Shown here: positions 1 through 33,264 of the stretch, piece after piece
Position numbering within the stretch: the first letter of the stretch is position 1
How the letters are laid out: each line of letters starts with the position of its first letter
Source of the DNA: a virus
Virus record (IMG/VR): IMGVR_UViG_3300032224_000167
Location: 1 to 33,264 of that record
Length of the DNA: 33,264 nt
Reading direction: 5' to 3' (one strand)
Program-made: the position numbers and the translations under genes
Notes under the pieces: model-generated
Told to the model about the DNA's origin: nothing
Databases searched by the model: none
What the model saw: the letters and a program-made list of their open reading frames with translations, nothing else

Positions 1-123
1 CAAAACCTTACCAGTTGGGTCAACTGGGTTAATTCTTAGGGAAACCTATGTCAGAAGTCGCAGAAAGACTTGCCGCCAATGTGGTGACAAGTGAAAATTT
101 AGCTGAATTTAATGCCAAGAGAA
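1..123. repeat. Terminal direct repeat, left copy
   Basis: Bases 1-123 recur exactly at 33142-33264. The copy includes the scaffold gene leader and its first 25 codons. The simplest reading is a circular or circularly permuted genome linearised by an assembler. A true 123-bp terminal redundancy is possible but cannot be told apart here. Confidence 0.95.
11..27 (+). promoter_or_regulatory. Perfect hairpin in scaffold leader
   Basis: CCAGTTG, a GGT loop and CAACTGG form a perfect 7-bp stem between the portal stop (33109) and the scaffold Shine-Dalgarno AGGGA. No U-tract follows, so it looks like an mRNA processing or stability hairpin or an operator rather than an intrinsic terminator. The same site appears at 33152-33168 in the repeated end. 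Confidence 0.5.
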
Positions 124-953
124 TGGGTTTAGCTGATCCATCCCCAAGCGAGGCTGTCGAACAGGCAGAGCCGCAAGAGGTTGATCAAGGACAGAGTGAA
201 CCAACTGAGGTAGAGAACGAAGCGACAGCAACAGAGGATCGAAAACAAAATCCCAAGCTGGAAAGACGGTTTTCAGAAATAACTAAGCAACGCGAAGCAG
301 CACGGGAAGAAGCCCGTAGGGAACGCGAGCAAAGGGAAAGTCTGGAAGCAAAGGTTAGGGAACTGGAAGCGAAAGCGCAGCCTAAAACTGAGCCAGTAGT
401 TGAATCAGAACCTTTGCCAGAGCAGTTCACCGATATGTATGAATACGCCAAGGCGTTAACAGACTACCGTGTGGAACAGCGATTGCAGGAAGAAAAGCAA
501 AAGGAAGTGCAGGCAAAAGCCGCCGCCGAACACGCCAAGTTAATTGACACTTGGGGTCAACGGGTCAAGGAAGCTAAAGCCGAAATGCCAGACTTTGATG
601 ACATGATCAATTCCACAGACGTTACGGTCAGTAACGAAGTGCGGGACGCGATCTTTGAATCCGAGGTTGGCCCACGCATCCTGTATCACCTTGCTGAAAA
701 TCCTGATTTTGCTGTAAAGCTGCAAGGCATGACCTTGACCGCCGCCTTGAGAGCAATAGGGAAATTGGAAGCCCAGTACGAAAAGACTGAGCCACAGACA
801 AAGACTGTTGTTGGGAAAAGTAAAGCACCAGCGCCGATCAATCCAATCCGATCAGCAGCCAACGGGCGTGATGTAAACCTGACCAGTGATGGTCAATTTC
901 ATGGTTCATATCAGGCTTGGAGAGCAGCACGATTGGCTGGAAAGATCCGCTAA
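48..953 (+). CDS. Capsid scaffolding protein
   Basis: Predicted internal scaffold that directs assembly of the P22-like coat protein into procapsids and then leaves. The 301-aa protein is highly charged. An acidic, disordered N-terminus rich in E, P and Q (residues 28-65) leads into a long helical coiled coil (about 70-115 and 140-185). A basic, Arg-rich C-terminus (KSKAPAP followed by WRAARLAGKIR) follows, as in scaffolds whose basic tail binds coat. It lies between portal (ending at 33109 on the circle) and coat, the usual scaffold position. The ATG follows AGGGAAACC. The call rests on position and composition, not on a catalytic motif. Confidence 0.8.
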   Translation: MSEVAERLAANVVTSENLAEFNAKRMGLADPSPSEAVEQAEPQEVDQGQSEPTEVENEATATEDRKQNPKLERRFSEITKQREAAREEARREREQRESLEAKVRELEAKAQPKTEPVVESEPLPEQFTDMYEYAKALTDYRVEQRLQEEKQKEVQAKAAAEHAKLIDTWGQRVKEAKAEMPDFDDMINSTDVTVSNEVRDAIFESEVGPRILYHLAENPDFAVKLQGMTLTAALRAIGKLEAQYEKTEPQTKTVVGKSKAPAPINPIRSAANGRDVNLTSDGQFHGSYQAWRAARLAGKIR

Positions 954-976
954 ACCCATTCTTTTAAGGAAATAAC

Positions 977-2224
977 ATGGCAAATAATTTATTGACTATT
1001 TCAATGATCACCAATGAAGCATTGATGGTTTTAGAAAACGAGTTGACCTTTTCAAGCGAGGTCGAGAGAAATTACGATGACCAATTTGCCGTGACCGGCG
1101 CAAAAATTGGCGCAACTTTGAACGTCCGCAAACCCGGCCGCTTTATCGGCACAACAGGGCCTGCTTTGAACGTTGAAGATTTCAACGAAACATCTGTGCC
1201 TGTAACCTTAAGTACCCAATTTCATGTGGATACGCAGTTTACAAGCCAAGATTTAGCACTTTCGTTGGATATGTTCAGTGACCGTGTGTTGAAGCCTGCT
1301 GTTGCAGCTATTGCCAACAAGATCGACTTTGACGGTCTGACAATGGCAAAAAACAACACCGCCAACATTGTCGGCACTGCTGGCACACCCCCAACTGGCT
1401 TGATCACATACCTGACCGCTGGCGCGTATCTGGACAGCGAGGGCGCACCCCGTGACGGTCGCCGTTCATGTATCGTTGAGCCGTTCACAGGCGCAACCAT
1501 TGTGGACAGCTTGAAAGGTTTGTTTGTTCCATCAGACAAAATTGCGGCTCAATACAGCAAAGGCATGATGGGCCGAGATTCCGCGGGGATGTCGTGGAAA
1601 ATGGACCAAAACGTTGTGGCGCAAACATTCGGTTCTTACAGCACCGCTACTTTGTCTTGCGCCACCACAACAGCAACTGGTTTCTTGACCAGCGGCTGGG
1701 CATCAACTTCCACCATTGCATTGACCGCAGCCACAGCTAGTGCTAGCTTGAAACAAGGTGACGTGATTACGATTGCTAACATTTACGCAGTCAACCCACA
1801 GAACCGTCAAGCCTACGGCAGCAACCGTTTGCGTAACTTTGTGGTGACCGCCCCTGTGACCGTGTCAACTTCTGGCACAACTTCTGTGACCGTAAGCCCC
1901 GCCATCATCACTGCTGGTCAGTTCCAAAACGTTAACTTGGCTTCCACCAGCGCATCCGCTGTTGTGACTCCATTTAATAACACTGGCACAGTATCTCCAC
2001 AGAATATTGTAATGCATAAGAATGCATTTACATTAGCCTGTGCCGATCTCGAGCTGCCGGACGGAGTCCATTTTGCTGGTCGCGCAAGCGATAAGGAATT
2101 GGGTCTTTCCATGCGTGTTGTCCGGCAATACACGATCAACAACGATTCGATTCCGACTCGCGTTGATGTGCTGTATGGCTGGGCGCCACTGTACCCAGAA
2201 CTTGCCTGCCGCGTTGCAGCCTAA
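977..2224 (+). CDS. Major capsid protein, P22 gp5-like
   Basis: A 415-aa coat protein that builds the icosahedral shell. The N-terminus (ITNEALMVLENELTF, then an R-x-Y/F-D-D segment and GATLNVRKPGRF) matches the P22 gp5 coat family, an HK97 fold. The middle segment VDTQFTSQDLALSLDMFSDR and the following VLKPAVAAIANKID resemble the family's spine helix region. A Ser/Thr/Ala-rich stretch at about 215-330 is compatible with the inserted domain of P22-type coats. Length is close to the P22 coat (430 aa). AAGGA lies 7 nt before the ATG. It directly follows the scaffold and is followed by a terminator-like hairpin, as expected for a highly expressed gene. Confidence 0.92.
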   Translation: MANNLLTISMITNEALMVLENELTFSSEVERNYDDQFAVTGAKIGATLNVRKPGRFIGTTGPALNVEDFNETSVPVTLSTQFHVDTQFTSQDLALSLDMFSDRVLKPAVAAIANKIDFDGLTMAKNNTANIVGTAGTPPTGLITYLTAGAYLDSEGAPRDGRRSCIVEPFTGATIVDSLKGLFVPSDKIAAQYSKGMMGRDSAGMSWKMDQNVVAQTFGSYSTATLSCATTTATGFLTSGWASTSTIALTAATASASLKQGDVITIANIYAVNPQNRQAYGSNRLRNFVVTAPVTVSTSGTTSVTVSPAIITAGQFQNVNLASTSASAVVTPFNNTGTVSPQNIVMHKNAFTLACADLELPDGVHFAGRASDKELGLSMRVVRQYTINNDSIPTRVDVLYGWAPLYPELACRVAA

Positions 2225-2230
2225 AGGTTA

Positions 2231-2259
2231 ATGGGGGCGTAAAACACCCCCGTTTCATT
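2231..2259 (+). terminator. Hairpin after coat gene
   Basis: A GC-rich stem (ATGGGGG paired with CCCCCGT around CGTAAAACA) begins 7 nt after the coat stop and is followed by a short, imperfect T-rich run (TTCATT). It is a likely intrinsic or partial terminator, or a 3' stabiliser of coat mRNA. The weak U-tract suggests readthrough. Confidence 0.6.
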
Positions 2260-2284
2260 AAACAATTTTTAAGGAAAACATATC

Positions 2285-2716
2285 ATGGCAAATCCCGGCG
2301 CAGCATCAACACAAACGATTCACCCATCGCAGTTATCCACGAACCAAGCAGTTCGCCTCTTGGCTTACGCTAATAACGTGCCAATTTCTGCAACTGGTGA
2401 CGCAGCCGTTACCCTCCCAGTGTTTAACACTGCCTCCTACAACGTTCAGTATGTAGCTATCACCAATGCCAGCGTAGACGTTAGCGGCGGCGCATTGGCT
2501 ATTTGGACTGCGCCAGCAGGCACAGGCACTGAGATTGTGACCAACGCATCTTTGACTAGCAATACCAGTTCAACCTATGTCACCAACGCAACCGTGGTTG
2601 CTGGTACTAAGGCAACTCGATTGACCGCCCAAACCTTATATGTCAAGGTTGGTACAGCAGTTGCTGGCGGCACTGTGGACATTTTTGTTTACGGTTACGA
2701 TTTCTCCGAGTTTTAA
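2285..2716 (+). CDS. Putative head decoration or minor virion protein
   Basis: A 143-aa protein made largely of Ala, Thr, Val and Ser with alternating hydrophobic residues, predicted to be all-beta. There is no signal peptide or membrane helix. It lies directly after coat between two terminator-like hairpins, so it probably has its own mRNA level and could be made in high amounts. Its composition (TNASLTSNTSSTYVTNATVV, then an LTAQTLYVKVG strand) resembles small capsid decoration proteins. AAGGA precedes the ATG. I do not recognise a named family; decoration is inferred from position. Confidence 0.55.
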   Translation: MANPGAASTQTIHPSQLSTNQAVRLLAYANNVPISATGDAAVTLPVFNTASYNVQYVAITNASVDVSGGALAIWTAPAGTGTEIVTNASLTSNTSSTYVTNATVVAGTKATRLTAQTLYVKVGTAVAGGTVDIFVYGYDFSEF

Positions 2717-2735
2717 TCGGGAATGAGTTAGGAGA

Positions 2736-2764
2736 AGCCATCCTCAAAAGGGGTGGCTTTTTCT
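2736..2764 (+). terminator. Rho-independent terminator
   Basis: AGCCATCC pairs with GGGTGGCT (8 bp, one G-T pair) around TCAAAAG, followed by TTTTC. It sits 20 nt after the stop of the 143-aa gene. It is a convincing intrinsic terminator that would lower expression of the fibre genes relative to the coat. Confidence 0.75.
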
Positions 2765-2805
2765 ATTTGTACGCCTATAATTAACCAACTTTTGAAGGAC
2801 TGAAA

Positions 2806-3144
2806 ATGGTCAATGTCTCAGTTATGCGCCTATCAGGTCGCACTTATGCCCTAGATTTAACAACTTCAGCAAGTTCTGCATTGTTGATTGACTCCACCAC
2901 AAATGACCAAACCAATTATGTTCATTTGCTCAACACTGGCACAGGTGTAGCTGCGGTGGAATTAGCGAATTCAAGCACTGTTCCTACCCCTAGCATTGCC
3001 ACAACTGGCAACAAAGGTTCTTATGTATTGCCTGCCGCAATGAATTACCCTTTGATTATTGCAGCGCCAAAAGCGCCGTTTTACATTAGGGCTATCAGTT
3101 CGGGTACAAATACACTTTACATTACAGCCGCACAAGCGGGTTAA
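2806..3144 (+). CDS. Small beta-rich virion protein
   Basis: A 112-aa protein of unknown family. It has alternating hydrophobic residues (ALLIDSTTN, YVHLLNTG, AAVELAN, FYIRAISSGTNTLYITAA), consistent with a compact beta-sandwich, and no membrane segment. Its style resembles the 143-aa protein before it and the 137-aa protein at 28511, all Ser/Thr/Ala-rich. GAAGGA lies before the ATG. It sits between the decoration candidate and the large fibre, so a capsid or fibre-attachment role is plausible but not shown. Confidence 0.5.
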   Translation: MVNVSVMRLSGRTYALDLTTSASSALLIDSTTNDQTNYVHLLNTGTGVAAVELANSSTVPTPSIATTGNKGSYVLPAAMNYPLIIAAPKAPFYIRAISSGTNTLYITAAQAG

Positions 3145-3156
3145 AAGGGGGTTGGA

Positions 3157-5370
3157 ATGTCCAACGAAGCCGCCGTTACGTCAACGACTAACATTGTTCC
3201 TGTACAGGGCATTTTCCAACCAGCCCCAACATTTGACCTGATTTCATTGATTGGGCCTGCGGGTACGCCGTTTTATGCGTCAATTTCGCCTAATCAATCA
3301 GGTTTGCACATCACAAACAGCACAATTGATAGCACCACAATTGGGGCAACAAGCCCATCCACAGCGGCTTTCACTTCAGGCACGGTGGCGGCAACCCCAA
3401 CAGCGGCAACTGATATTGCCAACAAACAATATGTGGACTATTACGCCGCAGGATTAAGCTGGAAAGCACCCGTGACCGTAGCATCTACGGCAAATATCAC
3501 CAGTTTGTCAGGTTTGCAAACAATTGACACGATTACATTGGTGGCTGGTGATACTGTTTTGGTAAAAAACCAATCAACAGCGGCAAACAATGGCATTTAT
3601 GTGGTTTCGTCAGGCGCATGGTCAAGAAGCCCCGGCGCGGATGTGTGGACAGAATTCCTTGGCGCAATTACTTTTGTGCTCGAAGGTTCACAGGCTGGGT
3701 CGGCTTGGTACTGTACGGCGCAGCCCGGTGGCACTTTAGGCACAACCGCCATCAATTGGTCTAATTTCTCTGTTTCTTCCACCTACACCGCAGGCACTGG
3801 CTTGACGTTGGCGGGGACTCAATTCAGCATCACAAATACCGCTGTCACTGCTGCGGCTTATGGTTCAGCAACCCAAGTTGGCACATTCACAGTCAACGCC
3901 CAAGGTCAATTAACTTTGGCGGGAAACACCACTATTACCCCCGCTGTCGGGTCAATTACTGGTTTAGCTACTGGTGTAGCCACTTGGCTTGCAACGCCAA
4001 CTAGCGCCAATTTGTTGGCGGCGGTAAGTGATGAAACAGGGACTGGATCATTGGTATTTGCCACATCACCGACTTTGGTAACCCCTATTTTGGGAACACC
4101 CCAATCTGGTAATTTTTCCACTGGCACATTCACTTGGCCTACTTTCAACCAAAACACATCAGGAAATGCGGCTACGGCTACATTGGCAACAACAGCAACT
4201 AATCTTGCGGGTGGTGCGGCTGGGTCTGTTCCATATCAAAGCGCAGCGGGTACAACCGCAATGCTTGGAATTGGTTCAAATGGGCAAGTTTTAACTTTAG
4301 CCGCAGGCGTTCCATCTTGGGCTACACCAACAACTGGAACTGTCACTTCTGTTGGGCAAAGTTTTACAGGAGGTTTGATTTCTGTTACTGGTTCTCCTGT
4401 AACTTCATCTGGCACTTTGGCTTTAACTGTGGCTGGAACATCAGGTGGCATTCCATATTTTTCAAGCGCATCGACATGGGCTTCATCAGGCGCTTTGACG
4501 CAATATGGTGTTGTTTATGGTGGTGGCGCGGCTGGCGCACCAGTAGCAACTGCCGCAGGAACAACTGGTCAAATTTTGATTGGCAACACTAGCGCCGCGC
4601 CATCATGGGCGGCTTTGTCTAGTTCTGCTGTAACCAGCATTACATTTGGAACAACTGGTTTAACCCCATCCACAGCCACACAAGGCGCAGTTACCGTTGC
4701 TGGCACTTTGGTAGTTGGCAACGGCGGCACTGGTGTTGCGACTTTAACTGGATTGGCTTATGGAAACGGCACAAGTGCATTCACAGCGGCAACCGCAGCG
4801 CAAGTAGTTTCTGTTATTGGGTCAACTGCTGTAACCAACGCAACAAATGCAACAAATGCAACAAACACAGCAATCACTGACGATACGACCACCGCAAGTG
4901 CTGTTTACCCCACATGGGTGACAACAACCACAGGAAATTTGCCGCAAAAAACGTCATCTACCAAGTTTTCATTTATTCCGTCAACTGGATATTTGACTGT
5001 TACAGGATTAACAAGCCCAATCATCAACAATCCAACAGTTACAAACTATGTTGAAAGCGTGGTTGCAATTGGTACGGTTACAACCACAAACACCTTATCT
5101 TTGACCAATGGCACAGTTCAAACTGCCACATTGACAGCATCAACTGCTTGCACATTCACAATGCCAACTGCTACGGCTGGCAAATCTTTTGTGTTGCTGC
5201 TTAAACAAGCTGCCGCCACAGGAAATGGAACGGCAACATTTACTTCTGTGAAATGGTCAAGTGCTGGCACACCAACAGTTACAGCAACAGCAGGGAAAAT
5301 GGATATTTTTACTTTTGTTGCTGATGGCACAAATTGGTATGGTTCTGTTGCACAAGGATACACACCTTAA
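3157..5370 (+). CDS. Tail fibre protein
   Basis: A 737-aa fibre, very rich in Thr, Ala, Ser and Gly. Residues about 105-205 form a recognisable phage fibre segment: GLSWKAPVTVASTANIT, then LVAGDTVLVKNQSTAANNGIY and a WYCT ending. The shaft (210-640) is made of degenerate repeats of the type GSVPYQSAAGTTAML / GQVLTLAAGVPSWA, seen in phage fibres. Residues 560-571 are a (TNA)4 micro-repeat. The C-terminus ends in an aromatic tip, FTFVADGTNWYGS. It probably recognises the host surface together with the glycine-rich protein, whose start codon overlaps its stop (TAATG). Confidence 0.8.
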   Translation: MSNEAAVTSTTNIVPVQGIFQPAPTFDLISLIGPAGTPFYASISPNQSGLHITNSTIDSTTIGATSPSTAAFTSGTVAATPTAATDIANKQYVDYYAAGLSWKAPVTVASTANITSLSGLQTIDTITLVAGDTVLVKNQSTAANNGIYVVSSGAWSRSPGADVWTEFLGAITFVLEGSQAGSAWYCTAQPGGTLGTTAINWSNFSVSSTYTAGTGLTLAGTQFSITNTAVTAAAYGSATQVGTFTVNAQGQLTLAGNTTITPAVGSITGLATGVATWLATPTSANLLAAVSDETGTGSLVFATSPTLVTPILGTPQSGNFSTGTFTWPTFNQNTSGNAATATLATTATNLAGGAAGSVPYQSAAGTTAMLGIGSNGQVLTLAAGVPSWATPTTGTVTSVGQSFTGGLISVTGSPVTSSGTLALTVAGTSGGIPYFSSASTWASSGALTQYGVVYGGGAAGAPVATAAGTTGQILIGNTSAAPSWAALSSSAVTSITFGTTGLTPSTATQGAVTVAGTLVVGNGGTGVATLTGLAYGNGTSAFTAATAAQVVSVIGSTAVTNATNATNATNTAITDDTTTASAVYPTWVTTTTGNLPQKTSSTKFSFIPSTGYLTVTGLTSPIINNPTVTNYVESVVAIGTVTTTNTLSLTNGTVQTATLTASTACTFTMPTATAGKSFVLLLKQAAATGNGTATFTSVKWSSAGTPTVTATAGKMDIFTFVADGTNWYGSVAQGYTP
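4834..4869 (+). repeat. Four tandem 9-bp units in fibre gene
   Basis: Four 9-bp units (ACCAACGCA, ACAAATGCA, ACAAATGCA, ACAAACACA) encode a Thr-Asn-Ala repeat in the fibre shaft. Copy number could change by slippage in steps of three residues without losing frame. Confidence 0.8.
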
Positions 5371-6188
5371 TGTTTGCTGCTAAAAATTTCTTTTTCACTA
5401 ACGAAGCAAGAACTCCTATTAGCGCCGATTATCTTTTGGTTGCTGGCGGTGGTGGTGGCGGCGGCTTTGGTGGCGGCGGTGGCGGCGGTGGCGTGTTGTC
5501 AGGTACAACATCACTTTTTAGGCAAACATATTCGGTTACTGTTGGTGGTGGTGGTTCAGCTGGCGGAACAAATAGCGATGGAGGTAATGGTAATAACTCA
5601 GTATTTGGATCTTTAACAGCGGCTGTTGGCGGTGGCGGTGGCGGCGGCAATACTACAAATGGAAAAACTGGCGGTTCTGGAGGTGGTGGTTCAAGAACTG
5701 GAACAGGCGGTTCTGGTACATCAGGGCAAGGCTATGCTGGCGGCGCTGGCGCAACAAATGGGGCAACTTATTTTAACGCTGGTGGTGGTGGCGGTGGTAG
5801 TGCTGTGGGTGGAAATGCTATTGCGGTGGCGGGTAATACGCAGGGTGGCGGCACTGGTGGCGCTGGTTATACATGGTCTGTGAACAGCACTGTTTACGCT
5901 GGCGGTGGTGGTGGCGGCGGCTTTGGCGCTAATGGAGGCCCCGGCGGTTCTGGGGGCGGCGGCAGAGGTGGTAATGACTATGGCGCATTAGCGCCAGTTG
6001 CTGGAACTAATGGTCTTGGTGGCGGTGGTGGCGGGGGATTGAATGGCGGTTCTGGCGCAATTGGCGGCGATGGCGTGGTAATTATTCGCTATGCGGGTAG
6101 CCAAGTATTTAATGGCGGCACAGTAACATCGCCCAGCGGTAATACTCAACACACATTCACCACTAGCGGTTCTTTAACCCCAATTTAA
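5370..6188 (+). CDS. Glycine-rich tail adhesin
   Basis: A 272-aa protein with many runs of four to eight glycines between short variable loops, ending in GGDGVVIIRYAG. This layout is typical of the glycine-rich domain of phage tail proteins. In the Salmonella phage S16 gp38 adhesin, similar Gly-rich motifs form a polyglycine-II sandwich that displays receptor-binding loops. The N-terminal FAAKNFFFTNEA may attach to the fibre tip. The ATG overlaps the fibre stop (TAATG); an upstream in-frame GTG/ATG inside the fibre gene is less likely. Repetitive GGTGGCGGT DNA would allow recombination and rapid host-range change. The adhesin role is inferred. Confidence 0.75.
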   Translation: MFAAKNFFFTNEARTPISADYLLVAGGGGGGGFGGGGGGGGVLSGTTSLFRQTYSVTVGGGGSAGGTNSDGGNGNNSVFGSLTAAVGGGGGGGNTTNGKTGGSGGGGSRTGTGGSGTSGQGYAGGAGATNGATYFNAGGGGGGSAVGGNAIAVAGNTQGGGTGGAGYTWSVNSTVYAGGGGGGGFGANGGPGGSGGGGRGGNDYGALAPVAGTNGLGGGGGGGLNGGSGAIGGDGVVIIRYAGSQVFNGGTVTSPSGNTQHTFTTSGSLTPI

Positions 6189-6196
6189 GGAAAACA

Positions 6197-6538
6197 ATGT
6201 CACATTTTGCAAAAGTAGAAAATGGAATTGTTGCCCAAGTCATTGTCGCCGAGCAAGATGTTATTGACTCAGGATTGTTTGGCGATGGTTGGATACAGAC
6301 TTCATGCGACACATTTGGCGGTCAGCATATCAGTGGCGGTGTTCCATTGCGTAAAAATTATGCTGGGATTGGATATACATACGATAGCCAGCGTGATGCG
6401 TTTATACCGCCGCAACCATATCCAAGCTGGACGCTAAACGAAAATACTTGTCTTTGGGATTGTCCTGTGACAATGCCAGAACAAGGTGGGCCATTTATTT
6501 GGAACGAACAAACACAAACATGGGATGCAATAACATGA
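6197..6538 (+). CDS. Conserved small tail-fibre-associated protein
   Basis: A 113-aa protein of a type I recognise from many environmental phages: SHFAKVENGIVAQVIVAEQ at the start, then RKNYAGIGYTYDSQRDAFIPP and Trp-rich strands (PSWTLNENTCLWDCPV, IWNEQTQTWDA). It usually accompanies fibre genes. It could be a fibre subunit or assembly factor; its biochemical role is unknown to me. AAGGAAAACA precedes the ATG, and its stop overlaps the next start (ATGA), so the two are translationally coupled. Confidence 0.6.
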   Translation: MSHFAKVENGIVAQVIVAEQDVIDSGLFGDGWIQTSCDTFGGQHISGGVPLRKNYAGIGYTYDSQRDAFIPPQPYPSWTLNENTCLWDCPVTMPEQGGPFIWNEQTQTWDAIT

Positions 6539-6849
6539 CCACATTTGAATGGAAAATTCTCCAAACAAGTTCTATTGGAGAAGAATTAATTAGCGTTCAT
6601 TATTTGGTAACCGCTAAAGATGAAACGCATGAAGTTCAAAGCCAAGGTCATGCAGACGTTGCAGGAAAAATTACAATTCCATATTCTGAAATTAGGGAAA
6701 CTACCATAATTTCTTGTCTTGAAGAAATGTATATGCAAGATGATTCAAAATCCCTAAAATCTCAATTACAAGAGCAATTGGACTACCTAAAAAACGCCAT
6801 AAACACTGATGTTCCTTGGAAAGATCAGATTTTCAGCGTTAATTTATAA
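6535..6849 (+). CDS. Small conserved phage protein, coupled to fibre module
   Basis: A 104-aa protein starting MTTFEWKILQTSSIG, with a beta-strand-rich first half (ISVHYLVTAKDETHEVQSQG) and a helical second half ending KDQIFSVNL. I chose the ATG at 6535 because it forms an ATGA overlap with the preceding stop; an upstream TTG in frame would run through the earlier gene. Similar short proteins often follow fibre genes in phages of aquatic bacteria, where they may act as tail-fibre chaperones. That role is a guess. Confidence 0.55.
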   Translation: MTTFEWKILQTSSIGEELISVHYLVTAKDETHEVQSQGHADVAGKITIPYSEIRETTIISCLEEMYMQDDSKSLKSQLQEQLDYLKNAINTDVPWKDQIFSVNL

Positions 6850-6858
6850 GAAAATGCC

Positions 6859-7833
6859 ATGACAACTCCATACGACATTATCACTAGATCGTTAAAAGAC
6901 ATTGGGGCTTTGGAGGCTGGCGAATCCCCAACAGCAGACGCATCGCAAGACGCATTTGATATGCTGAACGACATGACCGCGCAATGGTCAAACGAAAACA
7001 TGATGGTTTTCTACAAAACCGAAATTATTTTTCAAACCGTTCAAAATACCGTGCAATACACGCTTGGCCCGTCTGGGTCGGTGGGCGCATCTTTCACAGG
7101 TTCAATCTCAGGGACAACCCTAACAGTTCCTGTTGATGGTGTGATCAGTGGCGCAATCACAATGGGCATGACCATCAGCGGCACAGGAATCACCGCAGGC
7201 ACAACCATTGTGGGATTTGGCACAGGCGCAGGCGGCAATGTCAATGAGGGCGGCACATACACTGTCAGCAAATCTCAAACAGCGGCAAGCACCACAATCA
7301 CTGCCTACTATGAACGCCCTTTGACCATTGAATCAGCGTTTGTTCGCGTGGCTACCCAGCAAGGTGGGTCTAGTGTGGCTGGCGGCTATTTGGATTATCC
7401 AGTGGCAATTCTCAGTTTAGAAGAATATGAATCGCTGGGCATCAAGCAGTTAAACGGCCCGTGGGCAAAGATGGTTTATTACCAGCCAAGCGAGACATTG
7501 GGAACGCTGTATGTTTTCCCAAACCCGTCATCTGGTGAATTGCACTTGTTTGCAAATACCATGTTCCGTACATTCAATTCGTTGTACGACACAATAACGC
7601 TGCCACAAGGCTATAACATGGCGCTGCGGTGGTGTTTGGCTGAACGTCTGATGCCAATGTATGGCAAGGCTTCACCAACTCAAATTCAAATGATCAATTC
7701 ATTTGCTGGGAATGCCAAAGCCATCATTAAACGAACCAATATGAAGCCTGCACAAGTGGCAAGGTATCCTGATGCCCTTATGGTTGGAAAAGCAAAAGAC
7801 GCTGGATTTATCATGGACGGGGGCTTTAGATAA
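6859..7833 (+). CDS. P22 gp4-like head-completion/tail accessory factor
   Basis: A 324-aa protein. Its first 75 residues ([17 protein letters not shown], then [17 protein letters not shown]) and its C-terminal helices ([17 protein letters not shown] onward) match the P22 gp4 tail accessory family, which binds below the portal and closes the filled head. P22 gp4 is only 166 aa. The extra length comes mainly from an inserted beta-rich Gly/Thr domain at about 79-149 that also occurs twice in the next gene. It is followed directly (1-base TAATGG overlap) by the gp10-like gene, its expected partner. Confidence 0.75.
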
Positions 7834-9695
7834 TGGCAGACTTTGGCTTTGTCGGCCCATCCTACGAAGCGCCAAGCATCTACCAAGATGCCCAAGAGTG
7901 CATCAATTGGTTTGCTGAAATTGACCCATTGAAACAACAGGGCGAAAGGGGCGTGGTGGCGCTGTACCCAACGCCGGGGCTGTCCTCTTTGCTGCTTTTC
8001 CAAAACCAACAAGAAGTGCGCGGCATGACCACCTTATCAGGTGGCGATGTAATGGTGGCGGTTTGTGGCCCTTATGTTTACGCAATTACAAGCAGTTTTG
8101 TGTCAACTTTGGTGGGTCAGCTAAACTCTACCACTGGGCGAGTAGGCATTACCGACAACGGCGTTAACGTGTACATTGTTGATGGGGTTTATCGTTACAC
8201 ATGGCGAATTTCTTCCCCATCTAGTGCGGTTTTTACGGGATCAACCAGCGGAACTACTTTAACCGTATCAGCTATTACTAGCGGCGCTTTAGCCGTTGGT
8301 CAGGTGCTATTTGGTGTTGGCGTAACACAAGAAACTGTTATTACGGCATTGGGAACTGGTACAGGCGGCGTGGGTACATACACAATCAATTTGTCCCAAA
8401 CCATTGCTAGTGAACGCATGAATTCAGCAACTGCTGGGGCAATTGTTACGGGATCAATTTCGACAACAACTTTGACGGTGACTGCGGTTACAAGCGGCAC
8501 ATTGGCTTTGGGTATGACTATCCAAGGCGCAGGCGTGACTGCAAACACTATCATTACAGCTTATGGCACAGGATCAGGTGGCGCTGGCACATATACAGTC
8601 AACAATTCACAAACGATTGCTTCTAGAACGCTATATGGTTTGAATTGGTCTGTTTTGCCAAGCACTGATGGTGCGTTTACTGGCGGCACAAACGTGGATA
8701 TTGTTGATAACTTTTTTGTGTACAACAACCCCGGCACACAACAATTTGGCGCTACTGCGGTTCTGTCGCCCATTTCTGCTGCAACAAGTTTTTCAAGCAA
8801 AGATGGCGCACCTGACGATTTGGTGACCTTAATTGTTGACCACCGTGAAATTTATTTGTTGGGTGAGACTTCTAGCGAAGTTTGGGTAGATCAGGGTACA
8901 AGCCCATTTCCGTTCCAGCGCATCCCCGGCACTTCCACCCAACACGGCATTGTTGCCCCGTTCAGCATGGCTCGACTTGGCAATTCATTTGCGTATTTGT
9001 CTAAAAACAATCGCGGCACAGCACAGATCGTCCAAATGAATGGCTATGTCCCGCAAAGAATTTCAACCCATGCGGTGGAAAATAGCCTAACCAATCAAAC
9101 CATTACTGATGCGGTGGCTTGGACTTATCAATTAGAGGGACACGAAGTTTATGTCATCAGTTTTCCCTCAATTCAATTGACTTGGTGCTATGACGTAGCG
9201 TCAGGAATGTGGCATAAGTGGTTGTATACAAACAATTTAGGTCAATATGAAAGATGCCGAGGAAACTGTGCGGCGGTCTTTCAGGGTTATGTTTTGGTTG
9301 GGGATTATTCCAACGGCAAGATTTACCACTTAGACAAGAATGTGTATACAGATGATGGGCAAAATGTGAAGCGATTACGCCGTGCGCCTCATTTGGTTTC
9401 TGATTTTCAAAGGCAATATTTTGAGGAATTGCAGATTCAGTTCCAGCCCGGCGTGGGGTTGGTAACAGGCACTGGGGAAAACCCTCAAGCCATGTTGCGA
9501 TGGTCAAATGATGGTGGTTCTACTTGGTCAAATGAGTATTGGACTTCAATTGGACGTATTGGACGATACCTAAACCGTGCCATTTGGCGGCGTTTGGGTA
9601 TGGCGCGGGATCGAATCTTTGAAGTGGTTGTCACTGACCCTGTGAAATGCGTTATTGTGTCTGCCAACCTTAAATCATCACAAGGGGAAAATTGA
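7833..9695 (+). CDS. P22 gp10-like packaged DNA stabilisation / tail hub protein
   Basis: A 620-aa protein of the P22 gp10 family, which forms the tail hub under gp4 and keeps packaged DNA inside. Family features are the N-terminal [22 protein letters not shown] segment, PTPGL, and later beta-propeller-like strands ([35 protein letters not shown]). P22 gp10 is 472 aa. About 130 of the additional residues are two tandem copies (about 134-200 and 205-267) of the beta-rich domain also inserted in the gp4-like protein. The start overlaps the previous stop by one base; the stop overlaps the next start (TGATG). Confidence 0.85.
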
Positions 9696-9922
9696 TGGCA
9701 TTACCCAATCCACAATCCCAGCCATATCCACAGTCTGAATTCTTGGATGGACAGACCAAGCGCCCAACAAGGGCTTGGCAGCAGTTTTTTATTAATCTGT
9801 TGAACTTCAGTAGTGCTTCAACGGCTACGGCTGGATCAGCGACTTTGCCAGCAAATCCTGTGGGATTCATGAACGTCACAGTGAATGGGGTGGCTTACAA
9901 AGTTCCCTATTACAACCAATGA
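9695..9922 (+). CDS. Small virion-associated protein
   Basis: A 75-aa protein beginning [20 protein letters not shown], followed by RPTRAWQQFFINLLNF and ending NVTVNGVAYKVPYYNQ. This short layout (Pro-rich start, aromatic helix, Ala/Thr/Ser linker, beta-hairpin ending KVPYY) is familiar from phages of environmental Proteobacteria, next to gp10-like genes. The ATG at 9695 overlaps the gp10-like stop, with GGGGAAAA upstream; an in-frame TTG just before it is not needed. Its stop overlaps the next start (ATGA). Function is unknown; a tail or ejection accessory is likely. Confidence 0.6.
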   Translation: MALPNPQSQPYPQSEFLDGQTKRPTRAWQQFFINLLNFSSASTATAGSATLPANPVGFMNVTVNGVAYKVPYYNQ

Positions 9923-10383
9923 ACGATTTAATCCCAGTTGGTGTGCCAACCCGTGAGCAGATTGAAAAACTGCAAAGGGAAATGTCAGCGATGCCTCAAT
10001 CTGAATTGCAGGCGGCATCAAATGCCATGCAAACAGAACATTATTTTCATGGTGGGATGTATGCAAGAAAGTTAAGCAGACCAGCAGGCACATTAATTGT
10101 GGGCAAGGTTCACAAGCAAGACCACTATTTTTTGTGCGCCAAAGGTGAAATAATTGCATGGTCAGAAAAAGGAATGGTGCATTTGTATGCAGGGGACATT
10201 ATTGAGAGCAAACCCGGCACAAAGCGGGTCACCTTGGCTGTCACTGATGCAATTGGTATCACATTTCACAAGACCGATAAAACTGACTTGGATGAAATAG
10301 AAAAAGATTTGATTGAGCCTGATGAACTTTCATTGTTTGACTCTAACAATAAATTGAAAGTTTTAGAAATTAAAGGGGAATGA
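9919..10383 (+). CDS. Cupin-like virion-cassette protein
   Basis: A 154-aa protein. After a helical N-terminus (REQIEKLQREMSAMPQSELQ) it has a strand pattern and His/Gly residues of a single-domain cupin: HYFHGGMYARKL, LIVGKVHKQDHYFLCAKGE, then AGDIIESKPGTKRV. H62 and H64 of the YFHGG region and H86/H90 of GKVHKQDH could bind a metal, but this is a pattern match only. The tail is acidic. It sits between the tail hub and the first ejection protein, coupled to the gene before it by ATGA. Metal-dependent enzyme versus structural cupin cannot be decided from the sequence. Confidence 0.5.
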   Translation: MNDLIPVGVPTREQIEKLQREMSAMPQSELQAASNAMQTEHYFHGGMYARKLSRPAGTLIVGKVHKQDHYFLCAKGEIIAWSEKGMVHLYAGDIIESKPGTKRVTLAVTDAIGITFHKTDKTDLDEIEKDLIEPDELSLFDSNNKLKVLEIKGE

Positions 10384-10384
10384 T

Positions 10385-11116
10385 ATGAGTTTTGTAACAG
10401 CGGCACTAATTACTGGCGGCGCGGCAATAGCTGGCGGCTATTTATCTGGGCAAGCCGCAAAACAAGGCGCTGAAACACAAGCTAATGCAATGCGGGAATC
10501 TGCCGCCATTCAAAAGGCAATGTTTGACGTTCAAAATGAACAACAAAAGCCATATCGAGAAGCTGGATACAGTGCCTTAAGCGACATTGCTGGCATGAAA
10601 CCATATTTGACCCATCAATTTGGGCCAGAAGATTTCCAAGCTGGAATTGATCCAAGCTACAACTGGAGACTTCAACAAGGCAATTTGGCAACCACTAATC
10701 TAAAAAATCAAGCTGGTGGCTTAATTGGCGGTAATGCTTTGCAAGGCTTAACAGATTATGCACAAAATGCCGCAAGCCAAGAATATGGAAATGTTTTCAA
10801 TCGGTACAACACGCAACGACAAAATATTTACAACAACCTTGCATCTATTGCAGGGCTTGGTCAAACATCACTTGGGCAAACGGGGACGCTTTCAAGCAAT
10901 GCGGCAAGCGGTATTGGAAATGCTGTTTCTGGGGCTGGTACTGCAATTGGTTCTGGTCAAGTGGCTATGGGTAATGCAATTGGCGGGGGCATTCAAGGCG
11001 CAGGCAACGCATATTTGCTTTCAAACATGATGCGTCCGCAAATGGCTGCGCCAGCAGGCTATGGAACACCAGTTAATGTTCCTGCCCCATCTGGTGTGCC
11101 TAGTTATATTGCATAA
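10385..11116 (+). CDS. DNA transfer (ejection) protein, P22 gp7-like
   Basis: A 243-aa protein beginning with a hydrophobic, Gly/Ala-rich segment (VTAALITGGAAIAGGYLSG) that could insert in membrane. A Gln-rich helix follows (QAAKQGAETQANAMRESAAI, then EQQKPYREAGYSALSDI) and then a Gly/Ala-rich C-terminal half. This is the pattern of phage DNA transfer proteins of the gp7 type, small internal virion proteins ejected with DNA. It opens a three-gene cassette in the P22 order gp7, gp20, gp16. The ATG is preceded by AAAGGGGAATGAT. Confidence 0.75.
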   Translation: MSFVTAALITGGAAIAGGYLSGQAAKQGAETQANAMRESAAIQKAMFDVQNEQQKPYREAGYSALSDIAGMKPYLTHQFGPEDFQAGIDPSYNWRLQQGNLATTNLKNQAGGLIGGNALQGLTDYAQNAASQEYGNVFNRYNTQRQNIYNNLASIAGLGQTSLGQTGTLSSNAASGIGNAVSGAGTAIGSGQVAMGNAIGGGIQGAGNAYLLSNMMRPQMAAPAGYGTPVNVPAPSGVPSYIA

Positions 11117-11125
11117 GGATAAAAA

Positions 11126-12793
11126 ATGGCAGATTTCACCCCAGTAGCATCGCAATCAAGACCGCCCCAGCCTATGACGCTGGGCGAGATGATGAACATT
11201 GCAAACAGCGCACAAGCCTACCAACAAGCGCAACAATTGAATCCGTTGAATGTCCAACGGGCTTCTGCCGAATTAAGCAGGCTGCAACAATTAACGCCCG
11301 AAGAAGTTCGCCGCGCCACAGCCGAAGCCAATGTTTCAGAGCAAACAGAAAAACCAAGGATTGCAACATCAAAAGCCACGGCATCATCTGCGGAATCAAC
11401 TGCGGAACAAGACCGATTAAAGTTGATGAATCAAAAGTTGAAGCATATTGCAAGCAGTCAAGTTGCAATGATCAATAACCCTTTGATTATTCAAGCTGAA
11501 AAAAATCCTACCGCCGCCAATACTGAAGTCTTAAAAAACTTAGTGTTGCAAAACGGCATGAGAATGGGTAAAGATTTGGGCATTGCCCCAGATGAAACTC
11601 AAAACTTATTGCAGCCGTATTTGGATTTGGCGCAAAACGACCCCGGCAAGCTGCGCCAGTATTTCAAAGAACGCCACATCGCAGGACTTGATGAATCAGC
11701 CCGTACAGCAGTATTGTCGCCAAGTGGTGTTGAAACAAGCACGGGCATTACAAAACAAATTACTTCAACAAATCCATTTTCTGAATTTGCTGTTGGAACA
11801 CCAATCACTGGCACAAATGTTGACATCAAACTTATGCCTAATGAAACAGTTGTCACTGATACTCAAAACAATAGTTTCATCATCAGCAGAGACAACAACG
11901 GCAAAATCATTGGTTCAAGACCAATTCCTGTTTCTGGTGGAGGTGCGCCACCCGCGCCTGCGCCTACTGCGCCTGCTGCGGCAAATGTTCCTGCGGCAAA
12001 TGCGCCAAGACCCGTGGTTGCGCCAAAACCCAACCCAGTTGTTCAAAACATACCCGCAGAAGCGCCAACAGAAAATTTACCCGTTCACAGTCAGCCAGTG
12101 CCACCGAGATTTCCTGTGCGCCAGCCGGGTCAGCCCGTCTTCAACTTGCAACAAGGCGAAAAAGAAGCACAAACAACTGGCGGCGATTATTTGAGAAATG
12201 TTGTTGCACAGCGCGGATCAGTTGCGCCTATTCGCAATAATCTTGAAAAGATTATGTCAACCACTGATGATTTGTTGGCTAAACAAGGATTCCAAGCTGG
12301 TAAGGGTTTGCAAATTGAACAATATTTAACCAAACTGGTTGATGACAGTGAATATAAAACATTGAGCAAAAACCTTGCAAATCTGCAAATTGCTTTGATT
12401 GGAAATAATCCTGCCGCTTTATCTTCAGATGCAGGCAAGCAAATGACCGCAGCGGCATCGGGTTCAGAAGTTTATCCCCCAAAAGTTTTGCAAAAAATTG
12501 CCATTCAATTACATGGCGAAATGGAAAACCGCGACAGACAAGGTATTGCCGCTGACAAATACGCCCGTAAATTTGGCGAAAGCAATATGCCAAGTTTCAC
12601 GCAAATGTGGAACAACAATGCAGACAATAAAGTGTTTGAATTAATGTCATTGCCTAAGTTGATTAAAGACCCACAGACTAGATCAAAAATGGCTGATGAA
12701 ATTATTGGTTATCCAAAAGGTTCAGAGCAAAGAAAAGTGTTTGAGCAAAAATATCTGAACATTCAGAAACTCATTAAAGATGGGACTTTGTAA
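11126..12793 (+). CDS. Ejection protein, P22 gp20-position
   Basis: A 555-aa protein with no named domain that I recognise. The N-terminus is Gln-rich and helical (about 20-125). A Pro/Ala-rich linker (about 270-345, for example GGGAPPAPAPTAPAAANVPA) then separates it from a helical C-terminal domain. Low-complexity linkers and long helices suit a protein that is partly unfolded to pass through the tail. It occupies the gp20 slot between gp7-like and gp16-like genes, with GATAAAAA before the ATG and a one-base overlap with the next gene. The name rests on gene order. Confidence 0.6.
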   Translation: MADFTPVASQSRPPQPMTLGEMMNIANSAQAYQQAQQLNPLNVQRASAELSRLQQLTPEEVRRATAEANVSEQTEKPRIATSKATASSAESTAEQDRLKLMNQKLKHIASSQVAMINNPLIIQAEKNPTAANTEVLKNLVLQNGMRMGKDLGIAPDETQNLLQPYLDLAQNDPGKLRQYFKERHIAGLDESARTAVLSPSGVETSTGITKQITSTNPFSEFAVGTPITGTNVDIKLMPNETVVTDTQNNSFIISRDNNGKIIGSRPIPVSGGGAPPAPAPTAPAAANVPAANAPRPVVAPKPNPVVQNIPAEAPTENLPVHSQPVPPRFPVRQPGQPVFNLQQGEKEAQTTGGDYLRNVVAQRGSVAPIRNNLEKIMSTTDDLLAKQGFQAGKGLQIEQYLTKLVDDSEYKTLSKNLANLQIALIGNNPAALSSDAGKQMTAAASGSEVYPPKVLQKIAIQLHGEMENRDRQGIAADKYARKFGESNMPSFTQMWNNNADNKVFELMSLPKLIKDPQTRSKMADEIIGYPKGSEQRKVFEQKYLNIQKLIKDGTL

Positions 12794-14874
12794 TGGTTGA
12801 TGAAGTTTTGGATTTAATCCGTGGTGGCGCTGAAGCGCCTGCACCAGCTTATCCATCGCGTAGTATGGCAACATCTGCGGGGCGTACAAAAACAAAAAAA
12901 CCTGACGAAGAAGATGAAGTCTTAAATTTAATCCAAGGGAATACCCCAACAAACACATCTACTGTTTCGCCTAACGTGCAAGCGGGTCAACAACCACCAT
13001 CCAAGATTCGTTCAATTGTTGGCAATGTGCTTCAAAAAGGTTTTGAAGCAAAACAAGCAGTTCCTGCATTTTCTGCGGCTGTTTTAGATATTCCTGCTTC
13101 ATTGCCTCAATTTATAACAAGTACCGCAGCATATCCTGCCGCAAGAGTTTTAGGCGGTACACCTGAACAATCAAAAGAATTTGCAAAAAAAGTTTCTGCC
13201 CCTTTAGAGTATTTGAAGCCCGGCAAACTTACTGGCTTAGAAGAAACCACAGCATATAAACAATCATTACCAACCAAAACAATGGAATTTATTGGCGAGA
13301 ATATTCACAAAGGCGTGAATTGGATTGCTGAAAAAACAGGTTTAAATCCAAATGATGTGCAAGCTGCTGTGGATGTGGGGATGCTGGCAGGCCCAAAGGT
13401 TGCGCCTAAAGCTGTTGAAGCAGTAGCTAAGACCGCCGAAAACATCAAAGCAAAATTACCTACTGTCACTATTGAAAGACAGCAACCACCCGCCACAGCA
13501 GGCGGTCAAAGTGTTGGCGCTGCGGCTACCCCAAACACCACTATGGTTCAACAGGCTTTGTCTGTTGCCACGCCAGAACTTCAGCAGGCATTAAAAGATA
13601 TTCCTGTTGATCAAATTCATGCGCCTACTTTTCAGCGCCATATTGAGGCTGATACTTTACCAATTCCAGTTCGATTGACTGAGGGGCAAGCCACTGGTGA
13701 TGTGGTCAAACTTTCACAAGAACAAAACAGGCGCGGCAAAGACCCACAATTGGCAGAACGATTTAATCAGCAAAACAAAGATTTGGTTGACAACGTTCAA
13801 GAAATTCGCAATCAAGCTGCCCCAGATGTATATGGCACAAAGACCATTGAAAACAGTCAAGGCATCATTGACGCATATAAAGAAATGGATGCGGCAAGAA
13901 ATACCAAAATCAGTGAAGCCTATAAAAAACTTGAAGATGCCAACGGCGGTCAATTCCCTGTTGATGGTCAAGCTATTGCCTCAAAAGCTGACGCATTGTT
14001 AGCTAAAAAATTAAAAACTGAATTTTTGCCATCATCAATCAAAAATCAATTGGAACGCTTTAAGAATGGCGAACAAATGACTTTTGAACAGTATGAAGCA
14101 TTGCGAACCAATCTGGCTGCGGAAATTAGAAAAGCTGAAAAATCATCAGATGGCAATGCTAAAACCGCTTTGAGTTTAGTGCGCCAAGCGGCTGAAGAAT
14201 TGCCATTGCAACAAGGTGTAGCGGGTAACCTCAAGGGGTTGGCTGATAACGCTAGATCATTGGCAAAAGAACGATTTGATATGTTAAAAAAAGACCCTGC
14301 TTATAACGCAGCGGTCAATGACATTGTGCCTGCCGACAATTTCATTCAAAAGTTTGTGATTAATGGCGTGAACAAAAATGTTCAAACAATGGTCAATCAT
14401 TTGGGCAAAGATTCGCCTGCTAGACAGCACATGGCGGCGGGGACAATCAATTGGTTGGCAGATAAAGCTGGCATTTATGGTGAACAAGCTAACTTTTCTC
14501 AGGCTGGATATAACAAGGCTTTAAAGCAGTTGGACGCAGTTAAAAATACTCAAGAAATTTTTGATCCTGCATCTGCCCAACATTTGAGAACACTAGGAAA
14601 TGTTGCTGGCTATACTCAATTTCAACCTCGCGGCAGTTTTGTAAACAACAGCAATACACTAGTTGGCAGCTTGGCTGAAAAAGCTAAACAAGCAATTGCG
14701 GTTGGCGCTGAAAAAGGCGGCAATATGTTAGTGCCGGGCTTGCAATTAGGCACTACTGTCATGGAGATGAGAGCAAGACGGGCGGCAGAAGCAGAAACAA
14801 AAAAAGCCTTAGAACTTGGCGCTGGCACAAAACAATCAGGCAAGAATCAAATCAACAATTTGAACAATCCATAA
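12793..14874 (+). CDS. Ejection protein, P22 gp16-position
   Basis: A 693-aa protein, mostly helical and Lys/Ala/Gln-rich. The N-terminus carries two copies of a short acidic motif, DEVLDLIRGG (residues 3-12) and DEVLNLIQGN (about 41-50), separated by a basic, disordered segment. Hydrophobic segments near 80-115 (VPAFSAAVLDIPASLPQFI) and 180-205 could contact the inner membrane. It is last in the ejection cassette, the gp16 position, whose product in P22 promotes DNA entry across the cytoplasmic membrane. Function is inferred from order and composition. Confidence 0.6.
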   Translation: MVDEVLDLIRGGAEAPAPAYPSRSMATSAGRTKTKKPDEEDEVLNLIQGNTPTNTSTVSPNVQAGQQPPSKIRSIVGNVLQKGFEAKQAVPAFSAAVLDIPASLPQFITSTAAYPAARVLGGTPEQSKEFAKKVSAPLEYLKPGKLTGLEETTAYKQSLPTKTMEFIGENIHKGVNWIAEKTGLNPNDVQAAVDVGMLAGPKVAPKAVEAVAKTAENIKAKLPTVTIERQQPPATAGGQSVGAAATPNTTMVQQALSVATPELQQALKDIPVDQIHAPTFQRHIEADTLPIPVRLTEGQATGDVVKLSQEQNRRGKDPQLAERFNQQNKDLVDNVQEIRNQAAPDVYGTKTIENSQGIIDAYKEMDAARNTKISEAYKKLEDANGGQFPVDGQAIASKADALLAKKLKTEFLPSSIKNQLERFKNGEQMTFEQYEALRTNLAAEIRKAEKSSDGNAKTALSLVRQAAEELPLQQGVAGNLKGLADNARSLAKERFDMLKKDPAYNAAVNDIVPADNFIQKFVINGVNKNVQTMVNHLGKDSPARQHMAAGTINWLADKAGIYGEQANFSQAGYNKALKQLDAVKNTQEIFDPASAQHLRTLGNVAGYTQFQPRGSFVNNSNTLVGSLAEKAKQAIAVGAEKGGNMLVPGLQLGTTVMEMRARRAAEAETKKALELGAGTKQSGKNQINNLNNP

Positions 14875-14883
14875 GGATCAATA

Positions 14884-15612
14884 ATGGCAGTCAATCTTTC
14901 GCCAATCGGCAACGGTCAACAAGTTTTTGACAACAATGGAATTCCTTTAAATGGTGGTTTGGTTTATACCTACCAAGCAGGATCAAGCACGGCATTAACT
15001 ACTTACACAGATATTAACGGCACAACAGCAAATTCAAATCCTATTGTGTTGGATTCATCAGGTCGGTTTCCAAATGAAGTATGGTTAACTTATGGGTTTA
15101 ATTACAAGTTTGTGGTTAAAACATCCGCTGGCACAACGATTGGCACATATGACAATATTTATGGCATTGTGGGTGTTCAAACTGCTGTTGGCACAACCAT
15201 TCCTGCTGGAATGATTTCTCTGTGGTATGGTTCAATTGGTAGCGTTCCAATTGGCTGGTATTTGTGTGATGGTTCTAATGGTACGCCTGATTTGCGGGAT
15301 CGTTTTATTGTTGGGGCGGGTTCTACATATTCTGTTGGATCAACTGGTGGGTCAACTACACACACATTGACAATATCAGAAATGCCAAGCCACACGCACA
15401 CAACGACAGTTACCGACCCCGGTCACAATCACTCTATTACGCAAAATGTTCTTGGCGGCGCTACTGGTAGTCAAACTCTTGCGCCATCTGGCTCAACAAC
15501 AACAGGAACATCCACAACAGGAATCACTGTTACGAACTCCACAACTGGTTCAGGCACAGCATTTAACATTTTGAACCCATATTACGCCTTGGCGTATGTA
15601 ATGAAAGCCTAA
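14884..15612 (+). CDS. Short tail fibre with collar domain
   Basis: A 242-aa protein. The N-terminal about 90 residues (LSPIGNGQQVFDNNGIPLNG, then YTYQAGSSTALTTYTD and IVLDSSGRFPNEVWL) resemble the virion-attachment domain of podovirus tailspikes and fibres. The C-terminal half is a tail collar domain: PAGMISLWYGSIGSVPIGWY, LCDGSNGTPDLRDRFIVGAG, then EMPSHTHT and GHNHSI. The two His-x-His motifs are like those that bind iron in T4-type short fibres. It ends ILNPYYALAYVMKA, the usual end of collar proteins. It probably acts in receptor contact. AAGGATCAATA lies upstream. Confidence 0.8.
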   Translation: MAVNLSPIGNGQQVFDNNGIPLNGGLVYTYQAGSSTALTTYTDINGTTANSNPIVLDSSGRFPNEVWLTYGFNYKFVVKTSAGTTIGTYDNIYGIVGVQTAVGTTIPAGMISLWYGSIGSVPIGWYLCDGSNGTPDLRDRFIVGAGSTYSVGSTGGSTTHTLTISEMPSHTHTTTVTDPGHNHSITQNVLGGATGSQTLAPSGSTTTGTSTTGITVTNSTTGSGTAFNILNPYYALAYVMKA

Positions 15613-15613
15613 G

Positions 15614-15838
15614 ATGGAAATTGATCCCGTTAAATACGGCGTGCTTTGGCAAAAGGTTCAGGACTATGAACGCCGATTCGACCAAATGGAAACCAAAATT
15701 GATAAATTGGAATTGTCCATTGAAAAGCTGGTAGCACTGGCAAATCAAGGGCGCGGTGGGTTTTGGGCGGGTATGGCATTTGTGTCTGCGTTGTCATCTG
15801 CGATTGGCTATGTAAGTCATTGGGTAGGCAAAAATTGA
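15614..15838 (+). CDS. XhlA-like membrane protein, lysis-cassette start
   Basis: A 74-aa protein: a cytoplasmic coiled coil at about 9-43 (heptads in RFDQMETKIDKLELSIEKL), followed by one transmembrane helix at 50-68 (FWAGMAFVSALSSAIGYVS). This architecture matches XhlA/hemolysin-type accessory holins. It is the first gene after the fibres and begins 1 nt after the fibre stop. The stop lies where the next reading frame seems to begin (ATTGA). The lysis role is inferred from topology and from the holin and endolysin that follow. Confidence 0.55.
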   Translation: MEIDPVKYGVLWQKVQDYERRFDQMETKIDKLELSIEKLVALANQGRGGFWAGMAFVSALSSAIGYVSHWVGKN

Positions 15839-15890
15839 ACCTGTCACGCTTGCCCTTACCGCGATTGCTGGCATCAAGCAAGGGATTGCT

Positions 15891-16361
15891 TTGTACAAAG
15901 ATGCCAAGGCTACGGGGTCAGACCTTTACAAAATAACCAAAGAAATTTCAGGATTCATTGGGCAGTTTTTTGAAGCGCATGAAGAAGTAAAAAAAGAAGT
16001 CAAACGCAATGAGTTAAACCCTCCAAAAGAAAAATCCCTTAAAGCGCAAGCACTTGAAAATGTTTTTAATCAAATTGAACTTGAACGCCAATCGGTTGAA
16101 TTGCGGGAATTCTTGATTTATCACACAGACCCAGCTTTGGGTGCGGTCTGGTCAAGGTATGAAAAAGAATTTGCCAGACTTGCAAAAAAACATGATGATG
16201 AAATCAAACAAGAGGTATTAGAGCAGCGAAAGAAAAAATGGCAACGTCAAAAAATGATCGACAGATTGCAGCAGGACGCACTAATAATTGGGGCGCTTCT
16301 TCTGGTAATTTTAGAAATTTGGGCGCTGCTGTACGCAATTCATCTGAATCGGGATATATAG
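15891..16361 (+). CDS. Lysis-cassette protein with C-terminal membrane helix
   Basis: A 156-aa protein from a TTG at 15891, which has AAGGG 6 nt upstream. The same frame is open back to 15828 and encodes a conserved-looking IEPVTLALTAIAGIKQGIAL start, so translation may really begin at an ATT at 15834 (AGG 5 nt upstream, ATTGA overlap with the previous stop). The body is highly charged and helical (EAHEEVKKEVKRNELNPPKE, RKKKWQRQKMIDR) and ends in a membrane helix (ALIIGALLLVILEIWALLYA). Its last 124 nt overlap the next gene in another frame. Unknown family; possibly spanin-like or a holin modulator. Confidence 0.6.
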   Translation: MYKDAKATGSDLYKITKEISGFIGQFFEAHEEVKKEVKRNELNPPKEKSLKAQALENVFNQIELERQSVELREFLIYHTDPALGAVWSRYEKEFARLAKKHDDEIKQEVLEQRKKKWQRQKMIDRLQQDALIIGALLLVILEIWALLYAIHLNRDI

Positions 16362-16516
16362 TCGCGGTTGCATTGCTGGTCATTTTGTTTTGTTTGGTGA
16401 TACCAATTTTGGCGTTCATGTATTTTGACGTTCTCAAAGTTCAAAAGCAGGCAGAACGCGATTTGACAAGAATTGAAAAAGTGTTGAAAAACTTAGAAGA
16501 CAAGGATAAAAAATGA
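16238..16516 (+). CDS. Small membrane protein overlapping its neighbour
   Basis: A 92-aa protein with a hydrophilic N-terminus (about 38 residues), one membrane helix (VAVALLVILFCLVIPILAFM) and a charged coiled tail (VQKQAERDLTRIEKVLKNLE). Its first 124 nt lie inside the preceding gene in a different frame. The stop overlaps the holin start (ATGA), so translation of this frame is well supported at the 3' end. The ATG at 16238 has only a weak purine-rich leader, so the true start could lie further in. It could be a lysis regulator or spanin subunit; no lipobox is seen. Confidence 0.55.
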   Translation: MATSKNDRQIAAGRTNNWGASSGNFRNLGAAVRNSSESGYIVAVALLVILFCLVIPILAFMYFDVLKVQKQAERDLTRIEKVLKNLEDKDKK

Positions 16517-17025
16517 TTCCAATAGTCGCATCATTGCTTGGCACACTTGCCCAAAACGGGCTAGGGTTGCTGTCTAGCGCCATCCAAGCAAAAGGTAAAG
16601 AAGTAGTCGAAAACACTTTGGGCGTGAAAATTCCTGACGCACCAACCCCTGAAGATGTTGCCAAGCTGCGCCAGCTTCAATTTGAACACGAAGAACGCCT
16701 GCTGGAACTAGGGATCGAAAAAGCCAAAATGGAATTGGCTGAACTTGATCTGTTGGCAAAAGCCGCCCAGAATGACGCTGACAACATCACAGACCGCTGG
16801 CAGGCTGATATGGCATCTGATTCTTGGCTGTCCAAAAACATACGCCCTATGTCGTTAATTGCCATTTTTTTGGGATATTTCCTGTTTGCCATGATGTCTG
16901 CCTATGGTCTAAACGCAAATGAAAGTTATGTCACCTTGTTGGGAAACTGGGGGATGTTGATTATGGGCGCATACTTTGGCGGCAGGACTGTGGAAAAATT
17001 GGCTGAAATGAGGGGCAAGAAATGA
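16513..17025 (+). CDS. Holin, 3-TM GTA type
   Basis: A 170-aa protein. It has an N-terminal hydrophobic segment (IPIVASLLGTLAQNGLGLLS), a charged helical middle (EERLLELGIEKAKMELAELD), and the family signature DRWQADMASDSWLSKNIRPM, followed by two membrane helices at about 112-132 and 140-158 (GNWGMLIMGAYFGGRTVEKL). This is the layout of the GTA_holin_3TM family of holins, which open the inner membrane for the endolysin. It is coupled by ATGA overlaps to the genes on both sides, the second being the endolysin. Confidence 0.85.
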   Translation: MIPIVASLLGTLAQNGLGLLSSAIQAKGKEVVENTLGVKIPDAPTPEDVAKLRQLQFEHEERLLELGIEKAKMELAELDLLAKAAQNDADNITDRWQADMASDSWLSKNIRPMSLIAIFLGYFLFAMMSAYGLNANESYVTLLGNWGMLIMGAYFGGRTVEKLAEMRGKK

Positions 17026-17360
17026 GTTTAAACACCGAACAAGCTGCATTTCTCCTAGATGCCTGCAAGCTGATCCAATACGCCACTGAGCAGGGCTTTG
17101 TGGTCACTGGAGGGGAATTGGCTAGGACTCCTGAACAGCAAGCAATCTATTTCAAAACTGGTCGATCCAAGACCATGAACAGCATTCATTTAAAACGCTG
17201 CGCGATTGATTTGAACTTCTTCAAAAACAATCAGATCATTTGGGATAAGGCAACCATTGCGCCGTTAGGCGCTTATTGGGAAAGCCTGAATCCAAAGAAT
17301 CGCTGGGGCGGCAATTTCTCCAATCTGGTTGATTGCCCACACTTTGAACGTAACGTTTAA
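17022..17360 (+). CDS. Endolysin, M15 peptidase
   Basis: A 112-aa zinc peptidase of the M15 (VanY/L-Ala-D-Glu peptidase) family, which cuts peptidoglycan stem peptides. The metal-site motif SIHLKRCAID (H56, D63) and the second part DCPHFE (D104 catalytic, H107 metal ligand) are present, with the expected TPEQQAIYF segment before them. The length suits a single-domain phage enzyme, and no signal peptide is seen, so export should depend on the holin. Its ATG overlaps the holin stop. Its stop overlaps, tail to tail, the stop of a minus-strand microprotein. Confidence 0.92.
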   Translation: MSLNTEQAAFLLDACKLIQYATEQGFVVTGGELARTPEQQAIYFKTGRSKTMNSIHLKRCAIDLNFFKNNQIIWDKATIAPLGAYWESLNPKNRWGGNFSNLVDCPHFERNV

Positions 17361-17443
17361 TCAGCCAAAAAACACAGAATGGCGATGATGCCGCCAACGC
17401 CAATGACAGCGCCTAGAAATAAAACAATAATAATTTCAATCAT
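17357..17443 (-). CDS. 28-aa single-helix membrane microprotein
   Basis: Reading MIEIIIVLFLGAVIGVGG and continuing with eight hydrophobic residues to a final LAD, this 28-aa frame is one transmembrane helix with an acidic residue near each end. Its ATG overlaps the TGA of the preceding 57-aa gene (ATGA), the same coupling used across this operon, which supports expression. Its stop overlaps the endolysin stop on the other strand by 2 nt. It is too short for normal gene calling. Possible roles are membrane depolarisation, superinfection exclusion or modulation of a host membrane protein; none is shown. Confidence 0.55.
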   Translation of the reverse strand: MIEIIIVLFLGAVIGVGGIIAILCFLAD

Positions 17444-17613
17444 TTTTTCATTTTCCGAATAAATATGCAAAATGATGCAATAGTGTCTTGACCAAAGCCT
17501 TTCATTTTTTCGATTTCTCGCGCCACTTCTTCAAGAATTTGGTTTCTGATTAAATGAATTGATTCTTGATTGCGTTTGCGCCATAGGCTTTGTTTTTCAG
17601 GTTCTTCATTCAT
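17440..17613 (-). CDS. Small charged helical phage protein
   Basis: A 57-aa protein starting MNEEPEKQSLWRKRNQES, with a helix (RNQILEEVAREIEKMKGFG) and the ending SFCIFIRKMKK. It resembles short conserved proteins seen in other phages of this kind, with no named function. I start it at the ATG at 17613, which overlaps the TGA of the upstream gene (ATGA), rather than at a TTG four codons earlier. It is coupled likewise to the 28-aa gene downstream. Confidence 0.65.
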   Translation of the reverse strand: MNEEPEKQSLWRKRNQESIHLIRNQILEEVAREIEKMKGFGQDTIASFCIFIRKMKK

Positions 17614-17948
17614 ACGGCTATCCAAACAGTTTTAGGGGCGCAGTGGGCGTTTACAGCCTTTTGAGGGGCGTACCCGTTGCCTTTGATCAATCCTTTGCGT
17701 TTGACAATAACCGCGATAGCGCCCCATGCCCGTTTATCTGGCGGCGCTGGAAGCCCCAGATTCTCAGCATACCAACGCACATCTTCAGTCATAAACGTGC
17801 TGCCTTTGTGTTCTTGACAGTATGCCAAAAACAAATCAACAGCTTGATCCTGCCAAGTTGGATGAACCGCATTAGCGTGATCAATAGCCCGTTGAATTCC
17901 TACATCACGGGCTTTTTCAGCTTCAAAATTTAATTGAAACTGATTCAT
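17610..17948 (-). CDS. Winged-helix-like hypothetical protein
   Basis: A 112-aa protein with a helical first half (NFEAEKARDVGIQRAIDHAN, then DQAVDLFLAYCQEHKGSTFM). A helix-turn-helix-like stretch follows, TEDVRWYAENLGLPAPPDKR, then AWGAIAVIVKRKGLIKGNGY and a beta ending KTVWIAV. Such a helix-helix-hairpin pattern is common in small winged-helix phage proteins near recombination genes. It begins 2 nt after the SSB-like stop, with no clear Shine-Dalgarno, so it is probably translated by coupling. DNA binding is an inference. Confidence 0.55.
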   Translation of the reverse strand: MNQFQLNFEAEKARDVGIQRAIDHANAVHPTWQDQAVDLFLAYCQEHKGSTFMTEDVRWYAENLGLPAPPDKRAWGAIAVIVKRKGLIKGNGYAPQKAVNAHCAPKTVWIAV

Positions 17949-17950
17949 GG

Positions 17951-18199
17951 TCAGAAAGGAATATCGTTGGGCATATCGTCAAAGCCTAATTTGCGTGGCT
18001 TGTCGGTGCGTTCTTCAATGTCATAGCAATTTGCCCATCCGTTCCAGCCGCCCTCTGCCAAAGGCATTGAATCTATTTTGATTTTGAAATTGCCATTATC
18101 TTCAAATAAGCTGCCAATCGTCATGTAGCGTTTTTTCTCTTGACCCTCTTTGTTTGTGTATGTGCCAGTTACCACGGTGATGTTTTTAATTTTTTTCAT
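17951..18199 (-). CDS. SSB-like single-stranded DNA-binding protein
   Basis: An 82-aa beta-rich protein (NITVVTGTYTNKEGQEKKRY, FKIKIDSMPL, WNGWANCYDI) ending GFDDMPNDIPF. The acidic tail with final Ile-Pro-Phe is the hallmark of bacterial SSB C-termini, which recruit replication and repair enzymes. The core is much shorter than a usual OB-fold SSB (about 110 aa), with Trp and Tyr residues that could stack on bases. It lies immediately after the YqaJ exonuclease (ATGA overlap) and near the ERF annealase, where a ssDNA binder is expected. No database match was possible; the tail is the main evidence. Confidence 0.65.
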   Translation of the reverse strand: MKKIKNITVVTGTYTNKEGQEKKRYMTIGSLFEDNGNFKIKIDSMPLAEGGWNGWANCYDIEERTDKPRKLGFDDMPNDIPF

Positions 18200-18816
18200 G
18201 ATCTGCTTTCTATGTAATCGGTTAATTGTTTGACTTGGGAATCGACTTCAGCTAAAAATTTGATGACTTCAGCTTCAATCTCTGCGATATATCTATCATC
18301 ACGATCAATTCGTGCAACAAATAATTGCGCCTTTTCTGGCATTCTGGGATCGAACACACAATAATCTGCCCACTTTCTGCCTGTACACGCAAGCTGGAAT
18401 TGCATCTGGGCATAGTATTTTTGAGGAACTTTTTGGGTCAATAGGGTTTCAATCATGCCCTTGGATTCTGGGCATTTGATTTCACAAATCCCGTCATCAT
18501 TGATAAGACCGTCAGGGCTTGCGCCAGCCATTTCAATGGTAGGATGTGGCACAAAGCCTGTTTCTTGCACAAGGTATCCCTGATGCAATTCCAGAGCAGC
18601 CCGTGCAAATGGTTCTTGGTCAATCCCCCATTGCATAGCCTGCGATGTAAACCCCTCTGCTTTGGTCTTTGTGATGCGTTCCAACACCAATTGCGTGATA
18701 TAAGTTTCGCGGCTGGCGGCATAACCTGTTTTAGTTTTTGCCATTACATCTGCGACTTTGCTGGCGGTTACCTTACCCAAACGGGCGGCAAACCATTCTT
18801 CAGTTCGTTGATCCAT
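18196..18816 (-). CDS. YqaJ/lambda-Exo family exonuclease
   Basis: A 206-aa double-strand exonuclease of the YqaJ viral recombinase family. Family signatures are RTEEWFAARLGKVTAS at the N-terminus, E68 in the GIDQEPFA helix, ASPDGL with D102, and CEIKCP with E112 and K114; these form the PD-(D/E)xK active site. It would resect dsDNA to give 3' tails for the ERF annealase. It shares the leftward operon with ERF and the SSB-like gene, overlapping both neighbours (17 nt upstream, ATGA downstream). The ATG at 18816 is the natural family start. Confidence 0.93.
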   Translation of the reverse strand: MDQRTEEWFAARLGKVTASKVADVMAKTKTGYAASRETYITQLVLERITKTKAEGFTSQAMQWGIDQEPFARAALELHQGYLVQETGFVPHPTIEMAGASPDGLINDDGICEIKCPESKGMIETLLTQKVPQKYYAQMQFQLACTGRKWADYCVFDPRMPEKAQLFVARIDRDDRYIAEIEAEVIKFLAEVDSQVKQLTDYIESRS

Positions 18817-19018
18817 CTGTAATCTCCAAAGGTTGTTTTAAAAGAATAAACGTTGCCAAGTCAATTTGGCTAACTGCTTTATATGCACGTTTTCGCATAT
18901 CAGAAGTCAATCTGAACACAGCTTCATCTTTTATTGCTGCGTTCATGTGGAACTGCATCAATTCCTCAATTGCTTGTTTTGCCATCAACAAGGTATCAAG
19001 GGATATTTCGTGCTTCAT
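18800..19018 (-). CDS. Small helical protein between ERF and exonuclease
   Basis: A 72-aa mainly helical protein (HEISLDTLLMAKQAIEELMQ, then RKRAYKAVSQIDLATFILL). Its start overlaps the ERF stop (ATGA) with GGGGGA in front, and its end overlaps the exonuclease start by 17 nt, so all three are likely translated together. I do not recognise the family. Placement between recombination partners suggests an accessory role, but nothing in the sequence shows it. Confidence 0.6.
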   Translation of the reverse strand: MKHEISLDTLLMAKQAIEELMQFHMNAAIKDEAVFRLTSDMRKRAYKAVSQIDLATFILLKQPLEITDGSTN

Positions 19019-19596
19019 TTGTCCCCCAATTGTGTTTTCTTCTCATCTTTACGGGCAATGACTTTTTTCTGCCAAACTGGGTCGCCATTGGCTGCGGCAT
19101 AAGCTGCTTTGTAAGTCTTCTGGAGTTCTTCCAGCGTGGTGGTTTCATCCATTGCCGCCATCAGATCAGCCAACTGGTTTTCATTGACTGTGGATTTGAT
19201 TTCGGTGCGGCGGCTGGCGGCTATACCGTCATCATCTTCTGGGGCAAGACCAGTGGCGGCTAAAAGAGAATAACGGCGAGCATAAGTCAACGCCGAGCCA
19301 AAACCCATTGCGTCATGTTTGCTGGCAGGCACATGAAGCAAACCGCATTCAATGACTTCACCAGATTCATGAATCAGAACGGTTTCGACCATCACGCCAT
19401 CTTTGCATTCATAGGTGCGTTGAATTAAGCCTATGCCATTGTCATTTAAAGCCCCGATAACAGCTTCCACGCAAGCGGCAAGGTCAGCGTAGCGGGATTT
19501 GAAATGCGGGTTTGTCGAGGTCTTTAAAGCAGGCCCAAATGCCCTTTGTGATTTGACAAACGCTGCGGCAATTTTGTTTCCAATTGGTGTTTCCAT
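19015..19596 (-). CDS. erf: ERF-family single-strand annealing protein
   Basis: A 193-aa recombinase of the ERF family (P22 Erf type), which anneals complementary single strands and may circularise or recombine phage DNA. The signature block lies at residues 100-124: GSALTYARRYSLLAATGL followed by APEDDDG. The N-terminal part SQRAFGPALKTSTNPHFKSR and YADLAACVEAV also fits the family. I use the ATG at 19596 because AAGGA lies 7 nt upstream; an earlier in-frame start 11 codons upstream would overlap the preceding gene. The C-terminus (ATYKAAYAAANGD-like, helical) is variable in the family. Confidence 0.92.
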   Translation of the reverse strand: METPIGNKIAAAFVKSQRAFGPALKTSTNPHFKSRYADLAACVEAVIGALNDNGIGLIQRTYECKDGVMVETVLIHESGEVIECGLLHVPASKHDAMGFGSALTYARRYSLLAATGLAPEDDDGIAASRRTEIKSTVNENQLADLMAAMDETTTLEELQKTYKAAYAAANGDPVWQKKVIARKDEKKTQLGDK

Positions 19597-19604
19597 GATT
19601 TTCC

Positions 19605-19886
19605 TTAGTATGTGTAACGTGGGCCGCAAGTGACTTCCACAACGGTTTCAACCGTGTAGCCATTGATCTTGCGTTTGGCATAAATGGGGATGGCGCGAAG
19701 CCCTGATGACTCGCATTGTTTAACCCCGTCAATCACTTCATTTCTGCCCATTGGCTGGATTTGTTTATCCATGATCAATTCTTGCGTGGTGTTTTGATTC
19801 ACGGGGTCAAGGCGCTGCGAATACACGGGCGCTGGCTGCTGGCTGGCGCAACCAACCAAAAGCAAAAGTAAAAGTGCATATTTCAT
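19605..19886 (-). CDS. Small lipoprotein in recombination operon
   Basis: A 93-aa protein with a clear lipoprotein signal: MKYALLLLLLVGCASQQ, lipobox LVGC with C13 as the lipidated residue and Ala-Ser after it, compatible with outer-membrane sorting. A disordered linker (about 18-45) leads to a small domain, GRNEVIDGVKQCESSGLRA, then YAKRKINGYTVE and CGPRYTY, with two cysteines that could form a disulphide. This small domain looks familiar from aquatic phage proteins. AAGGAATCCC precedes the ATG. It is expressed with recombination genes, not lysis genes, so surface exclusion is a better guess than an outer spanin. Confidence 0.7.
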   Translation of the reverse strand: MKYALLLLLLVGCASQQPAPVYSQRLDPVNQNTTQELIMDKQIQPMGRNEVIDGVKQCESSGLRAIPIYAKRKINGYTVETVVEVTCGPRYTY

Positions 19887-19894
19887 GGGATTCC

Positions 19895-20167
19895 TTAAAA
19901 AATGTTGTTGGCTAAACCATTGATGACAAATGCAACACGCTGACGGCTGGGTGGTTCATATCCTGCGTATTCTTTGACTTCTTGTTCAATCCACTGGTAA
20001 TGCAATTTTGGAATGTCGTAAGTCACATCAACACCGTCTTTAAAAACAAAAATGTCAAAGTAACCGTCCATGTCCCAATCGTCACCCTCAGACCACGACC
20101 ATTTAACGGTCACTTCATCCCAGATCAAAAAGGTGGTGAATTCACCCTCATCGCCATCAGTTAGCAT
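19895..20167 (-). CDS. Acidic small hypothetical protein
   Basis: A 90-aa strongly acidic, Trp-rich protein (DGDEGEFTTFLIWDEVTVKW, then SEGDDWDMDGYFDIFVFKDG), with the look of a small beta-rich DNA mimic or of a host-directed inhibitor. The ATG at 20167 is chosen because GGAGGG lies 5 nt upstream and because the start overlaps the stop of the 40-aa gene. An in-frame TTG four codons earlier is embedded in that gene. The family is not recognised. Confidence 0.6.
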   Translation of the reverse strand: MLTDGDEGEFTTFLIWDEVTVKWSWSEGDDWDMDGYFDIFVFKDGVDVTYDIPKLHYQWIEQEVKEYAGYEPPSRQRVAFVINGLANNIF

Positions 20168-20283
20168 GATGCCCTCCAAACAAAAAGATCAAGCGCCACC
20201 ACCACAATGGCGGCAACAGAAACAACGTACAAGGCGACTTGCGCCCAATCGGTTGGTTTGGTGTACTTTTCAATTTCAAACAT
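20161..20283 (-). CDS. 40-aa membrane microprotein
   Basis: A 40-aa frame beginning MFEIEKYTKPTDWAQVAL with a membrane helix WAQVALYVVSVAAIVVVALD and ending LFVWRASC. AAGGA sits 7 nt before the ATG at 20283, and the TAA lies inside the start region of the next gene (ATGCTAA), which itself uses a GGAGGG located in this gene. Both signals support a real, coupled gene, below normal calling length. Likely orientation is N-terminus in the cytoplasm with a short tail outside. Function unknown. Confidence 0.6.
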   Translation of the reverse strand: MFEIEKYTKPTDWAQVALYVVSVAAIVVVALDLFVWRASC

Positions 20284-20295
20284 GGTTATTCCTTT

Positions 20296-20529
20296 TTAAT
20301 CTTGCAAAACTCTTAAATCTGGCGTTAAGCGAATTCTGTTGTTCAGTTCATCAAAGCCCCAAGCAATTGCATCTGTGACAACCCTGATTTGACGCACTTG
20401 ATTGGTTCTAAACATGGTATCGCTGGATGGGACACAGGCGCATAAATTGTTGATCCCGTTTGTTTTAGCCGTAGCTAAAAAATCCAGCATTACCATGCGT
20501 TGTTTGGCGGTCAATTTTGTGTAAGACAT
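20296..20529 (-). CDS. Small hypothetical protein
   Basis: A 77-aa protein (MSYTKLTAKQRMVMLDFLAT, then INNLCACVPSSDTMFRTNQV and RVVTDAIAWGFDELNNRI). It is helical with a basic N-terminus; no motif is recognised. AAGGAAACC is 9 nt before the ATG and is immediately preceded by a GNRA hairpin at 20545-20558. It is part of the leftward early operon. Confidence 0.6.
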   Translation of the reverse strand: MSYTKLTAKQRMVMLDFLATAKTNGINNLCACVPSSDTMFRTNQVRQIRVVTDAIAWGFDELNNRIRLTPDLRVLQD

Positions 20530-20544
20530 TTTGGTTTCCTTTAA

Positions 20545-20558
20545 GGGGCTTGCGCCCC
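20545..20558 (-). promoter_or_regulatory. GNRA hairpin before ribosome binding site, copy 2
   Basis: On the minus strand the RNA reads GGGGC, GCAA, GCCCC: a perfect 5-bp stem with a GCAA tetraloop of the GNRA class. It starts 5 nt after the stop of the 85-aa gene and ends 2-3 nt before the AAAGGAAA of the 77-aa gene. A near-identical element is at 21472-21487. There is no U-tract, so an mRNA processing, stability or translation-control element is more likely than a terminator. Confidence 0.65.
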
Positions 20559-20563
20559 ATTGA

Positions 20564-20821
20564 TTAATAATCCTCGCCTGCGCAAGCTGGTTGTGCGCCT
20601 AAGAATTGAGAGTTATATTTTCCGTTGTGATCCCAAGGTGTTTTTAAAAAACCTTGAAGATTTTCAATTGTGTTGTCGCGTCCAAGCCAAACAGATTGCT
20701 GTCTAACCCCATTTGGTTTGGTAATGGCAATAATTACGCTGCCACCATAACGACCATTAAAAACTTGATGGTTTGGCAATGCTTTAATTGCATTAATTAA
20801 TTGCTGTTCTTCTTGCGTCAT
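20564..20821 (-). CDS. Small hypothetical protein, first gene of internal transcript
   Basis: An 85-aa protein: helical start MTQEEQQLINAIKALPNHQV followed by beta strands (GGSVIIAITKPNGVRQQSVW, LGRDNTIENLQGFL). I use the ATG at 20821 because AAGGAG lies 7 nt upstream. An earlier ATG in frame at 20863 coincides with the predicted +1 of the promoter at 20870-20897 and lacks a ribosome binding site. In the duplicated leader of the LPD29 gene the matching ATG is followed at once by a stop. The family is not recognised. Confidence 0.6.
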   Translation of the reverse strand: MTQEEQQLINAIKALPNHQVFNGRYGGSVIIAITKPNGVRQQSVWLGRDNTIENLQGFLKTPWDHNGKYNSQFLGAQPACAGEDY

Positions 20822-20869
20822 CTTGATTCTCCTTAAAGACCCTATGCGAAATTGCTGGGGCATGAATGA

Positions 20870-20897
20870 ATTATAAGCTGGCTTAACACCAAGTCAA
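20870..20897 (-). promoter_or_regulatory. Internal leftward sigma70 promoter
   Basis: On the minus strand: TTGACT, 16-bp spacer, TATAAT. The predicted start is near 20863, giving a leader of about 42 nt that ends with GGGTCTTTAAGGAG. The spacer and -10 contain the operator-like palindrome at 20873-20886. Promoter, operator and leader all resemble the main leftward promoter at 22087-22115, so the module looks duplicated. Confidence 0.75.
20873..20886. promoter_or_regulatory. Operator-like site O1
   Basis: Plus strand ATAAGCTGGCTTAA, a near-palindrome with half-sites TAAG and CTTA. It differs at only two positions from the site over the cro promoter (GTAAGTTGGCTTAA, 22164). It overlaps the -10 of the internal leftward promoter, so a bound repressor should block it. 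The binding protein is presumably the Cro-like product of 22187-22339. Confidence 0.6.
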
Positions 20898-20916
20898 GCC
20901 TTTTTACAATTATTTT

Positions 20917-21231
20917 TTAGGTAGTTTCCCTAAGTTGTTCATAAAACGCCACAACTTCAGCCTTGATTTTGTCCAACTGATCCAGCACGGTTTGCTGCTG
21001 GTCGGCTACGGTTTTCTGGGTGGCGCGAATGCTTTTGCTAATTCCCCATGTCATGCGGTAATCTTTGCAAACCGTCCAATACCACATTTCACCCTCTTTG
21101 CGGCTGCCTGTCACCGAAGTAGTGATCAAGCCGCCAGAACGCTTCATGGTGGTGATGGTGATGCGGGTGGTATCGTCCAGCGCAAAAAATGATTCTGCTG
21201 TCCAGCCAAATGCACTTTGAAAAACTCTCAT
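20917..21231 (-). CDS. Hypothetical protein with C-terminal coiled coil
   Basis: A 104-aa protein. The first 60 residues are beta-rich (FQSAFGWTAESFFALDDTTR, ITITTMKRSGGLITTSVTGS) and the end is a coiled coil (QKTVADQQQTVLDQLDKIKA, then EVVAFYEQLRE). The ATG at 21231 has AGGAG 7 nt upstream, and that sequence overlaps the stop of the preceding gene; an ORF extension 29 codons upstream lacks such a signal. No family recognised. It is the last gene before the internal promoter. Confidence 0.6.
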   Translation of the reverse strand: MRVFQSAFGWTAESFFALDDTTRITITTMKRSGGLITTSVTGSRKEGEMWYWTVCKDYRMTWGISKSIRATQKTVADQQQTVLDQLDKIKAEVVAFYEQLRETT

Positions 21232-21241
21232 TTTTTTACTC

Positions 21242-21457
21242 CTAGATGTTTGCGATTTTTTTGGCGTATGCAATTGCATCTTCCAGCAAGGTGGCTGGGT
21301 AGGTGCGGCTGCCGACAATCATTTCGGCATCAGTGTCCAACAAGGTCACGGTGTAGCCTTTTTGAGTTTTGGTCACCAAAGAAGCCACGCCATCAAGAAC
21401 ATTGATAAAAGTTGCCATCTGGTTGGTGGCGGGAATTTGTGAAATTACAACTGTCAT
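21242..21457 (-). CDS. Small hypothetical protein
   Basis: A 71-aa protein (MTVVISQIPATNQMATFINV, LDGVASLVTKTQKGYTVTLL) ending in a helix, LEDAIAYAKKIANI. Mixed alpha/beta, no motif known to me. AAGGAAA is 8 nt before the ATG, directly preceded by the GNRA hairpin at 21472-21487. It is the second gene of the leftward operon, after the LPD29 gene. Confidence 0.6.
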   Translation of the reverse strand: MTVVISQIPATNQMATFINVLDGVASLVTKTQKGYTVTLLDTDAEMIVGSRTYPATLLEDAIAYAKKIANI

Positions 21458-21471
21458 GATTTTTTCCTTTA

Positions 21472-21487
21472 GGGGGCTTGCGCCCCC
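21472..21487 (-). promoter_or_regulatory. GNRA hairpin before ribosome binding site, copy 1
   Basis: Minus-strand RNA GGGGGC, GCAA, GCCCCC: a perfect 6-bp stem with a GNRA tetraloop between the LPD29 stop (6 nt away) and the CTAAAGGAAA ribosome binding site of the 71-aa gene. Flanks match copy 2 (TAATCAAT before, TAAAGGAAA after), so the whole stop-hairpin-RBS block is repeated. Confidence 0.65.
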
Positions 21488-21493
21488 AATTGA

Positions 21494-22042
21494 TTAAGCT
21501 GTCAACATACCCACTGCGCCGTATCCGTAACCGTCATCACCAAGAAAACACACACTGGCGGCGGTCGGGCTGGTCTGCGTATCGCACAAACTGATTTCTT
21601 GAACTTTTTGCAGAATTCTTCTTTCTGTTTCGTAATCCAAACCCCGTGCGATGTAAGCGCCGAAGCTGCTTTCGCACAACTCAGGCATTGCATAACCGTA
21701 ATATTCGCAAGCTGCTTGCACAGCACCCTCAAAAAACGCCATCGAATATTTCCGATTGACAAAGATGAAGTCAGCACCAAACCGAACATTCACGCCGTTC
21801 ATGCTGCTGTAATTGCTGCCTTTGTAATCGGTCATGCCATCAAAGTAGCTGCCCTCAAAGTTGCTGACAACGGACTTGACTTGTTCGTAAGTAGGGCCGT
21901 TTTGATACTTGATGTTGATGGAAGCGCCGCCGCTGTACACGCTGGAAGTGACGCTGAATTTGACGTTGGGGAATGACTCCCTGAGAGCAGCCCGAACTAA
22001 TTTTGCGGTTTCGGCACAAGAAAGATATTGAGTGTCTGACAT
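21494..22042 (-). CDS. LPD29-domain protein
   Basis: A 182-aa protein whose residues 5-75 match what I recall of large polyvalent protein associated domain 29: YLSCAETAKLVRAALRESFP, then VKFSVTSSVYSGGASINIKY, NGPTYEQVKSVVSNFEGSYF and DGMTDYKG. LPD domains are normally found in giant polyvalent proteins of mobile elements; here the domain stands alone with a helical, Tyr/Cys-rich C-terminus (ACEYYGYAMPELCESSFGAY). It is the first gene of the leftward operon, under the operator-bearing promoter, with AAGGAG before the ATG. Molecular function unknown. Confidence 0.7.
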   Translation of the reverse strand: MSDTQYLSCAETAKLVRAALRESFPNVKFSVTSSVYSGGASINIKYQNGPTYEQVKSVVSNFEGSYFDGMTDYKGSNYSSMNGVNVRFGADFIFVNRKYSMAFFEGAVQAACEYYGYAMPELCESSFGAYIARGLDYETERRILQKVQEISLCDTQTSPTAASVCFLGDDGYGYGAVGMLTA

Positions 22043-22086
22043 TTCATTTCTCCTTAAAGACCCCGAACAACTCAGGGCATGGGTGA

Positions 22087-22115
22087 ATATTAAGCCACCT
22101 TAACAGCCTTGTCAA
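22087..22115 (-). promoter_or_regulatory. Main leftward promoter (PL-like)
   Basis: Minus strand TTGACA, 17-bp spacer, TAATAT: a strong sigma70 consensus. The predicted start is near 22080, with a leader of about 38 nt containing a CCC...GGG hairpin and TTTAAGGAG. It drives the LPD29-to-28-aa operon. The operator-like site at 22090-22103 covers the -10 and part of the spacer. Confidence 0.8.
22090..22103. promoter_or_regulatory. Operator-like site O2
   Basis: TTAAGCCACCTTAA (plus strand), half-sites TTAAG and CTTAA, spanning the -10/spacer junction of the leftward promoter. It matches sites at 20873, 22125 and 22164 in half-site sequence and 14-bp size. Confidence 0.6.
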
Positions 22116-22124
22116 ATGGCATTT

Positions 22125-22138
22125 GTAAAGCCCCTTAA
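22125..22138. promoter_or_regulatory. Operator-like site O3, between divergent promoters
   Basis: GTAAAGCCCCTTAA is a weaker match to the 14-bp sites, lying between the two -35 boxes (22110-22115 and 22151-22156). A central third site between divergent promoters resembles the multi-operator arrangement of lambdoid control regions. Its lower symmetry makes it less certain than the others. Confidence 0.4.
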
Positions 22139-22150
22139 CTTTGTAGGGTA

Positions 22151-22180
22151 TTGACAAGTATGGGTAAGTTGGCTTAATAT
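22151..22180 (+). promoter_or_regulatory. Rightward promoter of cro (PR-like)
   Basis: Plus strand TTGACA, 18-bp spacer, TAATAT. The expected +1, 7 nt after the -10, is base 22187, which is the A of the cro ATG. The operator-like site at 22164-22177 overlaps the -10. It is the only clear promoter seen for the rightward early genes. Confidence 0.75.
22164..22177. promoter_or_regulatory. Operator-like site O4 over cro promoter
   Basis: GTAAGTTGGCTTAA, half-sites TAAG and CTTA, overlapping the -10 of the rightward promoter. It is 12/14 identical to the site at 20873, more than 1.2 kb away, which argues against chance. Confidence 0.6.
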
Positions 22181-22186
22181 GCAAAT

Positions 22187-22339
22187 ATGGAAAAAGAGCA
22201 AGCAATTAAATTGGCGGGATCGGCGCGAAAACTGGCAGAAATGTTGGGGATCAGCCGCGCCGCCATCAGCCAGTGGGGTTTAATGATTCCACAGGCGCGA
22301 GTGTGGCAATTGAAAGCATTGCATCCAGATTGGTTTTAG
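22187..22339 (+). CDS. cro: Cro-like transcriptional regulator
   Basis: A 50-aa protein that normal length cut-offs miss. It has a helix-turn-helix, GSARKLAEMLGISRAAISQW (residues 11-30), followed by MIPQARVWQLKALHPDWF, the short C-terminal part typical of Cro/YdaS-type regulators of lambdoid phages. It would dimerise and bind the 14-bp operator-like sites at its own promoter, the divergent leftward promoter and the internal one. There is no Shine-Dalgarno, and the predicted transcript starts at the ATG (leaderless). No CI-type partner is present in the window. Confidence 0.82.
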   Translation: MEKEQAIKLAGSARKLAEMLGISRAAISQWGLMIPQARVWQLKALHPDWF

Positions 22340-22376
22340 AGTTAACTTTGTTTGAAACACGGCTAGGTTGGAAGTC

Positions 22377-22439
22377 ATGAGCCAACTGAAAAGAGAACAG
22401 ACCCCTCCTGCCGAGGTTTCTTTTTCAGGGTCTTGTTGA
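22377..22439 (+). CDS. Possible 20-aa leader peptide upstream of ydaU-like gene
   Basis: An ATG at 22377 opens a 20-codon frame (MSQLKREQTPPAEVSFSGSC) whose TGA lies in the Shine-Dalgarno (GAGG) of the next gene. A GGAAG is near its start. Inside it, CCTC-CTGCC-GAGG is followed by TTTCTTTTT, a weak terminator-like structure at the place where lambda has tR1. Translation of the leader could affect this structure and the downstream start. The evidence is thin. Confidence 0.25.
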   Translation: MSQLKREQTPPAEVSFSGSC

Positions 22440-22447
22440 GGTCTGAA

Positions 22448-23173
22448 ATGCACTACTATTCTTTTCACGTCAGTGATTACATACACGACACTGCCCATTT
22501 AAGCATTGAAGAAGATTTGGCGTTTCGCCGACTTCTGGATTTGTACTACACGCAAGAAAAACCAATCCCAAACAAAACCCAAGAGGTTGCCAGACGTATC
22601 CGAATGGGTAAACACATTCAGTCTGTGCAGACTGTTTTGGAAGAATTTTTCATGTTTGATTTGGAACGTGATTTTTGGTATCACAAAAGATGCGATGAAA
22701 CTATTGCAGCTTACAAGGCAAAAGCTGAACGAAATCGGGCGGTTGGCAGACTTGGTGGCAGACCCAAAGCTAACCCAACAGAAACCCAAACGGTTTCCAA
22801 AGATAACCCTAACCAAGAACCAATAACCAATAACCATAAACCAATAAAAGAAATACAAGCGGCAGCAGCCGCTGCGCCTAGCGGCGTTTCGCAATCAGTC
22901 TGGAATGATTTTGTTAAGCATAGGAAAGCCCTTAAAGCCCAGATTAGCATGACCGCGATTAACCGCATTCAGCAAGAAGCTGCCAAAGCTGGCTGGACTC
23001 TTGAGCAGGCATTGACTGAATGTGTAGCGCAGGGCTGGCGCGGGTTTAAGGCAGGCTGGGTTGTTGAAAAACAAAACTTAACCAAAACAGGGCAAATGAA
23101 TCAGACCGTTATGTCTGGCTTAACTCGCGGACTTATTGGGGGTGGCGGCAATGTCAAATTACTCAAAGGCTGA
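22448..23173 (+). CDS. YdaU/DUF1376 replication protein, lambda O-like
   Basis: A 241-aa protein. Residues 1-85 are a DUF1376/YdaU domain (MHYYSFHVSDYIHDTAHLSI, then EEDLAFRRLLDLYYTQEKPI and a WYHKRCDETI segment), found in phage replication initiators. A basic segment, RNRAVGRLGGRPKANP, and a polar linker (about 105-140) follow, then a C-terminal helical domain. The linker DNA holds a tandem array of 7-bp repeats, a candidate origin as in lambda O. GAGGT lies 7 nt before the ATG at 22448; a TTG 15 nt earlier is less likely. It is followed by a P-like gene. Confidence 0.8.
   Translation: MHYYSFHVSDYIHDTAHLSIEEDLAFRRLLDLYYTQEKPIPNKTQEVARRIRMGKHIQSVQTVLEEFFMFDLERDFWYHKRCDETIAAYKAKAERNRAVGRLGGRPKANPTETQTVSKDNPNQEPITNNHKPIKEIQAAAAAAPSGVSQSVWNDFVKHRKALKAQISMTAINRIQQEAAKAGWTLEQALTECVAQGWRGFKAGWVVEKQNLTKTGQMNQTVMSGLTRGLIGGGGNVKLLKG
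22805..22846 (+). repeat. Iteron array in O-like gene, candidate replication origin
   Basis: Units AACCAAG, AACCAAT, AACCAAT, AACCATA, AACCAAT follow each other without gaps at 7-bp steps (22811-22845), preceded by AACCCT. Two further AACCCAA copies lie upstream at 22772 and 22783. An A-rich stretch (AAAAGAAATA) follows. Iterons inside an O-like gene next to an A-rich tract are the layout of lambdoid origins. Confidence 0.65.
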
Positions 23174-23534
23174 TTTTGTTGAAGCTGACCAAGGGCTTGA
23201 TTACGTTTTTGTAATGCTTGGTGGCATATACGGTCAAGCGTTTAATCGCAACTGGGAGGGCATGGATTTGGATGTTGTGCGCCAGATATGGAAAGAGCAG
23301 ATCGGCACGTTCTTGACTTACAAACCAAGCCTTGATTACGCATTCAGTCGATTAAGTGGGGATTTCCCGCCAAGTGCCATCAAGTTTCGGGAGTTCTGCA
23401 ATGCAGGCCCTGCTATTCCACGCGATGAGCCGCAGATTGAATACAACCCAAAGCCTGCCAGCCCTGAAGTGATTGCGGAAGCCAGACGCAAACTTGCAGA
23501 ATTAAAAGCCCAACTGACAAGCCAAAGAAGATGA
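23151..23534 (+). CDS. P-like replication protein (possible helicase loader)
   Basis: A 127-aa protein with the pattern of phage P-type partners: IYGQAFNRNWEGMDLDVVRQ, then IWKEQIGTFLTYKPSLDYAF, SRLSGDFPPSAIKFREFCNA and a Lys/Ala helical tail ending TSQRR. The DFPPSAIKFREFC block resembles the PS-x-x-F region common to P-like and DnaT-like proteins. It overlaps the O-like gene by 23 nt. I start it at the ATG at 23151; an in-frame TTG lies 15 nt upstream. Since no phage helicase is seen, loading of host DnaB is the natural idea. Confidence 0.55.
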   Translation: MSNYSKADFVEADQGLDYVFVMLGGIYGQAFNRNWEGMDLDVVRQIWKEQIGTFLTYKPSLDYAFSRLSGDFPPSAIKFREFCNAGPAIPRDEPQIEYNPKPASPEVIAEARRKLAELKAQLTSQRR

Positions 23535-23535
23535 T

Positions 23536-23784
23536 ATGAACCAAAATCATTTATTTGAAAATTTGGATGAATCGTTTCGGGATGAATGGAAAAATATGCC
23601 CGAATATGTGCAAGAAGATTTAACTCCATATCGGGTCATCAATGTGCGATTTAGGAATGCGGAAGATGTGGCATTGTTTGAAAAGTTGATGAAACAAAAA
23701 ATTACTGAAAAGCAAAAAACAATTTGGTTTCCATTTGCTGAACCGCGCAGGGCATCACTTTTTAGGTATGTCGATGAATCCTAA
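23536..23784 (+). CDS. Small conserved protein paired with the glycosyltransferase
   Basis: An 82-aa protein: WKNMPEYVQEDLTPYRVINV, then RFRNAEDVALFEKLMKQKIT, EKQKTIWFPFAEPRR and YVDES. I recall this type (WxxMPE, a strand pattern around V-R-F, IWFP near the end) from phages, often beside DNA-modification or ParB-like genes. Here it overlaps the start of the TAGT gene by 11 nt, suggesting joint function. Mechanism unknown. Confidence 0.6.
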   Translation: MNQNHLFENLDESFRDEWKNMPEYVQEDLTPYRVINVRFRNAEDVALFEKLMKQKITEKQKTIWFPFAEPRRASLFRYVDES

Positions 23785-24643
23785 TTATCCAATTTACATT
23801 GTTTCAAAAGGTCGATGGGATTCAAGATTGACAAGCAAGGCGCTGGAAAAAATAAATGTGCCATACAAAATAATTGTAGAAGCGCAAGAAAAAGATTTGT
23901 ATGAATCAGTGATTGATAAAAGCAACGTTTTGATTTTGCCGCAAAAATTTTTGGATGAATATGAAACTTGTGATGGTTTGGGGGGCGAGAAGTCAAAGGG
24001 CCCGGGGGCGGCGCGAAACTTTGCATGGGAACATTCCATCGGCAGCGGCGCAGCCCGTCACTGGGTCATGGATGACAACATTGCATCATTCAACCGTTTG
24101 AATCGCAATCTGATGTGCAAAGTTGAATCAGGCACAATTTTTAAAGCATCTGAAGATTTTGTAGACCGTTATGAAAATGTTGCAATTGCTGGATTCAACT
24201 ATGATTTTTTTGCAAAAGCAAAAGAACAAATCCCGCCATTTGTTTTGAACACGCGAATTTATTCTTTGCTGCTTATAAAAAATGATTTGCCCTACCGTTG
24301 GCGAGGACGTTACAACGAAGATACCGATTTGAGCCTGCGTGTTTTAAAGTCTGGAATGTGTACAGTGCAATTCAATGCGTTTTTGCAAGAAAAGGCAACA
24401 ACACAAACTATCAAAGGCGGCAACACCGATGATTTTTATTCCAAAGAGGGAACGCTGCCAAAGTCACAAATGCTTGCTGACTTGCATCCAGATGTTGCCA
24501 AGGTTGTTTGGCGATTTAATCGTTGGCATCATCATGTTGATTACAGGTCATTCAAAAAAAACAAACTGAATCGAAAAAGCGGCATTGAAATACCAGATGT
24601 AATAAACAATTTTGGAATGAAACTTGTGGAGAAAAATAATTGA
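23774..24643 (+). CDS. TAGT-family glycosyltransferase
   Basis: A 289-aa protein matching the TET-associated glycosyltransferase group: YIVSKGRWDSRL at residues 8-19, IIVEAQEKDLYE, ARNFAWEHS (80-88), HWVMDDNIASF (96-106) with the DDN typical of nucleotide-sugar/metal binding in GT-A folds, and NEDTDLSLR (181-189) as the base-region acidic motif. Family members are thought to glycosylate hydroxymethylated bases in phage DNA. AGG lies 7 nt before the ATG at 23774; ATG 23768 has no proper spacing. No TET/JBP, hydroxymethylase or methylase gene is found in this complete genome, so the substrate is open. Confidence 0.8.
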   Translation: MNPNYPIYIVSKGRWDSRLTSKALEKINVPYKIIVEAQEKDLYESVIDKSNVLILPQKFLDEYETCDGLGGEKSKGPGAARNFAWEHSIGSGAARHWVMDDNIASFNRLNRNLMCKVESGTIFKASEDFVDRYENVAIAGFNYDFFAKAKEQIPPFVLNTRIYSLLLIKNDLPYRWRGRYNEDTDLSLRVLKSGMCTVQFNAFLQEKATTQTIKGGNTDDFYSKEGTLPKSQMLADLHPDVAKVVWRFNRWHHHVDYRSFKKNKLNRKSGIEIPDVINNFGMKLVEKNN

Positions 24644-24885
24644 ACTATGAACACAGACAAATTGCAAACTCAATCCTTGATCGACTCAAAGACGGTGAAG
24701 AATTTAGCCACGCTACCGTTAGAAGATCGCTTGAAATTACAGGAGACATTGCAACAGACCGAAGCGCGGGAATGGATCAAGAGATACCGCAGGAAAGTTA
24801 TGGAGGAGGGGAAAGCCGAAGCATGGGGCTGGTGGCAGAGAACCTTATCCGACTTAGTAAAAAAACGTGGGCAAGCCGCCGTTAA
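24640..24885 (+). CDS. Alternative frame after glycosyltransferase
   Basis: From a TTG at 24640 (TTGA overlap with the previous stop, GGAG 8 nt upstream) this 81-aa frame begins NYEHRQIANSILDRLKDGEE, then FSHATVRRSLEITGD, which looks like a real small-protein N-terminus. The second half (ESYGGGESRSMGLVAENL) looks like noise. It overlaps the 24647-24928 frame, whose C-terminal half is the convincing part. Either two overlapping genes, a frameshift, or only one is real. Confidence 0.35.
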   Translation: MNYEHRQIANSILDRLKDGEEFSHATVRRSLEITGDIATDRSAGMDQEIPQESYGGGESRSMGLVAENLIRLSKKTWASRR

Positions 24886-24928
24886 TGATTTGCAAAGGCG
24901 TATGAACAATGAGAGCAGCAAAAATTGA
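24647..24928 (+). CDS. Small Trp-rich helical protein
   Basis: A 93-aa frame. From residue 24 on it looks like a genuine phage protein: LPLEDRLKLQETLQQTEARE, WIKRYRRKVMEEGKAEAWGW, WQRTLSDLVKKRGQAAVNDL and QRRMNN. The first 23 residues are less natural, and the ATG at 24647 has its nearest GGAG 15 nt away. The last 20 nt overlap the VRR-NUC gene. The role is unknown; the WWxxxxxDxxKxRG pattern is seen in small proteins near phage replication genes. Confidence 0.6.
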   Translation: MNTDKLQTQSLIDSKTVKNLATLPLEDRLKLQETLQQTEAREWIKRYRRKVMEEGKAEAWGWWQRTLSDLVKKRGQAAVNDLQRRMNNESSKN

Positions 24929-25196
24929 TGCAAACCAAGAACAAGTTGTTATTGCGTTACGGGCGGCTGGCGCTACGGTTCAAAGTCTGGCTGGTGTTGG
25001 CAAGGGTGTCCCTGATCTGTTGGTGGGTTATCAAGGCAAGACCCTGCTTATGGAAGTTAAGGACGGGAATAAAAGCCCGTCTGCGCGACTTTTAACCGAA
25101 GATCAACTGAAGTGGCATGGAAGCTGGAAAGGGGGCGCATTGGCGGTTGTAGACAACCCTGATGCGGCTTTACGAATGATTGGAGTATTGAAATGA
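24909..25196 (+). CDS. VRR-NUC nuclease
   Basis: A 95-aa single-domain nuclease of the VRR-NUC (PD-(D/E)xK) family, which includes phage Holliday-junction resolvase-like enzymes. The active site is visible: GVPDLLVG with D36, and LMEVKDG with E49 and K51; a conserved Gln (EDQLKW) and the N-terminal EQ motif are also in place. It likely resolves branched DNA before packaging. AAGGCG lies upstream of the ATG, and the stop overlaps the next start (ATGA). Confidence 0.88.
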   Translation: MRAAKIDANQEQVVIALRAAGATVQSLAGVGKGVPDLLVGYQGKTLLMEVKDGNKSPSARLLTEDQLKWHGSWKGGALAVVDNPDAALRMIGVLK

Positions 25197-25522
25197 AACC
25201 AGAAGAAGCTACACAAGCCATCAGGGACAAAGCGCCGCTATATGGTGACGCAAAGGGACAGCGGGTTTACCTTGAGGAATTCCGCAAATCCAAGAAAGCC
25301 ATGCTGATGCGTGATGCCCTGCTGAACGGGATTGATGCCGCCAGCCACCAAGAACGCGAAGCATATTCAAGCCCTGAGTATCAGAAACTGATTCAAGGGT
25401 TAGCCGCAGCGGTGGAAAAAGAAGAAACTTTGCGATGGGAATTGGAAAGCTACCGCCTTGAAGTTGAAATTTGGCGCACCAAAGAAGCCACCAATAGGAT
25501 GCAAGACAGGTCACACCAATGA
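25193..25522 (+). CDS. Conserved phage protein near nucleases
   Basis: A 109-aa helical protein: RVYLEEFRKSKKAMLMRDAL, SPEYQKLIQGLAAAVEKEET, and LRWELESYRLEVEIWRTKEA before TNRMQ. I recall this pattern (F-x-K-S-K-K-A, later W..R..A....W) from phages of Burkholderiales, with no known function. The C-terminal half should be a long amphipathic helix. ATGA overlaps on both sides couple it to the VRR-NUC and zinc-ribbon genes. Confidence 0.6.
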   Translation: MKPEEATQAIRDKAPLYGDAKGQRVYLEEFRKSKKAMLMRDALLNGIDAASHQEREAYSSPEYQKLIQGLAAAVEKEETLRWELESYRLEVEIWRTKEATNRMQDRSHQ

Positions 25523-25704
25523 AATGCCCAGAATGCGGCACATGGACAATCGTCAAAGAAACCCGAATAAGCACAGGTAACAGCCGCCGCCGCAGGCTGG
25601 AATGCGCCAATCAACACAGATTTTCAACTTTGGAGACAATAATTGTTTCAAAAACATCAGTACATCAGAAGCAAAAAGTTGCTGAAATTGGTCGCGGGTC
25701 TTGA
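25519..25704 (+). CDS. NrdR-like zinc-ribbon protein
   Basis: A 61-aa protein with the zinc-ribbon arrangement of the NrdR N-terminus: CPECGTWTIVKETR, then NSRRRRLECANQHRFSTLE. C3 and C6 form the first knuckle; the second has C29 and H33 in place of the usual two cysteines. The full ATP-cone domain of NrdR is missing, so it is a stand-alone nucleic-acid-binding ribbon. The ATG overlaps the preceding stop. The last 62 nt overlap the HNH gene in another frame. Confidence 0.65.
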   Translation: MKCPECGTWTIVKETRISTGNSRRRRLECANQHRFSTLETIIVSKTSVHQKQKVAEIGRGS

Positions 25705-25975
25705 TTGCCAAGCCTGCGGATCAGGCAACATGGTGCAAGCGGCGCACAGCAATTGGGGTGGTGGCAAGGGTCGTGGCATCAAAGCCGATGACAATTTGGT
25801 CGCGGCGTTGTGCCTTAAATGCCATTACGAGATTGACCAAGGCAAAGACTTAACCAAAGAAGAACGACAGGAAAAATGGTATTGCGCCCATGTTGCAACG
25901 GTCGCCAAGCTATGTGATCAAGGGGCGTGGCCTGCTGACGTTCCTTTGCCTACAATGGAAGCGCAGTTGTCTTAA
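25643..25975 (+). CDS. HNH endonuclease-like protein
   Basis: A 110-aa protein with two CxxC knuckles (C22/C25 in DCQACG; C57/C60 in CLKCHYE), an AHSN motif (H35), and the block DDNLVAALCLKCHYEIDQG (N51, H61). This is the HNH layout of phage recombination nucleases related to Ref and NinG-type proteins. I accept the TTG at 25643 because GGAG lies 7 nt upstream and there is no ATG before the active site. A strong terminator follows directly. Confidence 0.75.
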   Translation: MFQKHQYIRSKKLLKLVAGLDCQACGSGNMVQAAHSNWGGGKGRGIKADDNLVAALCLKCHYEIDQGKDLTKEERQEKWYCAHVATVAKLCDQGAWPADVPLPTMEAQLS

Positions 25976-25976
25976 T

Positions 25977-26003
25977 GGGGGGTGTTGCAACCCCCCTTTT
26001 TTT
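25977..26003 (+). terminator. Strong rho-independent terminator
   Basis: GGGGGGT pairs with ACCCCCC around GTTGCA, followed by seven T. It begins 2 nt after the HNH stop and ends the replication/recombination gene block, so the genes to the right need readthrough, antitermination or a new promoter. Confidence 0.9.
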
Positions 26004-26005
26004 GA

Positions 26006-26011
26006 TATAGT
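26006..26011 (+). promoter_or_regulatory. Possible -10 box for the 26018 gene
   Basis: TATAGT lies with the same 6-nt gap to the ATG at 26018 as the cro -10 has to its ATG. The only -35 candidate (GTTGCA, 25984-25989, 16-bp spacer) is inside the terminator stem and is weak. No Shine-Dalgarno is present, so a leaderless transcript is possible. Confidence 0.35.
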
Positions 26012-26017
26012 GGCAAC

Positions 26018-26377
26018 ATGAACGAAGAAGTAGCCGAATTTGTAGCGCATTTGTTGCACAGCAGCACGGTGACGCATTTCATGCACTGGTCAAGCACCAG
26101 CTTTGCAAAACATAAGGCGTTAGGAAAATATTATGCAAAAATTATTGAATTGGTTGACAGATTTGCCGAAGCGTATATGGGTAAATATGATCAACTTAAA
26201 AAGTTTCCTGATGAATTTCATACAGAAAAAGACCCTGTAAAGTATTTGGAAAACATGAAAGAATTTGTGGAAGAATCCCGCAAGGAACTGCCACAAGACA
26301 CAGAATTGCAAAATTTGGTGGATGAAATCGCCGACTTGATCAATTCAACTTTGTTTAAACTGCGTTACCTTGAATAA
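26018..26377 (+). CDS. Helical, possibly ferritin/Dps-like phage protein
   Basis: A 119-aa all-helical protein: NEEVAEFVAHLLHSSTVTHF, MHWSSTSFAKHKALGKYYAK, IIELVDRFAEAYMGKYDQLK, then an acidic third helix and a final helix LQNLVDEIADLINSTLFKLR. The H-x-x-H-W...S-F-A-x-H-K-A-L-x-x-Y-Y pattern matches a widespread phage family (annotated DUF5856 in my memory) that resembles a Dps/ferritin four-helix bundle. Whether it binds iron or DNA is unknown. It stands alone just after the strong terminator and lacks a Shine-Dalgarno. Confidence 0.6.
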   Translation: MNEEVAEFVAHLLHSSTVTHFMHWSSTSFAKHKALGKYYAKIIELVDRFAEAYMGKYDQLKKFPDEFHTEKDPVKYLENMKEFVEESRKELPQDTELQNLVDEIADLINSTLFKLRYLE

Positions 26378-26386
26378 GGAAAAATC

Positions 26387-26599
26387 ATGGCACAACTGAT
26401 GAAAAGAGAACCCGCTGGTTACGGCGTATCAGCCACAATGAAAGGCAATGCCTCTGCTTCTGACAGCACAGGTACACAAGGAAGCGCCAAAAAAGGCATT
26501 CCTAACGCCCAGACCAACATGACGGGCGCTGATAAGGCGTTTGACGGTGGTCGTTCTAAAGGCGTTTGCTATACCCACGACCGCAAATCTAGTCAGTAA
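26387..26599 (+). CDS. Small polar protein upstream of zeta-like kinase
   Basis: A 70-aa protein, probably mostly disordered, rich in Gly, Ser, Thr and Lys (REPAGYGVSATMKGNASASD, PNAQTNMTGADKAFDGGRSK, GVCYTHDRKSSQ). AAGGAAAAATC lies in front of the ATG. Its stop overlaps the start of the zeta-like gene (TAATGG), the position where antitoxins sit in epsilon-zeta operons, but it has no resemblance to epsilon. Other phages carry similar small proteins near structural genes. Confidence 0.55.
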   Translation: MAQLMKREPAGYGVSATMKGNASASDSTGTQGSAKKGIPNAQTNMTGADKAFDGGRSKGVCYTHDRKSSQ

Positions 26600-27495
26600 T
26601 GGCTGTCCCGCTGTCCAGCATGATGGCAGCGGCACAACCAGCACAAAGCCCTGATCAAGTTAGGGCGGCGGCGCTTGTCCCGCAAGCCCAGCCTCAATCG
26701 CAAGACCCGATTGAGCAGGAATACTTTGACCGCCTGCAAAATGATTATTTGAAGCTGCGGCAGGAATATGCTGCAATTAAAGAATCTGGCGGCGGCAAAA
26801 TCCTGAACACTGACATTGCGCGGGAATTGTCCCCGCACTATTTGGCAGACCGCACTAAATCTGCAAATGTGCATGAACCGTCCAGCCAGTTCATCAAACG
26901 GGTTTACGCTGAAAAACTGTCAAATCCAACCCCCAAAGGCATGGACAACACCGTTGTTTTTACCGCTGGCGGCACGGGCGCAGGCAAAACCACCGCCTTG
27001 GAAGCAGTCAAAAACATTTCTGATTCAGTCAAACGGGCTGAAATGGTGTACGACACCAACATGAACAAATTTGAGACTTCCGACAAGAAAATCCAGCAGG
27101 CATTGAAAGGAAACCGTAAGGTTTCAATCATCTACACCTACCGCGATCCTGTGGAAGCCTTGGAAAACGGCGCACTGAAACGTGCCAATAGGCAAGAAAA
27201 AGAACACGGCACAGGCAGAACTGTACCAATTGGTGAACATTTAAAAACGCATATTGGCGCATTAAATACCATCCATGAATTACAGGAAAAGTACAAAAAT
27301 AATCCCAAAGTCAAGATTCAAGTCATAGATAACTCTCGCGGTGCTGGCAAATCTGCTGTAAGTTCGCTTGACAAGCTGCCTAAATTAAACGAAAATGAAG
27401 TTCAAAGGAGGTTATATGACACGCTTGACCGCGCCCGCAGAAGCGGCGCTATTTCGGAAAACACCTACCGAGGTTTTGCCGTTAACTCCCGCTGA
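26599..27495 (+). CDS. Zeta-toxin-like P-loop kinase
   Basis: A 298-aa protein. A helical, Gln-rich N-terminus (about 1-65) precedes ILNTDIARELSPHYLADRTK (68-87) and a zeta-type kinase domain: Walker A GGTGAGKT (124-131), EMVYDTNMNKFE, then VSIIYTYRDPVEALENGALK and VIDNSRGAGKS. Zeta kinases phosphorylate UDP-GlcNAc or related small molecules, but phage homologues of this TDIARELSP type have no proven substrate. It lies among late and virion genes, so it might be packaged and ejected. A small ORF with a very strong Shine-Dalgarno overlaps its 3' end. Confidence 0.75.
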   Translation: MAVPLSSMMAAAQPAQSPDQVRAAALVPQAQPQSQDPIEQEYFDRLQNDYLKLRQEYAAIKESGGGKILNTDIARELSPHYLADRTKSANVHEPSSQFIKRVYAEKLSNPTPKGMDNTVVFTAGGTGAGKTTALEAVKNISDSVKRAEMVYDTNMNKFETSDKKIQQALKGNRKVSIIYTYRDPVEALENGALKRANRQEKEHGTGRTVPIGEHLKTHIGALNTIHELQEKYKNNPKVKIQVIDNSRGAGKSAVSSLDKLPKLNENEVQRRLYDTLDRARRSGAISENTYRGFAVNSR

Positions 27496-27613
27496 ACACC
27501 GCGAGGGCAGAATGCACGAAAAAAGCACAGCAACAATGGCTGAAGAAATGGCAAACGCCTTAAACAAAGCCGTGTTGACTGAAGATGCAGGATACCCAAT
27601 TCGTGGCGCATAA
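27416..27613 (+). CDS. Small protein overlapping the zeta-like gene
   Basis: A 65-aa protein (MTRLTAPAEAALFRKTPTEV, LPLTPAEHREGRMHEKSTAT, then EEMANALNKAVLTEDAGYPI). The ATG at 27416 follows AAAGGAGG, the strongest Shine-Dalgarno in the window, 5 nt away. It starts 80 nt before the end of the kinase gene in another frame. An earlier in-frame start at 27395 precedes this signal. Position suggests a partner of the kinase (adaptor or antidote), but no homology is recognised. Confidence 0.6.
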   Translation: MTRLTAPAEAALFRKTPTEVLPLTPAEHREGRMHEKSTATMAEEMANALNKAVLTEDAGYPIRGA

Positions 27614-27830
27614 TTGCGGTAACTGTAAATTCTTTCTGGATGCCCAGATCATGGGTAGTTGCCGCCGTTATCCACAAACAATCAACAGGCACATGAACGA
27701 TTGGTGCGGGGAACACGCAGCCATTGAACCAGTGATGGTTAGTTTGCCTGTTTACGATATTTTGACTGACACTGTTGCCGAGCCTAAAAAGCGCGGAAGA
27801 AAGCCGAAAAATGATCCAGCCATTGCATGA
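27585..27830 (+). CDS. Cysteine-rich protein with AT-hook-like tail
   Basis: An 81-aa protein with CGNCKFF (C11, C14), GSCRRYP (C26) and DWCGEH (C41) that could bind zinc or an iron-sulphur cluster, and a tail KKRGRKPKN resembling an AT-hook. Start is uncertain: the ATG at 27585 overlaps the previous gene by 29 nt, and a GTG at 27603 just before the Cys domain is also possible. Many environmental phages carry such a four-Cys protein next to a GroES-like gene. The end overlaps the GroES-like gene by 20 nt. Confidence 0.6.
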   Translation: MQDTQFVAHNCGNCKFFLDAQIMGSCRRYPQTINRHMNDWCGEHAAIEPVMVSLPVYDILTDTVAEPKKRGRKPKNDPAIA

Positions 27831-28068
27831 TCGCGTAGTTGTTCGCCCGAATGTTCGCAAGTTGTCTGACATTATTTATGTCAACAACAAGGAATCATTT
27901 AACGAGGGGACAGTGGTCGCGGTTGGCCCTAAAGCAAATCAGATTCAAGTCGGCGATTTCATCAAGTATGGCAATGGTGATTATTTAAATTGGCCTATCC
28001 ACCACATTGACGGGCAGGATTACCAGATCATTCAAGAAGCCGACATTTGCGCGGTGGTGGAGGAATAA
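27811..28068 (+). CDS. GroES-like co-chaperonin
   Basis: An 85-aa protein with the GroES fold pattern: IQPLHDRVVVRPN at the start, the region of the mobile loop (KLSDIIYVNNKESFN), EGTVVAVGPKANQIQVGDFI, KYGNGDY and a final EADICAVVEE. It resembles phage co-chaperonins such as T4 gp31, which replace GroES so that host GroEL can fold the coat. It lacks the typical GG-I-x-L mobile-loop signature, having DIIYV instead. I use the ATG at 27811 because it is the natural start of the family. No GroEL gene is present. Confidence 0.8.
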   Translation: MIQPLHDRVVVRPNVRKLSDIIYVNNKESFNEGTVVAVGPKANQIQVGDFIKYGNGDYLNWPIHHIDGQDYQIIQEADICAVVEE

Positions 28069-28229
28069 TGGCAAAAACTGGACTTTATGCAAATATTCAT
28101 GCAAAGCAAGAACGCATTGAGGCGCAAAAAGCTGCTGGCAGAAAGCCTGAACGCATGAGAACGCCGGGTTCTAAGGGCGCACCCACAGCAGCCGCATTCA
28201 AACAATCTGCCAAGACTGCCAAAAAATGA
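28068..28229 (+). CDS. Small basic conserved phage protein
   Basis: A 53-aa protein, MAKTGLYANIHAKQERIEAQ, then RMRTPGSKGAPTAAAFKQSA and KTAKK. This short basic protein is very common in phages, always just before a C-terminal -WNC protein as here. The ATG overlaps the GroES-like stop (TAATG), with GGAGGA upstream. The function is unknown; a capsid-internal basic peptide is a possibility. Confidence 0.7.
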   Translation: MAKTGLYANIHAKQERIEAQKAAGRKPERMRTPGSKGAPTAAAFKQSAKTAKK

Positions 28230-28498
28230 AAAAGCACGACAAACCCATCCCGCACAAAACTACGGGAAAAGACAAAACCTACAACCCAACAGAAAAGGGT
28301 GCAGGAATGACCGCCAAGGGTCGTTCTGAATACAACGCAAAGAACAATTCAAATCTCAAACCGCCTGCCCCCAACCCCAAAACTAAAGCAGATGCTGGTC
28401 GAAAAGCCAGTTTTTGTGCAAGAATGGAGGGAGTAGTTAAAAACGCCAAAGGCCCAGCGGAAAGGGCAAAGGCATCCCTTAAAAATTGGAACTGTTAA
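28226..28498 (+). CDS. Small basic conserved phage protein with SFCARM motif
   Basis: A 90-aa basic protein: PHKTTGKDKTYNPTEKGAGM, TAKGRSEYNAKNNSNLKPPA, then RKASFCARMEGV and the ending AKASLKNWNC. The GMTAKGRxxYN, SFCARM and terminal WNC motifs define a widespread phage family (DUF6321-like in my memory). The start overlaps the preceding stop (ATGA). Cysteines at SFC and the end could pair or bind metal. It regularly lies a few genes upstream of terminase, as here. Confidence 0.7.
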   Translation: MKKHDKPIPHKTTGKDKTYNPTEKGAGMTAKGRSEYNAKNNSNLKPPAPNPKTKADAGRKASFCARMEGVVKNAKGPAERAKASLKNWNC

Positions 28499-28510
28499 AA
28501 GGAACACATC

Positions 28511-28924
28511 ATGTCAAACTCAGTAGCAACAGGCGTAGCTTACGCCGACCCAGAATTCACAACTTGTTTTGTAAATGATCAGCTTGGCTATGCCATTGCC
28601 GCACAAGGCACTGTGACTCAGGCAACCGACAAATCAACAGGCGTGACTTTGAACAAGTCTGCTGGTCGCATCACAATGAACAACGCAGCATTGGCTGGCG
28701 GTGCAGTTGTGTCATTTGTCTTGACCAACAGCTTGATTTCAAGCAATGACGTAATTATTGTCAACGTTTCCAGCAACACTACTGGCAGCGCGGCTGGCGC
28801 ATATACTGCCTATGTATCTTATATGTCTGCTGGTACTTGTTTGATTTCATTGCGTAATTTGAGTGCAACTTCATATTCTGAAGCTGTGATCATCAACTAT
28901 GCTATTTTGCATGGTGCATCTTGA
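28511..28924 (+). CDS. Beta-rich virion protein candidate
   Basis: A 137-aa Ser/Thr/Ala-rich protein predicted to be all-beta (GRITMNNAALAGGAVVSFVL, DVIIVNVSSN, AYTAYVSYMSAGTCLISLRN, EAVIINYAILHGAS). Proteins of this style are abundant among virion proteins of aquatic phages, and I take it as a decoration or fibre-associated protein. AAAAGGAAC is in front of the ATG. Its TGA overlaps a TTG start of the next gene. Confidence 0.55.
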   Translation: MSNSVATGVAYADPEFTTCFVNDQLGYAIAAQGTVTQATDKSTGVTLNKSAGRITMNNAALAGGAVVSFVLTNSLISSNDVIIVNVSSNTTGSAAGAYTAYVSYMSAGTCLISLRNLSATSYSEAVIINYAILHGAS

Positions 28925-29109
28925 ACGCAGAATCTTTAAAAAGCCGCATTGAGTTTTTGAACACCCAAGCCAAACAAATGGAAATAAATCTCCATGCGAT
29001 TAGCGGGGCAATTCAAGATTGTCAATATTGGCTAACCCAACTGGAGAGCAAAGATGCCGCTGATCAAGTCAATGACCCCCAAGGCGTTGAAACAGAACAT
29101 CAAGGCTGA
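28921..29109 (+). CDS. Small coiled-coil protein
   Basis: A 62-aa protein starting at a TTG that overlaps the previous stop (TTGA). It is one long helix (ESLKSRIEFLNTQAKQMEIN, LHAISGAIQDCQYWLTQLES) with a polar tail. Small coiled-coil proteins with a NAIxGAIQ-like centre are frequent between terminase and structural genes. The last 56 nt overlap the following gene in another frame. Confidence 0.6.
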   Translation: MNAESLKSRIEFLNTQAKQMEINLHAISGAIQDCQYWLTQLESKDAADQVNDPQGVETEHQG

Positions 29110-29209
29110 AATAGAAGCTGGCAAGCCTGTTAAGCAGGCTGTCGCCATAGGCTATTCGGTCAAGCGAGAAGCTGAAAAGGCTAAAAAAGCCGCGCCCAAA
29201 AAGAAATGA
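29054..29209 (+). CDS. Small basic conserved phage protein before terminase
   Basis: A 51-aa Lys-rich protein, MPLIKSMTPKALKQNIKAEI, then EAGKPVKQAVAIGYSVKREA and a basic tail. The pattern N-I-K-x-E-I-x-A-G-K-P-x-x-Q-A-V-A-I is very common in phage small proteins near terminase. GGAGA lies 8 nt before the ATG, and the stop overlaps the terminase small subunit start (ATGA). It is below the usual length limit but well supported by these signals. Confidence 0.75.
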   Translation: MPLIKSMTPKALKQNIKAEIEAGKPVKQAVAIGYSVKREAEKAKKAAPKKK

Positions 29210-29625
29210 CTGATACCGTACCCGTCCTAGAAAAGCGCCCAGTAGGTCGCCCAACCTTGTATGACCCCGCATATTGCGAGACTGTCAGGGAACTAGGACG
29301 CATTGGTAAATCTGTTGAGCAAATCTGCTATCAGCTTAACGTAAGCCTTAGAACTATTTACTCATGGCGGGATGCCCATGAAGAATTTTTGCACGCCTTG
29401 GATGATGCCAAGACTTATGAGCAGGCATGGTGGGAAGAACAAGCCGCCGCTTACATGGTTGAGAACAAGGAAAGCGACAGGCTGAATGCTTCTTTATGGT
29501 CGCGGTCAATGGCTGCAAGATTTCCAAAAAAGTATCGGGAAAGCACAAAGCAAGAGATTACAGGCGCAGATGGTGCGCCATTGCTTACTGGGATTCAAGT
29601 TACTTTTGTAAAGCCTAATGAGTGA
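29206..29625 (+). CDS. terS: Terminase small subunit
   Basis: A 139-aa DNA-recognition subunit of the packaging motor. After RPVGRPTLYDPAYCETVREL it has a helix-turn-helix at about 36-54 (SVEQICYQLNVSLRTIYSWR), followed by helices with EEQAAAYMVENKESDRLNAS and KKYRE for oligomerisation. These are features of small terminases that recruit phage DNA. It overlaps the large-subunit gene by 8 nt, as expected for partners. Confidence 0.85.
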   Translation: MTDTVPVLEKRPVGRPTLYDPAYCETVRELGRIGKSVEQICYQLNVSLRTIYSWRDAHEEFLHALDDAKTYEQAWWEEQAAAYMVENKESDRLNASLWSRSMAARFPKKYRESTKQEITGADGAPLLTGIQVTFVKPNE

Positions 29626-30892
29626 TGTTGCCAGCGCCATTGCCAATGCTGAATTTCCGATCAAGCTGCAAGGCTTGTTTAAGCCATCACGGTACAAGGT
29701 AACCTACGGCGGCAGGGGTGGCGCAAAGTCATGGGGTATTGCTAGGGCTTTACTGATCAAGGGCGCAAAAGACCAGCTACGCATCCTGTGTGCGCGAGAG
29801 TTCCAGACCAGCATCAAGGATTCAGTTCACAAGCTGCTGTGCGACCAGATCGAATCCCTTGGCTTACTGGGGTTCTATGAAATCACCCAAAACAGCATCA
29901 GGGGCAAGAACGGCACAGAATTTGCCTTTGCTGGCTTAAAGAACAACATTGCCAACATAAAATCATTTGAGGGTGTAGACATTTGCTGGGTGGAGGAAGC
30001 GCAAACAACCAGCCGATTAAGCTGGAATGTGTTGATCCCAACCATCCGAAAGCAGGGCAGCGAAATATGGGTTTCGTTTAACCCTGAATTGGAAACTGAC
30101 GAAACTTACCAACGGTTTGTCGTTAACCCGCCTGAAGATTGCATCCAGATCAAAATTAACTGGTCGGACAACCCTTGGTTTCCTGAAACGCTGCGGCTAG
30201 AAAAAGACGCACTGAGAAACCGCGACCTTGAAGCCTATAACCAAGTCTGGGAGGGTTTGTGCCGCCAATCAGTTGATGGCGCTATCTTTGCCAAGGAATT
30301 ACAGCAGGCTGAACTTGAGGGCAGGCTAACCCGCGTGGCGTATGACGCAACAAAGCCCGTCCACGCAGTCTTTGACCTTGGTTGGTCTGATAGCACATCA
30401 ATTTGGTTTTTGCAGTTTGTGGGCATGGAAACCCGTCTGATTCGGTACATTGAGGACAGCCAGAAAACCATGACGCATTACTTGGCGACCATGCAGACGT
30501 TTGGCTATGTGTACGACACGGTTTGGCTACCCCATGATGCTGAAAACCAGACACTGGCAGCGGCAGGGCGGTCAATCAATGATATTGTGAGGGCGGCAGG
30601 CTACAAGACGCAGATTCTGCCTAGAGTGCCGATTCTGGACTCAATTAATGCGGCAAGAACAATATTCCCTAATTGTTGGTTTGACCGTGAACACGCCGCA
30701 GATGGCATTAATTGCCTGCGCCACTACCGTTATGAGGTTGACCCAATTACAGGGCAGTTCAGCCGCAACCCATTACATGATCAATATTCGCACGGGGCAG
30801 ACGCATTCCGCTATATTGCCCTGATGATTCAAGACACACCAAAGCGCAAGCCAAAAGCACAGGTTGCAATGGCTGGCGGTTGGATGGGATAA
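29618..30892 (+). CDS. terL: Terminase large subunit, PBSX type
   Basis: A 424-aa packaging ATPase and nuclease (Terminase_3/PBSX XtmB group). Walker A is GGRGGAKS (31-38), Walker B with the catalytic acidic pair is GVDICWVEEA (119-128), and a coupling motif follows at VSFNPE. The C-terminal RNase H-like nuclease has D253 (FDLGWSDS), D307 (LPHDAEN) and D395 (SHGADAFRYI). The length is normal. It pumps DNA through the portal encoded directly downstream. This class often packages by headful, which would agree with a circularly permuted genome. Confidence 0.95.
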   Translation: MSDVASAIANAEFPIKLQGLFKPSRYKVTYGGRGGAKSWGIARALLIKGAKDQLRILCAREFQTSIKDSVHKLLCDQIESLGLLGFYEITQNSIRGKNGTEFAFAGLKNNIANIKSFEGVDICWVEEAQTTSRLSWNVLIPTIRKQGSEIWVSFNPELETDETYQRFVVNPPEDCIQIKINWSDNPWFPETLRLEKDALRNRDLEAYNQVWEGLCRQSVDGAIFAKELQQAELEGRLTRVAYDATKPVHAVFDLGWSDSTSIWFLQFVGMETRLIRYIEDSQKTMTHYLATMQTFGYVYDTVWLPHDAENQTLAAAGRSINDIVRAAGYKTQILPRVPILDSINAARTIFPNCWFDREHAADGINCLRHYRYEVDPITGQFSRNPLHDQYSHGADAFRYIALMIQDTPKRKPKAQVAMAGGWMG

Positions 30893-30910
30893 TTCCCAAA
30901 AGGGGTAAAT

Positions 30911-33109
30911 ATGGCATACCAAGACGCATCAGGCAAAGACACCAGAATCAACAAAGCTATTCAATTTTGGCGGTTGGTCAATGACGCAGACTCCACCAAT
31001 CGCGCCGAAGCCTTGCAGGATATTAAGTTCGCCGCTGGCGACCAATGGCCTGTCGAGATTCAAAACAGCCGCAACGTTGAAGCCCGACCTTGTTTGACAA
31101 TCAACAAGATTGATTCCTACATTCGTCAAGTGACCAACCAGCAGCGGATGCAGCGCCCACGCATCAAGGTTCATCCTGTGAATAACTTGGCTGATTACAA
31201 GATTGCCCAAGTAATTGAGGGCATGACCCGCCACATTGAGGTCAATTCCAACGCTGACACTGCTTACGATACCGCCTTTGATTACGCTGTGCGGATGGGT
31301 TGGGGTTATTGGCGTGTGAATACCCGCTACGTCAGCGAAGATTCATTCGACCAAGAAATTTACATTGACACGATTGACAACCCGTTTACCGTGTACTTTG
31401 ACCCAAATTCAATCCTGCCTGATGGGTCAGACGCTGAACGCTGCTTGATCACCACGGTGCTGGATAAAAAAGTTTTCAAGGATTACTACCCTGACGCTGA
31501 TGACGGTGCAAACTTCACACAGCGATCAACTGGCGATGACACTGCAAGCTGGATCACCAAGGAAGATATTCGGATTGCTGAGTTTTTCTATATTGAAAGA
31601 GAACGTGCCAAGCTGTATTTGTTGAGTGATGGCACACGCAAATTTGCTGATTCAGATAGATTTTTTGAACGGGTTGAAGCATCAGGCTTGACCGTGGTGG
31701 ATGAACGTGAATCATTCCGCAAGGCAGTGAAATGGTGCAAGATGACCGCCTTGGAAGTCTTGGAAGAAAAGACATGGGCAGGCAAATACATCCCTGTTGT
31801 TCCCTGCTATGGCGCACAAGTTATCGTTGACGACAAACGCAAAAAATACGGTTTGGTTCGATTTGCAAAAGACCCACAGCGGATGTACAACTTCTGGCGC
31901 ACCAGCATGACCGAATCGGTCGCGCTTGCACCAAAGGCAAAATGGTTGCTGGCAGAGGGTCAGGACGAGGGACACGAAAACGAATGGGCGCTGGCAAACA
32001 TCAAGTCAAGCCCTGTGTTGCGTTACAAGCAAAAAGACATTGAGGGTGTTCCTGCCCCAGTGCCAACCAGACTGCAACCAGAAGCACCGCCAGCAGGCAT
32101 TATGGAAGCCGCAGGCGCTATTTCCGCAGATTTGCAGATGGTGCTGGGCATACTTGATCCCAACCAATTGCCAAGCGGCAACATTTCTGGCAAGGCGCTG
32201 GCTGGTCAGCAAAATCAGGTGGATTTGAGCAATTTCCACTTCTATGACAACATGACCAGATCAATCCGACACACAGGAAAAATCCTGCTGGACTTGATCC
32301 CGCACATATACGACACAGAACGGGTGATGCGGATTATTGGTTCAGATGGACAGCCAGACATGACCAAAATCAACGAAAAGAATGAAGTTGGTGAGGTTTT
32401 AAATGATGTGACGGTGGGCGAATATGATGTGGTGATGGACACAGGCCCGGGCTTTCAGACCCGCCGCCAACAAGCCGTTGAAGCCATGATGCCGCTGCTT
32501 ACAGGAAATGCGGAATTGTTCAACATTGCGGGGGACTTGGTGTTCCGCAACATGGACTTCCCCGGCGCAGACGTGATCGCCGACCGTCTTGCCGCCATGA
32601 ACCCAATGGCAAACATTGATGAGAAGTCAGACATACCGCCTGAAGTACAGATGAAGCTGGCGCAAGCACAGAAACAAATGCAAGATATGCAACAACAATT
32701 GCAAGCCGCCATGCTGGAGATCAACAACCGTGGTCAGGTTGCCCAAATCCGCGAGGAGGGCGCGACCAGACGCAAACTTATGGAAGTCACTGCCAAGGCA
32801 CATAACACTGAAACAATGGCAGAAGTTAAGGTCAACGACCAAAATACCCGCGCAGTCACCAGCCAAAACAAGACTGAGATTGACGCAATTGTGGAACTAC
32901 TGTTGCACCACATGGACACAAACAGGCTTGAAATGGAGATTGCCAAGCGCAATGCTGAACAACAGCAATATGCAATTACCGCAGCGCAAGATATTGGCAA
33001 CGGTTCAAACCCGTTTATGCAGCCCATGCAACAAGAGCAACCAATGCAAGCGCAACAAGCAACGCCGCAACCGCCAGCGCAACAAACATTTGAACAACCC
33101 ATGCAATAA
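30911..33109 (+). CDS. Portal protein, P22 gp1-like
   Basis: A 732-aa portal (P22 gp1 family, 725 aa in P22), the dodecameric DNA entry and exit ring at one capsid vertex. Family features include DIKFAAGDQWP near the start, RPCLTINKIDSYIRQVTNQQ, then the QRPRIKVHPV strand, and LVRFAKDPQRMYNFWRTSMT in the stem/wing part. A Gln/Met-rich coiled C-terminus (about 580-732) would form the long P22-type barrel projecting into the capsid. It ends with low-complexity Gln/Pro repeats. AAAAGGGG precedes the ATG. Confidence 0.93.
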   Translation: MAYQDASGKDTRINKAIQFWRLVNDADSTNRAEALQDIKFAAGDQWPVEIQNSRNVEARPCLTINKIDSYIRQVTNQQRMQRPRIKVHPVNNLADYKIAQVIEGMTRHIEVNSNADTAYDTAFDYAVRMGWGYWRVNTRYVSEDSFDQEIYIDTIDNPFTVYFDPNSILPDGSDAERCLITTVLDKKVFKDYYPDADDGANFTQRSTGDDTASWITKEDIRIAEFFYIERERAKLYLLSDGTRKFADSDRFFERVEASGLTVVDERESFRKAVKWCKMTALEVLEEKTWAGKYIPVVPCYGAQVIVDDKRKKYGLVRFAKDPQRMYNFWRTSMTESVALAPKAKWLLAEGQDEGHENEWALANIKSSPVLRYKQKDIEGVPAPVPTRLQPEAPPAGIMEAAGAISADLQMVLGILDPNQLPSGNISGKALAGQQNQVDLSNFHFYDNMTRSIRHTGKILLDLIPHIYDTERVMRIIGSDGQPDMTKINEKNEVGEVLNDVTVGEYDVVMDTGPGFQTRRQQAVEAMMPLLTGNAELFNIAGDLVFRNMDFPGADVIADRLAAMNPMANIDEKSDIPPEVQMKLAQAQKQMQDMQQQLQAAMLEINNRGQVAQIREEGATRRKLMEVTAKAHNTETMAEVKVNDQNTRAVTSQNKTEIDAIVELLLHHMDTNRLEMEIAKRNAEQQQYAITAAQDIGNGSNPFMQPMQQEQPMQAQQATPQPPAQQTFEQPMQ

Positions 33110-33141
33110 TTGACATATCAATAATTTCGTGGTAAAAACCG

Positions 33142-33264
33142 CAAAACCTTACCAGTTGGGTCAACTGGGTTAATTCTTAGGGAAACCTATGTCAGAAGTC
33201 GCAGAAAGACTTGCCGCCAATGTGGTGACAAGTGAAAATTTAGCTGAATTTAATGCCAAGAGAA
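33142..33264. repeat. Terminal direct repeat, right copy
   Basis: Exact copy of bases 1-123. The portal stop at 33109 is followed by 32 unique bases and then this repeat, so the true gap between the portal and scaffold genes on the circle is 79 bp. Confidence 0.95.
33189..33264 (+). CDS. Scaffold gene start, cut by window end (duplicate)
   Basis: First 25 codons of the scaffolding gene (MSEVAERLAANVVTSEN...), identical to 48-123. It is an effect of the terminal overlap, not a second gene. Confidence 0.9.
   Translation, partial: MSEVAERLAANVVTSENLAEFNAKR

Follow-up and report, generated by a model that had tools for sequence, protein, structure and literature searches.

A P22-type early control region apparently reduced to Cro, with matched operator types, in a group of freshwater phages

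What a Cro-like protein and its putative operators do in a phage with no recognisable CI partner was the question raised by one locus of the IMG/VR virus record IMGVR_UViG_3300032224_000167, the whole of which (33,264 bases) was analysed and is called the window here. Positions 1–123 are identical to 33142–33264, forming an exact terminal direct repeat of 123 bp, and the window is a complete circular genome with a circle of 33,141 bp. Because the genome is complete, the absence of CI and integrase cannot be put down to the record being cut short. The structural genes encode a portal protein, large terminase, scaffold and major head protein. The nearest named relatives by terminase were two circular Manatee Spring genomes (78% and 72% identity), both with annotated P22-like portal and coat proteins, and a DNA-level search of the phage collection with the window gave only short matches in four records.

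The left operon encodes an LPD29-domain protein as its first product (21494–22042, minus strand; Pfam LPD29, 1.3e-23), an ERF recombinase and a YqaJ exonuclease. In the right operon, cro is followed by a gene for a DUF1376/primosomal, O-like replication protein (22448–23173, plus strand; Pfam DUF1376, 5.3e-24 from an upstream start), the product of which also matched a PHROG primosomal protein (1.6e-34).

The sequence-only reading of this region had proposed a Cro-like gene of 50 codons, and the open reading frame at 22187–22339 (plus strand) bore this out. Its product matched Pfam P22_Cro (PF14549) with 5.5e-12 and 45.7 bits, over the curated cut-off of 30.2. The AF2 model of the 50-aa protein had four helices (pLDDT 94), and its best PDB match was P22 Cro (1rzs) with a TM-score of 0.82 and a Foldseek E-value of only 0.006; by this model the product has the all-helical P22-type Cro fold. 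The available part of one account (PMC4997575) describes N15 and P22 Cro with five helices, so the four predicted here suggest that the last helix is missing from the window Cro. With its position taken from P22 by analogy, the recognition helix of the window Cro is SRAAISQW, versus SDAAVSQW in P22. The YdaS-type toxin model (PF15943) also scored above its cut-off of 30 (32.3 bits); P22 Cro itself scores 34.3 with that model, and P22_Cro was the better match for the window protein. The loci with this Cro formed the first-type set of 72, window included (39 nonredundant by upstream region), and a length of 50–53 aa was found in 71 of the 72. In one relative (L011, G002:C1:3849-4002), the cro frame was broken by a frameshift, either a natural mutation or a sequencing error; its terminase gene was split too.

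Near-consensus divergent promoters had also been claimed and were recovered by consensus match: PR (TTGACA-18-TAATAT, 22151–22180, plus strand), predicted to drive cro and the right operon, and PL (TTGACA-17-TAATAT, 22115–22087, minus strand), predicted to drive the left operon. They do not flank cro as had been supposed; both lie to the left of it, in the gap of 144 bp between the LPD29 gene and cro, back to back with 35 bp between the -35 boxes. A third, internal leftward promoter (TTGACT-16-TATAAT, 20897–20870, minus strand) was likewise recovered, above a gene at 20564–20821 (minus strand) whose start was inferred from its Shine-Dalgarno (SD) sequence, the listed reading frame beginning upstream at 20863. 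Promoter-like matches numbered 21 in 12.4 kb, with 17.9 expected by shuffling; the internal promoter was the best of the 21 (11/12 consensus matches) and PL and PR were among the next (10/12).

Six bases lie between the end of the PR -10 box and the ATG of cro, and the predicted transcription start is the A of that ATG (22187). An SD-like motif was found ahead of cro in only 4 of 72 loci versus 72 of 73 for the left gene. Given the scarcity of this motif and the position of the -10 box, the cro mRNA is probably leaderless (region 22175–22189), a trait probably kept across the family.

Comparison of the leaders of the leftward transcripts pointed to a CCC..GGGG hairpin in the PL transcript immediately 5' of the SD sequence (22056–22081, minus strand), with a second copy below the internal promoter (20835–20864, minus strand). 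The hairpin was kept at several leftward promoters of loci of classes 1 and 2, with the variants CCGC..GCGG and CTC..GAG. Its stem showed paired changes: 89.8% of cells were paired (31 of 33 distinct leaders), and the covariation score was 0.311 versus 0.204 for shuffled leaders and a maximum of 0.123 when the element was slid. Pairs changed on both sides numbered three, which was within the shuffled range (78/500).

The sequence-only reading had listed four matching operators of 14 bp, and 14-mers were indeed present at 22090, 22125, 22164 and 20873, those at 20873 and 22164 agreeing at 12 of 14 positions. The pattern TTAAGN4CTTAA with up to two mismatches occurred 14 times in the whole window versus 13.8 expected, with no excess, so the count alone proves nothing. 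A site matrix was therefore built from 102 sites of the relatives, excluding the window. By this matrix, the three highest-scoring 16-mers in the window were those at 22089 (20.5 bits), 22163 (18.8) and 20872 (17.8), and the best score in 20 shuffled windows averaged 11.8 with a maximum of 14.1. These correspond to the candidate left operator TTAAGCCACCTTAA (22090–22103, over the -10 box and spacer of PL), the candidate right operator GTAAGTTGGCTTAA (22164–22177, over the spacer and -10 box of PR) and the candidate operator ATAAGCTGGCTTAA at the internal leftward promoter (20873–20886). Between them they overlap the -10 boxes of the three strong consensus promoters, one site per promoter. The middle site GTAAAGCCCCTTAA between PL and PR (22125–22138; 16-mer at 22124) is degenerate, with 9.3 bits, which is not above chance in the window by the matrix of the relatives. 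Compared with the form of 44 of the 72 loci it lacks one C, so that a conserved G is shifted out of register, and this loss was seen only in the window and L011 among the 72. Three of the four proposed operators were thus upheld as candidates, and no operator function is claimed for the 22125 site in the window. An additional match at 27357 (13.9 bits) was rejected, since shuffled windows reach such scores and it lies in a gene; together with a second operator-like sequence 13 bp away (10.4 bits), it spans 27357–27385, a coding region, and overlaps a TTGACA, all in the range of chance.

In the relatives, TAAGN4CTTA with at most one mismatch was present in all 39 nonredundant upstream regions of the first type and at least twice in 38 of them, whereas shuffled regions gave a mean of 3.9 with one site and 0.2 with two. 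Conservation of the half-sites in relatives held: with zero or one mismatch, the right site was found in 72/72 regions and the left site in 70/72. The right site begins 23 nt before the ATG in 36 of the 39 regions. A de novo search for dyads in the same regions returned TTAAG-4-CTTAA in 16/39, the best dyad in shuffles reaching 5. The Cro of phiKO2, of the same fold class, is reported to bind just one among several predicted operators (PMC4997575), and conservation of a site is therefore no guarantee that it is bound.

Of 97 LPD29 loci found, 80 were examined, and eight of the 80 gave no Cro. Four of these (L039, L048, L067 and L087) end too soon to show it, three of the four still having TAAG sites; in the others (L037, L068, L069 and L073), the LPD29 gene is not beside such a switch. 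L068, L069 and L073 carry another long palindrome (CATAGATTAACGTAAGTTAATATCTATG-like) upstream of LPD29 with no cro adjacent. In the circular GenBank record MW202544 (L092:19308 onward), a cro with TTAAGG repeats is unannotated, minus-strand reading frames being annotated in its place.

Two of the 80 LPD29 loci, L022 and L047, encoded a different helix-turn-helix protein and had a TCACA-N2-TGTGA palindrome at both promoters. This second-type protein matched P22_Cro weakly (16.5 bits, below the cut-off). A search with the L022/L047-type protein provided further loci, 80 of 90 found being used, with 55 nonredundant regions. The de novo dyad scan returned TCACA-2-TGTGA in 47/55 of these regions, with a best dyad of 4 in shuffles. 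Allowing one mismatch, this site was present in 52/55 second-type regions, twice in 46, and in 0/39 of the first type; conversely, two TAAG sites were found in 0/55 second-type regions and a single one in 9/55. The distance of the right site from the start was about 23–25 nt in both types.

The same correspondence extended to the leftward promoters. The leader element was preceded by an operator of its own type in 108 of 119 copies of the first type and 68 of 84 of the second, and by one of the other type in none of the 119 and none of the 84, counts in which some of the loci are near-copies of others. Whole-record searches detected a single Cro type in each record. A 33-kb record (L287, G022:C1:15000-23000) had two second-type cro regions in inverted order and is possibly a chimeric assembly.

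The terminases of the second-type records G029, G023, G031 and G033 were 74–85% identical to that of the window, and the remaining second-type records had a distant terminase or no match. In a tree of 28 terminases, second-type G029 was sister to first-type G011 (support 100/99). At least two changes are required to account for the second type on this tree, and a single second-type clade was rejected (p_AU 3e-6). Ten records with distant terminases, G002, G014 and G015 (split or partial) and records with no terminase match lay outside the tree. Q-type recognition helices looked like one clade on it. The best reading of these comparisons is that recombination moves Cro together with its matching operators, so that several specificity classes exist in one group of apparently lytic phages.

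Two further Cro types were present. For the fourth (L093-like), TAAGN4CTTA with at most one mismatch occurred in 17/17 regions, twice in only four. For the third (L086-like), no shared operator dyad could be demonstrated in eight nonredundant regions, the best, TGATG-9, occurring in 4/8 versus a best of 2 in shuffles; TTGAGATTATCTCAA in L086 is an anecdotal observation. Since no such dyad emerged and several of its relatives (G037, G043 and G044) have an integrase, the third type was left out of the argument.

That no CI or integrase accompanies this Cro, as the sequence-only reading had also held, was supported by the completeness of the genome and by profile searches of 50 records: 22 of the first type (window included), 13 of the second, 3 of the third, 5 of the fourth, 4 circular GenBank relatives and 3 temperate controls. 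The first, second and fourth types with the circular GenBank relatives made up 44 family records; the IMG/VR records may mostly be fragments, and the window and the GenBank records are circular. The profiles PF00589 and PF00239 matched in 0/44 family records, and PF00589 matched in 3/3 controls; over all 50, an integrase was detected in four records, the three controls and third-type G037. A further integrase search of four records (three third-type and one second-type of 64.7 kb) was positive in two, both third-type. S24 peptidase was found in 0/44 family records and in 3/50 overall, controls only, and resolvase in 0/50. ParA-type AAA_31 gave 0/45, a set of the 44 family records and phage PdC23, with the third type and the controls outside it. 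HTH_3 exceeded its cut-off in five of the 50 records, namely the controls and third-type G036 and G037; hence neither S24 nor an over-cut-off HTH_3 match marked a divergent CI/C2 gene in the 44 family records, window included. HTH_3 matches below the cut-off in 27 more records were mostly Cro itself, with a few longer frames (G016, G023, G028 and MW202710). The Cro profile had no match in MW202710, a circular relative. A repressor of an undescribed family would escape the profile searches used here.

Among known systems, immC of P22 (c2, cro, OR) is the closest, so that the label lambda-like, given earlier to the region, was right in kind, with P22 the nearer match by Cro family and by fold. 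The recognition helices differ at 2/8 positions. The P22 DNA beside cro holds TTAAGTCATCTTAA and TTTAAGTGTTCTTTAA, the former fitting the window site pattern TTAAG-N4-CTTAA exactly. Both phages have a left operon with an ERF recombinase and a right operon with cro and then a replication gene. Unlike P22, the window has no c2/CI gene, its PL and PR are the back-to-back pair described above, its Cro is about 11 residues shorter, no SD sequence precedes cro and an extra operator lies on the internal leftward promoter. In lambda, early transcription is limited by Cro through repression of PL and PR. Lambda Cro belongs to another fold class, and the window lacks cI, PRM and rex, with OL and OR fused in one gap. 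Read from its sequence, the region is a variant of the lambda/P22 control region in which the cI segment is absent. Predicted operators lie at both early promoters (22090 and 22164, on the -10 boxes), and neither a divergent CI/C2 gene nor an integrase was found. The region would work like the lytic half of a lysis-lysogeny switch and is not a member of that class, because the defining cI segment is absent.

The literature search, outside which most subscription journals lay, returned nothing on Cro-only phages whose operator types are exchangeable, and Streptococcus thermophilus phages were the only precedent it gave for Cro-only lytic phages. The available parts of the reports on these describe virulent phages with the integrase gene absent and a cro-like regulator kept (PMC5338259) and a lysogeny replacement module with presumed remnant genes (PMC5601072). 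They differ in their Gram-positive host, and no operator analysis or exchange of specificity classes is given in those parts. Pantoea phage PdC23 (Certevirus) provided the best named Cro match (55.6%). It is alike in its cro divergent from a left operon with ERF, in having no annotated CI and in giving no integrase or ParA match by profile search. It differs in having no match to the window terminase, a recognition helix of SREAIRLW and, by eye, no evident TTAAG palindrome beside cro. SA97 was described by its authors as having neither CI nor Cro, and AchV4 has an integrase.

Taken together, the data argue for a P22-type control region in which Cro alone is left, acting as an autoregulated timer of both early operons and exchanged along with matched operators, and we consider this reading likely. 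Cro is, on the best reading, the only recognisable early repressor of the window phage. Early after infection, PL and PR would both fire unrepressed. Cro, probably translated from a leaderless mRNA, would accumulate and occupy the operators across the -10 boxes, lowering PR, and with it cro itself and the O-like replication gene, as well as PL and the internal promoter. It would thus be a self-limiting timer of the recombination and replication phase of a presumably lytic phage, with no CI acting in cis. The earlier suggestion that Cro alone times both early operons is well supported, as far as sequence comparison goes, by conservation and by exchange with matched operators.

A second, unrecognised repressor elsewhere in the phage could still establish lysogeny or a plasmid state and make these phages temperate. 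The early operons are full of genes of unknown function, weak HTH_3 matches occur in the few longer frames and third-type G037, G043 and G044 have an integrase. Integrase, S24 peptidase, resolvase and AAA_31 were, however, uniformly missing from the family records by searches in which the controls were positive for integrase and S24, and we regard such a repressor as unlikely.

Alternatively, the operators might serve mainly a CI-like repressor that a host or a helper prophage provides in trans, with Cro as its competitor. The half-site shared with P22 DNA would fit this, as would the Thiothrix MAG contig L246, of a distant bacterium, in which a CI-like gene is divergent from a Cro gene with TTAAGTTGGCTTAA, a site of the same TTAAG-N4-CTTAA pattern, between them. 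When 84,980 species genomes of bacteria and archaea were scanned on the basis of the Cro alignment, with two peptide patterns only and so not exhaustively, nine loci of Cro relatives were kept, the best being 54% identical. In all four of those that were read, by eye, a divergent CI-like gene lay upstream of cro, so these loci look like prophages with a full switch. The few and distant loci kept speak against a repressor in trans; Cro alone is enough to explain why Cro type and site type match reciprocally, and no such repressor is needed to account for conservation. We think this alternative very unlikely.

Most improbable is a decaying relic, in which a recent clear-plaque derivative of a temperate phage kept cro and operators without function: the occurrence of the Cro family beside CI-like genes in bacterial contigs (L244 and L246) and in temperate phages makes a temperate ancestor likely, but the nearly uniform length of Cro and the constancy of the right site argue against decay, and the operators switch type together with Cro, at other promoters too, which those of a relic would not.

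With Cro as the likely timer of both early operons, a large group of freshwater phages keeps Cro without sign of a CI partner or an integrase. Cro has mostly been studied as the opponent of CI, and here Cro and its operators are maintained in dozens of natural phages where no CI is recognisable, so that the role of Cro in lytic growth alone is open to direct study in them. The exchanged Cro-operator sets are a natural experiment on protein-DNA specificity, with two Cro types and two palindromes at the same promoter positions. They raise the question of why an immunity-like specificity diversifies in phages seemingly without lysogeny. One answer, which we hold doubtful, is that the Cro types are exclusion (immunity-like) groups among phages that are never lysogenic, the Cro of the phage that entered a cell first shutting off early transcription from the promoters of a later arrival if this is of the same type and not if it is of another, or that Cro regulates an episome in a carrier state. 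The lambda-dv plasmid has the layout PR-cro-replication gene without CI, which the layout of the window resembles. If true, such exclusion groups or a Cro-regulated episome would explain the diversification and exchange of operators without lysogeny.

What the first reader, a model, noticed from the sequence alone, without database searches (positions are those of the whole stretch)
23536..24643. TAGT glycosyltransferase without any base-oxidising or hydroxymethylating partner
TAGT enzymes are known from gene neighbourhoods with TET/JBP dioxygenases, where a sugar is put on an oxidised methyl-pyrimidine. This complete genome has neither dioxygenase, dCMP/dUMP hydroxymethylase nor methylase. 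The enzyme is instead locked (11-nt overlap) to a conserved 82-aa protein. Either the phage uses a base made by the host or by an unrecognised enzyme (the 82-aa protein is the first suspect), or this TAGT acts on another acceptor such as a virion protein or nucleotide. It may be a minimal anti-restriction modification pair.
Basis: partly seen in the sequence, partly recalled or inferred. Interest (0 to 1): 0.78.

Follow-up and report, generated by a model that had tools for sequence, protein, structure and literature searches.

The report
Two-gene phage sugar-transferase with targeting domain
A small bacterial virus carries a sugar-attaching enzyme of a family known to decorate viral DNA, but none of the recognised enzymes that make the base to be decorated; its small neighbour gene is not a hidden base-maker but a detached piece of the same enzyme, so the whole family probably attaches sugar to something that needs no such preparation, which can now be tested on cultured relatives.

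Summary
The window is a complete P22-like podophage genome (123-bp terminal repeat) with a genuine TAGT (PF20691, E=3.6e-43) overlapping an 82-aa ORF (P82) by 11 nt. No TET/JBP, TS-type hydroxymethylase or DNA methylase was found among the scanned ORFs. The interpretation needs correcting. (1) Solitary TAGTs are already published (288 of 753 phage genomes), and T6 TAGT works without TET. (2) P82 is not a base-making enzyme. P82 was found with 90 of 91 non-redundant TAGTs of this clade fetched with TAGT queries; the exception is a contig end. It occurs alone, fused to the N-terminus of TAGT (e.g. Aeromonas phage Aeh1), or as the C-terminal domain of a ParB_N protein. A fused relative folds as one confident unit (pLDDT 93, pTM 0.91); P82 alone does not. 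So P82 and TAGT are most likely one split glycosyltransferase. (3) Across about 80 records of the clade there is no TET, and a hydroxymethylase only in Tenacibaculum phage PTm1; positive controls rang. Best reading: a self-sufficient, probably DNA-directed glycosylation module whose acceptor is unknown. Protein or small-molecule acceptors are not excluded.

The parts
23536..23784 (+). P82: 82-aa accessory domain gene (motif W..MPEY.QED...VRFRNAEDV..F..L..Q.ITEKQKTIWFP...RYVDES)
   Evidence: profiles; detected with 136/137 non-redundant clade TAGTs; no Pfam/PHROG/PDB relative
23774..24643 (+). TAGT glycosyltransferase, GT-A fold by homology (289 aa from ATG 23774; alternative starts ATG 23768, TTG 23735)
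   Evidence: PF20691 E=3.6e-43; 371 relatives in IMG/VR
23774..23784 (+). 11-nt overlap of P82 end and TAGT start, consistent with translational coupling
   Evidence: the commonest P82-TAGT distance, 58 of the non-redundant relatives
23587..23601 (+). P82 motif W18..M21-P22, invariant in the 37-sequence alignment
23725..23733 (+). P82 motif W64-x-P66, invariant in the 37-sequence alignment
24071..24079 (+). TAGT D100-D101-N102, DXD-like metal/nucleotide-sugar motif
   Evidence: invariant in the 42 TAGT rows of A2; DD also in T6, TET-linked and ParB-linked TAGTs
24317..24322 (+). TAGT E182-D183, probable catalytic-base motif
   Evidence: invariant in clade; ED conserved in T6, P12024L, jlb1

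Best explanation
P82 and TAGT together are one glycosyltransferase whose small accessory domain is encoded as a separate, overlapping gene (relatives encode it as one polypeptide). TAGT (GT-A fold, DDN and ED motifs) takes a sugar from a nucleotide-sugar supplied by the host; P82 completes or aims the enzyme. The likeliest target is the phage's own DNA, before packaging, with a protective (anti-restriction/anti-nuclease) effect, and the acceptor position needs no phage-encoded TET, hydroxymethylase or C5-methylase. Shown: identity of TAGT, co-inheritance and fusions of P82, absence of known partners across the clade. Inferred: that P82 targets the enzyme, that DNA is the acceptor, and the protective role. 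Unknown: the sugar and the acceptor atom.
For: TAGT identity and conserved motifs. P82 found in 90/91 TAGT-queried non-redundant loci; the exception is a contig end. P82-TAGT fusion in cultured phages Aeh1, phiAS5, 65, POP12, Kuja (two tandem copies), PTm1, Vibrio 1.076 and 1.124. The fused form folds as one unit, pLDDT 93 / pTM 0.91, while P82 alone gives pTM 0.43. P82 is C-terminal to a ParB_N domain in at least 26/137 (Pfam on five examples, four above the curated cut-off; counts), and the distant TAGT of Lactobacillus phage jlb1 also overlaps a ParB_N gene: a link to DNA. An N6/N4 DNA methylase lies between P82 and TAGT in L313. Position before terminase in many relatives. The family's characterised member and its TET-operon members act on DNA (T6: PMC13216743; P12024L operon TET-TAGT-methyltransferase). 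No TET in about 79 records, no HMase in about 71 small records, C5-methylase in 1 of 46 (controls P12024L and T4/T6 gp42 rang).
Against: No activity data. ParB_N and DNA-methylase links occur only in part of the clade and not in this window. The best solved structural neighbour is a protein hydroxylysine galactosyltransferase (COLGALT1, E about 1e-5, partial match). In Vibrio phage 1.076 the gene lies between portal and head-morphogenesis genes. Some cassettes carry second glycosyltransferases, an FkbM methyltransferase, or KdsA/KdsB-like and cytidylyltransferase genes, which fit building a larger glycan on any acceptor. P82 has no known fold, so its targeting role is inferred.
Confidence: 0.5

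Rival explanations
1. The P82-TAGT enzyme glycosylates a protein (virion protein or host target) rather than DNA.
For: Best PDB fold match is collagen hydroxylysine galactosyltransferase COLGALT1; in Vibrio phage 1.076 the fused gene lies between portal and head-morphogenesis genes; extra GTs and an FkbM methyltransferase in some cassettes could build a glycan on protein; no base-making enzyme is encoded.
Against: The fold match is partial (TM 0.34) and GT-A folds are shared by enzymes of all acceptor types; ParB_N fusion, an N6/N4 DNA methylase in a cassette and terminase adjacency point to DNA; the characterised TAGT of T6 acts on DNA (PMC13216743).
Confidence: 0.2
2. TAGT acts on an oxidised or modified base made by the host or by an enzyme of the phage not recognised here.
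For: Many window ORFs have no Pfam hit. PTm1 of the same clade encodes a hydroxymethylase homologue.
Against: No single third gene is conserved with the pair across the clade, so a dedicated unknown partner would have to differ between phages; known makers are absent in about 70-80 records with controls ringing; P82 is not a candidate.
Confidence: 0.15
3. The enzyme glycosylates a nucleotide, RNA or a small defence signal, acting as an anti-defence enzyme.
For: Solitary, mobile cassette in unrelated phages, which suggests an acceptor present in every host.
Against: No precedent in the TAGT family; ParB_N and DNA-methylase links favour DNA.
Confidence: 0.1
4. The module is a decaying remnant of a TET- or hmC-dependent pathway.
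For: The pathway's first steps are missing.
Against: Strong third-position bias in both genes, invariant active-site residues, wide distribution and repeated fusion/fission; the clade as a whole lacks the partners.
Confidence: 0.03

Closest known systems
Phage T6 beta-glucosyl-HMC-alpha-glucosyltransferase (TAGT, PF20691)
   Same: Same Pfam family (T6 E=1.4e-10), DD and ED motifs conserved, phage-encoded.
   Different: Only 18.6% identical over 236 positions; T6 TAGT has no P82 domain and works on glucosyl-hmC made by gp42 and alpha-GT, which this phage lacks.
TET-operon TAGT (Nonlabens phage P12024L: TET/JBP - TAGT - methyltransferase)
   Same: Same family, DD and ED motifs, compact operon in a small phage.
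   Different: 23.2% identity; has TET (E=2.8e-29) and methyltransferase next door, no P82.
Aeromonas phage Aeh1 fused glycosyltransferase (NP_943971; listed as presumptive DNA modifier with unknown base in PMC8056088, after Iyer et al. 2013)
   Same: Same clade (about 60% identity of TAGT), same P82 domain, no hydroxymethylase (only td), no TET.
   Different: P82 and TAGT are one 399-aa polypeptide and the phage is a T4-like myovirus.
Solitary TAGTs reported in 288 of 753 phage genomes (PMC13216743)
   Same: TAGT without alpha-GT or beta-GT.
   Different: The full text as searched mentions no P82-like domain; the P82/ParB_N architecture and the TET/HMase tests are additions made here.

Membership tests
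TAGT family (PF20691) | Profile match above curated cut-off over the full domain | tested here: met
   148.3 bits against cut-off 27.5, profile 1-204 of 205
TAGT family (PF20691) | GT-A fold with DD(x) and ED active-site motifs | tested here: met
   invariant DDN and ED; confident model of a relative, GT-A structural neighbours; active-site geometry itself not measured
TET/JBP-TAGT base hypermodification system | TET/JBP dioxygenase encoded with TAGT | tested here: not met
   no PF12851 in scanned window ORFs; 0 of about 79 clade records, control P12024L rings
TET/JBP-TAGT base hypermodification system | C5-cytosine methylase supplying the substrate | tested here: not met
   none in scanned window ORFs; 1 of 46 clade records
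T-even type hmC glucosylation | dCMP hydroxymethylase (TS-like) encoded | tested here: not met
   none in scanned window ORFs; none in about 71 small clade records (one short TS fragment), T4/T6 gp42 control rings; PTm1 is an exception
DNA glycosyltransferase | Transfers sugar to DNA | not testable with these tools
   needs nucleoside LC-MS or an in vitro assay
P82-TAGT clade (defined here) | P82 domain upstream in cis or fused | tested here: met
   HMM 114 bits in window; 136/137 relatives

The most novel reading that the evidence does not exclude
The P82-TAGT holoenzyme glycosylates unmodified DNA directly (a canonical base, without prior hydroxylation or hydroxymethylation), with P82, free or on a ParB_N protein, as the DNA-targeting part: a one-step DNA hypermodification system spread across unrelated phages.
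Probability: 0.2. Interest if true: 0.9.

Novelty: new variant of a known kind. Interest (0 to 1): 0.62.

Why it matters
Solitary TAGTs have been noted but left without a partner, an architecture or a model. Showing that one large clade almost always carries the same small domain, in three architectures (free, fused to TAGT, fused to ParB_N), and lacks the known makers of the acceptor base, turns an odd annotation into a testable enzyme family. Cultured phages (Aeh1, 65, POP12, Kuja, PTm1) carry it, so one round of nucleoside mass spectrometry could reveal either a DNA modification that needs no pre-modified base or a TAGT that has moved to a new acceptor.

Tried and rejected
P82 as a base-modifying enzyme: rejected on size, absence of a known catalytic domain, and near-obligate TAGT or ParB_N linkage. 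P82 relation to known folds: PDB profile search gave only chance-level hits, Foldseek of the weak stand-alone model gave nothing. The second TS-like hit in Aeh1 was a false positive inside gene 47. A first TET search had no ringing control and was repeated with P12024L as control. T6, P12024L and jlb1 loci contain no P82. No match of the fused protein in plasmids. The 890-aa top BFVD hit A0A6G6XN95, which aligns to the whole fused protein, could not be identified. An attempt to use Mycobacterium phage Cooper as control failed (record not held). Burke et al. 2021 and Iyer et al. 2013 were not in the library.

Full report
What is there. The window is a complete phage genome: the first and last 123 bases are identical. 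Pfam places it with P22-like podophages (portal PF16510 E=4.8e-178, coat PF11651, Terminase_3), with ERF and YqaJ recombination genes on the minus strand. The finding covers two ORFs on the plus strand: P82 (23536-23784, 82 aa) and TAGT (ATG 23774-24643, 289 aa), overlapping by 11 nt. TAGT matches PF20691 at E=3.6e-43 over the whole domain and PHROG 842, named beta-glucosyl-HMC-alpha-glucosyltransferase. P82 matches nothing significant in Pfam or PHROGs. Both genes change mainly at third codon positions against relative L002. None of about 50 ORFs scanned encodes a recognised TET/JBP, TS-type hydroxymethylase or DNA methylase.

P82 belongs to the TAGT. A search of viral contigs with TAGT gave 371 relatives, and all 118 loci fetched with the TAGT and P82 queries have P82 just upstream of TAGT. 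In cultured phages the gene is longer: 399 aa in Aeh1, 384 aa in POP12, 452 and 446 aa for two tandem copies in Kuja, 471 aa in PTm1, and the extra N-terminal part carries the P82 motifs. With an HMM of P82, 136 of 137 TAGTs non-redundant at 90% identity have the domain: 85 as a free neighbour, 16 fused to TAGT, 26 as the C-terminal domain of a ParB-like protein (22 adjacent, 4 with a gene between), 9 free with a gene between. Among the 91 fetched with TAGT or fused-protein queries it is 90 of 91, the exception being a contig that ends about 110 bases upstream. The ParB assignment was checked with Pfam on five examples: PF02195 E=1.3e-8 to 2e-4, four of the five above the curated cut-off. The per-locus ParB counts rest on an HMM made here, and two further loci (L211, L231) that one search lists as free carry ParB_N-P82, so 26 is a lower bound.

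Structure. AlphaFold2 on a fused relative (L127, 391 aa, 58-row alignment) gave pLDDT 93.0 and pTM 0.91, with most of the P82 part above 90. Window P82 alone gave pLDDT 78, pTM 0.43, one long helix and no strands. So the domain appears to need TAGT to fold. Sequence searches of the PDB found no relative. Foldseek of the fused model found GT-A enzymes, best the collagen galactosyltransferase COLGALT1 at E about 1e-5 with a partial match, and many viral TAGTs. In 42 clade TAGTs D100-D101-N102 and E182-D183 are invariant, and the DD and ED pairs are kept in T6, P12024L and jlb1 TAGTs.

Partners are missing in the clade, not only here. TET/JBP (PF12851) was absent from all clade records searched (49, a partly overlapping set; about 79 distinct), while the control P12024L, which has the classical TET - TAGT - methyltransferase operon, rang at 2.8e-29. 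TS-type enzymes (PF00303) were absent from 41 contig records and then from 30 of 31 more; the remaining hit is a 56-position fragment. T4 and T6 gp42 rang as controls. Of the large cultured phages, Aeh1, 65, henriette and POP12 have only thymidylate synthase by annotation, while PTm1 has an additional pyrimidine hydroxymethylase; Kuja has one gene annotated thyA, whose exact activity is not established. C5-methylase (PF00145) occurs in 1 of 46. Many contigs may be fragments, so absence is statistical.

Position in the family. The clade members compared are about 54% or more identical to the window TAGT, while T6 (18.6%), P12024L (23.2%) and jlb1 (25.5%) lie far outside; fused forms are scattered in the tree, which suggests repeated fusion or fission, though internal support is modest.

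What the cassettes say. No third gene is conserved across the clade, which argues that the pair is sufficient or uses host functions. Where genes are added they are of three kinds: methyltransferases (an N6/N4 DNA methylase in L313 and a Methyltransf_11 enzyme in L290; FkbM in L258; an unclassified protein with an NPPY motif in L293), further glycosyltransferases (GT32-type in L191; GT4-like by eye in L342, no Pfam hit; a second divergent TAGT-like ORF in L321), and sugar-activation enzymes (DAHP_synth_1/KdsA-like plus CTP_transf_3/KdsB-like in L293; cytidylyltransferase in L198, with look-alikes in L322 and near L172). Downstream of TAGT a terminase-small-subunit-like gene is frequent (23 of 137). 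The distant jlb1 TAGT lies between a ParB_N gene (11-nt overlap) and the terminase small subunit.

Mechanism. The best-supported model is one split glycosyltransferase that uses host nucleotide-sugar. DNA as acceptor rests on family precedent (T6, PMC13216743; TET operons), ParB_N-P82 fusions, a DNA methylase inside a cassette, and terminase proximity; it is inference. Protein glycosylation remains the main rival (COLGALT1-like fold neighbour, location between portal and head-morphogenesis genes in Vibrio 1.076).

Known versus new. Solitary TAGTs are published (288 of 753 phage genomes, PMC13216743). Aeh1's enzyme was listed as a presumptive DNA modifier with unknown base (PMC8056088 citing Iyer et al. 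2013). I found no description of the P82 domain, its ParB_N and TAGT fusions or its near-obligate linkage in the papers searched, but the library is partial and Iyer et al. 2013 could not be read.

Noticed in passing
window 27775-28068 (+): A GroES-like co-chaperonin (Cpn10, E=1.4e-10) is encoded in a 33-kb podophage with no GroEL seen.
   Followed up: no
window 26599-27495 (+): Zeta-toxin-fold P-loop protein (PF06414 E=9.7e-14) without an obvious antitoxin identified.
   Followed up: no
L293:4758-6168: KdsA-like (DAHP_synth_1) and KdsB-like (CTP_transf_3) genes just downstream of a P82 - NPPY protein - TAGT cassette in marine phage contigs: possible phage-made CMP-Kdo or similar donor.
   Followed up: partly
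L321:3215-3964 and 3961-4860: A second, divergent TAGT-like ORF lies between P82 and TAGT; Kuja (L125) also has two tandem fused TAGTs.
   Followed up: no
L121:4620-5813: Vibrio phage henriette 12B8 carries P82 and TAGT in different frames with no annotated gene there; looks like a fused gene broken or split by a frameshift.
   Followed up: partly
L191:1572-2225: GT32-type DXD glycosyltransferase inserted between ParB_N-P82 and TAGT (PF04488 E=1.5e-11).
   Followed up: partly
window 25519-25704 (+): 61-aa NrdR-type zinc-ribbon protein (PF22811 E=4.4e-8) overlapping an HNH/DUF968-like ORF.
   Followed up: no
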